Positions 1-64,000 of a DNA stretch of 64,000 nucleotides are shown here, one piece after another. The DNA lies in contig CAIYHQ010000111.1 of the NCBI GenBank assembly GCA_903926075.1, positions 62,001 to 126,000 on the forward strand. The letters run 5' to 3'. Position numbers and translations under genes: made by a program. Origin of the DNA: an uncultured Methanomicrobiales archaeon. GTDB taxonomy: Archaea > Halobacteriota > Methanomicrobia > Methanomicrobiales > Methanospirillaceae. The notes under the pieces were generated by a model, which was given only the letters and a program-made list of their open reading frames with translations, was not told the origin of the DNA and searched no databases. Every line of letters begins with the position of its first letter. Within the stretch, counting starts at the first letter, position 1.

Positions 1-1290
1 TGAATTTTGAGATAAATTCTGTGACCACAGCAGGGCAGATATACCTGCAATATATGGAACAGATGCACTGGTCCCATAAAAGTCTTTACCAAATCCTCCT
101 GCACCGCTAACGCTGATGTTATCAATGCCAACGATATCAGGTTTATTTATTAATATCATCTCATTATTTTCATGAGTCACAGGGCCTTGTGAAGAGAAGG
201 CCTCAATAGTGTCTGGATTATCTAATGCAACAGCTCCCACTGAAGTGACAGGGGGAAGTGATCGATGGCCATATATCGCATCTGTGGCGTTTACAAATCG
301 CTTATCAAGAACTGCAGGATTCGATGGAGGTGAGAAAACGAAGAGTTCAAGAGATTTTTGTTTTGATGTGCCGTTCCTGTTCTCGATTAAAAGCGAAAGA
401 TTTACACTTTTATTGAAAGGATTTACATAAACAACTGTTTCCATAGGATTTTTATTTAAGGTCACCTGATTATTGGTTTTTAATGGACTGAAATTATCCG
501 CATCAATTACATATAATTGATATTCGTTCTCCCGATCCTCCCAAGGGTCGTCCCACTGCAGAATTGCTTCAGTATTGCCATATGGCGGTAGTGTAATTAA
601 AAATTTTTCAGGAGACGCATTCTTTGGGAGTGTCCCACCTGAAAAATCATGAAAATTGCTCCCATTGTTATAGTAAAGTCCCTGGTAATGCCGAAGGCCA
701 TCGTTACCGGCTCCAATAACATAAAGTAAGTCATTTTCTTTTGTAGTATTATTGATGTAATCGGATAACCAGTCATCCTCAAAATAAGGAACTTCGCGCC
801 ATTCAACATCATCACAGATTATTTTACATCCTGCATCAACAAGCAGGCTTACCCCGTCCCTGAATTCTGTTTTGTCCTTTCCATGTGACACAAAGTAAAA
901 ATCTGCATTTGGAGCGATTTTATATAATACCTCAAGAATTGCAGTCCCCTCATCACCCGAAATAACTGAATTTCTCAGAACATGGACAGAATTTGGAAGA
1001 ACTCCTGCATTCACCGCATCCTCCAGGTGTGAGACACCGTCCGATATTACCCCAATCTTTACCCCGGTACCATTCAACCCGGTAAAGGCCTGGATATCAA
1101 TGTAGGAACTGGTTTTGTTTTCATGTAATTTTAATTCCTCAATTAAGGACTCATTCGCGATAGAAGATCCAGTTTTGTTAAAATTTTTCTCAAACAGGGA
1201 GAAAACAGGATTAATACTGCTGGAAACCGGATTTATAAGTACAATGGCGAATAAAAGTGCAATTATCCGGATAAAGGCATATTTATGCAA
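1..1290 (-). CDS. Secreted subtilase/sedolisin-like serine protease (C-terminus beyond the window)
   Basis: The minus strand stays open from about 1317 through position 1 with no stop, giving about 430 residues; the 3' end lies outside the window. The best start is TTG at 1290, followed by a hydrophobic signal-like segment (IRIIALLFAIVLINPVSS). Family signatures follow in order: GVKIGVISDGVSHLE, SGDEGTAILEVL, CDDVEW, FSSQGPVT and the serine motif GTSASVPYIAG. The usual subtilisin His of GHGT is absent; DEGTA plus the DD motif resembles the S53-like branch of the subtilase fold, in which a Glu replaces His. It is probably exported and degrades or processes proteins outside the cell. The gene is divergent from the PEGA protein next door. 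Protease fold is secure; the Glu-Asp-Ser assignment is inference. Confidence 0.85.
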   Translation of the reverse strand, partial: MHKYAFIRIIALLFAIVLINPVSSSINPVFSLFEKNFNKTGSSIANESLIEELKLHENKTSSYIDIQAFTGLNGTGVKIGVISDGVSHLEDAVNAGVLPNSVHVLRNSVISGDEGTAILEVLYKIAPNADFYFVSHGKDKTEFRDGVSLLVDAGCKIICDDVEWREVPYFEDDWLSDYINNTTKENDLLYVIGAGNDGLRHYQGLYYNNGSNFHDFSGGTLPKNASPEKFLITLPPYGNTEAILQWDDPWEDRENEYQLYVIDADNFSPLKTNNQVTLNKNPMETVVYVNPFNKSVNLSLLIENRNGTSKQKSLELFVFSPPSNPAVLDKRFVNATDAIYGHRSLPPVTSVGAVALDNPDTIEAFSSQGPVTHENNEMILINKPDIVGIDNISVSGAGGFGKDFYGTSASVPYIAGISALLWSQNLSQNS

Positions 1291-1408
1291 AGCTCTTCTA
1301 CTAATCTGTAAACCATAGATAAAAGGTATTAGGTTTTATTTTATCGATCTCTCCATGATTATCTGTTTCCGGTTTGCCGTCAAATATTTTTCATAAACAA
1401 TACATTTA

Positions 1409-1442
1409 TCCATATAGATATACTCTATCCATATGATCCAAA
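1409..1442 (+). promoter_or_regulatory. Probable promoter of the PEGA protein, with a 9-bp direct repeat
   Basis: TATAGATATA at 1413-1422 is a good archaeal TATA box. It lies about 20-28 nt before the second in-frame ATG at 1442, which suggests a leaderless transcript from 1442 rather than 1433. The sequence TATCCATAT occurs at both ends of this stretch. No transcript data support it. Confidence 0.4.
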
Positions 1443-2305
1443 TGTCACACTTCCTAAAGAGCAGGTTAAGTTTGATAATTATCCTTATCTCTTTATTTAT
1501 CCTTCCTTTACCGGTAATAGCAATTAATACAGGAAATGTAACCATATCTGTTACCCCTTCCACAGTTGATCAGGTTCAGATCTATGTTGATTCAATACTT
1601 ATGGGGAATTTTCCTGCAAAATCCACGCTTGAACTACAGGAAGGAACACATGAAATCCGGATTGAAAATTCTTTATACAATCCGTGGAAAACCCGGGTTT
1701 TTGTGAGGAAAGGTAAGACGGTAACACTTGCTGTAAAACTTACACCTAACAGTGGTAAACTGGAAATTAACTCGGTCCCGGCTGGAGCAGACATAATGGT
1801 AGATGGAACGCCACAGGGTGTGACCCCGCTTTCTATTTCTTCTATTAGTAAAGGGTATCATACCGTATTTCTTCAGAATACCGGTTACTTTGACTGGAGT
1901 GGGAATAAAGTATATGTTAAGCCAGGTGATACAACCCGGCTTAATATAAAACTTAATTCATATCCTGTAGTACAAAATGTAACGCCATTTCCCACACCCT
2001 CACCCACACAAACACCACAAACAGGTTCATTGATAATTAAAGCAGACCAACAGGGATACTCTATTGATATCCGGTCTAATTTCTATGATCCAACACGTGA
2101 TCCACTTCTTGACGGAAAATGGCATGAAAATGTTGGTTCCACTCCTGCGTACTGGAACAACCTTGTTCCACCAGGTTCGTATACTATCCGGCTTAAGGAC
2201 TCGTCAGGAAATATTGTCTGGTGTGGCAACACGGTTGTAATTGCAGATCAGACTACAGAAATAAACGCTGCAATTGGAATGCTTTGTCCAATTTGCACGT
2301 GTTAA
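1433..2305 (+). CDS. Secreted PEGA-domain surface protein
   Basis: This 290-residue protein opens with a signal peptide (LSLIIILISLFILPLPVIA). Two PEGA-type beta modules follow at roughly residues 32-105 and 106-175; the second contains NSVPAGADIMVDGTPQGVTP. A Pro/Thr linker (about 182-195) leads to a C-terminal domain with IKADQQGYSIDIRSNFYD that I do not recognise and that ends in CPICTC. PEGA modules are cell-envelope beta domains common in Methanomicrobiales; the role is presumably structural or in surface interaction. ATG 1433 and ATG 1442 are both possible; the TATA position and the signal peptide favour 1442. It is transcribed away from the protease and converges on the M42 peptidase gene. 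Confidence 0.75.
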   Translation: MIQMSHFLKSRLSLIIILISLFILPLPVIAINTGNVTISVTPSTVDQVQIYVDSILMGNFPAKSTLELQEGTHEIRIENSLYNPWKTRVFVRKGKTVTLAVKLTPNSGKLEINSVPAGADIMVDGTPQGVTPLSISSISKGYHTVFLQNTGYFDWSGNKVYVKPGDTTRLNIKLNSYPVVQNVTPFPTPSPTQTPQTGSLIIKADQQGYSIDIRSNFYDPTRDPLLDGKWHENVGSTPAYWNNLVPPGSYTIRLKDSSGNIVWCGNTVVIADQTTEINAAIGMLCPICTC

Positions 2306-2322
2306 AAATAAAAAAATTAAAT
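2306..2322 (-). terminator. Poly-T terminator for the M42/aminotransferase/hexuloisomerase operon
   Basis: Read on the minus strand past the stop at 2317, the sequence has two adjacent T tracts (T7 then T5), the usual archaeal termination signal. It also separates the two convergent genes. Confidence 0.45.
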
Positions 2323-3351
2323 TTTTGGTCTTGTTTTTAATGCTTCAACAATCATCTTTACTGCAAGATCAATGTCTTTTAATTCGAGTATTTCGACAGG
2401 AGAATGAATATATCGGGTCGGAATACTTACTGTTGTGCTGGGAATCCCGCCCCTTTCAAGATGTATTGTGGTAGCATCTGTTGTGCCTCCGCTCCCTACT
2501 TCGAGCTGAAATGGAATGTCAATCGATTTTGCTGCTTCCTTAAGCCAGTCAACAACTCTTCTGTCTGCAATAAGACCCCGGCCGCTTGAATCAACTATGG
2601 TTATAACAGGTCCCTTTCCCATCTCAACAGGAGCATCTTTCTTTTCTATACCAGGGTGATCACCTGGAATTGTCACATCTGTCGCTATTGCACAGTCAGG
2701 TTTTATTAAATAAGCACTTGTTTTTGCTCCTTTCAACCCTACTTCTTCCTGAACAGTGAATACTGCATATACAGTATTTGAAGTTTCCATTCTCTTCATA
2801 ACTTCAATTAACATTGCAACTCCGGCACGGTTGTCAAAAGCTTTCCCTGTGACCCTGCCGTTCGCAAGTTCATAAAAATCCCGGTCAATTGTAATAGGGG
2901 TGCCGATATCAATTCCCAGGGCTAATACTTCTTCCATTGTGGAAGCGCCAATATCAATAAACATATCTTCGATTTTTACTCCTTTTTTCCGCTCTTCATC
3001 ATCCATTTTGTGTGGTGGTTTCCCCCCTATCACACCCCTTACAGGACCGACAGAACCAGGGAGAACCACTCTCTGGGCGGATAAAGTAGGAGCATAAAAC
3101 GAACCAATAGTAACGAAGCGAATGAAACCTTTCTCGTCAATAAATTTCACCATGAGCCCTATTTCATCCATGTGGGCCGCAAGCATCACTTTAAAATCAT
3201 TCCCTTTTTTTACGGCAACCAGATTTCCCATCGTGTCCTCATAGAGTTCATCAACATGGGATTCAATCTCGTTTCGAATAATACTCCTGATTCCTTCTTC
3301 TCTCCCTGACAAACCATGTGCTTCGGAGAGTTTTTTTAACAACTCTTTCAT
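2317..3351 (-). CDS. M42 family metallopeptidase (tetrahedral aminopeptidase type)
   Basis: Cytosolic dinuclear-metal aminopeptidase, expected to trim peptides released by the proteasome or taken up by the cell. Counting from the upstream GTG, the metal and catalytic motifs of the M42 family are in place: AAHMDEIG near 62-69 (His and Asp), KAFDNRAG near 174-181 (bridging Asp), VQEEVGLKGA near 204-213 (catalytic Glu pair), ATDVTIPGD near 227-235 and the late histidine in RYIHSPVE. Length, about 345, is normal. ATG 3351 is preferred over GTG 3363 because AGGGTG lies 9 nt upstream of it. The gene is last in a three-gene operon behind the aminotransferase, whose stop is at 3357. Some M42 members were once called endoglucanases; peptidase is the better call. 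Confidence 0.9.
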   Translation of the reverse strand: MKELLKKLSEAHGLSGREEGIRSIIRNEIESHVDELYEDTMGNLVAVKKGNDFKVMLAAHMDEIGLMVKFIDEKGFIRFVTIGSFYAPTLSAQRVVLPGSVGPVRGVIGGKPPHKMDDEERKKGVKIEDMFIDIGASTMEEVLALGIDIGTPITIDRDFYELANGRVTGKAFDNRAGVAMLIEVMKRMETSNTVYAVFTVQEEVGLKGAKTSAYLIKPDCAIATDVTIPGDHPGIEKKDAPVEMGKGPVITIVDSSGRGLIADRRVVDWLKEAAKSIDIPFQLEVGSGGTTDATTIHLERGGIPSTTVSIPTRYIHSPVEILELKDIDLAVKMIVEALKTRPKI

Positions 3352-3356
3352 AATAT

Positions 3357-4460
3357 TTAACACCCTGATATTACCTTCGTCATTCTTTGAACTGCACTAC
3401 TTAGGATTTCTTTGTTTTGGGCATAACTCATCCTCGCAAAACCTGCTCCCCTCTCCCCAAAGGCTTTACCAGGCACAAGGATTACACCACTTTGAATAAT
3501 CTTTGCGTATACTGATTCTTCAAGAGGTATGAACATATAAAAGGCCCCTTCAGGACGGTTAAACCGAAGCCCGGCGCGAGAAAGTCCTTCATAAACAATG
3601 TCACGCCGGAGTTTGTATTCATCACGCATTTTTGTTACCATGTCCTGTGGTCCCCGAAGTGCGGCTAAACCTGCATATTGAGATATTGATGTTGCACAGG
3701 CCTGGCAGTACTGGTGGACTTTCATACATTCATTTACACATTCTTCAGAAGCTGCAAGATATCCAAGCCGCCAGCCTGTCATTGCGTATGTTTTTGAAAA
3801 TGCATTCACAGTCACGACATTGTCTCCAAAACGGGCAGCACTGGTGTGCTTTTTTTCATAGATGAAGTGTTCGTAGACTTCATCGGAAATGACCGGAACA
3901 TTGCAGTCGTCTGCATATTCAACAATAGCACGGACAGTTTCTTCAGGTTCAACCATGCCGGTGGGATTTGCAGGACTGTTGAGAATAATAACTCCTGCCC
4001 CTTTTATCTTTTCCTTTGCAGCTTCTACATTAATGTGCAGGGTTTCATCCAGCGGAATCCCATCAGGTTTTCCTCCTGCGATAAGACCGAGAGCTGAATA
4101 AGCTACAAACCCCGGTTCAGGATGAAGCACACGGTCACCACGTTCTACGAGGGCCTGCAAAACGATGTGAAGAGCTTCACTCCCTCCTGCAGTGACGAGG
4201 ATCTGGTCAGGAGTTATCGATATTGAATTTTCTTTAAACAATTTCTTTGAGATCTCCTCTCGAAGTTCAGGTAAACCTGCATTATGAGTGTAACCCGTTT
4301 TTCCTTCTTTAATCGCAGTGATAGCCGCTTCTTTGATTGAATCCGGAGTATCAAAATCAGGTTGCCCAAGCCCTAGATTAATTGAACCTGGAGGAGCGCC
4401 CTCAAATAATTTTCTTATACCTGACAAATCAACAGATAATACTCGCTCAGAAAACCGCAT
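3357..4460 (-). CDS. PLP-dependent class I/II aminotransferase
   Basis: Transfers an amino group between an amino acid and a 2-oxo acid. Fold type I signatures are clear: LGQPDFDTP near the N-terminus, NSPANPTG, SDEVYEHFIY and the PLP-lysine motif FSKTYAMTGWRLGY. Length, about 367, fits the aspartate/alanine/aromatic aminotransferase superfamily; the substrate cannot be read from sequence. The longest frame begins at 4481 inside the hexuloisomerase gene. ATG 4460 is preferred because a GAGTGA ribosome-binding sequence precedes it and because the protein then begins MRFSERV, as homologues do. It lies between hxlB and the M42 peptidase gene with almost no spacing, so the three are likely one transcript. 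Confidence 0.88.
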   Translation of the reverse strand: MRFSERVLSVDLSGIRKLFEGAPPGSINLGLGQPDFDTPDSIKEAAITAIKEGKTGYTHNAGLPELREEISKKLFKENSISITPDQILVTAGGSEALHIVLQALVERGDRVLHPEPGFVAYSALGLIAGGKPDGIPLDETLHINVEAAKEKIKGAGVIILNSPANPTGMVEPEETVRAIVEYADDCNVPVISDEVYEHFIYEKKHTSAARFGDNVVTVNAFSKTYAMTGWRLGYLAASEECVNECMKVHQYCQACATSISQYAGLAALRGPQDMVTKMRDEYKLRRDIVYEGLSRAGLRFNRPEGAFYMFIPLEESVYAKIIQSGVILVPGKAFGERGAGFARMSYAQNKEILSSAVQRMTKVISGC

Positions 4461-4467
4461 AGTCTTT

Positions 4468-5067
4468 TCACTCAAGCACATTGTGTCGCTTTTTTAATTC
4501 CACTTCATCAGTCTTTGTAACTACCATAAGCCTTGAGATACATGCATCAGCAAAGATCATAGAAGCTGTCTCAAACAGTGTGCCCAATGGAGCAAAAGAA
4601 TGATGCTTTCCCATCATCTGGCGTATTTCATATTCCATATTATCTTCGCGTATGAAGTCACGTTGATTCTCAATTTCAACAACGCAATCTGCCATATTTC
4701 CTATTCGTGAATCTGCATTTGAAGTAATAAGTGAAAGGCGTGCACCAATCTCTTTTGCCATCTCTGCAATGTCTGCAACAGTTTTTGTACGTCCGGACCC
4801 TGAGAAGATGACAACAAGATCACCGGGTTTCAGTGCAGGAGTTATAGTCTCCCCTGCCACGTATGAAATAAGACCTAGGTGCATCAATCTCATGGCAAAC
4901 CCTTTTGCCACGAGACCTGATCTCCCGGCACCAATTACATAGATCCGTTTAGCCCTCAAAATCTCATCAATAAAACAATCAGTCTGTGAATTTGAGAGTT
5001 TATTTGCAATAGTGCAGATACGCTCTGCCATGAGGCACATCATATCTTTAACCTGGTTACTTTCCAT
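4468..5067 (-). CDS. hxlB: 6-phospho-3-hexuloisomerase (SIS domain)
   Basis: Converts 3-hexulose 6-phosphate to fructose 6-phosphate. In archaea lacking the pentose phosphate pathway this runs in reverse with hexulose-phosphate synthase to make ribulose 5-phosphate, releasing formaldehyde. The 199-residue protein is one SIS domain with IYVIGAGRSGLVAKGFAMRL, GETITPALKPGDLVV and FSGSGRTKTV, matching the hexuloisomerase subgroup in length and motifs. GGGAG lies about 6 nt before the ATG at 5067. It heads the operon hxlB-aminotransferase-M42 peptidase. No hexulose-phosphate synthase gene is in the window. Confidence 0.88.
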   Translation of the reverse strand: MESNQVKDMMCLMAERICTIANKLSNSQTDCFIDEILRAKRIYVIGAGRSGLVAKGFAMRLMHLGLISYVAGETITPALKPGDLVVIFSGSGRTKTVADIAEMAKEIGARLSLITSNADSRIGNMADCVVEIENQRDFIREDNMEYEIRQMMGKHHSFAPLGTLFETASMIFADACISRLMVVTKTDEVELKKRHNVLE

Positions 5068-5131
5068 ATTGAACTCCCGTACTTTTTCTCCTTTAAATTT
5101 AGAGCTCCTGAAAGATAAGGCTCCCTTTTTT

Positions 5132-5146
5132 CACCTGAATCAGGTG
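5132..5146. repeat. Perfect 15-bp palindrome upstream of hxlB
   Basis: CACCTGAATCAGGTG has 7-bp arms around one base. It lies 65-79 bp upstream of the hxlB start and 43-57 bp beyond the stop of the diadenylate cyclase gene. It could be a repressor operator; as RNA it could form only a 5-bp stem with a 5-nt loop, and no T tract follows on the minus strand. Confidence 0.45.
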
Positions 5147-5188
5147 TGGGTTAATTGTCGATATTGTATTCGTTATACCAAAAAATCT

Positions 5189-6886
5189 TTAAAATTTTAT
5201 TGTTTTTTCAATTCTACCTGCTTTAAAAACGCTGATTGTCCCGCCACTCTGCGAGACAACAACCCCTATCGCACGCGTAATCTGTGTTATTCCGGCGACA
5301 GATGAATGACGTGTACCAAGACCTTCCGGAATTAAGAGTGTTGATTGATTGGGTACCAGATGACGGCATGATGCAACGGCAAATCCATCACCCTGGACAA
5401 CGAATGCACCATCAAGCTGAGCCAGGTTTTTGATATTCTCCCTATTCAGGGGATTAGTTACCATTCTCTTATCTATCGGATGACCTTCAAGTGCGTTTAA
5501 TCCACATTGACGGGAGTGCTCCATAACAGCCTCTGAATCACCGATAATAAAAGATGTTCCAATGGTCTTTCCTTCTCTTCCTTCCCTTGCTATCTGCTGG
5601 CAGATAAGGAAAACACTTTCAAAAACATTTTCAGAAACGTCTGAATCCTCAACCAGTTTATAGATCCAAGGAATTCTAAGTCTAAGTTCACCCTTATTTT
5701 CGTGGTCAGTTATATCCTGTCCGATAAGAAGAAGTTCAGTTAAACGGCCTTTTTCATTTTTAATGGATTTTGCAGTCCATGCTACATTTGCGTAGTAATT
5801 ATCACCAAGTGGGTGTTCATAAATATGTATAGCAGTCTCATCTGGAAATAAATCAACACCATTAATTAAAACTGAAAAGTCTTTCTCTGAACGTGAATTT
5901 TCAGTAATTAGTGTTCCCACAATCGGTTTACCAAGGATTTCCCTTGGATCCGACTTGAAAAAAATTTCTGCAGAGCGGTTTATAAAAAGAATTGTTCCTT
6001 CACTATCAGTTTTTACAATTAAAGATGAGGAACTATCTACCAGTTCCTGGTTACGGAGTTCCAAAACCCGTAATGCATTTTTAAGTTTCTGTTCTTCACT
6101 CTTGTCTTCAAATATGACTATATCTCCGCGTAAAGGATCTTTAAGGTCTATCCTACGCACCGAAACGGAACAAAAAGTCCTATTACCATTGATATTTGAA
6201 ATAAATGAAGAGAGTTCATAAAATTTTTCATCTGATGCCCTACCATCAAAATAACTCTTTATTGTCAGGTAATCTGATTTATCGCAAAAAATCTCCTCAA
6301 AATTAGTTCCAGGGAGACTGGATACTCCAGTACCGACAAGATCAGAAAAACGACTGTTTCCCCAGGTAATCTTCCCGGATTCAATGGTGCATAGTGCAAG
6401 GGGTGTTACAGAAAGGACATCATTTAAAAAAGTATTCCTAAGTTTCAGGTCATTTTCTGCTTTTTTCCTGACAACTGCCTGCTTAACCATGTGTAAAAGA
6501 GCGGGAGTCCCCTTCCTAACATCATTGCCTTTCCTGAACTCCCCAACATTATTTACATCCATGAAAAGAAGGTCTTCATGAAGATTTTTTATATAAAGAA
6601 TAAATGGAAGATTGATTCCTTGCCTCCTAAGGCTTTGAAGCATCTCTATTCCTGTAAGTTCCGGTAAAAATTCAATACCGCTTATCCTGGGTATGTAAGC
6701 ATATGAAATTACAAGGTCATGTCGTCGTGAAAGTGCTTTATCAAGAGCTTCTTTTGTGCTATGTGCAACATCAAGACGGATTTCACTAACATTAAGAAGT
6801 ATTGAACGGATATTCTCCAAAACAGGAGTGCCATCAACTACAAGAAGCACTGATATCAGAAGAACCACCTTTGAACAATAATGCAA
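5189..6886 (-). CDS. Degenerate receiver - PAS - diadenylate cyclase (DAC) sensor protein
   Basis: Predicted to make cyclic di-AMP from two ATP. The C-terminal 130 residues or so form a DisA_N/DAC domain: GTSFIIGD, catalytic DGA at 492-494, and the RHR-type motif as GTRHSSVAG near 524-532. The first 130 residues look like a receiver (LLVVDGTP, DLVISYAYIPRISGIEFL), but the phospho-acceptor Asp position holds Tyr, so it is probably not phosphorylated. Two PAS domains lie between (about 145-270 and 280-400), the second with ILFINRSAEIFF and LGKPIVGTLI. No membrane segment is convincing, so the sensor is cytoplasmic. The start may be GTG a few codons downstream. The minus-strand gene stands alone between thiD and hxlB. 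Confidence 0.82.
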   Translation of the reverse strand: MHYCSKVVLLISVLLVVDGTPVLENIRSILLNVSEIRLDVAHSTKEALDKALSRRHDLVISYAYIPRISGIEFLPELTGIEMLQSLRRQGINLPFILYIKNLHEDLLFMDVNNVGEFRKGNDVRKGTPALLHMVKQAVVRKKAENDLKLRNTFLNDVLSVTPLALCTIESGKITWGNSRFSDLVGTGVSSLPGTNFEEIFCDKSDYLTIKSYFDGRASDEKFYELSSFISNINGNRTFCSVSVRRIDLKDPLRGDIVIFEDKSEEQKLKNALRVLELRNQELVDSSSSLIVKTDSEGTILFINRSAEIFFKSDPREILGKPIVGTLITENSRSEKDFSVLINGVDLFPDETAIHIYEHPLGDNYYANVAWTAKSIKNEKGRLTELLLIGQDITDHENKGELRLRIPWIYKLVEDSDVSENVFESVFLICQQIAREGREGKTIGTSFIIGDSEAVMEHSRQCGLNALEGHPIDKRMVTNPLNRENIKNLAQLDGAFVVQGDGFAVASCRHLVPNQSTLLIPEGLGTRHSSVAGITQITRAIGVVVSQSGGTISVFKAGRIEKTIKF

Positions 6887-6959
6887 AATTGATTCGTGTT
6901 TTTAATATTGGAACAACTATGAATAAATATCTGATCTAATTCCAGTGCAATTCTAAAAA

Positions 6960-7739
6960 TTATGGATTTATCATATAAATTCCAGATGGGCTCATTTTTG
7001 CGCTTTTTATCGCATTTGTCACAAATTTTTTCGCTCCTTTAACTGAATCCGCAACCGAGTAACCTTTTGCGATTCCAGCTGTAATTGCCGCTGAAAATAT
7101 GCACCCTGAACCATGTACCTCATAAGGTTCACGGAAATCCGAAACCTGAAACGAACCACCTTTCCAGAAGATGTGGTCCGTTGAATATAAATTATCCATT
7201 ACATGACCCCCTTTAATGATGACATACCTGACACCTGATTCCAGAATAACATGAGCTGCATTTTTCATAGAATCATCATCAAAAATTTTTACACCTGATA
7301 GGACCTCAGCTTCAGGAATATTAGGAGTTACAATAAGTGCCCTTGGGAGCAGGAATTCCTTGAGAGCTTCAACTGCGCCTTCGTTAATTAACCTGTGGAT
7401 GCTTGATGAGATCATGACCGGGTCAATAATCAGCTCCACAGAATTGGGAAATGCGATATTAACTGCCTTAATTATATCCTCAGTCCCAAGAAGCCCTGTT
7501 TTTACAACTTTTATCCTGTACTCTTCAAGGAGAACCCTTATCTGTTGAATAACCTGATCTGCAGTCATATTCCAGATTTTATGGACTGTTACCGGGTTCT
7601 GGGCAGTAATTGCAGTGATTATGGCAAAACCCCAGACATTATATGAATGGAATGTTTTTATGTCAGCAGAAAGCCCTGCTCCACCAGAAGGGTCAAGGCC
7701 TGCAACCGAACATGCCATGACAAGAAAATCTTCATTCAT
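6960..7739 (-). CDS. thiD: Hydroxymethylpyrimidine/phosphomethylpyrimidine kinase
   Basis: Phosphorylates HMP and HMP-phosphate for thiamine biosynthesis. Ribokinase-fold signatures are SVAGLDPSGGAGLSADIKTF at the N-terminus, NPVTVHKIWNM, PNIPEAEVLSG and the anion-hole motif HGSGCIFSAAITAGIAKG near the C-terminus. Length 259 is that of a stand-alone ThiD; there is no fused ThiN domain, which many archaeal ThiD proteins carry. ATG 7739 or ATG 7718 could be the start. The pathway partner ThiC is encoded at 39.2 kb. A 6-bp inverted repeat with a 7-bp spacer lies just upstream (7756-7774). Confidence 0.9.
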   Translation of the reverse strand: MNEDFLVMACSVAGLDPSGGAGLSADIKTFHSYNVWGFAIITAITAQNPVTVHKIWNMTADQVIQQIRVLLEEYRIKVVKTGLLGTEDIIKAVNIAFPNSVELIIDPVMISSSIHRLINEGAVEALKEFLLPRALIVTPNIPEAEVLSGVKIFDDDSMKNAAHVILESGVRYVIIKGGHVMDNLYSTDHIFWKGGSFQVSDFREPYEVHGSGCIFSAAITAGIAKGYSVADSVKGAKKFVTNAIKSAKMSPSGIYMINP

Positions 7740-7755
7740 TAGGGTTTATTCCCAG

Positions 7756-7774
7756 ATTCCTCGTTATCAGGAAT
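7756..7774. repeat. Inverted repeat upstream of thiD
   Basis: ATTCCT and AGGAAT arms of 6 bp are separated by 7 bp, 17-35 bp before the thiD start. It may be an operator or a leader hairpin; the arms are short and it could be chance. Confidence 0.3.
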
Positions 7775-7779
7775 AATTC

Positions 7780-7800
7780 AATCAAAAAAAGGAATACTTT
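7780..7800 (-). terminator. Poly-T terminator after the PKD/PEGA surface-protein gene
   Basis: On the minus strand, about 35 nt past the stop at 7826, a T7 tract follows a short A-rich stretch, as expected of an archaeal terminator. It also separates this transcript from thiD. Confidence 0.4.
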
Positions 7801-7825
7801 TTTAGGGAACCTTTTTAAGCCCTTA

Positions 7826-9844
7826 TTATTCCGGATATAGTATAATAAGTCCCAGTCGTGTTACTTTACCTGGATTAACACGGACTGGATACTCTTTGAA
7901 CCAGTAGTCTGATAATGCTACTTTGACGGTATGCATACCGGTTGGCACATTTGGAATAAGATATGGTGTCTTACCCTTAAGGACATTATCTAGATAAACC
8001 TCGGCTCCTGACGGCATTGAACGTACTAGTACAGATCCCTGATTTGGTAAAATTGTAGGGCCGGGTTTCATTATTACTAATGGTATCCTCGTTATCTGCC
8101 CTACTTTTACCATTGCCATTACCGGATAATCCTGATAGCCCTGCATCGAGTAAATTACTGAGTGAAGTCCTATTGGAACTGCAATTACAGATGGTGACTG
8201 GCCAACTGCAACTCCGTCTACTGATATAACAGCTCCTCTCGGTAATGAATCAACCATTATCCCGCCTTTCTGGTCAGGTGGAACCTGCTGAACAGTTATC
8301 ATATCCTTAGCAAACCGGGTACTAGTCTGGTTTGCACCATTCCAGACAGTCAATGCAACTGAATAGACACCCATCGTTGTGAAAGTGTGTGTCGGATTCA
8401 TGCCAGTAGCGTTAATTGAACCATCACCGAAATTCCATTCCCATCTCACAGGTGAACCTGATGAGGTGTCACTGAAAACGGATACAAGGGGTGCAGTTCC
8501 AGTCACAGGGCTTGCAGTGAAGTTTGCAACAAGGTTTGTTGGGGTCGGAGTTGCTGTCGGAGTGGTTATCGGGGTCAGAGTAACAGAGATAGGGATTGTC
8601 TGGTCTTTCAATGGATTTCCAGCGATAGTCAGGGTCGAAGTCTGATATCCTGTCATGGAAACAACAACCGTGTGCCCTGGTGTCGCTGAAGTATAAACAC
8701 CAACATTCACCGGAGATTTTCCCTGATAAACGCCATCAAAGGTTACATCAGCACCGCTTGGACTAGAGGATATTGCATAATATCCCCTGTCTCCTCCAAC
8801 CTCTCCGATAGTAAGGGTTCCAGGACCTATGGAAGGTACAATCGGATTCCCTGAGTCATCATCCATCTTAATTACTGCCGGCATCACGAGAGTCGTCCCA
8901 TTTATGTAACCACTGACGAGAACCGATCCAAGGACAACATTTGTGTCACCTGGTTTCCAACAGTTGTTCAGATCAACTGCAGTCATCCAGATAGAGGATG
9001 CGGGAACCGTAGAATTTGATCTGAGCTGTATGCAATCAGGGAAAGTTACTCCGATTATACTGCCAACAGAAGGGTTTGAAAGTGAAACTGACATGTTATA
9101 ACCAGATACACCCTGAGGTGCAGTATTAAGTATTATCGGAAGAAGTACAGTCCCGCCAACGGGCACCGATGCATTCTGAACACTTAATACCTGACCTGTC
9201 GGTGTTTGAGTCGGTGTCACAGTTACGGTCGGTGTCACAGTTGGAGTGGGTAATACAACAGGAATCACCTTTTCAGCGATAATTGTGCCGTTCACTCTAA
9301 TTCCTACAATCACAAACCCGTTACTGATATCACTCATTGTAAAGCTGATTGTCGAATTTAGTGGCCCCTGTTTCTTTCCGCAAAGGTTGAGGCTCGTAAA
9401 AACCGCTGATGTATTAACACCGGTAGAGCCGTCAAGCTTCATATAGTCATAAACACCCGAACTGACATCCCTCGATTCCTGACGCGAGAAATTCCCATCT
9501 ATCGATGCTCCTTCCCAGATAACAGTTGTGTCCCCCTTCTTGACCATCACTGAATTATATAATGAGTCACGAATTTTTGCAGCAATAGTGCCCGAAGTCA
9601 GTGAAAAGGGCATGTTAAAGTTCGTCGCCTCGAACGTGAAATTTGTTCCAGGGTTTACCCTTAACCCGGAAGTAAGGTTAATACACAGATCTGCGTTATC
9701 AGGCAGATCCTGAAAAGCAATCGTCACCTGGTCCCCTTTGGTAATCTGGTTCGGCTGGATGTTAACTGATACCGCTGATGCCGCAGAGATTAAAAGGGCA
9801 AGTGAGAGTAATACCACAATGCCTACAATCCTTATATCTCTCAT
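7826..9844 (-). CDS. Large secreted surface protein: DUF3821, cohesin-like, PEGA, PKD, PEGA, PEGA
   Basis: A 672-residue exported protein. The signal peptide (VVLLSLALLISAASA) is followed by a DUF3821-like N-terminal domain (about 25-200), a Thr/Pro linker, a cohesin-like beta domain (about 222-345, with ASVPVGGTVLLPIIL), a PEGA domain (about 355-430), a second Thr/Pro linker, a PKD domain (about 440-520, WEWNFGDGS) and two more PEGA domains (about 525-590 and 600-672). There is no C-terminal membrane anchor, so it is released or held non-covalently. DUF3821 is found mainly in Methanomicrobiales. AGGTGG lies about 6 nt before the ATG and a TATA box at about 9891-9905. The function is unknown beyond a cell-surface role. 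Confidence 0.85.
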   Translation of the reverse strand: MRDIRIVGIVVLLSLALLISAASAVSVNIQPNQITKGDQVTIAFQDLPDNADLCINLTSGLRVNPGTNFTFEATNFNMPFSLTSGTIAAKIRDSLYNSVMVKKGDTTVIWEGASIDGNFSRQESRDVSSGVYDYMKLDGSTGVNTSAVFTSLNLCGKKQGPLNSTISFTMSDISNGFVIVGIRVNGTIIAEKVIPVVLPTPTVTPTVTVTPTQTPTGQVLSVQNASVPVGGTVLLPIILNTAPQGVSGYNMSVSLSNPSVGSIIGVTFPDCIQLRSNSTVPASSIWMTAVDLNNCWKPGDTNVVLGSVLVSGYINGTTLVMPAVIKMDDDSGNPIVPSIGPGTLTIGEVGGDRGYYAISSSPSGADVTFDGVYQGKSPVNVGVYTSATPGHTVVVSMTGYQTSTLTIAGNPLKDQTIPISVTLTPITTPTATPTPTNLVANFTASPVTGTAPLVSVFSDTSSGSPVRWEWNFGDGSINATGMNPTHTFTTMGVYSVALTVWNGANQTSTRFAKDMITVQQVPPDQKGGIMVDSLPRGAVISVDGVAVGQSPSVIAVPIGLHSVIYSMQGYQDYPVMAMVKVGQITRIPLVIMKPGPTILPNQGSVLVRSMPSGAEVYLDNVLKGKTPYLIPNVPTGMHTVKVALSDYWFKEYPVRVNPGKVTRLGLIILYPE

Positions 9845-10216
9845 CTAATCCACCTAATTCTCCTAACAATAATAGTTAGGGTTATTTTTATGAATATTTA
9901 TATATTTATCGGTTAATTTCTTTAAATTGTGTTAGATATGGCAATACACGTTAGAGATGAAGTGTTCTCTTCAATCGAGTTCCAAAAATAGGAAATGGGC
10001 AAATTATCGTTAAATCCTTTAAAATTCAAAAAAATTGGACTGATTTTTGATTTTGAAAATTTTAAGTAGAAATGGCGCGTTTGGGTTCAATTGATATTTT
10101 TATCTCTTCCACGCACGAATTAGTAAATAGTAGTATAGAAAAGAAAGATAACGTGGGGCAATATAATAAGTGATTTTTAAAACGAGAATTCAAATTTATT
10201 TGTATTACGAGGTTTA
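9845..10216. promoter_or_regulatory. Divergent intergenic region, AT-rich
   Basis: This 372-bp gap separates the surface-protein gene (minus) from the zinc-ribbon gene (plus). It holds the minus-strand TATA box (ATAAATATATAAAT complement, about 9891-9905), a perfect 6-bp inverted repeat with a 7-bp spacer at 9862-9880 (CCTAAC/GTTAGG) in the leader of the surface-protein gene, and an AT-rich box near 10190 for the plus-strand gene. I see no RNA gene or further ORF. Confidence 0.5.
9862..9880. repeat. Inverted repeat in the leader of the surface-protein gene
   Basis: CCTAAC AATAATA GTTAGG, perfect 6-bp arms with a 7-bp spacer, lies between the TATA box and the ribosome-binding site of the 7826-9844 gene. 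It could be an operator or a leader stem-loop. Confidence 0.35.
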
Positions 10217-10738
10217 ATGTCTTCAAGAATGCACTCACCGCATACAACCTGCCCAGGTTGTCATGAAGTAGTCTATCTTGAAGAACTGGTAAGTGGGAGG
10301 TGCCCACTTTGTGGATTTACTCTTGATGATATTGATAGTGGAATAAACAGTTTTGATGATTTTTGTGAGAGAGCAGATCTAACATGGCTTGTCTATAATT
10401 ATTTCTTATTTAAGCGGTTCGACGAAATGGGAGTGATACCGCCAAAAGTTTTTGACCTCCTCCTTACCAACCTGAGGCAGAGCCATGAACTGGGTATTGA
10501 CGCAGAAAATTTAAAATTCAGATTTGAGATCCCTCTCGTACTCCTTGATAAAATAAAGTTGAAAAATTGTAAGATATGTAACAGAAAATTTTTCAGACGG
10601 GCAAAAAAGTGGTTAAGCGGTTCGGTTGAAAATTTCTCTTTTTCCACTTCATTTACTTGTAAAACCTGTAATTCAATAGCTTCGAGCGAGAATAGCAATC
10701 TTGGCACGAGCACCACAGGCAATACAGACTCCTGTTGA
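10217..10738 (+). CDS. Uncharacterised protein with two zinc-ribbon motifs
   Basis: A 173-residue protein of unknown function. Cys pairs near the N-terminus (TCPGC at 11-15, RCPLC at 28-32) form one zinc ribbon. A second set (CKIC, CKTC) lies in the C-terminal third. The acidic, helical middle (about 38-110, with [19 protein letters not shown]) has no recognised domain. The last 66 bp overlap the 3' end of proS on the opposite strand. The frame is much longer than chance would give and the zinc motifs are coherent, so I take it as real. It might bind nucleic acid, but nothing in the sequence proves that. Confidence 0.6.
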
Positions 10739-12106
10739 ACCAGATATGTCAGGTGTTCTCACATCTGTTCCCAAAACACTGGCCCCTGTTTTTTCTTCAA
10801 TAATATCGGCACAATCTTTGTTTTGGCACCAATCAACTGCGACAACACCCGTTTCAACAAATGAACAGACTTCGTCATAGTTTTTTGCATACTTAATATC
10901 TGATTTAAATTTTTCACTGGCACGCACTTTTAATTGCTCTGATAAATTATCCAATGCGATAGAGAGGCCAGGCACAAGATCCACTAATGGTATAACTCCG
11001 CGCAAACCCAGCCGGTTCACTATAGTAACTCTGCCTGCTGCAAGGTCTTTGGGCCCTAATTCAACCCTTATCGGAATACCCCGCATCTCCCAGTAATAAT
11101 ACTTGGCACCCGGGCGGATTTCACGATCATCGTACTTAACCCGGATTCCAGCAGATTTTAATTCTTCAAATACTTTTTTTGATGCTTCCAACACAGCATC
11201 CCGGTCTTTTCCTATAAGAACCGGAACGATAACAACCTGTACAGGGGCACAAACTGGTGGCAGAACAAGCCCTTTGTCGTCGCCGTGGACACTTATTATG
11301 GCTGCAATACTACGTTCAGATATTCCGTAACATGTCTGATATGCATATTTTTGTTCGCCTTTTTCGTCTTCAAACTGGATATTGAACGTTTTAGAGAAAT
11401 GATCGCCCAGGTGGTGGACAGTTCCTATCTGAAGTGTCTTTCCATCTGGCATTATTGTATCAACCGCTATAGTATAATCTGCTCCAGGAAACTTGTCCCA
11501 GTCCGGTCTTCGTGAGATAATCAGGGGAATTCCCAGGTCTTCATAAAATTTTTTGTAAAGGATGATAGCACATTCGACCTGTTCTGCAGCGTCATCCCAC
11601 GTTGCATGGACTGTATGGGCTTCTTTAAAAGAGGTTATCTCTCTCAGCCGTATAAGAGGGCGGGTGTGCTTCGTCTCATATCTGAAAGTATTGACAATCT
11701 GGTAGAGTTTCAGGGGGAGATCAGCATGCGATCTTACCCATAACGCGTACATAGGATAAATTGCCGTCTCACTCGTAGGCCTCAAGGCGAGAGGTATCTC
11801 AAGTTCTGTCTTCCCCCCATGGGTCACCCAGTACACCTCATCTTCAAATCCCTTGATATGCTCTGCTTCTTTCATAAACTCATTTTCAGGGATTAGTAAA
11901 GGAAACAAAGTCTCTTCATGATCCATGTCGAGAAGTGAACGTAAAAGATTGTACACTGATCTTCTGATACTGTATCCAAAAGGATACCATACATAAAGTC
12001 CCTTAACAGGATAACGGACATCCATAATCTCTGCACGCCAGAGGATTTCATTATACCAGGAGCTGAATTCCTGTTTTTTTGGGAGAACTACCGATTCGTT
12101 TTCCAT
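10673..12106 (-). CDS. proS: Prolyl-tRNA synthetase, archaeal/eukaryotic type
   Basis: Charges tRNA-Pro with proline. Class II synthetase motifs are visible: motif 2 region [20 protein letters not shown], motif 3 region with [19 protein letters not shown], and the anticodon-binding domain ([14 protein letters not shown]). The C-terminal zinc domain has two Cys pairs (CQNKDC, CIACGA) and the protein ends in Tyr, as in archaeal ProS. Length 477 is typical. The ATG at 12106 shares its first base with the stop codon of the SpoIIM-family gene, so the two are translationally coupled. A tRNA-Pro gene lies at 32.2 kb. Confidence 0.95.
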
Positions 12107-12684
12107 CAGACTGACCTCATCTCAACCATATGAATAAATTCAGGCGTCACAAACGCCTCCATTACCGCTGCAACAAAAATTAATGGAATTATATAAATTA
12201 CAAATTTTTTCATTAAAAACCATGCTGTCTCTCCTGAATCCCCTTCACCCAGATATTCCCGTATTACTGCTTCACCAAGCATTATCCCAAACGCACCGGC
12301 AAGAACAAACGCAGGAATCTCAAAAATTCCATGAGGGAGTATTGCAGCAACTACAAAAAGTAGACCTTTTGTTTGTCGTGCTACTTCAAGTATCGCTCCG
12401 ATAAGAAGACCATTGAGACCAAGCACACAAAAACTTCCAATTCCAAGTACAACCCCTCCAAAGAACATAATGATGCAGGCCTCAATATTATTTACAAAAA
12501 GGTTCATTGCAAGTATTACCGGGTTTTCATTCATTATCTCCCCAAATTTTGCATCTTTGAAAAAATTCATAAAAAAATTGCCGGTTTCAGGGTTCAGTGA
12601 TGATACAATATAACCGGAACAGCATGCAAGGATAAACAGTGCCAGTGCAATTGCAATCGGGCGGGTGAATTGATTTTCAGACAT
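12106..12684 (-). CDS. SpoIIM-family (stage II sporulation M-like) membrane protein
   Basis: A 192-residue integral membrane protein with about five hydrophobic segments: [20 protein letters not shown], the stretch around [53 protein letters not shown] and the C-terminal [17 protein letters not shown]. The HGIFEIPA motif is characteristic of the SpoIIM/DUF95 family, which is widespread in archaea and not tied to sporulation there; its function is unknown. It overlaps the DUF63 gene by 8 bp and touches proS, forming DUF63-SpoIIM-proS. Confidence 0.85.
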
Positions 12685-13522
12685 ATAGCACCATTCTCAT
12701 CATATCACGAATACCTGGTGCCAGACCTACGACAATCATTGCAAGAACAACCAGATAGAAAAACCCCCCTTCGTTGTCTCTCCTGTAGTACTCAAGGATA
12801 TAAATTGCCGGAATAATTACAATGAGTTTTAGTGGGAACATAGAGAATGCAGTTCCGGTCCATGCAATCAGGGCAGACCCTACAACATGTTGTTCAACAT
12901 AATTAAGCGGATGCAGATCAATCCCAAAACTCGTTGCACTCGCGTCAAGCATATGTCCTGCGATTATAGCAAGATAAATAGGGTCTTTTGAGTATTTCCA
13001 TGAAAAACCGTAGTACAGCAGTGCAAAAACAAGCAGTGTTGCAATTGCTGCCATGGATAAAATGATTAATCCAAAAACCGGAGAAGTATTGGGATGAGTA
13101 ATTCCATAATAAACAAGGACTCCGAAAGAGACAATAGCTAAAAGAAATCCCCCTGCAGAATACGGAATAATAAAGTCTTTAACTACCTTCCATTTTTCCA
13201 GTTTTGATGATATAATAAGGAAGAAGGCAGCATAAAAAAAGATTACAAAGAAGATCAGCGGTGTAACGAGCAGGAACTGGAGATCCGACTTTATAAGGCC
13301 TGTGTCCTGGACTACCCTTAAAAATCCTCCCCCTGCCACATATGGAAGGGTTGCGAGAACAAATCTTCTGTCAATCGTTATCCTGCTTGCCTGAAGCCAG
13401 CGGTAAATCAGATACAGTGAAACAAGCAGGATGAGCGCATATGTCATAGTATCAACTATTGTATATGCCTGGCCATTCCTGATTGGATCAATGTAATATT
13501 TGTATATGAAGTCGCTAATCAT
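12677..13522 (-). CDS. DUF63 family polytopic membrane protein
   Basis: About 281 residues with seven or eight hydrophobic segments, for example TMTYALILLVSLYLIYRWL, LLVTPLIFFVIFFYAAFFLI and FYLVVLAMIVVGLAPGIRD. The motifs RFVLATLPYVAGGGFLRVVQDTG and AGHMLDASATSFGID match the archaeal DUF63 family, whose function is unknown. ATG 13522 (MISDFIYKYYIDP) is chosen over the longer frame because homologues start there. That start codon is only about 11 bp from the start of the divergent glycerol-1-phosphate dehydrogenase gene. First gene of DUF63-SpoIIM-proS. Confidence 0.85.
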   Translation of the reverse strand: MISDFIYKYYIDPIRNGQAYTIVDTMTYALILLVSLYLIYRWLQASRITIDRRFVLATLPYVAGGGFLRVVQDTGLIKSDLQFLLVTPLIFFVIFFYAAFFLIISSKLEKWKVVKDFIIPYSAGGFLLAIVSFGVLVYYGITHPNTSPVFGLIILSMAAIATLLVFALLYYGFSWKYSKDPIYLAIIAGHMLDASATSFGIDLHPLNYVEQHVVGSALIAWTGTAFSMFPLKLIVIIPAIYILEYYRRDNEGGFFYLVVLAMIVVGLAPGIRDMMRMVLYV

Positions 13523-13533
13523 TGTTGATCCTA

Positions 13534-14613
13534 GTGAGCGCAGATAATACTTCAATCCTTAAGAATAAAGTTTTTGATAAGTCAAAGTGGATGCAGCTAC
13601 CCAGAGATGTGGTTATTGGTCATGATGTTCTTGATGAGATCCCCCGCCTCTGTAATGATGTCGGACTAGGGAGATCTGTACTTCTCGTAACAGGAAGTAA
13701 TACAAGGAAGATAGCAGGAGATAAAGTTGAATTGCTCCTTAAAAATTCCTATAAAACATCCTTCTTTATTGCAGATGAAATTAATCTCGAGACTATTAAA
13801 AGATGTGAAGACAAGGGTAAGGAATACGACTTTTTAATTGGTGTAGGTGGAGGTCGTGTTATTGACCTTGCGAAAATTACTGCATACAACCTGGATAAGA
13901 AATTTATTAGTGTCCCCACGGCAGCATCACACGATGGAATTGCATCATCAAGGGCATCAGTTCCCACTTCAAAGGGTCATGGTTCACTTGAAGCAGAACC
14001 TCCGATTGGCATAGTTGCTGATACGGTAATTATTGCGAAATCGCCTCACAGACTTCTCGCTTCAGGTTGTGCCGATATAATATCAAATTATACTGCGATT
14101 CTTGACTGGGAACTTGCACACCGCATCAAAGGAGAACCTTTAAGCGAATATGCAATAGCCATGTCGAGGATGACTGCAGAGATTCTGGTAAAACACGCAG
14201 ACTGTATCAAACCACACGATGAAAGGACTGCGTGGATTGTAACAAAGGCGCTTGTTTCTTCAGGAGTTGCAATGAGTATCGCCGGCTCTTCAAGACCTGC
14301 AAGTGGGGGAGAGCACAAGTTTGGCCATGCCCTCACATCCCTTTCGCCTGGATCTGTATACCATGGTGAAGCATGTGGTATTGGTGCCATCATGACAATG
14401 TACCTCCATGGCGGAGACTGGAGAAGCATCAGGGAATCGCTCCGTCATATCGGTGCACCTACAAATCCGCAGGAATTAAATATACCAGACGAAATTGTGG
14501 TAAAAGCTCTCCTGATGGCAAAAGATATCAGGCCCGAACGATTCACGATACTTGATATGGGATTGACAGAAAAATCTGCAGAAGAACTGGTAAAGATGCT
14601 ATATAAGGAGTGA
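13534..14613 (+). CDS. egsA: NAD(P)-dependent sn-glycerol-1-phosphate dehydrogenase
   Basis: Reduces dihydroxyacetone phosphate to sn-glycerol 1-phosphate, the backbone of archaeal ether lipids. Signatures are IGVGGGRVIDLAK for the dinucleotide site, SVPTAASHDGIASSRAS (metal-binding Asp region), GGEHKFGHAL and SVYHGEACGIG (zinc-binding His). About 360 residues is normal. I prefer GTG 13534, giving MSADNTSILKNKVFDKSKW; TTG 13522 is also open. It is followed after 6 bp by the UPF0179 gene, with a shared AAGGAGTGA region. Confidence 0.93.
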   Translation: MSADNTSILKNKVFDKSKWMQLPRDVVIGHDVLDEIPRLCNDVGLGRSVLLVTGSNTRKIAGDKVELLLKNSYKTSFFIADEINLETIKRCEDKGKEYDFLIGVGGGRVIDLAKITAYNLDKKFISVPTAASHDGIASSRASVPTSKGHGSLEAEPPIGIVADTVIIAKSPHRLLASGCADIISNYTAILDWELAHRIKGEPLSEYAIAMSRMTAEILVKHADCIKPHDERTAWIVTKALVSSGVAMSIAGSSRPASGGEHKFGHALTSLSPGSVYHGEACGIGAIMTMYLHGGDWRSIRESLRHIGAPTNPQELNIPDEIVVKALLMAKDIRPERFTILDMGLTEKSAEELVKMLYKE

Positions 14614-14619
14614 AGGGAA

Positions 14620-15084
14620 TTGGTTGTTAGTAAAAAGAAAATCACGATAATTGGAGCTGAAATTGCAAAAGAGGGGCTTGAATTTGTATTTGAGGGCGAA
14701 CTTTTAGAATGCTCCCCATGCCCGCTTAAAAAAGCATGCCATAACCTTGTCACAGGAAGAAAGTACCGGATAGTAAATGTCAGGCCTACCCGACATGAGT
14801 GTAATGTCCACCTGAATGGCTGTTATACTGTTGAAGTAAACGAGGTTCCAGTTGAGACATTAATAACAAATGACAGAGCGGTTCAAAACACGCGGATAGA
14901 ATACGATGAGAACTGTCTGATATACGACTGCCCTAATAACAATCTCTGCAATGCTCCCGGATTGCGCGATGGAATAAAATATCTTGTTATTGAAGTTAAA
15001 GGAAAACCAGCACATTCATGTGAAAAAAACCTTTCTTTAAGAACAGTCCTTCTCGCACCAATAGATTTCAGAGATTCGAAATAG
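14620..15084 (+). CDS. UPF0179 family cysteine-rich protein
   Basis: A 154-residue archaeal protein of unknown function. Conserved Cys motifs are ECSPCPLKKACHNL near 31-43, RHECNVHLNGCYTV and NCLIYDCPNNNLCNAPGLRDG, suggesting a zinc or Fe-S site. It starts with TTG at 14620, preceded by GGAGTGAAGGG. It sits directly behind egsA and overlaps the 3' end of the convergent ADP-ribosylglycohydrolase gene by 17 bp. The family is named from its conserved sequence only. Confidence 0.85.
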   Translation: MVVSKKKITIIGAEIAKEGLEFVFEGELLECSPCPLKKACHNLVTGRKYRIVNVRPTRHECNVHLNGCYTVEVNEVPVETLITNDRAVQNTRIEYDENCLIYDCPNNNLCNAPGLRDGIKYLVIEVKGKPAHSCEKNLSLRTVLLAPIDFRDSK

Positions 15085-15931
15085 CCCAAAGAGAAGCAGA
15101 TAGGTTGATTATTTTATGATAATCATGAATGCACTCAACCCATCCCTTTGGAACACCTTCAACGCCATAATATGCTCCGGCCAATGCTCCTGCAATAGCT
15201 GCAACAGTGTCAGAATCTCCACCTGATGAAATTGCCCTTAATATTGTCTCTCCAAATGACGGACTCTCCATGAATAAGGATAGCGCGGCATGAGTGGCAG
15301 GAAGTGCATCAAGAAAAGGTAAAACAGGGAACTTTCCATAAGAACCGAGACACCCTAATACCTCAGGTTCCCTGCAAAGGGCACGTGCATGAAGAAATGA
15401 ATATTCCTTGTTCATTCCACGGCAGAGATCACTTACCATCTGGTTCACCCATACAGAGCACGCAATCGTTACCGGGTCCCAGTGAGTTAGAGCCGCACAG
15501 ATTGTGCTTGTCTCAGTCAGGATAGGTCCGGTATACAAAATACCAACTGGAGGTCCTCTCATTACAGCTCCATTCGAACGCCCGCCTTTTTTTTCAACAA
15601 ATATCATCTCAGCCGCGGTGAAAGGATCAATCCCTGCGGCTACTTTCTGGAAGAGTAGTTTCGAAGTGGGGCCATACACCTCAGGCTGGATACGATAACC
15701 CTCGATAAGCCTCTTAATTAGGTCGTAGCCATCAAAACCACGGCAAATTACAAGTGATTCAGCAACTGCAAGGGCCTGGCGTGTATCATCAGTGAAATAT
15801 TGGTTTTTTCGCTGTATCATTGAATATTTAAGAGGTTTTGAGGGAATGACCGGGCTCCCTTCAAATGGCGCACCAAAAGCATCACCTATAACAAGTCCAA
15901 GCATTGTACCTAGTGCGGCAGGGTAGCTCAT
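15068..15931 (-). CDS. ADP-ribosylglycohydrolase family protein (DraG-like)
   Basis: Predicted to remove ADP-ribose from proteins or small molecules, or a relative of that fold. The 287-residue all-helical domain shows LVIGDAFGAPFEG at the N-terminus, FTDDTRQALAVAE (metal-binding Asp pair), GRSNGAVMRGPPVGI, ALTHWDPVTI and the second metal motif SSGGDSDTVAAIAGALAGAY. All expected metal ligands are present, so an active enzyme is likely. The substrate is not readable. It is divergent from the UPF0058-Elp3 operon, with a palindromic TATA box between them. Confidence 0.88.
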   Translation of the reverse strand: MSYPAALGTMLGLVIGDAFGAPFEGSPVIPSKPLKYSMIQRKNQYFTDDTRQALAVAESLVICRGFDGYDLIKRLIEGYRIQPEVYGPTSKLLFQKVAAGIDPFTAAEMIFVEKKGGRSNGAVMRGPPVGILYTGPILTETSTICAALTHWDPVTIACSVWVNQMVSDLCRGMNKEYSFLHARALCREPEVLGCLGSYGKFPVLPFLDALPATHAALSLFMESPSFGETILRAISSGGDSDTVAAIAGALAGAYYGVEGVPKGWVECIHDYHKIINLSASLWAISNL

Positions 15932-15946
15932 TTAAACATCACCAAT

Positions 15947-15958
15947 AAGATATATCTT
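15947..15958. promoter_or_regulatory. Palindromic TATA element between divergent genes
   Basis: AAGATATATCTT is a perfect 12-bp palindrome 16-27 bp upstream of the ADP-ribosylglycohydrolase start and 37-48 bp upstream of the UPF0058 start. Being symmetrical it could serve as TATA box in both directions; the minus transcript would then be nearly leaderless. Confidence 0.45.
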
Positions 15959-15994
15959 TTTGAAAACAGTAGTATTTCTAACAAAGGTGAGTGA

Positions 15995-16261
15995 GTGCAG
16001 AAGGAAGAGTTACTTCATTTACACATGCTTATGGTGCATGTTAAAAGATATTTTGAAGAGATCTGTGGCGAAGAAATTTCTACCCAGCGCTATATGTCCC
16101 TTGACGTTTCTCCAGTTCATATTCACAAAAATAAAAAATTTCACAAAGAGGCGATACTTATTCTCGGCGAAGAAATTGTCTCTTATATCCGTTCCAGAAA
16201 CATGCCTCTCCTTGAATATACAAATGAGGCGCTCCAGAAGAAGGTAGCTGTCGAACATTGA
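15995..16261 (+). CDS. UPF0058 family small protein
   Basis: An 88-residue archaeal protein of unknown function, rich in His and Glu (MQKEELLHLHMLMVHVKRYF, SPVHIHKNKKFHKEA), typical of UPF0058. It starts with GTG at 15995 after AAAGGTGA. Its stop overlaps the TTG start of the Elp3 gene by 4 bp, so the two are co-translated; a tie to tRNA modification is only suggested by position. It is the first gene of the long plus-strand information-processing run. Confidence 0.85.
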   Translation: MQKEELLHLHMLMVHVKRYFEEICGEEISTQRYMSLDVSPVHIHKNKKFHKEAILILGEEIVSYIRSRNMPLLEYTNEALQKKVAVEH

Positions 16262-17841
16262 GCCCCGAAAATCTGGAAGTAATATGCAAAGAGATAATAG
16301 ACCTTTTCTTATCTTTACCTGAAGAAAAACGTTCAATCAACCGGGTAAAAATTCAAATCTGCAAGGACCATCATCTGCCGATCGTCCCAAAAAATTCATT
16401 AATTCTATCCTATGCCGGACCGGATGAACGCCGCGCATTGTTGGCTGAACTTAGGGTGAAGCCATCACGAACATTATCCGGTGTTGCACCTGTTGCTGTA
16501 ATGACTTCTCCGTATCCTTGTCCTCATGGAATTTGTCTCCCATGTCCGGGAGGACCTGATCACATATTCAATTCTCCGCAGAGTTATACAGGCGAAGAGC
16601 CTGCCGCAAAAAGAGGACGTGAACATGAATACAACCCATACTCTCAGACGAATACCAGGATTTCCCAGTTTGAAAAGCTCGGGCATCCTATAGACAAGGC
16701 AGAACTAATCATAATGGGTGGCACAATTACTGCCCGTCCAGAGAATTATCAGGACTGGTTTGTAGGAGAATGCATCAGGGCTATGAATGCATATCCCGGA
16801 GGTTCTGTCGGTGAAAATTTTACAATTAATGAATTGTTTGAAGCAAACGAGACAGCAAAGGTGAGATGTGTTGCAATTACATTTGAAACAAGACCAGATT
16901 ACTCAAGGCCTACTCATATAAGGAAAATGATTTCACTTGGTGTGACGAAAGTTGAACTTGGTGTCCAGCATACTTCTGATGACATTCTTCTTTTCAACAG
17001 AAGGGGTTGTGGGACTGATGAAGTTATCAGGGCCAATCGCGACATCAGAAATGCCGGTCTAAAGGTAGGATTCCATGTCATGCCAAACCTTCCAGGATCA
17101 AATATCGAAGAAGACAGGAGGATGTTTGAAAATCTATTCTCTAACCCAAATTTCAGGCCTGATTTCCTTAAGATCTATCCAACACTTGTTACACCGGGTT
17201 CTGGCATAGAAAAGTTGTACAATGAGGGAGAATATTCTCCTTATCCGGAAAATGATCTAATTGATCTCGTAGCTTATGGAAAATCCATATTACCACGATA
17301 TGTAAGACTTCAAAGAGTCCAACGCGACATCCCGGCCAACCTCATAGTTGCCGGTTCTCCTCATGGAAATTTCAGAGAACTAGCAAAGGAACGTCTGAAT
17401 TCAATTGGAAAACATTGCGAGTGCATCCGCTGCAGGGAGATAGGAAGAGTGCCTTCTATTGAACCTCCCCTTCTTCACGTTCTCAAATATCCCTGCTGTG
17501 ATGCGGTTGAGAGATTTATCTCGTTTGATGCAGGAAATTCACTTATCGGGTTCATACGCTTGCGAACCGGTCACAGCACCGGAGATGAATTAGTTGACAG
17601 GTCAGCTATCATCAGAGAGCTTCATATCTATGGGACAATGGTGCCAATCGGAGAAAGGGGGTCGAAAGATGAAAACCAGCACAAGCAGTTTGGATCTCTC
17701 CTTCTGAAGGAGGCAGAATCTATCGCATCTGATGAAGGTTACAAATATACAAGAATAATGAGTGGGGTGGGTGTAAGGCAATATTATCGGAGGCACGGAT
17801 ATTCATTGAATATTCCCTATATGGAGAAGAAAATTTCATGA
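16258..17841 (+). CDS. elp3: Elp3: tRNA uridine-34 carboxymethyl transferase, radical SAM/GNAT
   Basis: Modifies the wobble uridine of tRNAs using S-adenosylmethionine and acetyl-CoA. The radical SAM core (about 75-370) carries the Fe-S cluster motif CPHGICLPCPGGP, followed by GGTITARP, FETRPDYSRPTHI and LGVQHTSDDILL. The GNAT domain (about 385-527) includes ELHIYGTMVPIGERG and GVGVRQYYRRHGY. Length 527 is typical of archaeal Elp3, which works without the eukaryotic Elongator partners. TTG 16258 is read from the 4-bp overlap with UPF0058; priS starts 4 bp before its end. Confidence 0.95.
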   Translation: MSPENLEVICKEIIDLFLSLPEEKRSINRVKIQICKDHHLPIVPKNSLILSYAGPDERRALLAELRVKPSRTLSGVAPVAVMTSPYPCPHGICLPCPGGPDHIFNSPQSYTGEEPAAKRGREHEYNPYSQTNTRISQFEKLGHPIDKAELIIMGGTITARPENYQDWFVGECIRAMNAYPGGSVGENFTINELFEANETAKVRCVAITFETRPDYSRPTHIRKMISLGVTKVELGVQHTSDDILLFNRRGCGTDEVIRANRDIRNAGLKVGFHVMPNLPGSNIEEDRRMFENLFSNPNFRPDFLKIYPTLVTPGSGIEKLYNEGEYSPYPENDLIDLVAYGKSILPRYVRLQRVQRDIPANLIVAGSPHGNFRELAKERLNSIGKHCECIRCREIGRVPSIEPPLLHVLKYPCCDAVERFISFDAGNSLIGFIRLRTGHSTGDELVDRSAIIRELHIYGTMVPIGERGSKDENQHKQFGSLLLKEAESIASDEGYKYTRIMSGVGVRQYYRRHGYSLNIPYMEKKIS

Positions 17842-18983
17842 ACCGGGAGACACTTGAATTTACCAGAGAGTGTTTCAGGAATTACTATACTAATTCAAAT
17901 ATTTTAAGCCCGGTTTCAATGGAAAAAAGAGAATGGGGCTTTATTTTTTTTGATTTGGATGCAGTTCATATGCGCAGACATATTGCTTTTTTACGAGCAG
18001 AGGAATTTAGGTCTTACCTGAAAAACCTGGCTCCTGCACATGTCTATTACTCAACAGCATATTATGGGAGCCCTGACGCACCACAAATGAAGGATAAAAA
18101 CTGGTCAGGTGCAGATCTGGTCTTTGACCTGGATGCAGATCATATAAAACGCGGATCCTATGAAGAGATGCTTTTACGGGTTAAGGAAGAACTTTTCAAA
18201 CTGCTCTCAATGCTCACTGATGAACTGGGTTTTTCTAAAAAAGAAATTGAAATAGTATTTTCAGGTGGACGGGGTTATCACATTCATATTAGAAACGCGG
18301 CAGTATACAGGTGGGGGAGTTCAGAGCGACGGGAACTTATTGATTATATATGCGGGACAGGCCTTGAACCATCAGCAGTGTTGAAATTTCAGTCGGATTT
18401 TAAGGAAAATAACTGGAAAAACCGGATGCTTGATTCTTTGATGGAATATCTGGTCTGGTTGGACGGACCTGACAGTAAGCAGGCTGAAAGTTCAAAATCT
18501 ATCGAAGGAGTGCCAAAAAAGATAGTGGAGAAGATTCTTGAAAAAAAGGATTTTTTAATAGAGAAAATATCATTAGGAGAATTATCTGAAAAAGTAATTG
18601 ATAATGATGTAAAAACTATATTGAATGCTCTCCTTACAAAAAAAGACGGAAATTTTCAGAAAATATTGAATGAGCGTGCGGCAAGAGCTGATGAGCCCGT
18701 AACAACAGATACGAAACGCCTTATAAGGCTACCTTCTTCACTGCATGGTGGTACAGGGTTACAGGTAATGAAACTGGAATGGGACAAAATTCAGGAGTTC
18801 AGACCACTTACCGATGCAACCGCTTTTGAGGACAGGGAAGTGAGAGTAGAACTAATAAAACCATTTTCTGGAACATTCTCTGATAATTCATACGATATTA
18901 AGAAGGGGCCGTATCGTGTGTCAGAATCTATGGCGGTTTTCCTCTTTTGCAGAGGTTATGCAGAACTAGGGGGGAGCATCTGA
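17838..18983 (+). CDS. priS: DNA primase small (catalytic) subunit PriS
   Basis: Synthesises RNA/DNA primers with the large subunit PriL. The 381-residue protein has the archaeo-eukaryotic primase signatures: YYSTAYYGSPDAPQM, catalytic DLVFDLDADHIK, SGGRGYHIHI and late IRLPSSLHGGTGLQV. ATGA overlap with elp3 couples their translation. The GINS gene follows directly, the usual archaeal arrangement linking priming to the replicative helicase. priL is not in the window. Confidence 0.95.
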   Translation: MNRETLEFTRECFRNYYTNSNILSPVSMEKREWGFIFFDLDAVHMRRHIAFLRAEEFRSYLKNLAPAHVYYSTAYYGSPDAPQMKDKNWSGADLVFDLDADHIKRGSYEEMLLRVKEELFKLLSMLTDELGFSKKEIEIVFSGGRGYHIHIRNAAVYRWGSSERRELIDYICGTGLEPSAVLKFQSDFKENNWKNRMLDSLMEYLVWLDGPDSKQAESSKSIEGVPKKIVEKILEKKDFLIEKISLGELSEKVIDNDVKTILNALLTKKDGNFQKILNERAARADEPVTTDTKRLIRLPSSLHGGTGLQVMKLEWDKIQEFRPLTDATAFEDREVRVELIKPFSGTFSDNSYDIKKGPYRVSESMAVFLFCRGYAELGGSI

Positions 18984-18984
18984 C

Positions 18985-19617
18985 ATGCACCTGGATGAGT
19001 TGCGAAGTCTGCTCCTGTCTGAACGTGAATCTGGTCGTCTTAGTGTTATCCCTTTTGATCTTTACGATTCTACTCAAAAGGAGATTAAAAATCTGACAAA
19101 GGAAGTTTATGAGATTGAAGACCCGTTCAGTGACCGCGCAAGAAGCTTAATAGAAAAGGTTGCAAGTTTCAGAGAGACTCTTGAAGAAATTTACCGGCTT
19201 CGTTCACAAAAGATTCTTGAACTTGCCCGAGTACAGAGCGAAGCTACGTATTTTGATAAAGAGGAAGTAAAAAGGATGGTTTCTCGTGAAAGAGAGCTTT
19301 TTGATGAAGTAAGGAATGCAGTTGAACGTTCAAAATCACAACTTCTTCTTGGATTACAAATTGACAAACATGACTCGGAAACACTCTCTGAAACAAGAAC
19401 AGAAGGCGAGACAGTAACGAACTCACGCGATATTGATGAGACAACCCTTCTTCATCCGTATTCACTTGTAAGGGTAATTGCTGATATGGACCCTTTTATG
19501 GGTATTGACGGAAAGACATATAATCTCGCGAAAGGTGATATTGTCACTCTTCCTTTAAGAAATGCGGAAGTTCTGATAGAACGCAACATAGTCTTAAATA
19601 TCCAACTTTACAACTAA
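18985..19617 (+). CDS. Archaeal GINS complex subunit (Gins51/Gins15 type)
   Basis: Part of the CMG-like replicative helicase complex with MCM and Cdc45/GAN. The 210-residue protein begins with a helical A-domain (LDELRSLLLSERESGRLSVI, then LTKEVYEIEDPFSDRARSLI) and has a coiled-coil stretch to about 125. An acidic/Thr linker leads to a C-terminal B-domain of about 50 residues (HPYSLVRVIADMDPFMGIDG, then LAKGDIVTLP). A-then-B order is that of Gins51. The position directly after priS supports the call. Confidence 0.8.
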   Translation: MHLDELRSLLLSERESGRLSVIPFDLYDSTQKEIKNLTKEVYEIEDPFSDRARSLIEKVASFRETLEEIYRLRSQKILELARVQSEATYFDKEEVKRMVSRERELFDEVRNAVERSKSQLLLGLQIDKHDSETLSETRTEGETVTNSRDIDETTLLHPYSLVRVIADMDPFMGIDGKTYNLAKGDIVTLPLRNAEVLIERNIVLNIQLYN

Positions 19618-19652
19618 TACTGATATTTGCCAATTAAAATAAAGTGATCTCA

Positions 19653-19931
19653 ATGAAGATGCCACAAAAGTTTAACACATACTGCCCGTTTTGCAGAAAC
19701 CACCAGCAACATGAAGTTGAAAAGGTGAAAAAAGGCAGAACGAGCGGATTACACTGGATCGACCGCCAGAAAGCCCGTAGAAGTACCGTAGGTAGCATGG
19801 GCAAATTTAGTAAAGTTCCTGGTGGAGACAAACCCACAAAAAAGATTAATATAAGGTACCGCTGTAAGAAGTGTGGAAAAGCACACCTCAGAGCTGGTTT
19901 CCGTGTTGCGAAATTTGAGTTGACGGAGTGA
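19653..19931 (+). CDS. rpl44e: Ribosomal protein L44e
   Basis: Large-subunit protein near the tRNA E site. About 93 residues with two zinc-binding Cys pairs, YCPFC near the N-terminus and RCKKC near the C-terminus, and the basic middle [23 protein letters not shown] 19653 is chosen because GTGATC lies 4 nt upstream; GTG 19644 is open but lacks one. Next gene is S27e after 4 bp, the standard archaeal pair. Confidence 0.97.
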
Positions 19932-19935
19932 GATA

Positions 19936-20124
19936 ATGGTACGTACGATTAGAGAAAACCGGAGCAGTTTTTTACGGGTGAAATGCCCTGACTGTGAAAA
20001 TGAACAACTCGTATTTGAGAAGGCAAGTACTGTCGTCACCTGCGTGGTTTGTAGTCATACACTTGCTGAACCAAGTGGCGGGAAAGCATTATTGAAGGCT
20101 GAAGTAATCTCAGAGTATAAGTGA
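19936..20124 (+). CDS. rps27e: Ribosomal protein S27e
   Basis: Small-subunit zinc-ribbon protein, 62 residues. Cys pairs CPDCE and CVVCS form the zinc site; FLRVKCPDC and [18 protein letters not shown] are typical. GTGAGATA precedes the ATG. It lies between L44e and aIF2-alpha in the conserved cluster. Confidence 0.97.
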
Positions 20125-20130
20125 ACCTTT

Positions 20131-20919
20131 ATGAGTGAGAGAGAGTGGCCGGATATAGGCGAACTTGTTGTTTCATCAGTGACAAATGTAAAGGATTTTG
20201 TTGCCTTTGTATCACTTGATGAATACAATGGTCGGGAAGGACTTATCCCGATTTCAGAAATAGCTACAGGTTGGATAAAATATATTCGTGACCATATTCG
20301 CGAAGGTCAGAAAGTCGTCTGTAAAGTTCTTAATGTCGACCGGGAACGCGGCCATATCGACTTGTCACTCAAAGATGTAAATGAACACCAGCGTCGTGAA
20401 AAGATCAGGGAGTGGAAAGAAGAGAATAAAGCTCTTAAGTGGATAGAAATCGCATCTGAAAATTCAGGGGAACCAAAAGAAACCTTCCTTGCCTCTTTTT
20501 ATAAAGAATATGGCGATCTTCACACCGCGTTTGAAGATATTGCACTGAAAGGGGAACCTGCATTAAAGAAACTCGGACTCCCAAAAAAAGCCGGTGAAGC
20601 GCTTATAATTGTTGCACGTGAGAACGTAAAGACTCCAAAAGTTTCAGTTGTAGGCCATTTGACACTGACGACTGACAAACCAGACGGTGTAAATATAATA
20701 AGAAGAGCTTTGCGGAGTGCTGAGCCGAAAATTCAGGACGTTGAAATTGAACTTGTTTATCTGGGTGCTCCAAATTACCGGTTGAAAGTAACCGCACATG
20801 ATTATAAGACCGCGGAGAAGGCAATCGAAAAGTCTGCAAAGGCAGCAATGGCAGTAATTGAGCGTGCTGGCGGCGATGCAAAGTTTACAAAACGGGGAAA
20901 GGCAGGGAAAAACGGATGA
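20131..20919 (+). CDS. Translation initiation factor aIF2, alpha subunit
   Basis: Part of heterotrimeric aIF2, which delivers initiator tRNA to the small subunit. The 262-residue protein has an N-terminal S1 domain (about 8-80: GELVVSSVTNVKDFVAFVSL, then GREGLIPISEIATGWIKYI and RGHIDLSLKDV), a helical middle domain, and a C-terminal alpha-beta domain (about 172-255) with VNIIRRALRSAEP. Length matches archaeal aIF2-alpha. nop10 starts within its last four bases (ATGA). Confidence 0.95.
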   Translation: MSEREWPDIGELVVSSVTNVKDFVAFVSLDEYNGREGLIPISEIATGWIKYIRDHIREGQKVVCKVLNVDRERGHIDLSLKDVNEHQRREKIREWKEENKALKWIEIASENSGEPKETFLASFYKEYGDLHTAFEDIALKGEPALKKLGLPKKAGEALIIVARENVKTPKVSVVGHLTLTTDKPDGVNIIRRALRSAEPKIQDVEIELVYLGAPNYRLKVTAHDYKTAEKAIEKSAKAAMAVIERAGGDAKFTKRGKAGKNG

Positions 20920-21104
20920 AGGGCAGGATCCGACGATGTAGCCGGGACCTGACTTACACACTCAGTAATATATGTCCAATTTGCGGAGGTCCGACAGGAT
21001 CTCCTCATCCTGCACGTTTTTCTCCTGTTGACCGGTTTTCGTCCTATAGAATAGCGATTCGAAAGTACTCCGACCCAATGTGGCTGGAAGTAACAGAAAT
21101 ATAA
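20916..21104 (+). CDS. nop10: Nop10 family H/ACA RNP protein
   Basis: Small component of the H/ACA ribonucleoprotein that pseudouridylates rRNA with Cbf5, Gar1 and L7Ae. The 62-residue protein matches archaeal Nop10 (YTLSNICPICGGPTGSPHPA, RFSPVDRFSSYR). The N-terminal half of the zinc motif is degenerate: one Cys at residue 8 is followed by SRD where homologues often have a second Cys, while CPIC is intact. It is coupled to the aIF2-alpha gene by ATGA. Confidence 0.9.
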   Translation: MKGRIRRCSRDLTYTLSNICPICGGPTGSPHPARFSPVDRFSSYRIAIRKYSDPMWLEVTEI

Positions 21105-21120
21105 TTTTTTTAATTTTTTC
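21099..21120 (+). terminator. Poly-T terminator after nop10
   Basis: Two T tracts, T7 and T6 separated by AA, immediately follow the nop10 stop. This is a strong archaeal termination signal and could end the L44e-S27e-aIF2-alpha-nop10 transcript even though the PAC2 gene starts within 30 bp. Confidence 0.5.
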
Positions 21121-21129
21121 GTGAATAAA

Positions 21130-21885
21130 ATGGATGATATTACAATTTTTTTTCCCAATCCAGAAGTTAAGGGAGAAATTAAGGATCCGGTCTTAATTGA
21201 GGGGCTACCAGGGATAGGCCATATAGGAAAACTTGTAGCGGAGCATATGATAGGTGAACTGAAAGCTCTGAAGATAGCAACAATACATTCTTTATATTTT
21301 CCTCCTCAGGTCCTCATAGAGGAGAATGGTGTAGTACGCCTGGTCCACAATGAGATTTTTCATTATAGTTCTCCCAATGGCTCAATTCTCTTTCTTGTAG
21401 GTGATTACCAAAGCACTAGCAATGAAGGGCACTATCTTCTTGCAGACGCCTATCTCAACCTTGCTAAAGAATTGGGAGTTAAAAGGATCTATACCCTTGG
21501 AGGTTTCGGAGTTGGCAAAATGATCGAAGAACCAAGAGTGCTCGCAGCAGTAAATAATGTTGATTTACTTGAAGAGGTCCTTGCGTCGGGAGCTGAATTT
21601 GAAAAGGGAGTGCCTGGAGGAGGAATTATTGGAGCTGCGGGTCTTCTTCTTGGCCTTGGTGCAATGAGGGGGATCGAGGGCATCTGTCTGATGGGTGAGA
21701 CATCAGGATATATAGTAGATCCAAAAAGCGCATCAAGCCTGCTGCGTGTGCTTTCAGGACTTCTAAAAATTGAAGTCGACTCAGCTAACCTTGAAGAGAG
21801 GGCAATTGAGATGGAACAACTAATTGAGAGACTTATTGAAGGTGAAAAACCCCAAAGTGACGAAGAACTAAGGTACATAGGTTAG
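21130..21885 (+). CDS. PAC2 family protein (proteasome assembly chaperone-like)
   Basis: About 251 residues with PAC2/DUF75 signatures: IEGLPGIGHIGKLVAEHMIG at the N-terminus, SILFLVGDYQS, LGGFGVGKMIEEP and GGGIIGAAGLLLGLGAMRG. Archaeal members resemble eukaryotic PAC2, but PbaA/PbaB-type roles in proteasome assembly are not settled for every member. A charged C-terminal tail (about 220-251) is probably coiled coil. ATG 21130 is preferred to GTG 21121. It sits behind a poly-T tract and 4 bp before the EndoQ gene. Confidence 0.85.
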   Translation: MDDITIFFPNPEVKGEIKDPVLIEGLPGIGHIGKLVAEHMIGELKALKIATIHSLYFPPQVLIEENGVVRLVHNEIFHYSSPNGSILFLVGDYQSTSNEGHYLLADAYLNLAKELGVKRIYTLGGFGVGKMIEEPRVLAAVNNVDLLEEVLASGAEFEKGVPGGGIIGAAGLLLGLGAMRGIEGICLMGETSGYIVDPKSASSLLRVLSGLLKIEVDSANLEERAIEMEQLIERLIEGEKPQSDEELRYIG

Positions 21886-21889
21886 TTGG

Positions 21890-23008
21890 ATGAAGGCGCA
21901 GGCAGACCTTCATATTCATTCCTGTTTTTCAATGGCTTCATCAGCCTCGATGCTTCCTCCTCTCATCCTTAATGCGTGTAGAAAAAAAGGAATCCTCGTT
22001 CAGGGTAGCGGTGATGCACTACACCCGGAATGGCGCAGATACTGGGAAGAGACGGACAATGGAGATATTATTGTTATTCCTACCACAGAGGTAGAGGATA
22101 ACAAAAGAGTACACCATCTGATAATCTTTGAAGATTTTGAGAGTTTCTCTGATCTTGCAGATGCGCTTAAAAAGGATTCAAAAACACTTGATAATAACGG
22201 GCGTCCACGTATATACCTGTCAGGTAACGAGATCGCGCGTTCAGTCCATAAACTTGACGGCCTCATCGGGCCTGCTCATGCTTTTACGCCCTGGACTTCA
22301 ATTTATGCTTTCTATGACAGTATTGCTGACTGTTATGGATCTGAATCTATAGAATTCCTTGAACTAGGGCTATCAGCCGATTCATCATATGGTGCAGCAA
22401 TAAAAGAACTTGTGAACGTCCCTTTTCTCTCAAATTCTGATGCTCACAGTCCTTCTCCTGATAAAATTGGCAGGGAGTGGACAAGTTTAGAGATTCAGAG
22501 CCATAATATTCACTCTGTAATTGAAAGTATAAGGGAAGGAAAGATTATTGAGAACGTGGGGCTCTTCCCAGAACTTGGAAAATATAACCAAAGTGCCTGT
22601 ATACGTTGTTACCGGAGTTTCGGCCTGGAAGAAGCAAAATCACTAATGTGGAAGTGTCCGGTTGATAAAGGCAGGATAAAGAAAGGAGTTCATGACAGAG
22701 GCCTGGAACTTAGCTCCGGGACTGACACTTCTCCGCGCCCACCCTATATCCACATGGTCCCTTTAAGCGAGATCATCATGAGGACTCTGGGTACTGCATC
22801 GTCTGCAACAAAAGGTTGCAGGAGTCTTTATGACTCTTTTATTGAGTTATTTAAAACAGAGACTGAAATCCTGATTGAAATAAAATTAGAGGAACTTTCT
22901 AAAGTGAATAATCATGTTGCTGAATCAATAGTTGCGTTAAGGGAGGGGAAAGTGAATATGAAACCCGGAGGAGGAGGACAGTATGGATCCTTCGACTTCA
23001 TATCGTAA
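21890..23008 (+). CDS. Endonuclease Q (EndoQ), PHP domain
   Basis: Predicted to nick DNA 5' of deaminated bases (uracil, hypoxanthine) and abasic sites, an archaeal repair route. The PHP phosphoesterase domain is marked by ADLHIHSCFSMASS near residues 5-18, GSGDALHPEW, TTEVEDNKRVHHLI, GPAHAFTPW and LSNSDAHSPSP, which give the metal-binding His/Asp set. The C-terminal zinc motif CIRCYRSF plus a downstream Cys (WKCPVDKGRIKKGV) is that of EndoQ. At 372 residues it is somewhat shorter than the Pyrococcus enzyme. It lies after the PAC2 gene and about 30 bp before the ferredoxin. Confidence 0.85.
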   Translation: MKAQADLHIHSCFSMASSASMLPPLILNACRKKGILVQGSGDALHPEWRRYWEETDNGDIIVIPTTEVEDNKRVHHLIIFEDFESFSDLADALKKDSKTLDNNGRPRIYLSGNEIARSVHKLDGLIGPAHAFTPWTSIYAFYDSIADCYGSESIEFLELGLSADSSYGAAIKELVNVPFLSNSDAHSPSPDKIGREWTSLEIQSHNIHSVIESIREGKIIENVGLFPELGKYNQSACIRCYRSFGLEEAKSLMWKCPVDKGRIKKGVHDRGLELSSGTDTSPRPPYIHMVPLSEIIMRTLGTASSATKGCRSLYDSFIELFKTETEILIEIKLEELSKVNNHVAESIVALREGKVNMKPGGGGQYGSFDFIS

Positions 23009-23041
23009 CTATTTAGGCGTCTTCAGTCAAATATATCTTAA

Positions 23042-23224
23042 ATGCTCAAAGTGTATAGAGAGATTTGCGGATATTGTGGTTGTTGTGTCGCAGTCTGCCC
23101 TGAGGGGGCCCTTGAACTGATCGATGCATACCTCTCAGTCGGTCAGGAGTGCACTCAATGCGGGGTCTGCGCCAAAGTATGTCCCCTCGGAGCTCTGGAG
23201 GTAACGAATGAAGTCGCAGTATGA
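23042..23224 (+). CDS. Two-[4Fe-4S] ferredoxin
   Basis: Sixty residues with two complete cluster motifs, [12 protein letters not shown] and [12 protein letters not shown]. It overlaps the geranylgeranyl reductase gene by 17 bp. In Methanosarcina acetivorans a ferredoxin gene next to geranylgeranyl reductase is known to be needed for full reduction of archaeal lipids, so this is probably the dedicated electron donor. Confidence 0.92.
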
Positions 23225-24404
23225 TATCCTTATTATTGGTGGTGGACCCGCCGGAGCCATTGCTGCAAAGACTGCAAAAGAAAAAGGTCTCGAGGTAGGA
23301 CTCGTTGAAAAGCGACCTGCAATTGGAGCTCCGGTCAGATGTGCCGAGGGTATCGGTAAAAAACTTCTTGCTGATTTTATAAGACCTGATGAGAGGTGGA
23401 TAGCAGCCGAAATCGAGAGGGCTACAATAATTGCGCCTGACGGTACGACAATGGAACTTGCCCATGAGATGGCAGGTTCAGAGGTAGGTTATATACTTGA
23501 CAGGAAAGTCTTTGACCGCGAACTAATCTGGCAGGCGGCAGACGCGGGTGCTGAGATCTTTGTCAAGACCCGGGCTATAGCTCCTATTCTTGAAGAGGGT
23601 AAGGTTATTGGAGCTAAAATTGAAGCTGGGGGTGACGTAACCGAGGTAAAAGCTGATGTCGTAATTGCTGCTGATGGAGTTGAGTCAAAATTTGGAAAAT
23701 GGTGTGGTATAGACACAACCGTACCTATGCGGGAGATGGAAACATGCGCACAGTACGTCCTTGCAGATATCAATGTCCCGCAGAACGTTACCCAGTTTTA
23801 TCTTGGAAATGAAACTGCGCCAGAAGGTTATGTGTGGGTCTTTCCGAAAGGGAAAAGGGCAGCGAATGTTGGAATAGGAATAAGCGGGAAAAAAAGCGGC
23901 CCGGGTCACAGGGCAATTGATTACCTGAATAGTTTTGTTAGAAAGCATTTCCCTGAGGGTAAACCAATTGAACTTATAGTTGGCGGTGTTTCGGTCTGCA
24001 AGCCACTTGAGTGTACTGTATCAGATAACCTGATGTTTATTGGGGATGCTGCACGGGTGAGTGACCCACTTACAGGAGGAGGAATTTATAATGCTCTTTA
24101 CACCGGAAAACTTGCAGTTGATGTTGCTTCAAAAGCGATTGCAAACGGAGATACAGGAAAAAAAGCACTAATGGAATATGACAGAGGATGGCGCAGCTCA
24201 GCTCTTGGAAAGGCTCTTGAAAGGAATCACAAGATAAAGGAAATTTTTATCACACTTTCGGATGAAAAACTCAATTCAATTGTCCGTTCGATTAGTAAGA
24301 TAAATATGAAGGAGTTTGATACATTCACCCTCATAAAAGAACTAATAAGGGTAAATCCAAAACTTTCCCTGGAACTTGGCGCGCTCTGGGCTTCAATCAG
24401 GTAG
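23208..24404 (+). CDS. Digeranylgeranylglycerophospholipid reductase (geranylgeranyl reductase family)
   Basis: FAD enzyme that saturates the isoprenoid chains of archaeal membrane lipids. The 398-residue protein starts with the FAD-binding motif [20 protein letters not shown], followed by [11 protein letters not shown] (the CAEGI motif of the family), [15 protein letters not shown] and [20 protein letters not shown]. The C-terminal helical part is intact. Translation is coupled to the ferredoxin upstream. The 3' end overlaps the convergent histidine kinase gene by 12 bp. Confidence 0.92.
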
Positions 24405-26984
24405 TAGGAGAGACTCTCCAGTTTCCAGGGTGTTAAACTCATGGTCAGGTTCGAGAATCCGGTATCCACCACGGGGTACAAACATCTCAAACCTGACACC
24501 ATGTTCCGGAATACCTTTTTCCTGGATTGTAATTCTGGTCATTGAAAGAATTTCGCGGGCAAGAAACATACCAAATCCTGTATTTTTCCCAAAACCGCGC
24601 TCAAATATCTTTTCTTTTTCGACATATGATACCCCTGATCCATTGTCTGTGTAGATAACAAGTATCCCGTCCCTTGTTTCTTCAGAAAATATCGTGATCT
24701 CGTCAAGGTCTCCACCGTGTTTCCTTGTATTATCAAAGAGATTGTAAAAAACTTTAGGAAGCAGGGGGTCAGCATAAATCCAGACTGATATCAATTCAGG
24801 GTCAACAAGCGTTGTCTGACTCTCTCCCGCATGTTCCGCGGTCTCTGTAAACAGAGTGAATACGTTCTGCCACTGGGGTGCTTTTACTCCTATCTCCTCA
24901 TAAGCTTTTGTGAAACTTATATGCTGGCGTATTGAATATGTCGCATCCTCAGCCATTTTATAATAACGCTGTAAAAGTTCATCATGGATAAGTTCTTTTG
25001 ATAATTCAAGGCTCCCGAGAACTGTCATTACCTGGTTCAGAACATCATGCCGTGTAATACTTGAGAGTAAATTTAATTTTTTGTTTATCTGCATTATTGC
25101 GTCCTGTGCACGCTTTCTTTCAGTGATGTCACGTGCAATATTAAGAACAAGATGATCCGGACCAATAATAACGGGATAAGTCATCACTTCAACAATTACG
25201 TCTTCTCCATTCTTTCGCTTGATTACCATCTCATCTGGACCGGTTGCAAGGCCCAGGGCATTTTTTGCAAGGAGAATTGCAGCTTTTTTCACATGATTTT
25301 TTGAAAGAAGCTTAAAGTTAAAAAATATTTTACCGAGAAGCTCATCTTTTTTATACAGGGTTAGTGCTTCAGTTGCCCGGTTAAGGTCGATAAATGTCCC
25401 TTTCGTGTCAGTAAGATAATAAGCTTCAGGTGCATATTCAAAAAGAATTTTCAATCGCTCTTCTGAACTTTTAAGCAGAGCTTCTCCTTTTTTTCTATCT
25501 GTGATATCTGTCATTATTACAGTGACCGCCCTTACAAGAGATGATTCATCATCATGTACCGGGCAGAATTTTCTGATGTAAAAAGTCTCCCCCCATTTAA
25601 ATTCATCTTCAATAGATTTTTTTGTCTCGTATATCGTTTTAATAACCCTTTTGAACCATTTCATCTCTTCCGGAGGAAGAAAGACATCGAGGAGACCGGG
25701 TTGATAGTTTTCTCCTATTACACCAAGTAAGGCCATATGCAGGCGGTTCATGAAGAGATAACTACAGTTCTCGTTAACCATATAAATTGGACCATCCACA
25801 GACTCTACAAGAGTACGGTAATTTGCTTCAGACCACCTGAGAGCTATTGTTGCCTGCTTTCTCTCTGTAATGTCACGATATGAATGAATAAACCCTACAA
25901 CCGTATTTCCAAGCAGATGTGGAAATGCATGGAGTTCAAATGTCCTGCCATCAAGAAGTTCAAGTAATTCAAAGAATTCCTGGGCGGGAGAAGAATTTTG
26001 TTCTTTGATTATTTTCGTATAAAGGGACGGATGGAGAAGTGCAGTTAGTATATGGTTTGCAATCATCGAATAGTCATTGGATTTTGTCAGCTGTTCCGGA
26101 ATATTCCAAAAAGTGATGAAATTTTCATTATACCTTATTATCTGGTTTGCCCGGTCAAGAATTAGAAGGCCGTCTGATGTTGATGAGAGGGCACTTGTAA
26201 GGAGTGAAGTTATGCCTTCTGCTTTTTCCATAAGCTGCTTTAATATCGTTATGTCACTTGAGATTACAATAATAGCAAGAGCATCTTTACTTGTCTCATA
26301 AACGACAGGGATGAACTTTCTCTGAAACCAGCGTTCCTTTTTCCTGTACTCCTCTATCTCGGCCTTCCCGGTTTTAAAAACATTATTGACAATACTTGTA
26401 AATTTTTCAGTCTCGTCAGGGAGATGATAATCCTTATAGAGATGACCTTCGATTATAGGATCGGTAATAAAAAGCCTCTTCCGGTGAGGTGAATTGATAA
26501 AAAGATACCTGACATGCCGGTCAACAATATATATCGAATCTTCAGTTGAATCAACCACTGTTTCCATATTACGAAGCGAGAAAGAAAGGTTCATTTCAAT
26601 CTCTCTTTTTATTGTAATCTGGTTGATAAATGACCGAAGCCTTAATGACTGAGGCTCTTTTTGACCTACAGAATCATAATAAAAATCAACTCCTTTGTTA
26701 TATGCTTCAATCTCCTCAGCGAGAGGGCTTTCGCCAAATGTGATGATAAAGGGAGGGAATGATGACTGACCTTTTATCCACCGGATAAATTCAAAAATAT
26801 TAAAATCAGGGAGATCTATCGGACTTATAATGACATCAATCTTTTTTGTGGATATTGCATGAGCTGCAGCCTTAACCGTGTTTACCGATTCAATTTCAAT
26901 GTCCCACCCTGTGTCTTCAAACAACCTTAATATTTCATAATACGCCGTTTTTTTTGCCAGGGTGAGGAGAGTAATTGTTGCCAA
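24393..26984 (-). CDS. Multi-PAS sensor histidine kinase with N-terminal receiver-like domain
   Basis: An 863-residue soluble kinase. Residues 1-115 resemble a receiver fold ([18 protein letters not shown]) in which the phospho-acceptor position is Pro and acidic-pocket residues are missing. Four PAS domains follow (about 130-250, 260-375, 380-500, 505-630), with ERK/DRK-type boundaries (RDITERK, TDITDRK, RDITERK). The kinase core has an H-box of the archaeal type [21 protein letters not shown]-box [15 protein letters not shown] and G-boxes TDNGSGVS and [17 protein letters not shown]. No membrane helix was seen. The output partner is not adjacent. It shares its kinase core style with the REC-kinase at 48.8 kb. 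Confidence 0.88.
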
Positions 26985-27029
26985 TTATAGAACATCCTCT
27001 TCTTCTTTTATTCAATAATCTAGGACTTA

Positions 27030-27084
27030 GTGATTACCACATATTGAAGTACCACAGGTAATAATAAGGATTCCCTGTAATCAC
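27030..27084. repeat. Nested inverted repeats in the histidine kinase/rnhB intergenic region
   Basis: GTGATTAC (27030-27037) and GTAATCAC (27077-27084) form 8-bp arms 39 bp apart. Inside them ACAGG and CCTGT form a second, shorter pair. The element lies just upstream of rnhB and between divergent starts; it may be regulatory or chance. Confidence 0.3.
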
Positions 27085-27092
27085 ATGATATT

Positions 27093-27731
27093 ATGCAATG
27101 TGGTGTGGACGAAGCAGGTAAAGGTCCAGTTCTCGGGCCCATGGTTGTGGCAGCTGTTTCATGTGAGCCGGATACCGACCTGACTTCACTTGGAGTCCGT
27201 GATTCAAAGGCCCTGACACCAGGAAAAAGAGAAGCTCTCCTTATTAAAATTGAAGAGATCTGCAAGATTAATATAATTACTGTCGGACCGGACAGGATAG
27301 ATTTCCGGGGTAAAAGCGTTACAATGAATGATTGTGTTGCTCGCGCTCACGCTGCTGCTGCAAGGCCGTTTCACCCTGAATTCCTTTATCTAGATGCATG
27401 TGATGTTATACCGGAAAGATTCGGTGAAACTGTGAAAAAAATGCTTCCTTATGAGTGTAGGGTCATCGCAGCACATCATGCAGATTCAATATATCCGGTT
27501 GTTTCAGCTGCAAGCATTGTTGCAAAGGTTTATCGGGACAGGTCAATTAAGGTGCTATCAAAGGAATATGGAGAAATTGGAAGTGGATATCCTTCAGATC
27601 CTCTCACGATTCAGTTTCTGACACGATATATTATGACACATAATGTACCTCCACCCTGTGCCAGAAAAAGCTGGAAAACCGTTGACACTTTGTTAAAGAA
27701 AAATTCCCAGAAGAAATTATCTGAATTTTGA
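27093..27731 (+). CDS. rnhB: Ribonuclease HII
   Basis: Removes RNA from RNA-DNA hybrids and misincorporated ribonucleotides. Catalytic motifs: CGVDEAGKGPVLGPMV at the N-terminus (Asp-Glu-Ala-Gly), RDSKAL-type VRDSKALTPGKRE, YLDACDVIPE and the Asp in HHADSIYPVVSAASIVAKV. Length 212 is typical for archaea. The transcript appears to be monocistronic and divergent from the kinase. Confidence 0.95.
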   Translation: MQCGVDEAGKGPVLGPMVVAAVSCEPDTDLTSLGVRDSKALTPGKREALLIKIEEICKINIITVGPDRIDFRGKSVTMNDCVARAHAAAARPFHPEFLYLDACDVIPERFGETVKKMLPYECRVIAAHHADSIYPVVSAASIVAKVYRDRSIKVLSKEYGEIGSGYPSDPLTIQFLTRYIMTHNVPPPCARKSWKTVDTLLKKNSQKKLSEF

Positions 27732-27774
27732 TCTGATCGGATTTATATTATCATTATAAGTCCTCTAAGTAAAG

Positions 27775-29067
27775 ATGGAGTGGTACATTCCAGTTGCAGT
27801 TACAATAATTTTGTATGCATGCATTGCTTATGCCATCTACAAAAAAAGACCATACCCGGAAACAATAATTTCCTATGGTCCGGTTATTGCACTGAAAACT
27901 GGAAAGACAGGATTTTTTGACTTTTTTCGTAGATTTTCGAGATTCTTCAGGATATACGGGACATTTGGTGTTATAGTAGTTGTGATATTTTCTGTATTCA
28001 TTACATTAATGCTCTTTATCGCAATCAGAATGACGCTCATTATGCAACCCGAACCGACAGGAATATATGAACCACAAAATATTCTCCTTATTCCGGGTAT
28101 CAATGAATATGTACCTTCAACAATTGCAGTCTGGCTTGCTTTTATAATAACAATTGCGATTCACGAGTTTGGTCATGGGATTCTTTGCAGAATTGAGAAT
28201 ATCAGGGTTAAAGGAATGGGTGTTCTTATTGCAGTAATTCCAGTGGGTTTTTTTGTGGAACCTGATGAAGATGACCTTCTTAAAACCAAAGGCATGAAAA
28301 GGATCAGGATGTTTGGTGCGGGAATAACAAATAATCTTGTTTTTGGTTTTCTATGTTTTGGACTTATGATTTTTACATTTGGTCTTGCAGCTCCGACCGA
28401 TGCACCAGTAATATACGGCGTTTATAAAAATTTTTCTGCAGATATTGCAGGAGTTCCACAAAATTCTGTTATAATTGCAGCTAATGGTGTGAATGTATCT
28501 TCAAGGACTCAGTTATCAGGCATTCTGAATAAAACAAAACCCGGGGATTCCATCAGGATTCTCATTCTAAAAGATAAACAACCAGAAAACTATACATTAA
28601 ATCTTACAAAATGGCCGTCTGGCTATGCAGAGACAAGTAGCGGATTTATGGGTATTTATTATTATGACACTGCGGGTATTTATTCAAAAATAACAGGTTT
28701 ATGGTCCCCGGTTGGCATTCTCACGCTCCTCTCGCTTCCATTCAATAATTCTTTTGACGGTAAGTTAATGCGAATTCTTGCCTTTCCAACTGACGGGGCT
28801 GAATACTTTAAAGCTCCATTTTGGGGTTTTTTTGAGATAATACAATTACTTTTCTGGTGCGGCTGGATAAATGTCAATGTAGGAATTTTCAATGCTATTC
28901 CTATGATCCCACTTGACGGGGGATATATTCTGAAAGAGGGAGTCGAACGAATCCTTACAAAGAGAGGGCTTGAGAGATATGCAAATTCCATAACAGGGAT
29001 GGTGAGTACCATAATGCTTATCGCTTTATTCTCATTGATTGCATTACCATACCTGCTGCATATGTAA
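27775..29067 (+). CDS. Site-2 protease-like M50 membrane metallopeptidase with PDZ domain
   Basis: Intramembrane zinc protease expected to cleave membrane-bound proteins during regulated proteolysis. The 430-residue protein has membrane segments near 2-20, 60-85, 115-140 (carrying the zinc motif IAIHEFGHGIL), 180-205, 340-360 and 405-428. The second zinc motif is NAIPMIPLDGGYIL. A PDZ-like domain (about 215-290, with ADIAGVPQNSVIIAANG) lies between. A TATA-like TTTATATTAT about 30 nt upstream would give a short leader. It converges on the stomatin gene. Confidence 0.9.
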   Translation: MEWYIPVAVTIILYACIAYAIYKKRPYPETIISYGPVIALKTGKTGFFDFFRRFSRFFRIYGTFGVIVVVIFSVFITLMLFIAIRMTLIMQPEPTGIYEPQNILLIPGINEYVPSTIAVWLAFIITIAIHEFGHGILCRIENIRVKGMGVLIAVIPVGFFVEPDEDDLLKTKGMKRIRMFGAGITNNLVFGFLCFGLMIFTFGLAAPTDAPVIYGVYKNFSADIAGVPQNSVIIAANGVNVSSRTQLSGILNKTKPGDSIRILILKDKQPENYTLNLTKWPSGYAETSSGFMGIYYYDTAGIYSKITGLWSPVGILTLLSLPFNNSFDGKLMRILAFPTDGAEYFKAPFWGFFEIIQLLFWCGWINVNVGIFNAIPMIPLDGGYILKEGVERILTKRGLERYANSITGMVSTIMLIALFSLIALPYLLHM

Positions 29068-29086
29068 CAAAAAAAGAAAATTTTAA
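29068..29086 (-). terminator. Poly-T terminator of the NfeD-TPR-stomatin operon
   Basis: On the minus strand a T4-C-T7 tract directly follows the stomatin stop, a typical archaeal terminator in a 19-bp convergent gap. Confidence 0.45.
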
Positions 29087-30163
29087 TTATTCGGGGATAA
29101 TTTTCTCCCTGGATTCTTTTTCAACGTTTTTACTTATATCCGGATTTGTCATATCACCATATTGCTTCTCAAGCTGTTCCAGAATTGATTGTAATTGTTC
29201 TGGAGAGGGTATCTTGCCAAGGAGATTTATATCATCAGGCGGTTCTGAACTGAGTGGTTCAGCAGGTTCATCGGTTGCTCCAAGGAATTTTGCTCCTTGT
29301 TTCATAAGAGCCGAGATTTCGAAAGGAAATATTATCTTTGTTGCCTGACCATTTGCCATCTGTTTGAGTGCATCAAGCGAAAGAACCGTTATTGCACGTT
29401 TATCCAGTGGTCGCGCTCCAATCGCCAGAATTCGAAGTCCCTGAGCCTCTCCTTGTGCTTCCAGGATCTTTGATATCCGCTCTCCTTCAGCTCTGAGAAC
29501 TTTACTCTGCCTTTCTCCTTCTGATTCAAGGATCATACTTCTCCGAAGCCCTTCGGCTCGAAGGATAGCGGACTGTTTATCTCCGTCTGCTCTTAAGATA
29601 GCCGCTCTTCTCGCCCGCTCTGCAGCAGTCTGTTCAGTCATTGCCTGCTTTACTGCTCCTACCGGGTCAACTTCCTTAATCTCAACTCGTTCAATCTTGA
29701 CACCCCATTGGTCGGTTTCCCGGTCAAGAATATCACGGAGCTTGGTATTGATAACTTCTCTGTTGTAGAGGATTTCGTCAAGTTCCATATCACCAATGAT
29801 ACCCCGGAGCGTGGTCTGTGCAAGGGCTAACGTTGCTATCTTGTAATTTACAACCTCAAAAAAGGCTTTTTCGGGATCAATAACCCGGATATAGACAATT
29901 GCATCAACATTAGTAGGTGAATTGTCCTTTGTTATGACTTCCTGACTTGGCACATTCATTACCTGTGTCCGCAGGTCGAGTTTCTGAACACTCGATACAA
30001 CCGGTACAACCCAGCGAAAGCCAGGATTTAACCGTCCTATATACCTTCCAAGACGGATAAGAAGGCCCTGTTCATAAGGCTGGATTATTACTACTCCCTT
30101 TGCAAAGATTATAACTATTGCAAGTATGAGAAATATCGTTATCAGTGCTTCAAAGAGCGCCAT
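29087..30163 (-). CDS. Stomatin/SPFH (band 7) membrane protein
   Basis: Oligomeric membrane-scaffold protein. An N-terminal membrane helix (ALITIFLILAIVIIFAKGVVI) is followed by a band-7 domain (about 25-200) with PYEQGLLIRLGRYIGRLNPG, LDLRTQVMNVPSQEVITKDN and GDMELDEILYNREVIN. Then comes an Ala/Glu/Arg-rich coiled coil (about 175-235, repeating ILRAEG), and a variable C-terminus. The third gene of the NfeD-TPR-SPFH set; NfeD and stomatin genes are paired in many prokaryotes. ATG 30163 is favoured over GTG 30172. Confidence 0.92.
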   Translation of the reverse strand: MALFEALITIFLILAIVIIFAKGVVIIQPYEQGLLIRLGRYIGRLNPGFRWVVPVVSSVQKLDLRTQVMNVPSQEVITKDNSPTNVDAIVYIRVIDPEKAFFEVVNYKIATLALAQTTLRGIIGDMELDEILYNREVINTKLRDILDRETDQWGVKIERVEIKEVDPVGAVKQAMTEQTAAERARRAAILRADGDKQSAILRAEGLRRSMILESEGERQSKVLRAEGERISKILEAQGEAQGLRILAIGARPLDKRAITVLSLDALKQMANGQATKIIFPFEISALMKQGAKFLGATDEPAEPLSSEPPDDINLLGKIPSPEQLQSILEQLEKQYGDMTNPDISKNVEKESREKIIPE

Positions 30164-30207
30164 ATTGATCACATTCTGGTAGGTAGTAAGCTGTATTAAT
30201 GTTCTCT

Positions 30208-30819
30208 CTACCAGGGCCTGTTGATCATTGCCATAGTTGCATTCGCCTCACGCTCTTTCCCCATCTGCCTTAGTGCGATTGATTTACTGTAGTAAACAAA
30301 TGCATTAATTGCATTGATTGCAAGAGCCTTATCAAAACAATTTATGGCTTTTTCAAATTCACCAGTTTCAGAAAGTGCAATTCCTTTGCTTGCAAGTATT
30401 TTTACATTTTTCGGACTTTCTTTGAGTACCTTATCAAAAATTGGAATTGCAGATTTATATTTTCCCATTTCATTAAGCGTAAAGCCTTTTTGGCTTAAAG
30501 CGTCAGAATATTCAGGGTCCACCGATAATGCAGAATCAAAACAGGCAATTGCCTCTTCGTACAACCTGACTTTTCTTAAGACGTACCCCTTTCGAAAGAG
30601 AAGAGTGATGTTCAGCGGTTCAAGAAGCAGACCTTCATTATAACTTTCTATTGCTTCACTGTGGCGACCCAGGTACTGGAGACGCCTTCCTCGTTCAGTA
30701 TATAACTTTTTGTCTTTAATGCCTGAAGCAATTGCATTATCTATTACCTGAATAGCATCTTCATGACGACCAGCTTCAATAAGTCTGTTTACTCTCTTCA
30801 GAACTTCTTCTATATCCAT
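30208..30819 (-). CDS. TPR repeat protein
   Basis: A 203-residue soluble protein of about five tetratricopeptide repeats, for example HSEAIESYNEGLLLEPLN, YEEAIACFDSALSVDPEYSD, YKSAIPIFDKVLKESPKN and FEKAINCFDKALAINAIN. It has no enzymatic domain and probably mediates protein contacts. Its place between NfeD and stomatin genes suggests work in the same membrane complex. A T8 tract with GGAG directly precedes the ATG. Confidence 0.85.
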   Translation of the reverse strand: MDIEEVLKRVNRLIEAGRHEDAIQVIDNAIASGIKDKKLYTERGRRLQYLGRHSEAIESYNEGLLLEPLNITLLFRKGYVLRKVRLYEEAIACFDSALSVDPEYSDALSQKGFTLNEMGKYKSAIPIFDKVLKESPKNVKILASKGIALSETGEFEKAINCFDKALAINAINAFVYYSKSIALRQMGKEREANATMAMINRPW

Positions 30820-30852
30820 GATTTACTCCAAAAAAAATCAAAATTTTGTTAT

Positions 30853-31308
30853 CTATATCTTCTCCACAACAACATGGACCCCTTCTGAGCTTATTACCCT
30901 GACTTTTGTACCTTTTGGAATGTTTCCATTTTCACTTTTTGCACTCCATATCTGGCCTGAAACGCGGACTTTACCACTAATTATATCAGAATTCACTTCA
31001 CGAACAACCATTCCTTCAAGACCGATAACCGAGTCCCGGCTCAAAGTGAACGGGCGGTCACCCTGAGTAAACCTGCTGTATATCCAGATTGTTACTCCTG
31101 CAGTTACCATTGCAACGAACACCCCCACCACAACACCCAAAGAGGTTCCAAATATTGGAAAACCCAGTATCAAAAGAATTCCAATGATAATAAGGACGGT
31201 CCCAGGGACTGCAACAAAAAATCCGGGTGAGAATGCTTCGACCACCAGAAGAAGCGTCCCGAATACAAGGAGAAGCCATCCAAAAGATATGCCGTCGAAT
31301 ATTCCCAT
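30853..31308 (-). CDS. NfeD family membrane protein
   Basis: A 151-residue short-form NfeD protein without the ClpP-like protease domain. Three membrane helices (WLLLVFGTLLLVVEAFSPGF, VPGTVLIIIGILLILGFPIF and VVGVFVAMVTAGVTIWIYS) are followed by the C-terminal OB-fold with GLEGMVVREVNSD, SGKVRVSGQIWSA and GTKVRVISSEGVHVVVEKI. It is the partner of the stomatin gene two positions downstream. Confidence 0.9.
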   Translation of the reverse strand: MGIFDGISFGWLLLVFGTLLLVVEAFSPGFFVAVPGTVLIIIGILLILGFPIFGTSLGVVVGVFVAMVTAGVTIWIYSRFTQGDRPFTLSRDSVIGLEGMVVREVNSDIISGKVRVSGQIWSAKSENGNIPKGTKVRVISSEGVHVVVEKI

Positions 31309-31366
31309 GACACTAGGTTGAGAACAGGATAATAAAAGGGTATCTCAGACTCGTTTATTATCAGGT

Positions 31367-32221
31367 TCAATTTTGAAGAGCCGCAATCTTTGATCCTTTT
31401 GGAACCCCTGCAAGTTTCGCTATCGGTTCACATTTGACTGCCATCATATATGCAACCGGAGGAAGATCGGTGTATTCAGTGAGAGATTCATAGTTTGCCA
31501 TTCCTTTAGAGATAATTAATGAAGCATCGGAAATCAGTCGTTTTAATTCCTCTGGTACAATCGACAGGTTTAATCCGAGTTCACATCCTGACCCTGTAGT
31601 AGTAATAATATCGGTAAACTTTCCTAGTCCGAGTGCAACAGCATCTTCCAGAGTTGCATCATTCAATATAGGTTTATCACGCAGAACAAGGGTTATGTGG
31701 GACCCCTGATCGTGAAGATAACGGAGTACAAGCGCGTCGAAAACAATCTCTCCACAATTGTCTGTGAAGTATACGATACGGTGTGAATGCAAAAGGATCT
31801 CTTCTGTATCATCAATAGTCAAACCTCTGGAATATTCTCTATTGAAGGTCCCCAGAAAATCTTTGGAGACCTCATGACCCCGCACTCCATAATCAAACAG
31901 ATTACCAATAACTGATGCTAGTACATAGTCATGAAATGATTGAAGAGAAGGGCTGACAACATCCAGAACCTTCTTTGCAATTTTGTTGCTTTCTTTTTTT
32001 AATGTATTGTAAGGATCATCACAACCAACTTCCCTATACACATGACGATGAATGATACTTGCAAGAACCGGGTTTATTATGGGTGACCGGGCAAGTTCAT
32101 CTATCTTCTTTGCAGATGATTCAATCAGGGATTTTTTCAGTGAGAGAGAAGCATTTGCCAGTTCAGCTTCATAGAGAACCCTGGAGAGAAGACATTTCTT
32201 GCAACGCGGATCATATCGCAT
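31367..32221 (-). CDS. DUF89 / ARMT1-like damage-control phosphatase
   Basis: Metal-dependent phosphatase family that hydrolyses damaged or side-product phosphometabolites. The 284-residue protein has the archaeal N-terminal Cys motif (RCKKCLLSR), FTDNCGEIVFDALVLRYL, the Asp/Asn metal site LILSKGMANYE-like (ISKGMANYESLTE), GSGCELGLNLS and a C-terminal CEPIAKLAGVPKGS. Substrate unknown. It ends about 20 bp from the tRNA-Pro gene and is transcribed in the same direction. Confidence 0.85.
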   Translation of the reverse strand: MRYDPRCKKCLLSRVLYEAELANASLSLKKSLIESSAKKIDELARSPIINPVLASIIHRHVYREVGCDDPYNTLKKESNKIAKKVLDVVSPSLQSFHDYVLASVIGNLFDYGVRGHEVSKDFLGTFNREYSRGLTIDDTEEILLHSHRIVYFTDNCGEIVFDALVLRYLHDQGSHITLVLRDKPILNDATLEDAVALGLGKFTDIITTTGSGCELGLNLSIVPEELKRLISDASLIISKGMANYESLTEYTDLPPVAYMMAVKCEPIAKLAGVPKGSKIAALQN

Positions 32222-32242
32222 AAAATACCTGAAAAATTAAAA

Positions 32243-32316
32243 TGGGGCCACCGCGATTTGAACGCGGGTCAGAAGACCCCCAGTCTCCTAGGATGGCCAG
32301 GCTACCCTATGGCCCC
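32243..32316 (-). tRNA. tRNA-Pro (GGG)
   Basis: A 74-nt cloverleaf on the minus strand: acceptor arms GGGGCCA/TGGCCCC, anticodon loop CTGGGGG giving anticodon GGG, T-loop TTCAAAT closed by CCGCG/CGCGG. There is no intron and the CCA end is not encoded. A TATA-like CCTATATCT about 20-30 nt upstream suits an archaeal tRNA promoter. Confidence 0.95.
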
Positions 32317-32518
32317 GCAAGTATAGATATAGGCTGAAATCATTTATGTAATTTGTCACATTTCCATTGACTTATGAAATTAATTTTATTTTTTAGCAGA
32401 CATCATACATTCTGTTTGAAGGGGTTCATAGTGAGTATGGTTCTAAAGATAAAATCCTAAATAAAGATATATCAGATTAACATATATACACCCATAACGA
32501 AGAGAAGAGTGTAGCATC

Positions 32519-32875
32519 ATGTTGAAGGAGAAAATAGCAGGGTATATAGATAATATACATGCAATACAGGGCATCGTCACATGTTCCCTTATTTCAAGGG
32601 ACGGGATAATGCTTGGGAAATATGCAACGAATGAATTTAATGAGCCATGGTTTGCCGCAATGTGCGCTACACTCCTTGCTTCAGCAGAGTCTGCATCAAC
32701 AATAATCAAACTCACGAAACCTGACGTTGTAAGTGTTGCAACCTCGGGAAATACACTTGTAATACTTGGAGCAGGCGAAAAGGTGATAATCACTGCAGTT
32801 TTGGAGGAGAGTGAAAAAGATGCAGCCCTAAAGGAGTTGAAAGAACTTGCAAAAGTGATAGGGGAGGCATTCTGA
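32519..32875 (+). CDS. Roadblock/LC7 domain protein
   Basis: A 118-residue single-domain protein of the Roadblock/LC7 (MglB-like) superfamily. It shows the typical N-terminal helix (LKEKIAGYIDNIHAIQGIVT), the strand CSLISRDGIMLG, the long central helix (FAAMCATLLASAESASTII) and NTLVILGAGEKVIITAVL. Such proteins regulate small Ras-like GTPases such as MglA. No GTPase gene lies nearby. Its stop overlaps the ATG of the response regulator by one base, so the two are co-translated. TATA-like sequences at about 32467-32487 precede it. Confidence 0.85.
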   Translation: MLKEKIAGYIDNIHAIQGIVTCSLISRDGIMLGKYATNEFNEPWFAAMCATLLASAESASTIIKLTKPDVVSVATSGNTLVILGAGEKVIITAVLEESEKDAALKELKELAKVIGEAF

Positions 32876-33522
32876 TGTATAGCGTCCTTGTTGTTGATGA
32901 CAGCCCTTTTATCGTTGATGTCTTTGTCACGATGCTTGAACGGGGTGGATACAAGACGCATTCGTCATACGGAGGGAACGAGGCAATTGACATCTTAAAA
33001 ACAGTCACTCCGGATATTATTCTTCTCGATATCATGATGGAGCCTATGGATGGGTGGGAGACACTCGTTCATATCAAAAATAATCCTGCAACAAAGGAAA
33101 TTCCGGTTATGATGCTCACGGCAAAACAACTCACACCTGGTGAAGCTCAGGAATATGGAATTTACATAGAGGACTATATCCTTAAACCAATCACCCACAG
33201 AGAACTCTATGAGGCAATAGAGCATGTCCTAAACAGAAAAACAATGATAAAGACTGATATGGAGAGGGCGACATCAGTCGGAGTGGAATCTGAACTAATA
33301 CATGAGTATGGAAGACTTGTTAAAAGCGTGGATATCAATAGAAGACTTCTACGTATCCTTGAAAATACATATCACATCGCAGATTCGCAGATTGACCTGA
33401 ATGACGAAATCACAATGGCAATCAAGAGTATGGGTATGAACCTTCAGTTTCAGGAGATGCGCATTCAGCAAATCCGTGATGAAATTTCCAAAAAAGAGTC
33501 TATGGGTTCAGTGTCTCAATAA
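32875..33522 (+). CDS. Response regulator with receiver and helical C-terminal region
   Basis: A 215-residue protein. The receiver (1-122) is intact: VVDDSPF acidic pocket, phospho-Asp in DIILLDIMMEPMDGWE, Thr in MMLTAKQ and Lys in YILKPI. The C-terminal 90 residues are helical (RATSVGVESELIHEYGRLVK, then a region ending QEMRIQQIRDE) and match no domain I know; they carry no DNA-binding motif. Co-translated with the Roadblock gene. The 3' end overlaps the convergent small gene by 23 bp. Confidence 0.9.
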   Translation: MYSVLVVDDSPFIVDVFVTMLERGGYKTHSSYGGNEAIDILKTVTPDIILLDIMMEPMDGWETLVHIKNNPATKEIPVMMLTAKQLTPGEAQEYGIYIEDYILKPITHRELYEAIEHVLNRKTMIKTDMERATSVGVESELIHEYGRLVKSVDINRRLLRILENTYHIADSQIDLNDEITMAIKSMGMNLQFQEMRIQQIRDEISKKESMGSVSQ

Positions 33523-33688
33523 TAACCCTGACCCTGTCTCCTGATTTTATACAATGCCCTTTTGGGACATCAATATTAAACCACAGATTTTTTTGATCAG
33601 AGTGATCCTGAGACATCAGGCAATCCTTGAATTCGTTGATGTGTGCAACAAATTCAATTTCAGAGACGATTTCGACAATTTTTACCAT
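33500..33688 (-). CDS. Small protein of unknown function
   Basis: A 62-residue frame starting at ATG 33688 (MVKIVEIVSEIEFVAHINEF) and ending IDVPKGHCIKSGDRVRVIIE plus four residues. It lies 7 bp behind the winged-helix gene in the same direction and overlaps the end of the response-regulator gene. The order of charged and hydrophobic residues and the GDRVRV motif suggest a small beta protein. Not recognised; the longer frame to 33781 is antisense-overlapping and rejected as start. Confidence 0.45.
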   Translation of the reverse strand: MVKIVEIVSEIEFVAHINEFKDCLMSQDHSDQKNLWFNIDVPKGHCIKSGDRVRVIIETLNP

Positions 33689-33695
33689 AATCGTC

Positions 33696-33959
33696 TTAAA
33701 TTGAGAATGAATTTTGAGTAACCATCCATGTTGTACTGTTGGAATAACTCCAGCGAATGATCTTAAGGTCACGGCATACATCAGCTAATATTGCCATGTT
33801 TGTACCGACCTCTTTTGATGATAGACCAAGATCGTGTGCGATATACTTTGATTTGAAGTAGTGTCGACCTTTCGTGATGCCAGTTTTCAAATACTGAACG
33901 ATCTTTACCTGGGTCTCGTTATAACATTCTTTAATTTCTTTGGAGCCCATTTTCAACAC
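33696..33959 (-). CDS. Small winged-helix protein (DUF7123-like)
   Basis: Eighty-seven residues containing GRHYFKSKYIAHDLGLSSKE and IIRWSYSNSTTWMV, which resemble small archaeal winged-helix proteins, known from haloarchaea as DUF7123. It would bind DNA through the SSKEVGTNMAIL helix. The start may be M4 (MGSKEIKE). It faces the Roadblock/response-regulator pair; whether it is their output regulator is open. Confidence 0.65.
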   Translation of the reverse strand: MLKMGSKEIKECYNETQVKIVQYLKTGITKGRHYFKSKYIAHDLGLSSKEVGTNMAILADVCRDLKIIRWSYSNSTTWMVTQNSFSI

Positions 33960-34075
33960 CTTAATTACTTATCGTTATTGCTGCTAGTATATAATACTTC
34001 GTTAATTTCATATAAAAATTCCAAAAAAAATGCGAATTTTAATATCTCTCTTCTGAATTCAATATATTTCCCAGA

Positions 34076-35914
34076 TTATCCTATATCTGCATAAGCAATC
34101 TTTTTAACAAGTCCCCTAAGGACTTCTTCCCGCATACCTTCAACAAATTTAATGCTCCCAACAACAAGATGGCCTCCCCCCGATATTCCACCACCTGGAA
34201 TTTCATCCCGAAGTTCCCTGACCATCTTTGGAATATTCATAAGGACGCCTCGTGAACGGAGTACTGCAAAGTCCGGACCAAATCCTATAGTTACTATTGA
34301 TTTTCCCGGATTGTTTCTACAAAGTCTGTCATGCACTTCACCTGACGTTTTCCCAGGAGGTGGAAAGGTGAATTTATGTGCATGGATCTCTACATCGAGA
34401 AGGAACAAAAGTGCACCGTTTGAAAGTTCCTGATCACGCAGGTGCGGCATTGATGCATTCATCTGGTCTTCTATTGCATGGTTTGCTTCTTCAACAAGAA
34501 GAGAAATTATCCGGTTGTGTCGGTCAGGTGTTCCGGTAATACCAAGCATCTCTTTTACAATCTCACGGCCATCGTTAAAACGAAGCCAGAACTGTTCGTA
34601 ATCGAGGGCAAGCGCAATATCCCTGCAATGGTCCTCACTATATATCTCTTCCACAAGTTCAAGATAGAGAGTCCGTTCTTTTGCCTCGCTTCTGTCAGCA
34701 ACCCCTGCAACAGCAGGAAGGTGCTCAATAAGAGAACTAATCTTGGGATTTACAAGCCTTGCAACTTCAGTTCCTAGCATCCCTGCAGTAATCCCGAAAT
34801 CTCCTCCGACATGATATGGATTTACATGTGCTTTGAGATACTGATCGACAATTGCGTCAGGGTGATGATGGTCGATAACAACTATCGGCAACTCATAAAT
34901 CTCTGCTACTTTCAAAGATGGCAGGTCCTCTTCAGTTGACCCATTGTCAGTAAGGAGAATCAGCGGCAGTTTCTGGCCAAACCTGGCATGGTCCTTCAGG
35001 GCAAAATCAAGGTCTCTTGTAATGTCCTCAATTTCATAGAACGGGGCTTTCGAGGGAGAACGTTTGTAGAGGAAATATTCTGAATCAAAATCTCCACCGG
35101 ATTCTCTGATGAGAGACGTGATCGCTATTTCAAGGGCAATAGCTGAACATATACCATCGGCATCGGCATGGTGCCGGAGAATAATTGGTTGAGCTGTAAA
35201 TACTGCTTTTCTTATTATCCTTGCAACTTTCATCATCTCTGGCCGAAGTTTTCGTAAAACTTCACTCTCGATAAGAAGCGGGACCTCGACGGGTTCTGCA
35301 CGGATTTCAAGCGAACGTTCTATTCTTTCTTTTACTTCCGAAGCCTCGTCACCAGTAAGAACAATTAACGAATCAACCTCTATCTGAAGATCCCGGTTCC
35401 GCTGCATCACTTCACCGACAATCCGGACTAAATGTCCCACCTCAGCTTCAGGGTATGCACGTACTCCAGCCTCAATAAAAGCGGCTGCGTTTTCAGTACC
35501 TGTCGCGTCAACAATTGTAAAGATGGTTGGTCCGCTTGTCTGCTTGACCTGTGCCACTTCTCCTTCAATTTGTACTGTCTTTCCTATCTTTTCTCCAAGG
35601 TCTGATAACTGAACCGCGTGAGAACGTTTTTGCACACTCTCAATAGTATAATCAGTTGCTATAATTTCTTCAAGATCAAGATTTCCATTGTTGCGTATTG
35701 TATTGACCCTGACAAGAACAGGGTCCTTTTCATTATGTTCATTTTTAATATTCGTCTTGTGAACAAGCCCTTTTATCCTGTCGTTCAATTGCACAAACAT
35801 TCCAAAGTTTGCAAATCCCTGAACTTTTCCTGCGTATGTCTTTCCCTCTACAACTTCACCAAGGTCGCACCCGGCACTTAGCCGGTAGACCACTAACGCG
35901 TTATCCATATTCAT
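34076..35914 (-). CDS. DHH family phosphoesterase with S1 and OB domains (archaeal RecJ/GAN-related)
   Basis: A 612-residue nuclease-like protein. An S1 domain (about 15-75: GKVQGFANFGMFVQLNDRIKG) and an OB-fold (about 108-185) precede the DHH domain, whose metal motifs are LRHHADADGICSAIAL, LTDNGSTEEDL and VVIDHHHPDAIV. The C-terminal DHHA1 domain has GGGISGGGHLVVGSIKF. All catalytic residues appear intact. Archaeal relatives act as single-strand-specific nucleases and GAN/Cdc45 partners of GINS; which this is cannot be told here. A 15-bp palindrome lies upstream at 36004-36018. Confidence 0.85.
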   Translation of the reverse strand: MNMDNALVVYRLSAGCDLGEVVEGKTYAGKVQGFANFGMFVQLNDRIKGLVHKTNIKNEHNEKDPVLVRVNTIRNNGNLDLEEIIATDYTIESVQKRSHAVQLSDLGEKIGKTVQIEGEVAQVKQTSGPTIFTIVDATGTENAAAFIEAGVRAYPEAEVGHLVRIVGEVMQRNRDLQIEVDSLIVLTGDEASEVKERIERSLEIRAEPVEVPLLIESEVLRKLRPEMMKVARIIRKAVFTAQPIILRHHADADGICSAIALEIAITSLIRESGGDFDSEYFLYKRSPSKAPFYEIEDITRDLDFALKDHARFGQKLPLILLTDNGSTEEDLPSLKVAEIYELPIVVIDHHHPDAIVDQYLKAHVNPYHVGGDFGITAGMLGTEVARLVNPKISSLIEHLPAVAGVADRSEAKERTLYLELVEEIYSEDHCRDIALALDYEQFWLRFNDGREIVKEMLGITGTPDRHNRIISLLVEEANHAIEDQMNASMPHLRDQELSNGALLFLLDVEIHAHKFTFPPPGKTSGEVHDRLCRNNPGKSIVTIGFGPDFAVLRSRGVLMNIPKMVRELRDEIPGGGISGGGHLVVGSIKFVEGMREEVLRGLVKKIAYADIG

Positions 35915-36003
35915 ACTCCAAAAGTGTCGTCTTTTTCGTTCTCAATCCGAAAAGATATGCTAAAAATCATAATTGATTTCTTAATCAGATTCGTCGCAGA
36001 TTT

Positions 36004-36018
36004 ATAGATTTAATCTAT
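36004..36018. repeat. Perfect 15-bp palindrome upstream of the DHH gene
   Basis: ATAGATTTAATCTAT has 7-bp arms around one T. It lies 90-104 bp upstream of the DHH start and 25-39 bp before the RNase Z stop as numbered. It has the same 7-1-7 geometry as the hxlB palindrome but a different sequence. Confidence 0.35.
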
Positions 36019-36042
36019 CTTATAAAGAGAATAGCTTTTGTA

Positions 36043-36990
36043 TTATGAGTAAGGGATTTCGAGGTAGTCAAGGTCATAGGGAGCCAGAATTTCACCCTCA
36101 TATTCACTTTCCGCTTCCCTTACATGATCAGCAGTCTGGGTATACCTTGAACTTATATGAACAAGAGCCAGTCTTTTAGCCTTTAAAAATCTTCCAACTT
36201 TCCCTGCCTCTGAAGCAGTTGAATGGAAAAATTCTTCTGCGCGGACTTTATCTTTATCGATATATGTGGCATCATGGATCAAAAGGTCTGCCCCGGTTAG
36301 AGATTCCGGTGCTGAGTTGTACATGGGACGTGTGTCTCCGGTATATACTATTTTCCTCCCAGTCCGCATCTCTCCCATAACCTGTTGCGGGAAAATTGTG
36401 ATCTCCTCATCTTCATGCTTTACATTAACTGGTTCCCCTGCCTGAAGACAACTGAATAACGGGCCTATAGGCACTCCGAGGGCTATTGCGGCCTCCCTGT
36501 CAAATTTACCTGGCCTCTTCTCTTCAATTAGAGTATAACCAATTCCAATAATTCTGTGATGGGTTTTGAATGCAGTTACTGAATAACCTGAAAAATTCTC
36601 AGTCCTGCCATCACTCATCTCACGTCCTCTGATTAAAAACCTCAATTTCCCTGATAAAATTCGTATATATTCAACATACTCATGAATCCCCAGTGGTCCG
36701 TAAATTATAAGATCCTCAGTACGACCGTAAAATGACAAAGTCTGGAGAAGACCGAGAATTCCCAAGAAATGATCTGCATGCCAGTGTGTGATGAATATTG
36801 CTTTCACCCGGAAGTTCGTATTGCCGCTCGCTCGCATCATCTGCTGCTGGCTTCCTTCCCCACAATCAAACAGAATGGTTTCAGAACCCCTGCGGATCAT
36901 GACACAAGACGGATTCCGGTTAGGTGTGGGGAGAGAGCCTGCGGTCCCCAGAAAACAGACATTCAGCGTTTCTCCTGATATGTAAAGCAC
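36043..36990 (-). CDS. rnz: Ribonuclease Z
   Basis: Processes tRNA 3' ends. Metallo-beta-lactamase motifs: ITHWHADHFLGILGLLQTLS (zinc His/Asp cluster), GDTRPMYN, DLLIHDATYIDKD and HISSRY. Length is that of archaeal RNase Z. The start is uncertain: GTG 36990 directly abuts AGGAG, whereas CTG 36966 has AGGAG at a 5-nt spacing, overlaps the upstream stop as CTGA and would give M-NVCFLGTAGSLPTPNRNPS, as homologues begin. It is the last gene of a four-gene overlapping minus-strand run. Confidence 0.92.
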   Translation of the reverse strand: MLYISGETLNVCFLGTAGSLPTPNRNPSCVMIRRGSETILFDCGEGSQQQMMRASGNTNFRVKAIFITHWHADHFLGILGLLQTLSFYGRTEDLIIYGPLGIHEYVEYIRILSGKLRFLIRGREMSDGRTENFSGYSVTAFKTHHRIIGIGYTLIEEKRPGKFDREAAIALGVPIGPLFSCLQAGEPVNVKHEDEEITIFPQQVMGEMRTGRKIVYTGDTRPMYNSAPESLTGADLLIHDATYIDKDKVRAEEFFHSTASEAGKVGRFLKAKRLALVHISSRYTQTADHVREAESEYEGEILAPYDLDYLEIPYS

Positions 36991-37751
36991 CTCCTGAAAG
37001 TTTTCAGGCTCATAACTGCTTCTTCAATCGAGCGCCCCTCGATTACAACCCTGCCTTTATAACTGGAAGACACTGCCTTTCCAATATTTCCCCAGTCTAT
37101 CGTTCCATGGCCCAGTGGCAGGTGTTCATCATGTTTTCCATGATTGTCATGTATATGTATGTGCTGAACCGAACCGATGATCTTTTGAAAGTCCCTGATA
37201 AGACCTACTGTGTTTGCGTGTCCAAAATCCAGGGTTATCCCTATACCGGGGATATCCCCGGTCATACCCTGAAGTTCTTCAGGGCGCTGGCAGAGAAATT
37301 CACGGATTCCTATCATATTTTCGAGGCATACAAGGACATTATTTTCTATGGCACAGGAACCTATCTCCTTTAATGCTGTTTTCTGATGCTCCCATACCTT
37401 GTCAGGCATCAATTTTCCAACAGGTGACATATACCCTGGATGAATTGTAACCCGGTCTGTAAAATCACCTGCTTTCTCGACACACAAACAGATCTGTCTA
37501 ACTGATTCTCTCCAGATAGGATAGTTGAGGGTTGAAAGGTTCAGATCTGCATACGGAGCATGGACCGTAATACCCAGTCCTGTACTTGCGATAACTTCCC
37601 TTATCGCATTATATTGCTCAGGCTTGTCGAGTTTATAACGGCCGTCTGCTACAATTTCCCACCCCTCATATCCTGCATCTTCTATACCATATACCCATTC
37701 AATATCTTCCCAGACTTTTGACGATGATGAGAAATAAGGTGAGAGACTCAT
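36963..37751 (-). CDS. Sugar phosphate isomerase/epimerase-like TIM-barrel protein
   Basis: A 262-residue AP-endonuclease-2-type TIM barrel. Metal-site motifs: VHAPYADLNLS, TIHPGYMSP, CLENMIG, ITLDFGHANTVG, HIHIHDNHGKHDEHLPLGHG and VVIEGRS. Family members are isomerases/epimerases or endonuclease IV; the substrate is unknown. It overlaps the UPF0200 kinase gene by 4 bp upstream and touches rnz downstream. Confidence 0.85.
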   Translation of the reverse strand: MSLSPYFSSSSKVWEDIEWVYGIEDAGYEGWEIVADGRYKLDKPEQYNAIREVIASTGLGITVHAPYADLNLSTLNYPIWRESVRQICLCVEKAGDFTDRVTIHPGYMSPVGKLMPDKVWEHQKTALKEIGSCAIENNVLVCLENMIGIREFLCQRPEELQGMTGDIPGIGITLDFGHANTVGLIRDFQKIIGSVQHIHIHDNHGKHDEHLPLGHGTIDWGNIGKAVSSSYKGRVVIEGRSIEEAVMSLKTFRRCFTYQEKR

Positions 37752-38302
37752 GAAACTATCCCCTGTTTGCGAAGGAATTCTCTTGCTTTTTCTTCAAATG
37801 CATTAATACTTCCTGAGTTTTCTATTACAACGTCAGCTGTATTCATCGCATCAGAAAGTCCAAATCCGGCTTCACGATCCTCTCTTGCAACAAGTTCTTC
37901 TTTTGTAAGGGAATCATCAGTTCTGCCACGCGCGAGCAGGCGGTCGAATCTTTCATGGAAAGGGGCCACAACTGCTATAAGGACGAAATCGTGAAAATAT
38001 GAGCGGTACAGGTTTATCTCATCAATCCCCCTGATTCCATCCACGAGAACTATGTGAGAGTTGAAAGATTCAATAATAGGGAGAGTAAGTTTTGCTATCA
38101 CATCCATCCCCTGTTCTTCCCTGAAACGTTTTGCAATGCTCCCCAGGTTATTATCAGTTGATAGAGTTCCAAGTCTGTCTGCCTCGTTTCGGACCACGTC
38201 ACCCATCACAACCACTGGAATTCCTTCATTTCCTGCTATTCGTGAGAACACCCCTTTCCCGCTTGCCGGTAGTCCTATCACACCTATCACCTTCAATTCC
38301 AT
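37748..38302 (-). CDS. UPF0200 family P-loop kinase-like protein
   Basis: About 184 residues. P-loop GLPASGKGVFSR lies near the N-terminus, followed by VVMGDVVRNEA, IVLVDGIRGIDEI and RLLARGRTDDS, as in adenylate-kinase-like nucleotide kinases. The archaeal UPF0200 family has no settled function. ATG 38302 with AAGGTG upstream is preferred over GTG 38317. The first 77 bp, including the P-loop, overlap the end of the NrdG2-like gene in another frame, an unusually long same-strand overlap. Confidence 0.82.
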   Translation of the reverse strand: MELKVIGVIGLPASGKGVFSRIAGNEGIPVVVMGDVVRNEADRLGTLSTDNNLGSIAKRFREEQGMDVIAKLTLPIIESFNSHIVLVDGIRGIDEINLYRSYFHDFVLIAVVAPFHERFDRLLARGRTDDSLTKEELVAREDREAGFGLSDAMNTADVVIENSGSINAFEEKAREFLRKQGIVS

Positions 38303-38978
38303 ATTCACCTTCTTCACGCGATCGAATTCTTACAGGAATATTTAATTTTTTTGCTACATTTCGTAATTCGTCATTACTTAATGGAATTTCTCCAGGTAAT
38401 ACACCCTGCTGAATTACTACAGGTATGCCAGTAACTTGTGCAACTATTTCCTCAATCTCACACTCAAATCCACGAATTGAAGTAATAACCGCCTCTAGTT
38501 CAGGGAGATGGCCCTCATTGTAAGCATCTCTTAAAAGATTGAGCGAGATTTTGACGTCATTACAATAGGATCCTTTCATGAGATTGTTGTATCGGTCCCA
38601 GGTAGTCTTGAGGTCCAGCGAAACATGGTCAATACACCTTTCTTCAATAAGCGCGCGAAGAGTTTCGGGTTGTATTCCATTAGTGTGAACTCCGGTTTGT
38701 AGACCAATAGATTTTGCACGTTTTAAGAGGACCATAAGAGCTTCCGGCTGCATTGTTGGTTCGCCACCCGAAAAAATAACTCCACTCACTACCAAAGAGG
38801 ATGCTTCAATAAGACCATATACAAAATCAATGTCACGGAGGTCTTCCCCTGTCAGAAGTTCACGGTTATGGCAGTAATAACAACGTGCAGGGCACCCCCT
38901 GAAAAAAACAGTACAAACTGCCTTTCCCCGCCAGTCGACTGTACTTATCGAGACAAAACCCCCAAAATTTACCTTCAA
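38226..38978 (-). CDS. Radical SAM activating enzyme, NrdG2-like
   Basis: Probably the activase for anaerobic ribonucleotide reductase. The 250-residue protein has the Fe-S motif RGCPARCYYCHNRELLTG, FSGGEPTMQPE, GVHTNGIQPE and VSLDLKTTWDRYN. It starts with TTG 38978, with AGGAG 8 nt upstream. The last 20 or so residues (after EEGEYGIE) look non-homologous and are read through the start of the UPF0200 gene, as if an original stop were lost. No ribonucleotide reductase gene is in the window, so the partner is inferred. Confidence 0.8.
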   Translation of the reverse strand: MKVNFGGFVSISTVDWRGKAVCTVFFRGCPARCYYCHNRELLTGEDLRDIDFVYGLIEASSLVVSGVIFSGGEPTMQPEALMVLLKRAKSIGLQTGVHTNGIQPETLRALIEERCIDHVSLDLKTTWDRYNNLMKGSYCNDVKISLNLLRDAYNEGHLPELEAVITSIRGFECEIEEIVAQVTGIPVVIQQGVLPGEIPLSNDELRNVAKKLNIPVRIRSREEGEYGIEGDRCDRTTGKRERGVLTNSRK

Positions 38979-39088
38979 GCCGGTACTCCTGCATTTAGTA
39001 TCGGAAGAGTTGTGTAAAAGAACCTATGGAGGAGGTAAAACTAAAATAAAATTGTATAAACGAAAAACAACTTTACTTGTTAAGAGAA

Positions 39089-39114
39089 CAACAAAAATTT
39101 AGTCTTTTTTGTTG
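39089..39114. repeat. Inverted repeat upstream of thiC
   Basis: CAACAAAAA and TTTTTGTTG form perfect 9-bp arms with an 8-bp spacer, 42-67 bp upstream of the thiC start and about 110 bp from the divergent NrdG2-like gene. It is a candidate operator; archaeal thiamine genes can be controlled by the ThiR regulator, but I cannot match this to its motif. Confidence 0.45.
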
Positions 39115-39155
39115 AAACGAGCCTTTATCATCCTTTTCTACCAACATGATAAGGT

Positions 39156-40430
39156 ATGGGTCTTATTGAAGAAGCATTATCCGGAGTCATCACGGAAGAG
39201 ATGAAACAAGTAGCCTGTGACGAAGGGGTAACTGAAGAATTTGTGAGGCGTGGAGTCGCACACGGCCACATAGTTATTCCGGTTTCTCCTTACCGGAAAG
39301 TTAAGATCTGTGGTATCGGAGAGGGATTAAGAACGAAAGTAAACGCATCAATTGGGACCTCCTCTGATATTGTTGATATTGATATGGAAATTGAGAAAGC
39401 CAGGCAGGCTGAACTTGCCGGCGCTGATACCCTGATGGAACTGAGTACTGGTGGTGACTTTGCCTTTATCAGGAAAAGAATTGTTGAGAGTACAAGACTT
39501 TCAGTTGGAAGTGTCCCTTTATATCAGGCTTTTATTGAAGCTGCTAGAAAGGATGGCGCAGTTGTTAACATGAACGAAGACGACCTCTTTCGGATAACCG
39601 AAGAGCAGGCCAGACTCGGTACAAATTTCATGGCTATACATACCGGTATAAACTTTGAAACTTTAAAACGATTGAAAAACCAAGGCCGGCATGGAGGACT
39701 TGTCTCACGAGGGGGGGCGTTTCTTTCGGCATGGATGCTCCATAATGAAAAAGAGAATCCATTATACAGTGAATTTGATTACCTGCTTGAAATTCTGAAA
39801 AAACACGAAGTGACCCTTTCGATGGGTAACGGGATGAGGGCAGGTGCGATACATGATTCAACAGACCGTGCACAGATCCAGGAGCTCATAATCAACTCTG
39901 AACTTGCAGATAAAGCACACGCAGAAGGTGTCCAGACTATTGTTGAGGGGCCAGGCCATGTCCCGATTGATGAGATAGAGACGAATGTTATACTCCAAAA
40001 AAGATTGACAAACCACAAACCATTTTATATGCTTGGTCCAATTGTCACGGACATTGCCCCTGGATACGATGACCGGGTATCAGCGATTGGTGCTTCATTG
40101 GCTTCTGCATATGGGGCGGATTTTATCTGTTATGTGACACCTGCTGAACATCTTGCTCTCCCTACACCCGAAGAAGTCTACGAAGGTGTGATAAGTTCCC
40201 GGATTGCAGCACATGTCGGAGATATGATAAAGCTCAAGAAGCGTGACAAAGACCTGGAAATGGCTCATGCCAGGCGTGAATTAAACTGGGAACGTCAGTA
40301 CAGTGCAGCAATCAACCCGGAAAGAGCGAAAAAAATACGTTCAGAGCGGATGCCGGCAGATAGCGATGCCTGCACAATGTGCGGTGACTTCTGTGCAATA
40401 AAGATAGTAAACAAGTATTTCAGCTTCTAA
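39156..40430 (+). CDS. thiC: Phosphomethylpyrimidine synthase
   Basis: Radical SAM enzyme that turns aminoimidazole ribotide into HMP-phosphate for thiamine. The 424-residue protein shows [80 protein letters not shown] and the C-terminal cluster motif [11 protein letters not shown]. No TPP riboswitch is apparent in the 177-bp leader; an inverted repeat lies there. ThiD is encoded at 7 kb. Confidence 0.96.
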
Positions 40431-40448
40431 TGAATTTTTTTGATTTAA

Positions 40449-41045
40449 ATGAATGAATGCGGTCCCCCTTGCCTCCATTCTTCTGTCAATGGGACAAAGG
40501 AAATGATAAGGAACAGGATGAAAGGAACACGTGAGAAGCTTGACCCTGAGCAAAGACTCGCATTATCTAATACTATCTGTTCCGAAATTCTTCGGATCAT
40601 CCCACTTAAGGCTATTACTATGGTATATGCAGCGAAGGGGAATGAAGTTGAGACGGGAGATCTGATTAAAACACTCATTAAAAGGGGATCTAAGGTAGTT
40701 GTGCCTATTATCGAGAAGGAAACCTGTTCACTCAGACTTTCTTATCTTATTGACCCTTGTGACCTTGTAATAAGTACTTTCTCTGTTCCTGAACCGATAG
40801 GAAAAGAAATTACTGCCAATCCTGAAGATCTCAATTTTGTTATTATTCCTGTACTTGCATTTGACAGAGAGGGAAACCGTCTTGGATATGGTGCAGGTTA
40901 TTATGATCGGTTTCTGGGCTCCTGCAAAGAAACCGTGAAAATTGGTGCAGCTTATTCATTTCAGGGAGTTAATCTTCTCCCCTCTGATAATTTTGATATC
41001 AAAATTGATATGGTTGTAACTGAAGAAGGCTGTACAATCTTCTGA
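40449..41045 (+). CDS. 5-formyltetrahydrofolate cyclo-ligase family protein
   Basis: Predicted to convert 5-formyl-tetrahydrofolate or the methanopterin equivalent to the methenyl form using ATP. The C-terminal motif RLGYGAGYYDRFL and the N-terminal RNRMKGTREKLDPEQR mark the family; 198 residues is normal. The start is uncertain: ATG 40449 lacks a clear ribosome-binding site, while ATG 40503 (MIRNRMKG) lies right behind AAAGGAA. It follows thiC after 18 bp. Confidence 0.85.
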   Translation: MNECGPPCLHSSVNGTKEMIRNRMKGTREKLDPEQRLALSNTICSEILRIIPLKAITMVYAAKGNEVETGDLIKTLIKRGSKVVVPIIEKETCSLRLSYLIDPCDLVISTFSVPEPIGKEITANPEDLNFVIIPVLAFDREGNRLGYGAGYYDRFLGSCKETVKIGAAYSFQGVNLLPSDNFDIKIDMVVTEEGCTIF

Positions 41046-41073
41046 AAGATATATAATTGAATAAATTTTTTTC

Positions 41074-41098
41074 AATCGACAAAAATGTCGATTTTTAT
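41074..41098 (+). terminator. Stem-loop with T tract before cdc48
   Basis: AATCGACA AAAA TGTCGATT forms a perfect 8-bp stem with a 4-nt loop and runs into TTTATTA. It lies 29 bp past the cyclo-ligase stop. It is a likely terminator, though being upstream of cdc48 it could also be an operator. Confidence 0.5.
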
Positions 41099-41103
41099 TA
41101 AAC

Positions 41104-41160
41104 CTTATAGTATATTATAAATAATATAAACACTAACCTTGAGTGAATATAGGAGTTATT
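41104..41160 (+). promoter_or_regulatory. Promoter and ribosome-binding site of cdc48
   Basis: An AT-rich TATA region (TATTATAAATAATATAAAC, about 41113-41131) is followed by AGGAG 6 nt before ATG 41161. This spacing decides the start in favour of 41161 over GTG 41143. Confidence 0.5.
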
Positions 41161-43557
41161 ATGTCACAAATTGATTCACTTGAAGTTACTGTAAAAGAGG
41201 CTGCTCGAGACGACGCCGGCAGAGGTCTTGCCCGTATCAGTACAGAAGTGATGAGAAGGCTGGGGCTGGTCAATGGCGAGGTTATCGAGATAGAAGGAAA
41301 GAGGAAGGCTGTTGCGATTGCCTGGCAGGGATTTCCCCAGGATAGCGGCTATTCCATCATCCGGATTGATGGGACAATCCGGAGTAATGCTGGCACTGGA
41401 ATAGATGAACCTGTCCGTATTAGCAAAATTGAAGTTGATTATGCAAAAAAGGTAGTCCTGCAGGCTTTGGAGTCTGATAAGCTCTCAGGGATGGAAGAAT
41501 ATATTAAACGATTATTAAAAGGGCGACCTGTCAGGGAGGGTGAAAACTTTAGAATAGGTGTTTTTGGATATGCATTCAACTACACAATTTTAAAAGTCAC
41601 TCCAAAAAGTGCGGGTATAATCACCGATGATACAATTATAGAATTAAAAGAACCTGGGCGGCCTACCGAAGAAGGGGAACGTAAAAAAGAGACTTCGGAT
41701 GTCCATTATGAAGACATCGGAGGACTCGGGAGAGAACTTGAACTGGTCCGTGAGATGATCGAATTACCTCTCCGTCACCCGGAAATCTTTCAAAAACTTG
41801 GAATTGAACCACCAAAAGGAGTATTACTCTATGGTCCCCCCGGGACAGGAAAAACTCTAATCGCAAAAGCGGTTGCAAACGAAGTTCAGGCCCATTTTAT
41901 AACGATATCTGGCCCTGAAATTATGAGCAAGTACTATGGAGAGAGCGAGGGAAAGCTCAGGGAACTATTTGAGGAAGCCCAGGAGAATGCTCCGACGGTA
42001 ATATTTATTGACGAGATTGACTCTATCGCCCCAAAAAGGGAAGAGACAAAAGGTGAAGTTGAAAGACGTGTTGTCGCCCAGCTCCTGTCCCTTATGGACG
42101 GTTTAAAAGCCAGAGGACAGGTGATAGTAATCGCCGCAACAAACATCCCTGATTCAATCGACCCGGCACTCAGGCGGGGAGGAAGGTTTGACCGTGAGAT
42201 AGAAGTGGGAATCCCTGATAAAAAAGGCCGCCACGAGATATTTCAGGTTCACACAAGAAATGTTCCGCTTGCGGAAGGTGTAGACATAGGAACATTTGCA
42301 GATAATACCCATGGGTTTGTCGGTGCTGACATAGCTCTCCTTGTAAAAGAGGCTGCAATGCGTGCACTACGGAGGTTAATTCCTCAGATAAAACTTGAAG
42401 AAGAGGAAATTCCTGCCGAAGTTCTGAACGCATTAAAAGTAACAACCAAGGACCTTGAAGAAGCGAGAAAGAATGTTGAACCGTCTGCGATGCGCGAAGT
42501 ACTCGTGGAAGTTCCTGACATAAAATGGAATGATGTAGGAGGGCTCGATGCAGTAAAAAAGGAACTACAGGAAGCGGTTGAATGGCCTTTAAAGTACCCG
42601 TATGTTTATGAGCAGATCGGGACGAAACCTCCAAAGGGGATTCTCCTCTTTGGACCACCAGGTACCGGAAAGACACTTCTTGCCAAAGCTGTTGCAAATG
42701 AGAGCGAATGTAACTTCATATCTGTAAAAGGTCCTGAACTTCTATCCAAGTGGGTTGGAGAATCCGAGAAAGGAGTGAGGGAAATATTCAGAAAAGCCCG
42801 CCAGGCATCACCTTCAATCATTTTCTTTGACGAGGTCGATGCGCTTGTCCCGAAACGTGGTTCGTATATGGGCTCATCTCATGTTACAGAGAGTGTAGTC
42901 TCACAGATTCTTACAGAACTGGACGGTCTGGAAGAGCTAAAGAACGTCACTGTAATCGCTGCAACAAATCGTCCCGACATGCTTGACCCTGCGCTCACAA
43001 GGCCGGGACGAATAGAGCGCCATATTTATGTCCCACCACCAGACGAAGAGGGCAGAAAGAAGATCTTCGAGGTTTATCTAAAAAACGCTGAGGCAATTCT
43101 TGCAAGCGATATCAGTATTCCTGACCTCGTTAAAGAGACAAGTTCCGGGTATGTCGGCGCCGATATTGAGGCTCTGGTCCGCGAAGCTAAAATTTTTGCA
43201 ATCCGTGATTTCATCGGATTCATGGCAAAGAAGAGTGACCAGGAGAGAATTGATGCGGTTAAAAACATAAGGATAACAAAGAAGCACTTTCAATCAGCCA
43301 TTAAAAAGGTAAAAGGCTCGCTCGATAGAGATACCCTTGAAGCGTCCGAACAACAGGCCTGGGAAATGCTCTGGAATGACGAAGAGCGGAAAACACTTGA
43401 GAATGCTGCATCGGTTATAAAAAGGGCAGAATTATGGAACAAAGAGGAGAAGAAAGCTGAAGAGCTCAGAACACTTACCTTTATCAGGCAGGAGAAAGAT
43501 TTCTCTGAGATAAAGCGGTTGACAAAGGAGCTTGAAGCTACCATAAGTCAACAGTAA
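41161..43557 (+). CDS. Cdc48/VAT AAA+ ATPase (p97 family)
   Basis: Hexameric unfoldase that feeds substrates to the proteasome. The 798-residue protein has an N-domain (about 1-180; double-psi barrel with [20 protein letters not shown]) and two AAA domains. D1 has [17 protein letters not shown], Walker [17 protein letters not shown] and [22 protein letters not shown]2 has [33 protein letters not shown] and [17 protein letters not shown]. Both ATPase sites are intact. An Hsp20 gene follows after 12 bp in the same direction. Confidence 0.97.
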
Positions 43558-43569
43558 GAGGCTTAACCA

Positions 43570-44019
43570 ATGCAGGATGACCCGCGTGATCACTTCAAAA
43601 ATCTTGAAGAGATGATCAAAAACCTGATCGAGCGTTCACTCGACCAGACAGGAAGCAAACCTGTGGCCTATGGGTTTAAAATCATCATAACCGGGGCCGG
43701 AACTCCGGGAATACCTCCGGAAGTCCTGACTCCTTCCCGCAATGCATCAGAGCCGGTTGCTGAAGTAAATCGAATAGGTAATGAAGTCAAGGTCACGGTT
43801 GAGCTTCCAGGCACTACATCAGAACAGATAAATTTAAGTTTTGAGGGAAATACCCTCATCATAAAGGCAGAATCTGAAAAAAGGAATTATAAGAGTTCTG
43901 CTGAACTTCCACCCGTGGACCAGACAAATATTTCCGGATCTTTCCGCAACGGTGTACTGGAAGTTACTTTCAACTCTATGCCGGATGAGTCTGGTTCAGA
44001 TGAATTAAATCCTGAGTAG
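43570..44019 (+). CDS. Hsp20/alpha-crystallin-type small heat shock protein
   Basis: ATP-independent chaperone that holds unfolding proteins. The 149-residue protein has a helical N-terminus (DHFKNLEEMIKNLIERSLDQ), a loop rich in Gly/Pro and an alpha-crystallin domain (about 62-140: EVKVTVELPGTTSEQINLSF, NTLIIKAES, GSFRNGVLEVTF). The acidic tail lacks a clear I-x-I motif. Being 12 bp behind cdc48, it is probably co-transcribed with the unfoldase. Confidence 0.88.
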   Translation: MQDDPRDHFKNLEEMIKNLIERSLDQTGSKPVAYGFKIIITGAGTPGIPPEVLTPSRNASEPVAEVNRIGNEVKVTVELPGTTSEQINLSFEGNTLIIKAESEKRNYKSSAELPPVDQTNISGSFRNGVLEVTFNSMPDESGSDELNPE

Positions 44020-44034
44020 AACAAAAGACTCAGT

Positions 44035-44050
44035 AAACTTATTTTTTCAC
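44035..44050 (+). terminator. T-rich terminator after cdc48-hsp20
   Basis: A T6 tract in a T-rich stretch about 20 bp past the hsp20 stop fits an archaeal terminator; the next gene starts 90 bp later. Confidence 0.3.
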
Positions 44051-44137
44051 TTTTGATTACATGTATTTCCTATTGATTGATACCGATAATTCTGTCATTA
44101 ATTTTTAGTGCATTCAAATCAATAGTACTATGATTTT

Positions 44138-45235
44138 ATGCCAAAGACGACAGTCAGTGTAATTAAAGCCGATGTAGGGAGCTTCCCTGGTCACTCCCGG
44201 ACTCATCCGAAACTCCTTGAACGAGCTTCAAAAATGCTGAAAAAGGAAGAAGGCGGACTGCTTATCGACTCATTTGTTACCCATTGTGGTGATGATGTCG
44301 AGCTAATTATGACGCATAACAGGGGCATCGACAATGCCGAGATCCATGAACTTGCGTTCAATGTTTTTATGGAACTCACGCAGATTGCAAAAGAGATGAA
44401 ACTATACGGTGCCGGACAGGATATGTTATCTGATGCATTCTCTGGAAATGTAAAGGGGATGGGTCCCGGCGTTGCTGAGATGGAGTTTGAAGAGCGTGGG
44501 TCTGACCCTGTGCTTATCTTTATGGCAGATAAAACCGAGCCTGGTGCCTGGAATTTTTATCTGTACAAGATATTTGCAGACCCGTTCAACACGTCTGGGC
44601 TTGTTATTGACCCTACAATGCATACAGGTTTTGTTTTTGAAGTACATGATCTCATAGACAAACGCATGATCCGTTTTAGTACGCCTGAAGATAGTTACAG
44701 TCTCCTCGCATACATTGGAGCACCTTCAAGATACGTCGTTAAAGGAGTATGGAGAAAAGATGGAATCATTGCAGCAGCAACCAGTACACAGCGCCTCAAC
44801 ATGCTGGCTGGACGTTATGTGGGGAAAGATGACCCGGTGATGATTGTAAGAGCACAAAGCGGCCTTCCTTCCGTAGGCTGTGTACTTGAACCATTCAGTA
44901 TTCCAACAATCGTGGCAGGATGGATGAGAGGATCACACCATGGCCCTTTTATGCCTGTTGGACTCTGTGATGCTAATTGTACCCGATTTGACGGGCCGCC
45001 CCGGGTTATATGTCTGGGTTACCAGGTTTCAAATGGAAAGCTTATAGGGCCCGCTGATATGTTTGATGATGTAGCATTTGACAGAGTACGTTCCAAATGT
45101 AATGAACTCGCAGATATGCTCAGGGACATGGGTCCTTTTGAACCCCACCGGTTATCACTTGACGAGATGGAATATACAACACTTCCTGATGTTGAAAAAC
45201 AGTTAAAGGATCGTTGGGTTCCTCTCGTTGAATAA
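44138..45235 (+). CDS. Bifunctional fructose-1,6-bisphosphate aldolase/phosphatase
   Basis: Archaeal gluconeogenic enzyme that condenses triose phosphates and removes the 1-phosphate to give fructose 6-phosphate. The 365-residue protein is characteristic: SVIKADVGSFPGHSRTHPKL, SFVTHCGDDVELIMTHNRG, GPGVAEMEFEER, KTEPGAWNFYLYKIFADPF, GSHHGPFMPVGL and CLGYQVSNG. Metal-binding Asp/His and Schiff-base Lys regions are present. A second aldolase of class I lies at 45.9 kb. Confidence 0.96.
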   Translation: MPKTTVSVIKADVGSFPGHSRTHPKLLERASKMLKKEEGGLLIDSFVTHCGDDVELIMTHNRGIDNAEIHELAFNVFMELTQIAKEMKLYGAGQDMLSDAFSGNVKGMGPGVAEMEFEERGSDPVLIFMADKTEPGAWNFYLYKIFADPFNTSGLVIDPTMHTGFVFEVHDLIDKRMIRFSTPEDSYSLLAYIGAPSRYVVKGVWRKDGIIAAATSTQRLNMLAGRYVGKDDPVMIVRAQSGLPSVGCVLEPFSIPTIVAGWMRGSHHGPFMPVGLCDANCTRFDGPPRVICLGYQVSNGKLIGPADMFDDVAFDRVRSKCNELADMLRDMGPFEPHRLSLDEMEYTTLPDVEKQLKDRWVPLVE

Positions 45236-45313
45236 ACCGCTGATAAATGCTGAATCCCAAAATTTTTATGTAGCAAAGAAACCTTTAATCATTTTTAACT
45301 CCAATATAAAGCG

Positions 45314-45550
45314 ATGGTGGCTAGTATAGTACTCCCGATAAAGAAAGTCTATGCCCTTCTCGACTCGAAAATTATTGTTGAAATTAAAGACGAACGTAGG
45401 AAACTTCAGGGAAGGCTCGTTGCTGTAGACGAGTATTTGAATGTCCACCTTGAAGAAACAACTGAATTTATAAATGATTCGCGCGGACGGACTCTTGGTA
45501 CTGTTGTTATTCGCGGTAATAATATTCTTACAATTGCTCCAACATTATAA
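45314..45550 (+). CDS. LSm (Sm-like archaeal) protein
   Basis: Forms a heptameric ring that binds U-rich RNA. The 78-residue protein has Sm1 (DSKIIVEIKDERRKLQGRLV, DEYLNVHLEETTEF) and Sm2 (GTVVIRGNNILTIAP) motifs. It is 12 bp upstream of the Cys-rich wHTH gene and probably in one transcript with it. Confidence 0.93.
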   Translation: MVASIVLPIKKVYALLDSKIIVEIKDERRKLQGRLVAVDEYLNVHLEETTEFINDSRGRTLGTVVIRGNNILTIAPTL

Positions 45551-45562
45551 AAAGAGCGGATT

Positions 45563-45898
45563 ATGACAGATCAGGTCGAGATCGGACTTCAGAAGATAAG
45601 AGAAAATCCTGATGGAGTACTTCAAAGCGATCTCTGGAAATTGCTTGGAGTTGACAGCAGAAAGTGTTCCAGAATTGTAAAAAAACTCCTGGACACCGGT
45701 CTTATTGAGCGCAATGAGGTGAAACAGGAAGGTATTAAAACATTCATATTGCGTGCAAAAAAAAGTCCATTTGAACCTTCATGTATCCTGGCAGGGGAAT
45801 CTCTCATTCCATGTATTGGTTGTGACGAGGAGTGTATTGTAATAGAATGTCCATTATTACTTGAGTGGATGTTTGAACTTGCACTTGAAGGAGTATGA
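45563..45898 (+). CDS. Winged-helix regulator with C-terminal cysteine cluster
   Basis: A 111-residue protein. Residues 1-66 form a winged helix (LQSDLWKLLGVDSRKCSRIV, then LLDTGLIERNEVKQEG). The C-terminal half has Cys at 74, 84, 87, 91 and 96 (CIGCDEECIVIEC), enough to hold an Fe-S cluster or zinc, so redox or metal sensing is possible. The helix-turn-helix resembles the Lrp/MarR/TFIIIC B-block group seen in methanogens. Its target is unknown. It is convergent with the aldolase gene. Confidence 0.75.
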   Translation: MTDQVEIGLQKIRENPDGVLQSDLWKLLGVDSRKCSRIVKKLLDTGLIERNEVKQEGIKTFILRAKKSPFEPSCILAGESLIPCIGCDEECIVIECPLLLEWMFELALEGV

Positions 45899-45905
45899 AA
45901 ATAAT

Positions 45906-46817
45906 TTAATTTTTTGAATCAATATATCTGAGTGCTTCGTGAACCTCTGCTCCCTCAACTGTGATTGCGAATACGGCATTTGCAAATTGAACAGCTTCCT
46001 TGAGTGAGCGCTCGTGGATATTTCTTCCGGTCGCATTGCCTCTTGCACCACTAATGTGTATCTGCTGATACAGCCGCTCTAAAAATTCACTTTTTCCCAT
46101 GGAAGAACCACCTGCACAAATGACACCGGTTCTACCTGCTGCGAGCACTGCTTCCCTGAATGCGTAAAAGTCTTCATTTCCTGAGTTGGACGGAAAATTT
46201 ACTTTAACAAAATCTGCACCGAGGGTTACTCCAAGTCCTGCTGCACCTGCTATCAGGTGAGGGTCTTTTTCATTCTTTACGGACTGCCCGCGGGGATAAA
46301 TCCAGAGAACTGAAATATATCCATTTTTATGTGCTTCAGAGACTACCGACGCGGCTTGCGCAAGAATTTCAGGTTCGTGATAACTTCCTGGGTAAACACT
46401 ATAACCTATTCCAAGAATTTTGAGGCCGGTTTCTTGTTCAAATTCTCTTACCTGTGCTACGGTATGCCATAATCTGCTGACCGGATCACGTACTCCGGAC
46501 GAAACCAGGTTAGTTTTTGCATTGATTTTTACGAGGTAAGGAACCAGGGAATAGTTTTTGCCATATCGGGCAATCAGACCTAGTTGTGCGGCAAAAACCC
46601 CGATTTTAGCCTGTGATGCGATTCGAAACAGATGTTCGGGATCAGAATCATCAGGATGGATATTTTCTCCGAAAAAATCATCATTCAGGTGTTCGGCTTT
46701 TTGGTCTCCAGCAAAAAGCATAAGCTTCCCGGTCGAGTGGGTTGCATCAGAAAAGTTTTTGCTGTACCTTGCCTTCATTGAAGACGGCACAGACAATGGT
46801 ATCAAATACTCGTCCAT
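45906..46817 (-). CDS. Class I aldolase of the DhnA/FbaB (COG1830) family
   Basis: A 303-residue TIM-barrel aldolase. SVLWIYPRGQSVKNEKDPH, GADFVKVNFP (Schiff-base Lys) and GVICAGGSSMGKSEFL mark the archaeal class I group; TGKLMLFAGDQKAEHLNDDF is its N-terminal motif. It is longer than the shikimate-route enzyme ADH synthase and could act on FBP or another ketose phosphate. It lies last in the minus-strand set with the nicotinate phosphoribosyltransferase gene. Confidence 0.8.
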   Translation of the reverse strand: MDEYLIPLSVPSSMKARYSKNFSDATHSTGKLMLFAGDQKAEHLNDDFFGENIHPDDSDPEHLFRIASQAKIGVFAAQLGLIARYGKNYSLVPYLVKINAKTNLVSSGVRDPVSRLWHTVAQVREFEQETGLKILGIGYSVYPGSYHEPEILAQAASVVSEAHKNGYISVLWIYPRGQSVKNEKDPHLIAGAAGLGVTLGADFVKVNFPSNSGNEDFYAFREAVLAAGRTGVICAGGSSMGKSEFLERLYQQIHISGARGNATGRNIHERSLKEAVQFANAVFAITVEGAEVHEALRYIDSKN

Positions 46818-46835
46818 AATAGAATCCTTTAAAAT

Positions 46836-47138
46836 TTAATTTGTTACCTTCAAAATGGAACAATAACAGATCTTAACTGGTCCTCCCTTTATGTCTGAAT
46901 ACTCAGCAAGGACATAACGGTTTCGTGACTGAAGGGCCTTAATCACATTGGCTGGGATTAAACTCTGATCAAATGCTTCCTCAGGTTTTAAAAGAAATGC
47001 ATCATTCATTGTTGAACTCACGACCGTTATTCTCCCGTTCTTTGCATTTCGGTATATTTTTCCTTCAAGCACAAATGGTTTTCCATCGCTCGCCTCACTA
47101 TCTGCATAAAGATGAGTGGTAATACTGATTTTCGCCAT
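46836..47138 (-). CDS. Uncharacterised 100-residue protein
   Basis: No family recognised. It reads as a beta-rich domain (KISITTHLYADSEASDGKPF, GRITVVSSTMNDAFLLKPEE, NRYVLAEYSDIKGGPVKICY) with no membrane or zinc motif. ATG 47138 has GGA about 6 nt upstream and lies inside the 3' end of the nicotinate phosphoribosyltransferase gene (41-bp overlap), and its stop is 19 bp before the aldolase start, so the three look like one operon. Confidence 0.6.
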   Translation of the reverse strand: MAKISITTHLYADSEASDGKPFVLEGKIYRNAKNGRITVVSSTMNDAFLLKPEEAFDQSLIPANVIKALQSRNRYVLAEYSDIKGGPVKICYCSILKVTN

Positions 47139-48561
47139 AATTTTCCATTAAAATTTTTTTTGTCAGTTTCTGGAGATTCGGACCCTTTAAAACTGGATAG
47201 ATCTCAGGATTATGTAATCGCTTCATTTCATTTGGTATCCTTCCACACCATTGAATAACATTTTCACGCTTAATTGTGAGAGAAAGAGGGTCAACTTTAT
47301 TTAGACCATTTTCCATATGAAGCTGCACAAGTGGTTCAACCCGTGCAATATCCTTTTCTATCTTGCCCCATTCACCAAAATCCTGAAATTTGTTGTCAAT
47401 AATCTGTCCTGTCTCATCTATACTTTCTAATTCTATGTAATCGCCAATCATTTCCCAGTCATTAGAATAAGCTCTCCATATCTGTTTTTTACCAGGGAGA
47501 GTACTCTTTTCACTATCCGCAGTAGTCTTCAGCCGGCCTTCCCATAAACCATCTTTGTTGCAAATTGCGGATAACTTGTAAACTCCACCAAGTGCTGAGT
47601 CCGGGTATCCGGTAACAAGTCTTGTTCCGACACCAAAGAGATCGACAGGCGCATTTTCTTCCTTTATTGCCAGGATACGATATTCATCAAGATCACCCGA
47701 TGCGATAATTTTTACATACGAAAGCCCGGCCTCGTCCAGCATAGTCCTTGCAGTTTTTGAAATAGAGATTATGTTACCGCTATCAATTCTGATTGCCGAC
47801 AATTGTTTACCGCAGGCTTCCATCTCTTTTGCTACCTCAATTGCGTGGGGAAGTCCTTTTTTTATCGGGTCATATGTGTCGATAAGGAGAGTGGATTTAT
47901 CAGGATAGACCATTGAATACTGTCGGAATGCACGAATCTCGTCCCGAGCTGCCATCACAAATGAATGTGCATGAGTACCTGAAACCGGAATTCCATATTT
48001 AAGCCCGGCATAAAGGTTTGACGTGGAGGCACAACCCCCTAAAAAAGCTGCTTTTGAAGCTGAAAGAGCCCCATCCTGACCCTGAGCTCTCCTTGCTCCA
48101 AACTCAAGTACTGTGTTCCACCCTGCAATATTACAAACCCTGCTCGCTTTTGTTGCAATAAGTGACTGAAAGTTAATAAGATTAAGAACAACGGTCTCTA
48201 TAAGCTGAACTGACCATAAGGGCCCTTCAATACGGATAAATGGTTCATTCGGAAATACGGGTGTCCCTTCAGGGACTGAGTAGACTTTACCCTTGAATTT
48301 CCAATTTATGAGTAAATCAAGAAATTCTTCGGTAAACAGATTGAGACTGGAAAGATATTTTATATGAGCCGCGGTAAAAGAACATTTGCAAAGGAAGGCA
48401 ACAAGGTCTTCTATACCTGCGGCAATGGTATAACCACCAGAAAACGGATTTTTCCGAAAGATGAGATCAAATGAAGCTTCTGTATCCTGTCTCCCTTCCT
48501 CCATCCAGGCCTGAATCATTGTTAATTCATATAGGTCTGTGAGAAGCAGAGATTTTTCCAT
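47098..48561 (-). CDS. pncB: Nicotinate phosphoribosyltransferase
   Basis: Joins nicotinate and PRPP to give nicotinate mononucleotide for NAD salvage. The 487-residue protein shows LLTDLYELTMIQAWMEEGR, FRKNPFSGGYTIAAGIED, LEFGARRAQGQDGALSASKA, GTHAHSFVMA, LLIDTYDPIKKGLPHAIEVA, AIRIDSGNI and FGVGTRLVTG. This is the longer bacterial/archaeal type. The last 41 bp encode the start of the next gene in another frame. A tRNA-Gln gene lies 76 bp upstream, same strand. Confidence 0.93.
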   Translation of the reverse strand: MEKSLLLTDLYELTMIQAWMEEGRQDTEASFDLIFRKNPFSGGYTIAAGIEDLVAFLCKCSFTAAHIKYLSSLNLFTEEFLDLLINWKFKGKVYSVPEGTPVFPNEPFIRIEGPLWSVQLIETVVLNLINFQSLIATKASRVCNIAGWNTVLEFGARRAQGQDGALSASKAAFLGGCASTSNLYAGLKYGIPVSGTHAHSFVMAARDEIRAFRQYSMVYPDKSTLLIDTYDPIKKGLPHAIEVAKEMEACGKQLSAIRIDSGNIISISKTARTMLDEAGLSYVKIIASGDLDEYRILAIKEENAPVDLFGVGTRLVTGYPDSALGGVYKLSAICNKDGLWEGRLKTTADSEKSTLPGKKQIWRAYSNDWEMIGDYIELESIDETGQIIDNKFQDFGEWGKIEKDIARVEPLVQLHMENGLNKVDPLSLTIKRENVIQWCGRIPNEMKRLHNPEIYPVLKGPNLQKLTKKILMENYGENQYYHSSLCR

Positions 48562-48636
48562 GGAATAAACCTGAAGTTATCGATTATATCTAGATGTTGC
48601 CAGATGAACTGGACATTTCAAATTGAAAATGGATTA

Positions 48637-48709
48637 TACCCCTGGGCAGATTCGAACTGCCGTCGCCGGATCCAAAGTCCTGCATGATTGACCTCTACAC
48701 TACAGGGGT
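48637..48709 (-). tRNA. tRNA-Gln (TTG)
   Basis: A 73-nt cloverleaf on the minus strand: acceptor ACCCCTG/CAGGGGT, anticodon loop CTTTGGA giving TTG, T-loop TTCGAAT closed by GGCAG/CTGCC. The anticodon stem CAGGA/TCCGG has an A28-G42 mismatch. There is no intron and no encoded CCA. Confidence 0.93.
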
Positions 48710-48790
48710 GAATGTCGCATTACCCATTACACTCTGACTTTTTATTACAGGGTTGCTTATTAATATCCACCATAGAACCTAAATATTTTA

Positions 48791-49984
48791 TCAACGGGTT
48801 TCATCTTCATTATCCAACCTGTGCATATCAGGAGGGACAAGTATCTCAAAACAGGCACCATTTCCAGGTATACCATCCTCCTGAATTGATATCCCGGTTA
48901 TAGAGAGAATTTCTTTGGATAAAAAGAGGCCAAACCCTGTATTTTTTCCAAATCCACGTGAAAAAATATCTTTTTTCTCTTCATCTTTTATGCCAATGCC
49001 ATCATCAGTAATTGCTATTATAAGCCCATCGGGTGAAATGCTTGAATAAAGTTCAATTTTTGAAATTTTTTCACCATAATTTAAAGAGTTGTCAAATAGG
49101 TTATAAAAAACCTTCTCAAGAAGCGGATCAGAATAAACTTCAATATTTTTGATTTTATTGATAAGAGTAACATTTTTAAAATCAAGCTGCTCTTCGACAC
49201 GATTGATAAGCTTGTGGATATTGTGCCATTGTGGTGCTGCTATTCCAAGGTCCTGATAATCTTTTGTAAAATTTATCTGTGACTGCATACTCATGGCAAT
49301 CTTCATGATTTTATGAGCGATTTCCTGTATTTTTGAGATATCAGTCGTATTTTCCAAAAGAACAAGATAACTTTCAAGCGCAATCAGTCGGTTCTTGAGA
49401 TCGTGTCTTGTTATGTCAGAGAGCAGGCGTAGTTTCCTGTTTGCAAGTTCAAGTTCTGAATTGTTTTTAATGGCTATTTCGTATGTTGAAAGAAGGATAT
49501 TAAGAATCTGCAGCCGGCTTGCAGTTATTGTATGAACACTATGGTCAAATATTACATCAAGTTCAGTTGGTTTTCCGTCCGGGTCGCTTTCGCTTGCTGA
49601 TTTGAGAGTACTTTCGATTCTTGAATTGATAAATTTAAGATTATAAGGTTTTATTATGAAATTATCTGCTCCAGATTCAAGTCCTTTTATCACATCTTCA
49701 GAGTCATAAAGATTTGTCACAAGGATAACCGGTATTTTTGCTGTACGTTCATCTTTTTTAATCAGTTTACAAAGTTCATATCCATCAATCTCAGGCATGA
49801 TAACATCAGTCAGGATAAGGGCAGGCAGTTCCTCCTTTAAAATTTCAATTGCTTCAAATCCATTTGCTGCAACTATCACACTATAACCGTCTTTTTCCAG
49901 AATGTATCTAAGATATTCTGCCTGGGTCCGATTATCCTCTACTATAAGGACCCGGATTGATCGCATTTCAAAATTTTTTCCCAT
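48791..49984 (-). CDS. Receiver-histidine kinase hybrid (REC-HisKA-HATPase)
   Basis: A 397-residue soluble protein. The N-terminal receiver (about 8-125) is intact: VLIVEDNRTQAEYL, phospho-Asp in LILTDVIMPEIDGYEL, ILVTNLYD and FIIKPYN. The kinase has H-box LSDITRHDLKNRLIALESYL, N-box [15 protein letters not shown] and G-boxes TDDGIGIKDEEK and [17 protein letters not shown]. The receiver-first order suggests that the upstream CheA-like kinase could phosphorylate it and so control a second phosphorelay. Last gene of the chemosensory cluster. Confidence 0.9.
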   Translation of the reverse strand: MGKNFEMRSIRVLIVEDNRTQAEYLRYILEKDGYSVIVAANGFEAIEILKEELPALILTDVIMPEIDGYELCKLIKKDERTAKIPVILVTNLYDSEDVIKGLESGADNFIIKPYNLKFINSRIESTLKSASESDPDGKPTELDVIFDHSVHTITASRLQILNILLSTYEIAIKNNSELELANRKLRLLSDITRHDLKNRLIALESYLVLLENTTDISKIQEIAHKIMKIAMSMQSQINFTKDYQDLGIAAPQWHNIHKLINRVEEQLDFKNVTLINKIKNIEVYSDPLLEKVFYNLFDNSLNYGEKISKIELYSSISPDGLIIAITDDGIGIKDEEKKDIFSRGFGKNTGFGLFLSKEILSITGISIQEDGIPGNGACFEILVPPDMHRLDNEDETR

Positions 49985-49996
49985 TAAATTCTTCCT

Positions 49997-50009
49997 ATTC
50001 TGTTATTCT
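49997..50009 (+). repeat. 13-bp repeat in the REC-kinase leader (copy 1)
   Basis: ATTCTGTTATTCT on the plus strand (AGAATAACAGAAT in the sense of the genes), 13-25 bp upstream of the REC-kinase start. An identical copy lies in the MCP leader at 54757-54769. Confidence 0.5.
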
Positions 50010-50042
50010 GTAAGATTCAGTTAGGAATACAAAATATTTCAC

Positions 50043-52337
50043 TTAGTGAGATACTTTTTGAAGATTCATTATTGTGTCCAGTAAATTATTTTTATCGTAA
50101 CTACTCTTGACTAAATACGCATCAGCTCCGACAGAGATCCCATGCTCTTTATCTTCCTTGGAATCAAGTGAAGTGACAAGTATTACAGGTGTATTAAAAA
50201 GACGTTCATCGGCACGAATTTTTTCAGTGAGGGTAAAACCGTCCATTCTAGGCATATCAACATCCGAAACAACAAGATCAAATTCACGATTTCTTAACTT
50301 TTCATACCCTTCTATCCCGTCTTCTGCAGTTTCCACATAGTAGCCTGCATTTTCAAGTGTCCGGTGAAGAAGTGCACGAGAGGTAACAGAGTCTTCAACA
50401 ACGAGAATCCTTCCATGGTTTTTATGAGTGAATACCTTCCTGATTTCCGAATTACGGACTTTCAACGAATCCTGAATTATTTCAAGAGGGTCAAGCACCA
50501 GAGCAATCTTCCCATCACCAAGAATAACTGCTCCGGAAATTTTCTTTACACGTTTTAGTTGTGTTCCAAGAGACCTGACAACAATCTCCTGAACCCGGAA
50601 AACATTGTCAACAATACATGCTACCTGACCTGCCCCATATGAAATGATTAGTACCGATATCTGTTCTTCCGCATTATAAGTATACTCATAATCTGGCAAT
50701 TTCAGGATTTCTTCAAGACTTATAATCCTGATTATCTCCCCTTCAATGTTTATATAATGCCTTGTCCCTTTTAGAAAAATCGAATCTGGCTTTATTCTTA
50801 TGACCTGCCTGACATGCTGCAATGGAAATACATAAAGGTAATCTCGTGAATTTACAATAACACCTTTGAGTGTTGCAAGGCGTACTGGGACTATAAGGAC
50901 TATAGATGTGCCGACCCCTTGGTTAGATGAAATCGTTATTTCACCATTTAACCGTGTGACTGTCTCCTCAACAATAGCAAGACCTAATCCCCTTCCTGAA
51001 AGGTCTGCTATTTCCGAATTCGTTGAGAAACCAGACCTGAAAATAAGCCAGATTACTTCCTCATCAGTTATTCTCTCCTCTTCCTTTTCAGTAATGATGC
51101 CTCTTTTTAAAGCTGTTTTTCGGATTCTGTTTATCTCTATACCTGAACCATCATCTTTCACCTCGATTCTGACCTTACTTCCTGATTGTGGAATGATACT
51201 AATCCGAATAAGCCCTTTAGATTTTTTTCCATGAGCCTCACGTATATCAGGATATTCAATACCATGATCCATGCAGTTACTGATTAAATGCATGAGAGGA
51301 GCTTTAAGATTTTCAAGAATACGTCTGTCAATCTCAATTTCATCACCCTCTATTACGATATCAGCCTGTTTCCCCAAACTTCGGGAATATTCCCTGACAA
51401 AAGCAGGAGATGAAGAAAAGATACTTGAAATAGGCGATAAAACCGCATCGTGAATAAGTTCTGATATCCCCGTAGTGCTAAGTTCAAGAGCAGACCTATC
51501 AACATCTGTTGCACGAAAATGAGCGTTCAGATCATGTTGAAGGTTAATGATAAAATCGCGGTCATATTTCAGATATGCAATCAATCTCTCTATTGGTACA
51601 ACAAGCTCAGGGGGCAGAAAAGTCTTCTCTTTTCCGAGTAATATTTCTCTGATTAGATGCACGTCATTATTTATGAGGCTGTGATTCCAGCGCCAGATTG
51701 AAAAACGGCTTATCATCTCCTCAAGTTCATGCATCCTGTGAGTAATGAAAAGACGCGTGGTAAGAAGATCATCCGCACCCATTATCAGACGATCGAGCTT
51801 ATTTGCTGAAATTTTTATAGTATTGCTTTTATTACCTTCCCGGTTAGGAAGATTAATTCCAGAACCACCGGCAACAGGATTTTCAGTTTGTTTTTTTTGC
51901 ACTCTAACATTTTTATTAACCTTCGATTGTCTTTTATATTTTTTATCTTTTAAAAGACTTTCAAGGTCGTCGATGATTTTGTCAAATCCATATTCAGTCT
52001 TATTTTCTGAAAAAAGAAGTTCTCTTATCCCCCGGATAGCACTATGGAATAAGTCGTAAACAAGATCATCAGGGGTAAAATCCCCATTTTTCATTTGTGA
52101 AAAAATGTTTTCGAGGTTTTTGCAAATTGATTCAATTTCCCTGAAATTGACAGCCCTTGATGCTCCCTTCAGGCTGTGGGTTTTCCGGTAAATTTGCTCG
52201 ATGATTTTTATATCTCCTGACCCACCACTCCTCTCGAGTTCTATAAGTCCCTGTGAGATATCTGTAAGTAGATCATCAGCATCCTCGCGGAATGTGGCTA
52301 AAAGCCACTCTTGAAACTCTTGATCGTTTCCGTTCAT
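50043..52337 (-). CDS. CheA-type histidine kinase with C-terminal receiver
   Basis: A 764-residue hybrid kinase. Domains in order: Hpt (about 5-105, phospho-His in IYRKTHSLKGASRAV), a charged linker without a recognisable CheY-binding P2 domain, dimerisation helices with an insertion (about 172-320), HATPase (about 325-475: LMHLISNCMDHGIEYP, VKDDGSGI, ADLSGRGLGLAIVEE), CheW-like (about 480-615: LYVFPLQHVRQVI, GAVILGDGKIALVLD), and receiver (about 640-760: RILVVEDSVTSRALL, VVSDVDMPRMDGFT, AYLVKSS). The layout is like FrzE and other hybrid CheA proteins. It starts 10 bp behind the MCP gene. Confidence 0.92.
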   Translation of the reverse strand: MNGNDQEFQEWLLATFREDADDLLTDISQGLIELERSGGSGDIKIIEQIYRKTHSLKGASRAVNFREIESICKNLENIFSQMKNGDFTPDDLVYDLFHSAIRGIRELLFSENKTEYGFDKIIDDLESLLKDKKYKRQSKVNKNVRVQKKQTENPVAGGSGINLPNREGNKSNTIKISANKLDRLIMGADDLLTTRLFITHRMHELEEMISRFSIWRWNHSLINNDVHLIREILLGKEKTFLPPELVVPIERLIAYLKYDRDFIINLQHDLNAHFRATDVDRSALELSTTGISELIHDAVLSPISSIFSSSPAFVREYSRSLGKQADIVIEGDEIEIDRRILENLKAPLMHLISNCMDHGIEYPDIREAHGKKSKGLIRISIIPQSGSKVRIEVKDDGSGIEINRIRKTALKRGIITEKEEERITDEEVIWLIFRSGFSTNSEIADLSGRGLGLAIVEETVTRLNGEITISSNQGVGTSIVLIVPVRLATLKGVIVNSRDYLYVFPLQHVRQVIRIKPDSIFLKGTRHYINIEGEIIRIISLEEILKLPDYEYTYNAEEQISVLIISYGAGQVACIVDNVFRVQEIVVRSLGTQLKRVKKISGAVILGDGKIALVLDPLEIIQDSLKVRNSEIRKVFTHKNHGRILVVEDSVTSRALLHRTLENAGYYVETAEDGIEGYEKLRNREFDLVVSDVDMPRMDGFTLTEKIRADERLFNTPVILVTSLDSKEDKEHGISVGADAYLVKSSYDKNNLLDTIMNLQKVSH

Positions 52338-52347
52338 GAAATATGGT

Positions 52348-54741
52348 TCATACGTGATACTGGACTGTGATCTTTTTCAGACGGCCACCAAGTTCGTGGA
52401 GATCCTCAGCTGTCTTTTCTGCCTTTCTCGTTATTTCAAGGTTTCTTTGAGCAGCATCACGGATTTTTTCCATTGCAAGAGAGATCTGGTCCATTCCTGC
52501 AACCTGCTCCTGGATTGAGGAGGCTATTTCAATTGCTTCACGGGAAGAATCAGCACTTGAACGTGTGAGAACTTCAATTGCTTCGCGTGCATCTGTTGTG
52601 AGTCTGACCGCATCTGCTACTGTTTTAGTCCCCCCTTCAGTAGACACAACTGTTGAAGATACTCCCCTTTGGATATCTGTAAGAATAGTTCTAATATTTG
52701 CCGTGGCCTGCTTTGACTGTTGGGCAAGGTTGTGAATTTCATGGGCAACTACGACAAATCCCTTTCCAAACTCTCCAGCTTTTGCAGCTTCAATTGAAGC
52801 ATTTACAGCAAGCAGATTTGATTGTTCAGATATATCAGTTACTGTTGCAATAATCTCACCGATTGCCTGGCTCTGTTCAGAGAGTTTGATGACATTCATA
52901 CCTATCATATCCATCTGTCTCTGAATGTGGTTCATACCATCAAGGATCTCCTGAACTGATTTCTGACCTTCCCCTGAGACCTGAATCGCCTTCATAGCTT
53001 TTTCTGATACTTCTTTTGTCTTTTTATTAACTATTTCTGTCTTCTTTCGGACATCTTCAACCGTGTCAGAAGTTTCATTTACAGTTGTTGCTGTCTGCAA
53101 ACTTGCGGATGAGAGCTGTGTGGTAACTGTTAATATCTCGCTTGATGCAGCAGAAAGAACAGATACACCTTCATAAAGCTCCTCAGTTATAAGCTTCATC
53201 AGTCTTGATAGTTCAATTCCAATAGTATTAAGGGCGTCACGGTATGCTATGAATTCTCCGGCGACCGGAATTTTTTCATCAAATCTAGCTGTGAAATCAC
53301 CTGTTGCATAATAACCTGCCAGGCGCATAGCTTCGTTTACTGGTTCAGTAATTGTCTCAAGGGTTTTATTGAAACCCGCAATGATCATCCTGTAGCCACC
53401 CTTGAACGCTTTTTCATTCCCCCGGACTGACAGATCCCCTGCACGGGCAGCATTGGTGAGTTTTATCGTTTCTTTGTGTAAATGATCGAGGGACTCTATC
53501 ATCATCTGCAAGGCAGGCCGAATTTCATCCCTTTCATCAGCTGGACTGGAAAATTCCTGGATGTATTCGCCGTTTGCAATCTTTTTAATGTTGCCTACGA
53601 GATTTATCTGTAGATCATCGGCAAATTCATCCATCGTAGCCGCCATGGTACCAATCTCATCCTCTCTCTTAATATTAAGACGTGCAGAAAGGTGACCATT
53701 TCGAAGTTCTTTTATCATTAGAACTACCTGCTGAAGCGGGTCTGATATTGAACGTCCAAAGAGAAATGCAATTATTGCACCCAGTAACATTGAAGTGATT
53801 ACAAGTGCAAGAATTGTATTTCGTATTGTGTCAATAGGACCAGTAAAGTCGGATAGTTCTGCACGGGATACTATGTACCAGTCAAGTGGTTCATAGTAAG
53901 TATACGCATCAAAAACGTTTGTTCCATTAACATTATGACGAATTGCTCCGTCCTTGTTCTTATACATCTCCTGGACAAATGACTCGTTATTCCAGTTCTG
54001 CCCGGTTTGAGAAGGATGAACAAGAACATACCCGGTCCCGTTCAGAACATACATATAACCATTCTTACCTACGACTGTTTCCCTTATGCTCTTCTTTACA
54101 ACATCAAGCGTCTGGCCTTCTTCAGTACCTACAAACAAGACGCCTATTATACTTCCATTACTGGACTTGATAGGTTCATATGCTGTGACATAGTTCTTTC
54201 CGAATAAATCTCTCATCCCATAATATGTCACGCCTTGTTTTACTGCCACTTGGTAGACATTGTCCGTAAGTGGAGTCCCCACTGCTCTCTGTCCATCAGT
54301 CCCAATAACATTCGTCGAGATCCTGAGAGCATAACTATTATTATAGACTTGAAAAACAGTTGCCGCACCCCCAACAAGTGACTGGACTTTATCGACAACC
54401 TCAAAGTTATCATTAACTGTATATGCTTTACCAGTACTATCAACAAGTGTGAGTTGGCCTTTAATTATCTCAGGAGTCCCTTTTGAATAGAAATTCTGCT
54501 TTAATACGTTGAGATCGCTGTTCACCTTATTTCTTGTAAGTTTGTAGACATCGTTTGTCCAGCCTTTCATATCATGGACCTGAGTTTCAAGCAAAGTCTG
54601 TATCTGTTCATTTATCACACTGCTCGAACTTGAATAAGCAATAATCCCGAGTAATAAAGTAGGGATTATTGCAAGTAACAGACAAATAACAAGAATTTTC
54701 GTCCCTACTTTCATATTGGAGAAAAATTGAAGCATTAACAA
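52348..54741 (-). CDS. Methyl-accepting chemotaxis protein with extracellular Cache domain
   Basis: A 797-residue transmembrane receptor. TM1 ([20 protein letters not shown]) is followed by an extracellular Cache-type sensor (about 40-295, with [12 protein letters not shown] and [20 protein letters not shown]), TM2 ([20 protein letters not shown]), HAMP (about 328-380), an elongated region with HAMP-like repeats (about 385-510) and a signalling domain whose tip is [20 protein letters not shown]. The tip is intact, but no CheR-docking pentapeptide ends the protein. It is clustered with CheW, CheA-REC and REC-kinase. Confidence 0.92.
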
Positions 54742-54756
54742 ACCCTCATATAATCA

Positions 54757-54769
54757 ATTCTGTTATTCT
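54757..54769 (+). repeat. 13-bp repeat in the MCP leader (copy 2)
   Basis: The same ATTCTGTTATTCT as at 49997-50009, here 16-28 bp upstream of the MCP start, in the same orientation relative to the gene. Confidence 0.5.
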
Positions 54770-54802
54770 TTATGAAAAAGATATGGCAAAATATTTTTTC
54801 CT

Positions 54803-55828
54803 TTATGGCACTGATTCATCAATAATCATCTTTGGGTTAGACAGAAGTGATCCGGCATCAAGGACTATTACATCTCTTTCATAAGTTCCAAGCATGTAAT
54901 CGTGGTATGTAGAAATAGGTTCTGATGATTTATTTAAAACAGTTTCATATTGAATGTTTTCTATTCCAACTATATCATCAATAAGAAGACCAAACGTAAT
55001 GGCCCCGTTGGAGATAACAATCACCTGATTTAAATCAGTCAGTCCCTTTTTAGGAATTAAAAGGAGATTGTTTAAATCAATTAAAGATATAATCTCACCC
55101 CTTACTGCACAGATACCTACAATATAATCAGGGGTTCCAGGAACAGGTGTGATCTCCCTCGTTATGATAACTTCACGGATATATTTCATCTCAATTGCAT
55201 ACTCTTTGTATGCAAGTTGAAATTTTAGAACTTCAATAAAGATTGATTCGTCCTTCTCTTTTCGTGGATGCGCGAGTTCTCTTGCACGTTCTTCCAGAAT
55301 TGTACGGGTCCTTTGAGGGTCAAGGAGATCTTCCTCGGTGCTTGCATCTTTAAAAAGATTTAGGGACCCATTCATATTACGATAGAATAATTCCGAAATA
55401 CTAGTCTGCGGTTCATTATTCCGTGATTCTATTAACAATTCCAGGTCTGTGATAATAAATACACCATTTTCAGATAGATCTAAACCATAATTTTCAAATT
55501 TAGTAACTGGAAGAGTATCCTCAGTTTTTTGGGGTGCATCCTTTTCTTCAAAAAAATAGGTCGAATCTACCCAGAGTGCAATCTTTTTTTCCTCTATCTG
55601 AGTGATTATCAGGTTATCTGTTATCCTGGGTGAGCGATATGGGAGACCAAAAAGTGTACGGACAGAATAAACCGGGATATCTTCTCCATAAAGGTTAATG
55701 CTTTCAGTTTCCAGGTGATTGATTTTCGAGGGAGGGAGTAACTTTACCATTCGAATCATAAACAGAGTTTCGTCCAGTGATAATGAGCCCCGGATTTCAC
55801 CTACAGAAAAATCAAGCATATTTTTCAT
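54803..55828 (-). CDS. Tandem CheW-domain adaptor protein
   Basis: A 341-residue protein made of two CheW-like domains. The first (about 1-155) is divergent (DFSVGEIRGSLSLDETLFMI, LFGLPYRSPRITDNLIITQI). The second (about 198-335) is canonical (EVLKFQLAYKEYAIEMKYIR, PGTPDYIVGICAVRGEIISL, FGLLIDDIVGIENI). Such double adaptors couple receptors to CheA. First gene of the chemosensory cluster; a TATA-like CATTTATATT at about 55874 (minus) would be its promoter, back to back with that of the PEGA gene. Confidence 0.85.
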   Translation of the reverse strand: MKNMLDFSVGEIRGSLSLDETLFMIRMVKLLPPSKINHLETESINLYGEDIPVYSVRTLFGLPYRSPRITDNLIITQIEEKKIALWVDSTYFFEEKDAPQKTEDTLPVTKFENYGLDLSENGVFIITDLELLIESRNNEPQTSISELFYRNMNGSLNLFKDASTEEDLLDPQRTRTILEERARELAHPRKEKDESIFIEVLKFQLAYKEYAIEMKYIREVIITREITPVPGTPDYIVGICAVRGEIISLIDLNNLLLIPKKGLTDLNQVIVISNGAITFGLLIDDIVGIENIQYETVLNKSSEPISTYHDYMLGTYERDVIVLDAGSLLSNPKMIIDESVP

Positions 55829-55968
55829 AATTATCGAGAATTGATTGTTTCAAATTGGTTACTACTTCAATATAAATGTTAAAGAAGGAACCTGATCCAA
55901 AGTGGGATGGCAATTATTGATCCGGTCTTTTTCGACACCCATAAATACAGCAACACTGATTTCATTCT

Positions 55969-57315
55969 ATGCCTTTTCAGAGAAACGGTATGAACACGCT
56001 GCGAATAGAACTAATTATAGGACTAATGTTGGTCCTGTTCGCATGGCAGGTCTGTGCAGTTGAAGATAATACAATGCCTGGCGGTCAATGGGGTTATTAT
56101 GATGTGACATCCACACCATCCGGCGCAATGGTATCAATGGACGGACTCGTGAAAGGAACTACTCCGGTTAAAATACAGGTTAGTACTACCGGAACACCTG
56201 GTCATACTTTTGAAATAAGTTTGTCAGGTTACCAGAAATGGGAAAAGAAAGTTGACGGCAATCCAGGTTATAATCAGGTCATACCAATTGTGGCAGAACT
56301 GGTCCCATCTAATGGTGGCTTTATACTTGTGAATACAGTTCCTTCAGGAGCTGTTGTTACCCTGGACGGTGTGCAGAAACTTCTTTCGCCGGCACAGTTC
56401 CAGGTAACAGACCCGTTTTACCATAATATCCAGGTGAATCTCCAGGGTTATCAGACATATACCAACACTACAAGTGTAAACCCGGGTGAGAAAACAACCC
56501 TGACTGTAAATCTTGTCCCAAATTCAAATATGGGTAGTATAACTCTAACCTCGACACCTTCAGGTGCAGATATATATATTGATAATACATTCAGCGACCA
56601 GACTCCAGCAACTATTTCACAACTTTCTGCGGGGGTACATACTTTGACACTGAAGCTCGCAGGTTATCAGACTTTGACAAAACCTGTTACTATAAGTGCA
56701 ATGAATACCATTACCGCTGATTTCCCCCTTCAACAATCAGGCGCCACAACATCAGGATATATTGCTGCATCGTCAACACCACCGAACGCAGCCGTTTATG
56801 TTGATGGAAACTATGAAGGACTGACCCCGTCAAACGGGTCTCTTGATATAACAGATATCACACCGGGTCAACATTCAGTTGTATTCCGTATGGCGGGTTA
56901 CATACCATATTCTATCAAAATTGATGTTGGTTCCGGAAGGACAACAATCGTAACAGGAGTCCTTAATGATACCCCGGAAATTGAAACAGAGGGAAATGTC
57001 TTTATTGAGACTATCCCTTCAGGCTCTGATGTTTTCATAGACAATCAGTATAAAGGGATTTCGCCAGTTTTCCTGTCAAATATAACAATAGGTTCTCATT
57101 CAGTTTTAGCCCGATTAACAGGATATTCTGACTTTACACAAGCAGTTCAGATAACCAGTGGAAAGACAATCCCGGTTATTGCAAGATTACAACCTTTGGT
57201 TACATCTGTGCCCACTACGGTTGCTACCACGCAAAAGTCTCCGGTATCATTAATCCTGGCACCATTTGCATTCATTATCTCAGGATTAGTTATAATTTTT
57301 TCCAGACGGAAATGA
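55969..57315 (+). CDS. Membrane-anchored multi-PEGA surface protein
   Basis: A 448-residue protein with a signal peptide (ELIIGLMLVLFAWQVCAV), five PEGA-type modules (about 43-115, 117-185, 186-255, 260-335 and 340-410; e.g. TSTPSGAMVSMDGLVKGTTP, NTVPSGAVVTLDG, TSTPSGADIYIDN, SSTPPNAAVYVDGNYEG, ETIPSGSDVFIDNQYKG), a Thr-rich stretch and a C-terminal membrane helix (LILAPFAFIISGLVIIFS) followed by RRK. It is thus anchored with PEGA repeats outside. ATG 55990 (MNTLRIEL) may be the true start. It is divergent from the chemosensory cluster. Confidence 0.85.
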   Translation: MPFQRNGMNTLRIELIIGLMLVLFAWQVCAVEDNTMPGGQWGYYDVTSTPSGAMVSMDGLVKGTTPVKIQVSTTGTPGHTFEISLSGYQKWEKKVDGNPGYNQVIPIVAELVPSNGGFILVNTVPSGAVVTLDGVQKLLSPAQFQVTDPFYHNIQVNLQGYQTYTNTTSVNPGEKTTLTVNLVPNSNMGSITLTSTPSGADIYIDNTFSDQTPATISQLSAGVHTLTLKLAGYQTLTKPVTISAMNTITADFPLQQSGATTSGYIAASSTPPNAAVYVDGNYEGLTPSNGSLDITDITPGQHSVVFRMAGYIPYSIKIDVGSGRTTIVTGVLNDTPEIETEGNVFIETIPSGSDVFIDNQYKGISPVFLSNITIGSHSVLARLTGYSDFTQAVQITSGKTIPVIARLQPLVTSVPTTVATTQKSPVSLILAPFAFIISGLVIIFSRRK

Positions 57316-57437
57316 TTATGAAGCATTAATCAGAGAATTCAAATAACAAACTTTTTTTCAAGAAATTTCATGATAAAATAGTTATAAAAAATTTCACAAT
57401 TTAATAAGTAAAACAGACTTATTGATGCATAAATCTA

Positions 57438-57582
57438 ATAATGCTATACGAATGTTTATATACTAATTTAAATATCCTAAGATTTAAACCTTATTTGCAT
57501 GAATTCAGTTCTAATGGTATTTTTTGAAAGAAAACAATTGAAAACATAAGAAAAAAGGAGGGTTATAATTATATAGCATTAT
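57438..57582. repeat. 11-bp inverted repeat pair 123 bp apart
   Basis: ATAATGCTATA at 57438-57448 recurs inverted as TATAGCATTAT at 57572-57582, just beyond the xerA stop. The two copies bracket most of the intergenic gap. Confidence 0.4.
57467..57488. repeat. Imperfect 8-6-8 dyad downstream of xerA
   Basis: TTTAAATA TCCTAA GATTTAAA has 8-bp arms with one mismatch around a 6-bp centre, a geometry like Xer sites, but it is A/T-only in the arms and so weak evidence. Confidence 0.3.
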
Positions 57583-57587
57583 ACGGT

Positions 57588-58508
57588 TTATGTAACATCC
57601 TTCTTTTCTGAAAGGGGAAAGAATTCCCGGTAAACCCGTTTCCTCTCATCCAGATCAGTATGCAGATAGACCTCAGTTGTCTTGATAGAAGTGTGACCCA
57701 GGTTTTCCTGGACCACTTTGAGATTCTTTGAACGTCGATATAATTCACTGGCATAGCTGTGGCGAATTTTATGGGGTGTGATTCCAGAAGGAGCATGACG
57801 CTTAAAGATTAGTTGTACTGTTCTTGGCGTTAACGGGTGTTCCTGCTGCCCCAGAAAAACAGGACCTGAATATCGCATTCCTATGAACTTCCCAAGTTCA
57901 TCCAGTGTATCAGGATCTATAAACACGGTCCTTATCTTACCACCTTTACCACATATGCGTATCGTCTGTTCATCAAAATCAATATCATCAATTCTAATAC
58001 TGCACAGTTCTGAAACCCTTACTCCTGTTGCATAGATTGTCCGCACTATAAGCCGGTCTCTGTCATTGGAGATCGAGTCAATCAACCGTAGAACCTGGCT
58101 GTGTTTCAGGTATCTTAGTTCCTGACCTTTTACTTTTGGGCGTTCTATACCAACAACCGGATTCTGCAGTACTGCACCCTGTGAATATAGATACCGGTAG
58201 AATGAGCTGATGGTAGAAATAAGACGGTGAAGAGTTTTTGCATTATATGTTCTCAGATCTGATAGGAAGGTCAGATATTCACTGATAACCTTTGGTTCAA
58301 TCTGAACATCTGTATCAAGTCTAAGACGACTATGATCATTCCAATACCCTGTAAGGCTTTCCTCTCTGACATTTCTCATGAGCCAGACATAGTAACCAAA
58401 ATAACGTATCCCCTGCTCATAACTTGAAATTGTTTTAGGGGAATAATTCCTCATTCGCAGGTGATATTTGTAGCGGTTCAGCCACTCTGGAAACAAACCG
58501 CTTTGCAT
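57588..58508 (-). CDS. xerA: XerA-type tyrosine recombinase
   Basis: Site-specific recombinase; the archaeal housekeeping member resolves chromosome dimers. The 306-residue protein has an N-terminal core-binding domain (about 1-120: YKYHLRMRNYSPKTISSYEQ, TLHRLISTISSFYRYLYSQG) and a catalytic domain with Arg in TGVRVSELCSI, Lys in GKGGKIRTVFI, HxxR in PHKIRHSYASELY, His in LGHTSIKTTEVY and the Tyr nucleophile in the same motif. All six residues are present. TTTATAAA about 22 nt before the ATG suggests a leaderless transcript. A perfect 10-6-10 inverted repeat lies 35-60 bp upstream. Confidence 0.9.
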   Translation of the reverse strand: MQSGLFPEWLNRYKYHLRMRNYSPKTISSYEQGIRYFGYYVWLMRNVREESLTGYWNDHSRLRLDTDVQIEPKVISEYLTFLSDLRTYNAKTLHRLISTISSFYRYLYSQGAVLQNPVVGIERPKVKGQELRYLKHSQVLRLIDSISNDRDRLIVRTIYATGVRVSELCSIRIDDIDFDEQTIRICGKGGKIRTVFIDPDTLDELGKFIGMRYSGPVFLGQQEHPLTPRTVQLIFKRHAPSGITPHKIRHSYASELYRRSKNLKVVQENLGHTSIKTTEVYLHTDLDERKRVYREFFPLSEKKDVT

Positions 58509-58529
58509 GCTGTATTCATTACATACTCA

Positions 58530-58541
58530 ATTTATAAAAGA
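58530..58541. promoter_or_regulatory. Probable TATA box between xerA and glgP
   Basis: ATTTATAAAAGA reads as a TATA box in both directions. On the minus strand it is placed about 22-30 nt before the xerA ATG, giving a leaderless message; on the plus strand it would start glgP with a leader of some 70-80 nt containing half of the adjacent inverted repeat. Confidence 0.4.
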
Positions 58542-58542
58542 A

Positions 58543-58568
58543 TTTCGCAGAATCTCTCTTCTGCGAAA
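58543..58568. repeat. Perfect 10-6-10 inverted repeat next to xerA (candidate Xer site)
   Basis: TTTCGCAGAA and TTCTGCGAAA are exact 10-bp inverted arms around the asymmetric 6-bp centre TCTCTC, located 35-60 bp upstream of the xerA ATG. With one more base each side it has the 28-bp 11-6-11 layout of Xer/dif core sites. The arms do not match the usual dif inner bases (ATAA/TTAT). It may instead be an operator or a leader stem-loop of glgP. Confidence 0.5.
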
Positions 58569-58638
58569 GTTTGTGAGGGATCAACCGACAACCAAAAATT
58601 GATGAAGCGATCAATAGTACATCAAGGAGACAAACTCA

Positions 58639-60831
58639 TTGGACCTTAAGTACCACCGCTTCCTTCATATTCCTGAAAGGCTCTGGGGCCTTGTAGATAT
58701 TGCCTACAACCTCTGGTGGAGCTGGCACCCTGAGGCAAAGATGCTCTTTAAACAACTGAACCGGCAGGCCTGGGATGAGAGTATTCATAACCCGGTTAAG
58801 ATGTTAAGAGAACTGCCTGCTGAAACATTTGATGCAGCGCTTCGAAATGCAAAATATCTTCATCATTATGATATTGTTATGGCCCGTTTTAAGAGGATGA
58901 AAAGTTCAAGAATCGGTTGGTTTAGAGAGCATTATCCTAAGCTTGCAAATTACCCAATTGCCTACTTTTCTGCAGAGTACGGGCTTCAGCACTCATTACC
59001 GTTTTATGCCGGAGGACTAGGATTTCTTGCGGGGGACCATGTCAAAGAATGCAGTGACCTTGGAATACCACTTGTTGCTGTTGGATTCATGTACTCAGAT
59101 GGTTACCTGCACCAGCATATAAGACCTGAAGGATGGCAGGATAACATTGTAGAAAAACTTGAGCGTGACCTTGCTCCAATCAGCCGGGTCCTCAATCAGG
59201 ATAATTCACCAATTATAATTAAAATACCTTTTATTGATCCCACAATTTATGTTACGGTCTGGAAAGTGGATGTAGGAACAATCCCACTTTATCTACTTGA
59301 CACTGATATTGAAATCAATGATCAATCCGTACGCGAGATCTCATCCCGCCTCTATACAGGTGACAAAGAACTACGTTTAAGACAGGAAATTGTGCTTGGG
59401 ATAGGTGGAACTCAGTTACTTAATGCACTAGGCATAAAATATTCTGCTATGCACCTTAATGAAGGACATCCTGCATTTGCTCCGCTGGAACGCATACGTG
59501 AGCGTGTGGAAGAAGGTGTTAATTTCAATGATGCGTCTGAAATTGTCAGGAAAACAACAATATTTACAACTCACACTCCAGTCCCTGCAGGCCATGATCT
59601 CTTTCCTTTTGAAATGATGGACAAATATTTCCACAATTATTATAATGCACTCGGACTGGACAGGGGTAATCTGCTTCAACTTGGCTTTCATCCACTAGAC
59701 CCGGATGCCGGATTCAACATGACTGCATTTGCAATCAGGATGTCAGGATATCATAACGGAGTGAGCAAGCGTCATGGTGAGGTTGCCAGGGAGATGTGGC
59801 AGTCATTATGGCATGATATTGACATAGATAAAGTTCCGATTGACTATATTACAAATGGAGCTCACCTCCCTACATGGCTCAACCCAAAGATGGAATATCT
59901 TATCAATACTTATTTGGGGCCTTCATGCCCTCACTGGATGTGGGAACATGATGACCCTGCATTATGGGAATTAATTGACGAGATCCCGGACGAAGACCTT
60001 TGGAGGACTCACTATCTCCTCAAAGTCAAGCTGATTAACAGGATAAGAGAGCATAAAAGAAGAAAATGGATGACAGATTATGCAGATCCAATGAACGTAG
60101 TTGCCGGGGGAGCTTTACTTGATCCATCAGCGCTGACAATCGGTTTTGCAAGAAGGTTTTCTACATACAAAAGAGCGGATCTGATATTTACTGACATTGA
60201 GAGGTTGAAAAAGATCATTAATAACAGGTGGAGACCAGTCCAGTTCATATTTGCAGGGAAGGCACACCCAAATGACGATGAAGGAAAACGAATACTACAA
60301 AAAGTTTATAATTACGCCCATGCTCCCGAATTTGGCGGCAGAGTCGCATTTATAGAGGATTATGGAGAGCAGATAGCACAATATCTTGTCCATGGTGTTG
60401 ATGTCTGGATGAATAACCCACTTCCACCTCTTGAAGCAAGCGGGACAAGTGGCATGAAAGCAGGGTTTAATGGAATCCCCCACTTAAGCATCCTTGACGG
60501 CTGGTGGCCGGAAGCATTTAATAACAGGAATGGATGGGCTTTTGGAGGAGAAGAAGTGGAAGGTGACAGGACCATACAAGATTCCAATGATCTCTATGAG
60601 ATTATTGAAAATAAAGTGGTTCCATTGTACTACTCTTCTTCGCGGGAAGGAATCCCATTGAAATGGGTTAAAATGATGAAAGAGTGCATAAAGACAGTAG
60701 CTCCATTTTTTTCTGCCCGAAGAATGGTTAAAGAGTACGCAACCAGATATTACGCTCCAACACTGGAATCAGTAATTAATGAGATGAAGGAAGATGGAGT
60801 TACAACGGAAGTCTGTAATTATGGACCTTAG
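58639..60831 (+). CDS. Alpha-glucan (maltodextrin/glycogen) phosphorylase, GT35
   Basis: Releases glucose 1-phosphate from storage glucan. The 730-residue protein is of the short archaeal/bacterial type: NLWWSWHPEA, YFSAEYGLQHSLPFYAGGLG, LNEGHPAF, TTHTPVPAGHDLF, FARRFSTYKRADLIF, FAGKAHPNDDEGK and the PLP-site ASGTSGMKAGFNG, NGWAFGGEE. It starts with TTG 58639 after AAGGAGA. The DUF3417-like N-terminal region is present. It is monocistronic and divergent from xerA. Confidence 0.92.
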   Translation: MDLKYHRFLHIPERLWGLVDIAYNLWWSWHPEAKMLFKQLNRQAWDESIHNPVKMLRELPAETFDAALRNAKYLHHYDIVMARFKRMKSSRIGWFREHYPKLANYPIAYFSAEYGLQHSLPFYAGGLGFLAGDHVKECSDLGIPLVAVGFMYSDGYLHQHIRPEGWQDNIVEKLERDLAPISRVLNQDNSPIIIKIPFIDPTIYVTVWKVDVGTIPLYLLDTDIEINDQSVREISSRLYTGDKELRLRQEIVLGIGGTQLLNALGIKYSAMHLNEGHPAFAPLERIRERVEEGVNFNDASEIVRKTTIFTTHTPVPAGHDLFPFEMMDKYFHNYYNALGLDRGNLLQLGFHPLDPDAGFNMTAFAIRMSGYHNGVSKRHGEVAREMWQSLWHDIDIDKVPIDYITNGAHLPTWLNPKMEYLINTYLGPSCPHWMWEHDDPALWELIDEIPDEDLWRTHYLLKVKLINRIREHKRRKWMTDYADPMNVVAGGALLDPSALTIGFARRFSTYKRADLIFTDIERLKKIINNRWRPVQFIFAGKAHPNDDEGKRILQKVYNYAHAPEFGGRVAFIEDYGEQIAQYLVHGVDVWMNNPLPPLEASGTSGMKAGFNGIPHLSILDGWWPEAFNNRNGWAFGGEEVEGDRTIQDSNDLYEIIENKVVPLYYSSSREGIPLKWVKMMKECIKTVAPFFSARRMVKEYATRYYAPTLESVINEMKEDGVTTEVCNYGP

Positions 60832-60891
60832 CTGAACCCTGCAAATTTTTTTCCGGTAAGAATTAATCTTTGTACATCAAAATATTAAATT

Positions 60892-61461
60892 ATGAAGGCC
60901 ATGATTCTTGTTATTGTATGTGTTTTCATTATTCTGGCCACAGCAGGTTGTACTACACAAAATACGGAGAAAGGAACAATGAGCACTCAGACACAAACAA
61001 CAGGACAAGTTACAAAAGTACTTTTAGAAACGAATAAGGGAAATATTACAATTGCCCTTGCAGCGGATATGCCAATTACTGCCGGAAATTTTGAGAAACT
61101 TGTTAAAGAGGGATATTATGACGGAGTAATATTCCACAGGGTAATAAAAGGTTTCATGATACAGGGTGGAGACCCAACCGGAACAGGGAAAGGCGGACCC
61201 GGTTATATGATACCAGATGAATTTTCAGCTAATAACAGGAATGATCGCGGGACAATATCGATGGCAAATGCAGGGCCCAACACCGGAGGGAGCCAGTTCT
61301 TTATAAATCTCGTCAATAATAATTTTCTTGACGGAAAACACCCGGTCTTTGGAAAAGTAACTGAAGGTATGGATGTTGTGGATTCAATTGCAAATGTGCA
61401 GACAGGTACTGGAGACCGACCCATAGAGAATGTTACGATAATTAAAGCAACAATCCTCTAA
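60892..61461 (+). CDS. Lipoprotein peptidyl-prolyl isomerase (cyclophilin)
   Basis: Prolyl cis-trans isomerase. A lipoprotein signal (ILVIVCVFIILATAGC, lipobox ending at Cys20) and a short Thr/Gln linker precede a complete cyclophilin domain (about 42-189): IFHRVIKGFMIQGGDPTGTG, ISMANAGPNTGGSQFFI and LDGKHPVFGKVTEGMDVV. Catalytic Arg, Phe, Gln and the QFF motif are present. The lipobox implies anchoring on the outside of the membrane, so it likely helps exported proteins fold. No neighbour is clearly co-transcribed. Confidence 0.92.
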   Translation: MKAMILVIVCVFIILATAGCTTQNTEKGTMSTQTQTTGQVTKVLLETNKGNITIALAADMPITAGNFEKLVKEGYYDGVIFHRVIKGFMIQGGDPTGTGKGGPGYMIPDEFSANNRNDRGTISMANAGPNTGGSQFFINLVNNNFLDGKHPVFGKVTEGMDVVDSIANVQTGTGDRPIENVTIIKATIL

Positions 61462-61505
61462 AAATATAATTCCTTTTTTCCATTGATTTAAATATTTGAA
61501 AAGGA

Positions 61506-62384
61506 ATGGTAAATTTGGGAGAGAAGATAAGAGAAGAAATGAGTTCACCGATTAATCATTATATCCGGTTTCTTGATAGAAAAATGCACACCCCTTTTCC
61601 AGAACCTTTACCTGGTTCAGGTCTTCAACCAGGCTGGATAATTACAAGAAATCACGAGGTACTTATAAATAAAGGCGGTAATTCTCTCTTTTTATATCTC
61701 CCGATCAAGGACACGGACCTTATAGCAAGCACTTACCTTGGCATTTCAGGAAATACCGTTTTCTACGTAGCTCATTGCAGTAATGAAACAACCCCACCAA
61801 ATGGGTTTAAATTTGTAAGTCTTCGGGATCTTTTTTCTATCAGTGATGAAGAGACATCTTCTCATGCAGCATACGCAGTTCAGATATCTGAATTTAATTT
61901 AGATAACAGGTACTGTGGGAGATGCGGATCAAATACTCATGAATCATCAATTGAAAGAGCAAGGATTTGTGATTCCTGTGGATTTATAGTATACCCGAAA
62001 ATTTGTCCTGCAATAATTGTCCTTATAAAAAAAGGCGATTGCATTCTTCTAGCGAGGTCCCCTGGTTTTACAACAGATATGTACAGCATTATTGCGGGAT
62101 TTGTGGAAGCTGGAGAGACCATAGAATCTACTGTTCTTCGGGAAGTTAAAGAAGAAGTTGGAATAGCAATAAAAAACCTGAGGTATTACGCAAGTCAGTC
62201 ATGGCCGTTTCCACATTCACTTATGATAGGATTTGTTGCTGACCATGAAAGCGGTGAAATTGAGATTGACAACCATGAGATTGAAGATGCAGGGTGGTTT
62301 TCAACATATTCAATGCCACTTCTTCCTGGCCCGTATAGTATTGCGGGGAAAATGATAGAGGCTTTTATAAGGGGAGAGATTTAA
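61506..62384 (+). CDS. NudC-like Nudix hydrolase (NADH pyrophosphatase / NAD-cap removal)
   Basis: Predicted to split NADH or NAD-capped RNA. The 292-residue protein has the NudC layout: variable N-terminal domain (about 1-125), zinc ribbon (YCGRCGSN, RICDSCGF) and Nudix domain with box GFVEAGETIESTVLREVKEE. The downstream QSWPFPHSLMIGF is the SQPWPFPxS-type NudC signature. It ends 4 bp inside the end of the convergent CBS gene. The start ATG lies within AAGGAATGG; a later start is possible. Confidence 0.9.
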   Translation: MVNLGEKIREEMSSPINHYIRFLDRKMHTPFPEPLPGSGLQPGWIITRNHEVLINKGGNSLFLYLPIKDTDLIASTYLGISGNTVFYVAHCSNETTPPNGFKFVSLRDLFSISDEETSSHAAYAVQISEFNLDNRYCGRCGSNTHESSIERARICDSCGFIVYPKICPAIIVLIKKGDCILLARSPGFTTDMYSIIAGFVEAGETIESTVLREVKEEVGIAIKNLRYYASQSWPFPHSLMIGFVADHESGEIEIDNHEIEDAGWFSTYSMPLLPGPYSIAGKMIEAFIRGEI

Positions 62385-63658
62385 TCAAGGAAATGATGCC
62401 TTAGTTTCATGACATCCCGGTACGGAATCACACCGATTAACCTTTTTTCTGAATTTATCACGGGAAGTGCCCTGAAATCATATCTTGCGAACAATTCAGA
62501 GGCTTCCTTTAACGTGCTGTCTGGAGTCAGAGTAATTACGTCATCAACCATGATGTCAATTAACTTTTCCTCGTCGTTAGCCTGCAATAGCTCCTTAATA
62601 TCAACAACCCCCTCAAGAATTTTTGAATTATCTGCAACGTAGATGTACATGATTACGTCTTTTCCCTTCGCGAGACGTGGATACTCTTCCTGAACATCTC
62701 CAACCTTCATTTCGGGATTGAGCATAATGAACTTTGATGTCGAATAGTTTTCAATAACCTCTTCAGACCTGTCCAGGATAGATTTGACCTTTTTTGCTTT
62801 CTCAGGATTAATTAAATCAAGTATCTCCTCTGCTTCATTATGAGAAATGGCAGTGAGGATATCTGCAGTCTGACCTGGAGTCATTTCGTTAATCAGATTG
62901 ATAACATGGTCAATTTTAAGAGATGAAATGATTTCACGTTGAATTGGGGGGTCAATCTCTTCAAGGGTGTCTGAAGCTTTACTGGTATCGAGTTCGGTAA
63001 AGATCATCACTCTCTGTTCGGGGTCCATATCTTCAAGAATATCCGCGATATCGACAGGGTGCATCATCTCAAGCTTTTCTTTCAGGACCCTGAGTTTCAC
63101 ATCACCCCGAAACCTGCTTATAGTGGTTGGAAGAGGCTGAATATATGTCCAGGGAATAGACAAATCATCAATATCTCTCCCAATACTATGAAGAAAGGAT
63201 GCAAGGCCTTTTAATCCAAGACGACGGAGCAGGCCGAACCTGCTTATATCAGCTTCAAAGACAAGTAGTTTATTCGTTTTTTTTACTAACCTGATATCAT
63301 ATACAACTTCTATCTCATGGTCTTCAAGATCAATGACCTTCTTATCAAGGACATAATTTTTAAGGAGCAGATCCCCTTCTTTTGGTTCTCCTTCATATGA
63401 ACCGATATCTTCAATTGAGATCTCAATACGGTCCGACATAATTTTATATATATTTCCCCATGGAACCAGAAGTGAAGGATATCCAAATGAACGGGTTATA
63501 AAAAAATGGGTGACTTCAGGATAACTTGCAGTCTCGACTATTATCACATCCGAAAGCCTTCCAATTTTTTTACCACCCAGAATTATTTTTTTCCCGATCA
63601 GCTCACTAAAGTAAAAAGTATCAGGGATCTGTTTTAAAATGTCATTTTGTGTTGTCAT
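62381..63658 (-). CDS. PRC-barrel / MgtE N-domain / CBS-domain protein without membrane part
   Basis: A 425-residue soluble regulator-like protein. Two PRC-barrel-like domains (about 15-90 and 95-165, with IGRLSDVIIVETASYPEVTH) are followed by the MgtE intracellular N-domain (about 185-300: MHPVDIADILEDMDPEQRVM, FTELDTSKASDTLEEIDP) and a CBS pair (about 305-425: DVITLTPDSTLKEASELFAR, DFRALPVINSEKRLIGVIPY). The MgtE channel is absent. The MgtE_N-CBS unit senses Mg2+ or nucleotides in transporters, so here it may gate the membrane protein encoded just upstream. Confidence 0.88.
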   Translation of the reverse strand: MTTQNDILKQIPDTFYFSELIGKKIILGGKKIGRLSDVIIVETASYPEVTHFFITRSFGYPSLLVPWGNIYKIMSDRIEISIEDIGSYEGEPKEGDLLLKNYVLDKKVIDLEDHEIEVVYDIRLVKKTNKLLVFEADISRFGLLRRLGLKGLASFLHSIGRDIDDLSIPWTYIQPLPTTISRFRGDVKLRVLKEKLEMMHPVDIADILEDMDPEQRVMIFTELDTSKASDTLEEIDPPIQREIISSLKIDHVINLINEMTPGQTADILTAISHNEAEEILDLINPEKAKKVKSILDRSEEVIENYSTSKFIMLNPEMKVGDVQEEYPRLAKGKDVIMYIYVADNSKILEGVVDIKELLQANDEEKLIDIMVDDVITLTPDSTLKEASELFARYDFRALPVINSEKRLIGVIPYRDVMKLRHHFLD

Positions 63659-63663
63659 TCAAT

Positions 63664-63876
63664 CTACCTCTGAATTAAAGTGAAGAATTTATAGGCGAGA
63701 AGAATTACCAGGAATATAAGGTACAATCGCAACAGAAACAGGACAATACTGACACCCCTCGTTATTTTTATACTAGGTTTTGCATATTTCCGGTTGATTG
63801 CGGATAACTTTCCTATCTCCCTCGAAAAAAGGGGATTAATTCGCTCTTTAATTATATCGCGTATATTTTCAAACAT
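63664..63876 (-). CDS. Small single-span membrane protein
   Basis: About 70 residues: a charged N-terminal half (MFENIRDIIKERINPLFSRE) and one strongly hydrophobic helix near the C-terminus (SIVLFLLRLYLIFLVILLAY). GGAGG lies 6 nt before ATG 63876, which decides the start over 63918. It lies between the transporter-like gene and the PRC/CBS gene, 5 bp before the latter, and may be a small subunit linking them. No family recognised. Confidence 0.6.
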   Translation of the reverse strand: MFENIRDIIKERINPLFSREIGKLSAINRKYAKPSIKITRGVSIVLFLLRLYLIFLVILLAYKFFTLIQR

Positions 63877-63889
63877 CTTAGCCTCCAGA

Positions 63890-64000
63890 TCATTTAAAAA
63901 AATTCGGGAATATTGCACTTAAAGAATACAAAGTAGATAGAAGAATAATAACTGTGACAATAGTATAGCTTACAAAGTTCTGAAGAGGTGTGTTGGTATA
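63890..64000 (-). CDS. C-terminus of a membrane protein (5' part beyond the window)
   Basis: The minus strand from 64000 to the stop at 63890-63892 is open and encodes 36 residues, YTNTPLQNFVSYTIVTVIIL and then a hydrophobic end closing in PNFFK. This looks like the last helix of a transporter. A divalent-metal transporter of the NRAMP type would fit the neighbouring PRC/MgtE_N/CBS gene, but the fragment is too short to say. It overlaps nothing and ends 14 bp before the small membrane-protein gene. Confidence 0.5.
   Translation of the reverse strand, partial: YTNTPLQNFVSYTIVTVIILLSTLYSLSAIFPNFFK

Follow-up and report, generated by a model that had tools for sequence, protein, structure and literature searches.

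The gene at 5189-6886 on the reverse strand of the stretch of DNA analysed here (64,000 nucleotides of contig CAIYHQ010000111.1, from an uncultured archaeon of the Methanospirillaceae; hereafter the window) encodes a protein in which an aspartate-less receiver domain and two PAS domains precede a diadenylate cyclase (DAC) domain. With a probability of about two in three it is a c-di-AMP synthase which is located in the cytosol and controlled by its sensors, and in which a PAS dimer sets the pairing of the DAC domains and the pseudo-receiver acts independently of phosphorylation. The evidence comes from the domain architecture and predicted fold, from the retained ATP site, from the recurrence of the same architecture in related methanogens, and from its position as the only DAC in several of them. 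The features are collected in Table 1.

Table 1. Positions in the window of the DAC gene, of the domains and motifs of its product, and of the downstream genes.
Feature	Position	Strand	Basis or remark
ORF, receiver-like/PAS/PAS/DAC protein	5189-6886	(-)	565 aa counted from TTG at 6886
Codon 10, CTG	6857..6859	(-)	Probable true start; GGTGG 5 nt upstream at 6865-6869
Asp-less receiver domain, residues 10-120	6527..6859	(-)	Pfam Response_reg; AF2 alpha/beta secondary structure; homology to REC-PAS-PAS kinase receivers
Tyr62 at phospho-acceptor position	6701..6703	(-)	Tyr in 58/66 homologues, Asp in related kinases
Long helix 123-160, receiver to PAS1	6407..6520	(-)	AF2/DSSP; possible signalling helix
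PAS1, residues about 149-262	6101..6442	(-)	Second Pfam PAS stretch; AF2; PAS-PAS fold matches
PAS2, residues about 272-394	5705..6073	(-)	PAS_9 and PAS at 279-394; AF2; FixL/MmoS PAS-pair matches
DAC domain, residues 433-558	5213..5590	(-)	PF02457; model pLDDT 92.9; PDB matches DisA, CdaA, DacA
DGA motif, residues 492-494	5405..5413	(-)	Asp492 = ribose-binding Asp71 of Listeria CdaA (PMC7288161)
GTRHS, residues 524-528	5303..5317	(-)	T525, R526, H527 = CdaA T102, R103, H104; third RHR position Ser
SQS, residues 545-547	5246..5254	(-)	At SEE motif, phosphate and metal site
HxlB, SIS-domain 6-phospho-3-hexuloisomerase-like, downstream	4468..5067	(-)	NCBIfam TIGR03127, E=9.9e-54
PLP aminotransferase, class I/II, downstream	3357..4481	(-)	
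M42 aminopeptidase, downstream	2317..3363	(-)	

Gene and Domain Architecture

The frame is open across all 565 codons from the annotated TTG; this start probably lies about nine codons too early, as far as the alignment indicates, and leaves the N-terminus uncertain by about nine residues. Residue 10 is Met in 61 of the 66 homologues and is encoded by CTG in the window copy, where this codon (6857-6859), with GGTGG upstream, may represent a rare CTG start; the alternatives are GTG at codon 7 and TTG at codon 1.

Pfam profiles identified in the window protein the DAC domain (PF02457, residues 433-558, E=2.2e-18, 66.4 bits versus a cut-off of 27), PAS_9 in two stretches (E=4.7e-12), and Response_reg at residues 15-78 with 26.5 bits (E=7.7e-06), which is under the cut-off of 30.2. 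Even so, its assignment as a receiver is supported, because the homologue L047 (probably from Methanoregula boonei) exceeds the cut-off with 35.7 bits and because the receiver profile recovers the canonical receivers of REC-PAS-PAS kinases. The full-length AF2 model, obtained with a 33-sequence alignment, has a mean pLDDT of 81.9 and a pTM of 0.43: each domain is well formed, while their mutual arrangement is not confidently predicted; in this model helices 123-160 and 263-285 connect the receiver, PAS1, and PAS2. Both the Pfam stretches and the model thus bear out the two PAS domains which the initial annotation had placed between receiver and DAC domain. PAS1 is the least conserved domain of the protein (mean identity 43% versus 51% for the receiver). 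The full-length fold search returned the PAS pairs of FixL and MmoS, matches which show fold only, and neither a haem His of the FixL type nor a LOV Cys was noticed on inspection of the PAS domains by eye.

Since PAS pairs dominated the full-length fold search, a DAC-only model was built for residues 405-565 from 30 sequences. It reached a pLDDT of 92.9 and a pTM of 0.89, and every one of its best 50 PDB fold matches was a diadenylate cyclase, whether of the DisA, the CdaA/DacA, or the CdaM/DacM kind. This agrees with the DAC fold first proposed for the C-terminal domain, for which a different predicted fold would have been the refutation.

DAC Active Site

For the ATP site of Listeria CdaA, PMC7288161 names the side chains of Leu31, Asp71, Thr102, Arg103, His104, and Ser122, with Glu124 as a metal ligand. 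By alignment and inspection these correspond to F446, D492, T525, R526, H527, and S545 of the window protein, while Glu124 corresponds to S547; all of them are retained or conservatively replaced with the exception of the metal ligand, and Ser at that position is also found in archaeal DacZ (SESGG or SQSGG). F446 is invariant in alignment A1, D492, R526, H527, and S545 are invariant in the 66 homologues, and T525 is present in 65 of the 66; within the DGA motif Asp and Gly are invariant in this set and Ala occurs in 64. The loss of an ATP-binding residue would have spoken against a DAC enzyme, and D492, T525, R526, H527, and S545 are all in place.

The initial annotation stated that both DAC motifs are kept, and DGA (492-494) and GTRHSSVAG (524-532) indeed lie where it had placed them, but the canonical GxRHRxA reads GTRHSSVA in the window protein, so that the last Arg of RHR is a Ser. 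Nearly every homologue has RHN, RHS, or RHA, and most of the archaeal DacZ sampled carry V, M, I, L, or A as the third residue; because archaeal DacZ vary at this position, a Ser there is no sign of inactivity in archaea, and an RHR of the bacterial type does not define the archaeal DACs. An inactivation of the DAC domain through the change from RHR to RHS was not accepted on this ground and because the third Arg is not among the ATP contacts listed for CdaA (PMC7288161).

Pseudo-Receiver Domain

The receiver-like N-terminus with Tyr in place of the phospho-acceptor, proposed from the window sequence, proved to be a property of the homologues as well. In the acceptor column of 66 full-length homologues Tyr occurs 58 times, Gly 3, Phe 2, and Cys 2 times, with one gap and no Asp, and Tyr62 aligns with the Asp of SDYQMP in REC-PAS-PAS kinases. 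As the Asp is missing, the receiver cannot join Asp phosphotransfer, and its absence across the 66 homologues agrees with the earlier view of a nonphosphorylated module. The protein therefore stands outside the two-component response regulators, which have a phosphorylatable Asp, and among the aspartate-less receivers, which have the receiver fold without it. The latter, including RitR, FrzS, and ChxR, are phosphorylation-independent regulators according to the accessible part of PMC4395418; in the survey given there an aromatic acceptor is rare (23 sequences with Phe or Tyr), and a DAC fusion is not described among the aspartate-less receivers in that part. That the phospho-Asp is so consistently absent suggests a receiver which has exchanged phosphorylation for another use.

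Outside DAC proteins, the nearest receivers are those of histidine kinases with a REC-PAS-PAS input which are encoded in the same genomes. These kinases (L229-L233) share the order of input domains and give the closest receiver matches, but their C-terminal part is a kinase and their receivers retain the Asp (SDYQMP), while the window protein has neither. Judging from this homology, the input module was most likely taken over from such kinases within the lineage, became fused to DAC, and lost the Asp afterwards, the direction of the change being what we infer. The DAC proteins of the family carry an insertion of about 9 residues after beta-3 which the kinase relatives lack, and both the insertion and the Tyr are absent in relatives from other families (L147, L157, and L158).

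It is conceivable, though rather unlikely, that the pseudo-receiver serves as a product sensor, with a site for c-di-AMP or a different nucleotide inside the remodelled pocket or next to it, and exerts feedback on the DAC domain. The ShkA pseudo-receiver, which binds c-di-GMP (6QRL; listed in PMC7288161), offers a precedent, and the conservation of the receiver above that of PAS1 despite the loss of Asp, the nearly fixed Tyr, and the insertion point in the same direction; however, no binding motif was found in the receiver, and the lack of insertion and Tyr in L147, L157, and L158 argues against such a role.

Distribution and Phylogeny

The distribution of the architecture was assessed with a profile of 14 homologues, where matches extending over the input domains and the DAC domain with a best E below 1e-100 were counted. 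The architecture is present in 92 of the 108 genomes of the window's family and in 11 of the 124 other genomes of the order, while none of the 240 genomes taken from the rest of the phylum has it, the matches there being stand-alone DACs of 250-320 aa which cover the DAC columns only. In the scan of named genomes full-length matches were limited to Methanoregula, Methanolinea, and other Methanomicrobiales, followed by DAC-only matches in Methanoperedens and others. Confinement to Methanomicrobiales, raised as a question by the initial annotation, thus holds in the genomes sampled, while the idea of an isolated fusion gives way to that of the usual DAC of its family. A unique or misassembled fusion was likewise rejected in view of this recurrence. 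In seven single-contig genomes (G015, G033, G034, G065, G068, G069, and G070) the protein with this architecture is the only DAC, so that it has to be the active synthase in these archaea, provided that they produce c-di-AMP.

The window's genome, in an assembly which is 97% complete, has two DACs in total and no DacZ, so the coexistence of a DacZ gene considered earlier was not observed. Its second DAC (L001:190-1902, contig C34; 570 aa) has two predicted membrane segments and is arranged as an N-terminal membrane segment, TPR repeats, the second membrane segment, and a cytosolic DAC domain. A similar TPR-membrane DAC is found in the Methanospirillum-type L003.

A more far-reaching interpretation is that DacZ was replaced throughout the lineage by a synthase with a kinase-derived Tyr pseudo-receiver, whose former phosphorylation pocket would bind c-di-AMP or a metabolite and exert allosteric control; as a whole this is doubtful.

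In the tree of DAC domains (n=88) the fused and membrane DACs form a clade apart from DacZ, supported at 100/100. The window protein falls into this clade on a long branch, together with the divergent paralogues L040, L067, L044, L048, and L070. The full-length tree, in which the window copy has a branch of 1.03 and which is to be read with the caution due to long branches, concurs on this grouping. The identity of the window DAC domain is 57% versus 71% among the others. Because the window copy groups with other long branches, it is only a possible strict orthologue of the main protein of Methanoregula/Methanolinea. It is a fast-evolving copy, with a possibly relaxed or altered activity.

The long branch, together with RHS in place of RHR, the divergent segment 508-520 (RHLVPNQSTLL versus RYITVDTSxVxI), and the second DAC in the same genome, could also mean that this gene is decaying or has been repurposed, that its DAC retains little cyclase activity, and that the membrane-anchored L001 makes the c-di-AMP. 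This seems improbable: the frame is intact, the reported substrate-contact residues are retained, and RHx is common to the whole clade and to most DacZ. We know of no DAC domain which yields another product. That the clade makes a different one, a linear or mixed dinucleotide, is highly improbable; its separation from DacZ and the nearly invariant Gln546 at the position of CdaA Glu123 would favour it, but Glu123 is reported to act via its main chain (PMC7288161) and Gln stands at the same position in some DacZ.

Several other DAC proteins were encountered in these methanogens and their relatives. Two proteins of Candidatus Methanoperedens (L172:932-2725 and L179:3714-5513; 597-599 aa) are close relatives in the tree, and in L172 a Vps4/katanin-like AAA ATPase is fused to the DAC domain (AAA E=6.2e-38, Vps4_C, and a weak MIT); to our knowledge no ATPase-DAC fusion has been reported. 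L036:3405-5387 of genome G072, probably Methanosphaerula palustris, combines a PKD surface region, a membrane segment, and a DAC domain and is probably the published DacV. In L170 and L191/L216 the DAC domain is preceded by seven to nine membrane segments, as predicted from sequence. In genus g15 stand-alone DacZ-type proteins (L052, L059, and L068) have DGM for DGA with an intact RHR, and the genomes with these DGM proteins also carry a membrane DAC.

Genomic Neighbourhood

The HxlB, aminotransferase, and M42 genes downstream of the DAC gene are nearly contiguous (2317-5067), and a ThiD-type kinase gene lies upstream. The same three-gene block also adjoins REC-PAS-PAS-DAC genes in the distant Methanomicrobiales L150, L151, and L153. 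The region is flanked by PEGA-domain proteins (1433-2305 and 7826-9844), of which the second adds PKD, and both are likely surface proteins. A scan for sigma-70 promoters, a model unsuited to archaea, gave sites no more frequent than in shuffled sequence. TrkA_C and DHHA1 are present in the window's genome but uninformative, since both families occur also in control genomes without a DAC.

Comparison with Known DAC Classes

The genomes G033, G072, and G073 are presumably those of the DacX, DacV, and DacW strains, respectively, and the sole DAC of G033 is a REC-like/PAS/PAS/DAC protein. Since this single DAC has the architecture of the window protein, DacX most probably has it too, and the window protein most probably belongs to the DacX class, the definition of which is taken here from PMC6741144 alone. 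There five archaeal DAC classes, DacV to DacZ, are given after Corrigan & Gruendling, with DacX from Methanoregula boonei (A7I8S2), DacV from Methanosphaerula palustris, and DacW from Methanospirillum hungatei. The initial assumption that the known archaeal synthases are stand-alone proteins is contradicted by DacV, DacW, and DacX (PMC6741144), as the DACs of their genomes are multidomain or membrane proteins. DacX of M. boonei, if it is the protein of G033, has the same domains as the window protein with 38-39% full-length identity, the difference being the long branch of the window copy beside a set of divergent paralogues.

DacZ/DacY (CdaZ), for example, Haloferax volcanii DacZ, has the same catalytic domain, and NF041371 matches residues 408-559 of the window protein (E=7.3e-28). 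This match reaches, however, 97.6 bits, far under the cut-off of 430, DacZ forms the separate clade described above, and in place of its PK_C-like N-terminal domain the window protein has the REC/PAS N-terminus. With the bacterial CdaA/DacA of Listeria, B. subtilis, and S. aureus the fold and most of the reported ATP-contact residues are common, while RHR is changed to RHS, SEE to SQS, and the transmembrane helices are replaced by cytosolic sensors.

DAC outputs are not mentioned in the census of archaeal response regulators (PMC5847659), and no other description of the architecture was found in the literature search, the scope of which did not reach Corrigan & Gruendling 2013 and the 2023 review of DAC architectures. 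The REC-PAS-PAS-DAC arrangement thus appears to belong to an already named class, and the window protein is a good but not unique example. Less has been described about the fixed Tyr in the pseudo-receiver, about the probable descent of the input module from a kinase-like one, and about the use of this DAC instead of DacZ throughout the family.

Proposed Mechanism and Significance

In DAC enzymes two DAC domains, each with one ATP, have to meet face to face to form c-di-AMP. For the sensor-controlled synthase favoured here, the receiver-helix-PAS-helix-PAS stalk would dimerise and fix the two DAC domains in an arrangement which is either permitted or forbidden, and which may shift when a PAS domain binds a small molecule or cofactor. 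Ligand or redox control via the PAS domains is plausible from the domain content, and the receiver may be a fixed module whose role is structural or lies in the binding of partners or nucleotides. In the window's genome the synthesis of c-di-AMP would be shared with the one membrane-anchored TPR-DAC. No measured activity was found in the literature for any member of the clade.

As a soluble enzyme with recognisable sensor domains, the family provides a testable system for the question of which signal controls archaeal c-di-AMP synthesis; among closed genomes of the Methanoregula type, several have this enzyme as their only DAC. DAC fusions are varied in this group of methanogens and in its relatives, comprising receiver/PAS, TPR-membrane, PKD-membrane, multi-membrane, and AAA ATPase forms, and this variety suggests that c-di-AMP signalling has expanded locally, in a way that resembles the bacterial c-di-GMP enzymes.

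Follow-up and report, generated by a model that had tools for sequence, protein, structure and literature searches.

The 64-kb stretch of DNA analysed here, referred to below as the window, carries between positions 48791 and 55828 four genes that code for a CheW-CheW fusion, a membrane MCP with a Cache sensor region, a CheA with its own C-terminal receiver, and a receiver-histidine kinase (REC-HK). Their coordinates and domains, listed in Table 1, agree with those given in the original prediction. All four genes lie on the minus strand, separated by gaps of 61, 10 and 58 nt, and all four frames are open and intact. When the window proteins were aligned with those of 28 orthologous loci, His54, Asn354 and REC Asp692 of CheA were invariant (29/29). 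Some of these loci have two REC-HK proteins, and over the resulting 31 rows the receiver Asp60 was kept in every one, the H-box His194 in 30 and the N-box Asn299 in 28. The last protein of the cluster does therefore combine an intact receiver with a kinase, as had been claimed, the catalytic residues of both parts being conserved.

Table 1. Features of the chemosensory cluster and of a nearby response regulator gene in the window.
Feature	Position	Strand	Basis or remark
CheW-CheW fusion, 341 aa	54803..55828	-	ORF and Pfam CheW, two stretches
N-terminal CheW domain of fusion	about 55427-55810	-	fast evolving, weak match
C-terminal CheW domain of fusion	about 54839-55234	-	
Membrane MCP, 797 aa	52348..54741	-	Pfam Cache_3-Cache_2, HAMP, HAMP_2, MCPsignal
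MCP residues 562-563 (E,D)	53053..53058	-	position of the EE/QE pair in complete-cluster MCPs
MCP residues 744-745 (Q,E), within a stretch of 10 residues	52507..52512	-	fits strict methylation consensus
CheA with own receiver, 764 aa	50043..52337	-	Pfam Hpt/HATPase/CheW/REC
CheA residues Hpt His54, HATPase Asn354, REC Asp692		-	alignment
Receiver-histidine kinase (REC-HK), 397 aa	48791..49984	-	Pfam REC/HATPase
REC-HK parts: REC (Asp60), short linker, predicted two-helix DHp (His194), HATPase (Asn299)		-	
REC-MetOD2 response regulator, 215 aa	32875..33522	+	15 kb away, outside operon

The two halves of the CheW fusion are unequally conserved. The Pfam match of the N-terminal domain (E 7.6e-7, model positions 24-88) is much weaker than that of the C-terminal one, and mean identity of the window protein to 27 orthologs is 31% over the N-terminal and 52% over the C-terminal domain, the former thus diverging faster. 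An AlphaFold model of the fusion reached a pLDDT of 32 and was discarded. For the MCP, the start as called is a TTG codon, and translation may in fact begin some codons further in. A scan of the locus for sigma-70 promoters and terminators gave results at chance level, with a sigma-70 model that is not apt for archaea.

A model of REC-HK was built from a four-row alignment (mean pLDDT 73.5, pTM 0.45). In this model a short pair of strands connects the receiver to a long helix that bears His194; a second helix and an ATPase domain follow. Pfam made no HisKA call in REC-HK, and we assign a putative DHp domain from the model together with the H-box. There was also no Pfam match to PAS or GAF, and the receiver is therefore the sole visible input of this kinase. 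The same arrangement of REC, DHp and CA without another sensor domain is that of Leptospira LvrB, which is described as a prototype of Rec-controlled histidine kinases and in which phosphorylation of the receiver switches the kinase on (PMC13269768; this and the other papers cited by number are quoted from the passages available). LvrB differs in that it is driven by a histidine kinase, LvrA, and not by a CheA (PMC13269768). The top full-length Foldseek matches of the REC-HK model were also LvrB, at a whole-chain TM of about 0.3, which is a poor superposition. A second look at the model with VIA-align found receiver matches and no LvrB among the 50 matches listed, and sequence searches of the PDB returned receiver matches for REC-HK and generic CheA and receiver matches for CheA. 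REC-HisK proteins of archaea, the same protein class as REC-HK, have been discussed as possible cascade intermediates, none of them experimentally characterised at that date, and the passages available from that survey make no link to a CheA cluster (PMC5847659). The linker that follows the receiver was also inspected: a first pattern was present in 19 of the 48 REC-HK rows of the order and in 6 of the 38 receiver genes of the L095-L123 set, and after the pattern had been loosened post hoc it was present in 47 of the 48 rows, a count made without a chance control, and we place no weight on the pattern.

The original prediction had stated that the window holds no CheR, CheB, CheD or CheY. This stands in so far as no match to CheR or CheB was found within the 64 kb, a CheD search with one seed (a contig 74 protein named CheD by eye) gave no match there, and the window's five receiver matches include no stand-alone CheY; what had been missed is the small response regulator REC-MetOD2. 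We regard REC-MetOD2 as a candidate downstream partner of the cluster, as a lead only.

Over the whole genome (3.14 Mb in 134 contigs) we found 12 CheW-domain, 4 CheR, 5 CheB and 20 MCP-domain matches, some of the last being two pieces of one frame. On contig 74 (L013) there is a canonical-looking archaellum che cluster with CheB, a protein of the CheF family (Pfam) and CheA, its CheY, CheD and archaellum genes being named by eye; an archaellum-type CheY and a CheF beside CheA are found at this cluster (CheY by eye) and not at that of the window. Contig 50 (L009) carries a paralogous complete cluster that codes, with lengths in residues, for CheW (153), CheR-TPR (492), CheW (203), MCP (915), CheA-REC (763), CheB (357) and REC-HK (410), and its CheA is 39% identical to the window CheA. 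The window cluster is this L009-type gene set minus CheR and CheB, with the two CheWs fused. A complete che operon supplying adaptation to the window MCP had been named beforehand as a finding that would count against the original prediction, and half of this was found: the canonical-looking cluster and the paralogous cluster with CheR and CheB lie elsewhere in the genome, so that adaptation in trans, by the CheR and CheB encoded there, is possible.

The window CheA matched 76 of the 232 genomes of the order Methanomicrobiales at E <=1e-60, and a class-level search spanned the same 232 genomes and added nothing. The set of reduced-type loci used below comprises 66, one per genome and including the window, with CheA matches at E <=7.7e-169, all of them stronger than the match to the complete-type paralog of the window's own genome (2.4e-153). 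Six genomes with a complete-type row only were also read, and G138, G198, G205, G215 and a second fragment of G126 were left out. Contig ends truncate some loci on one side or the other, and 11 of the 66 have less than 3.6 kb upstream of CheA. A comparison of gene order among relatives had been put forward as a check, and the four-gene order proved to be conserved: REC-HK follows CheA in 60 of the 63 loci with at least 1.5 kb downstream (the exceptions being L063, L209 and L214), and CheW is fused in 54 of the 55 with at least 3.6 kb upstream, L204 having two separate frames. Neither CheR nor CheB was present in the stretch read at any of the 66 loci, so that their absence extends from the window to the 65 orthologous loci. 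Likewise no small stand-alone receiver was found within 8 kb of CheA in these 66 loci (an entry for L222 is its own CheA receiver in a split frame), and a CheY in orthologous operons, also named as contrary evidence, was thus not encountered in the loci read. In the control with the same seeds, covering the 13 complete-type loci of the order whose gene order was read, CheB was found in all 13 and CheR in 11, with contig ends truncating the remaining two; in 13/13 the gene after CheB codes for a REC protein, with a kinase seed match in this protein or its neighbour in 10. The reduced gene order is conserved across five families of the order, which speaks against chance.

The origin of the reduced cluster was approached through trees. 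On a tree of 65 CheA rows, all 30 rows of the reduced type (29 loci of the 66-locus set and L095, the same Methanoculleus locus as L216) formed one clade with an SH-aLRT of 100. Together with the complete-type row L081 (support 99) this clade was nested in the complete-cluster clade of the order (98), and the bacterial and ANME-2 complete clusters fell outside the latter. A single loss explains this pattern, on a tree from a quick search without bootstrap that was rooted on a long-branched outgroup. In a tree of 50 CheW domains, those from the N-terminal half of the fusion grouped with the CheW encoded first in complete clusters, and those from the C-terminal half with the CheW encoded second (support for the split 100). 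This pairing is best explained if the tandem CheW arose by fusion of the two CheW proteins on either side of CheR. The reduced cluster as a whole would then derive from the type with the order CheW, CheR-TPR, CheW, MCP, CheA-REC, CheB and REC-HK. This order is also common among complete clusters of bacteria, where CheB is followed by a REC protein. Among those tested, this protein is a REC-kinase in L106, L110, L102 and L121 and a REC-GAF-PAS-GGDEF-EAL protein in L098, and in ANME-2 L097 it is a REC-PAS protein. The annotated cluster of Azospirillum ramasamyi (L224) reads CheW, CheR, CheW, MCP, CheA-REC, CheB, regulator and hybrid kinase, that is, the complete methanogen order with one additional gene, for a regulator, ahead of the hybrid kinase.

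We compared the receptors of the two cluster types at candidate methylation sites, in rows that share ancestry and do not represent independent events. At MCP residues 562-563, EE or QE was present in 13/13 complete-cluster MCPs and in 0/29 reduced-cluster MCPs, which have E followed by D, S, N, G, A, T or L. At residues 744-745, two of E/Q were found in 10/13 complete against 8/29 reduced MCPs. The strict methylation consensus, scored in what we take to be its usual form, is commoner in reduced MCPs (8/29, window included) than in complete-cluster MCPs (2/13). A relaxed consensus was found in 24/29 reduced and 13/13 complete receptors, and single E/Q residues at two further MCP positions are kept in 26/29 and 23/29 of the reduced ones. 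The methylation-site evidence is thus mixed, and we rejected a description of the sites as decayed: one pair is lost in every reduced MCP, yet the strict consensus is more frequent among them. A firm statement that there is no adaptation at all was also rejected, CheR and CheB being encoded elsewhere and the sites mixed. CheR was present in 67 of the 68 related genomes searched, and CheB was missing from 4 of 66 (G145, G164, G172 and G185), whose assemblies are incomplete. The adaptation enzymes are not encoded with the window receptor; given the mixed sites and the spread of CheR, we do not claim that adaptation itself has been lost.

These observations bear on a reading in which the cluster would be an accessory arm of archaellum chemotaxis, its MCP and CheA sitting in mixed arrays with the canonical system and being methylated by CheR and CheB encoded elsewhere, its CheA also feeding the canonical CheY and REC-HK forming a side branch. 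The canonical-looking cluster with CheB and CheF families in the window's genome, the wide occurrence of CheR and the strict consensus kept in the window MCP and seven other reduced MCPs would all suit it, as would archaellin, which was found in 64 of the 65 genomes with the cluster (missing only in G145; G206 lay outside this search) and which makes some link of the cluster to motility possible. What it fits poorly is that the cluster's own MCP, CheWs and CheA have been inherited together with REC-HK as a unit and that no small stand-alone receiver lies beside CheA at the 66 loci. G145, moreover, has the CheWW-MCP-CheA core and no match to archaellin or CheB, in an assembly that is 93% complete and from which the adjacent REC-HK is also missing. 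We therefore consider an accessory arm unlikely and prefer to see REC-HK as the output of this CheA.

In many relatives the operon extends further. Downstream sequence of 3.5 kb or more was available at 61 loci, of which 44 have HK2, a membrane PAS kinase-like protein, next in line and 35 have a GNAT acetyltransferase protein; the two are fused in 7 of the 66 loci, and in 9 loci HK2 was called without GNAT. The H-box His is lost in 12 of 22 aligned HK2 proteins (10 Thr, 1 Ile, 1 Leu), drawn from the 23 HK2 of the first 28 loci. Fusions of this GNAT family to HK2-like kinases occur elsewhere as well (L180, L182 and L183), a search of the PDB with the GNAT profile matched only ElaA and one hypothetical protein, weakly, and 127 places in the window's genome match a PAS-kinase-GNAT query when PAS and kinase pieces are counted together. 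With this adjacency and these fusions, in the operons and elsewhere, protein acetylation is a possible output or feedback arm of the fuller operons. We think it very unlikely that they constitute a pathway without methylation enzymes of its own, running from CheA through REC-HK and HK2 to GNAT, in which acetylation would be the output or a substitute for methylation and of which window-like lineages would have lost the HK2-GNAT arm and kept the relay only. HK2 and GNAT are absent beside the cluster in the window and in its nearest tree relatives (L060, L061 and L083). A GNAT gene on contig 109 was considered as a relocated copy and rejected, being nearer to a second paralog of the relatives (59-73%, best rows of other genomes) than to the operon copies (37-46%). 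The missing HK2 and GNAT and the fast-evolving N-terminal CheW could also be taken as signs of a decaying cluster with little function in the window lineage; with four open frames, retained catalytic residues and conservation across the clade, this seems to us highly improbable.

The closest bacterial parallels are with two systems. The Che3 cluster of Rhodospirillum centenum also contains a CheA that ends in a receiver, another kinase that begins with one, and two CheWs; in it CheA3 phosphorylates REC1 of CheS3, which switches CheS3 off, and the receiver of CheA3 is a phosphate sink (PMC3868531). It differs in that it keeps CheR3, CheB3 and CheY3 and in that CheS3 consists of two RECs, a PAS domain and an HWE kinase (PMC3868531), whereas the window operon is without CheR, CheB and CheY, its CheWs are fused and REC-HK is minimal. 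The C-terminal receiver of CheA and the second histidine kinase with an N-terminal receiver are both present in the window; CheR and CheB are absent from its cluster and present in the paralogous L009, and no CheY-type target of the second kinase was found in the cluster of the window or in those of the other 65 loci. The Wsp H-system of Burkholderia comprises WspA-F and WspH, a receiver-histidine kinase that replaces the diguanylate cyclase WspR (PMC8552884). It resembles the window cluster in its two CheWs and in a CheA-type kinase with a receiver-histidine kinase as predicted target, WspH being predicted to take phosphate from WspE and its own target being left unresolved there; it differs in having WspC (CheR) and WspF (CheB) and in that wspH lies upstream of the operon (PMC8552884). 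Of the Wsp-H core (MCP, two CheWs, CheR, CheA and CheB) the window lacks CheR and CheB, and its receiver-histidine kinase, with intact residues, would have the output role. The likeness to Wsp is one of gene set and order, and no Wsp annotation was seen among the 25 plasmid records listed out of 305 and the 25 listed out of 389.

A different comparison, with Frz-type systems, had been drawn in the original prediction. It is to be replaced by that with Che3 and Wsp-H, which the gene set and order match instead, and filing under Frz is ruled out on gene set. FrzE of Myxococcus is a CheA with a C-terminal receiver, as is the window CheA, and alternative function is a further likeness; to our knowledge, Frz has no REC-HK output. 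The receptor FrzCD is cytoplasmic and works with the methyltransferase FrzF, according to the abstract consulted, whereas the window MCP has a Cache sensor region and there is no CheR in the window.

The explanation that we judge the best, and on the whole probable, is that of a reduced Che3/Wsp-H-like cluster in which a CheA array signals to REC-HK and REC-HK to a remote response regulator. The Cache MCP, the CheW-CheW adaptor and CheA would form an array that sets CheA activity. We infer that phosphate then flows from CheA to the receiver of the neighbouring REC-HK, a step that we hold to be likely by analogy with CheA3-CheS3 of R. centenum and with what is proposed for Wsp-H, while the receiver of CheA itself would be a sink for phosphate, or a brake. 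Once phosphorylated, Asp60 would alter the activity of the attached DHp-CA kinase, which would in turn act on a response regulator from another locus; the genome has 134 receiver matches, too many for one to be singled out as this final target. The cluster would have lost CheB as well as CheR, the two CheWs that had stood on either side of CheR being joined into one. The cluster probably controls something other than the archaellum switch, and it may report a sustained ligand level with weak dedicated methylation adaptation, the latter being the least supported part of this explanation.

The sign of the regulation could be the opposite of activation, with REC-HK active on its own response regulator until phosphorylated CheA shuts it off. 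This is exactly so for CheA3 and CheS3 in R. centenum (PMC3868531), a protein pair from which the window differs in that CheS3 is REC-REC-PAS-HWE and REC-HK has a single REC; LvrB, the top full-length Foldseek match of REC-HK, is activated by phosphorylation of its receiver (PMC13269768). We regard inhibition as a plausible reading, while inclining slightly against it. The proposal that CheA has a kinase as its output is sound, in the light of the conserved REC and kinase residues and of the CheA-to-REC-kinase step demonstrated in R. centenum, but it has this bacterial precedent, and a 'two-stage relay' in the strict sense is not supported: in R. centenum, phosphorylation by CheA3 turns the second kinase off and no phosphate is passed through.

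In the open-access literature we found no paper on an archaeal relay from CheA to a REC-kinase, and the four-gene cluster is not described in the passages available from PMC3868531, PMC13269768, PMC5847659, PMC8552884, PMC9680633, PMC2829493, PMC2666748, PMC4704411 and PMC8396549. New here is the reduced form shared across a clade of methanogens, with no CheR or CheB in the operon, a fused CheW of traceable origin and, in many members, a kinase-GNAT extension. In this methanogen group, the operon of a chemotaxis-type sensor has lost its usual memory enzymes, and the signal appears to go to another sensor kinase and not to a motor; the window pathway would be a pared-down version of a relay described in bacteria that form cysts or biofilms. 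It provides a natural case in which a chemosensory core persists across an archaeal order after the adaptation enzymes have left the operon, and the complete cluster of ancestor type in the same genome allows the two to be compared. This opens the questions of what purpose a dedicated CheR/CheB pair serves and of which targets CheA has besides CheY.

A CheW-CheW fusion was also found in a deltaproteobacterial cluster. Because this cluster carries the fusion yet retains both CheR and CheB, the fusion may have had more than one origin. Two related genomes (L065 and L084) have an extra gene, alpha/beta-hydrolase-like by eye, between CheA and the receiver-histidine kinase (REC-HK), and the kinase core of the window's REC-HK is of one type with that of a PAS kinase encoded elsewhere in the window. 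The acetyltransferase (GNAT) family of related operons was also encountered outside them, both in fusions and, in the window's own genome, directly upstream of an apparent membrane subunit gene.

Positions of the features (L-numbers, locus-internal coordinates)
Feature	Position	Strand	Source
CheW-CheW fusion, deltaproteobacterial	L121:6308-7462
PAS kinase, 863 aa; weak N-terminal receiver match	window 24393-26984	-	sequence match
Alpha/beta-hydrolase-like gene separating CheA from REC-HK	L065:7819-8679		by eye
Same	L084:10768-11721		by eye
Roadblock/LC7-like protein, then REC-MetOD2 response regulator directly 3'	window 32519-33522	+	Pfam
GNAT of the operon family fused to apparent pair of universal-stress-type domains, other methanogen	L181:1319-2629		domains by eye
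Same	L185:1071-2312		domains by eye
Same	L186:1182-2501		domains by eye
GNAT of the operon family, directly upstream of gene resembling hydrogenase/antiporter membrane subunit	L179:417-2876		subunit by eye
Partial receiver-like region, PAS, DisA-type diadenylate cyclase domain; 565 aa	window 5189-6886	-	Pfam

Within the window, the Roadblock/LC7 match of the protein preceding REC-MetOD2 lies under Pfam's cut-off, as does the partial receiver-like region of the 565 aa protein. The DisA-type domain of the latter was matched with E 2.2e-18, and its domain content makes this product a candidate sensor-fused c-di-AMP synthase.
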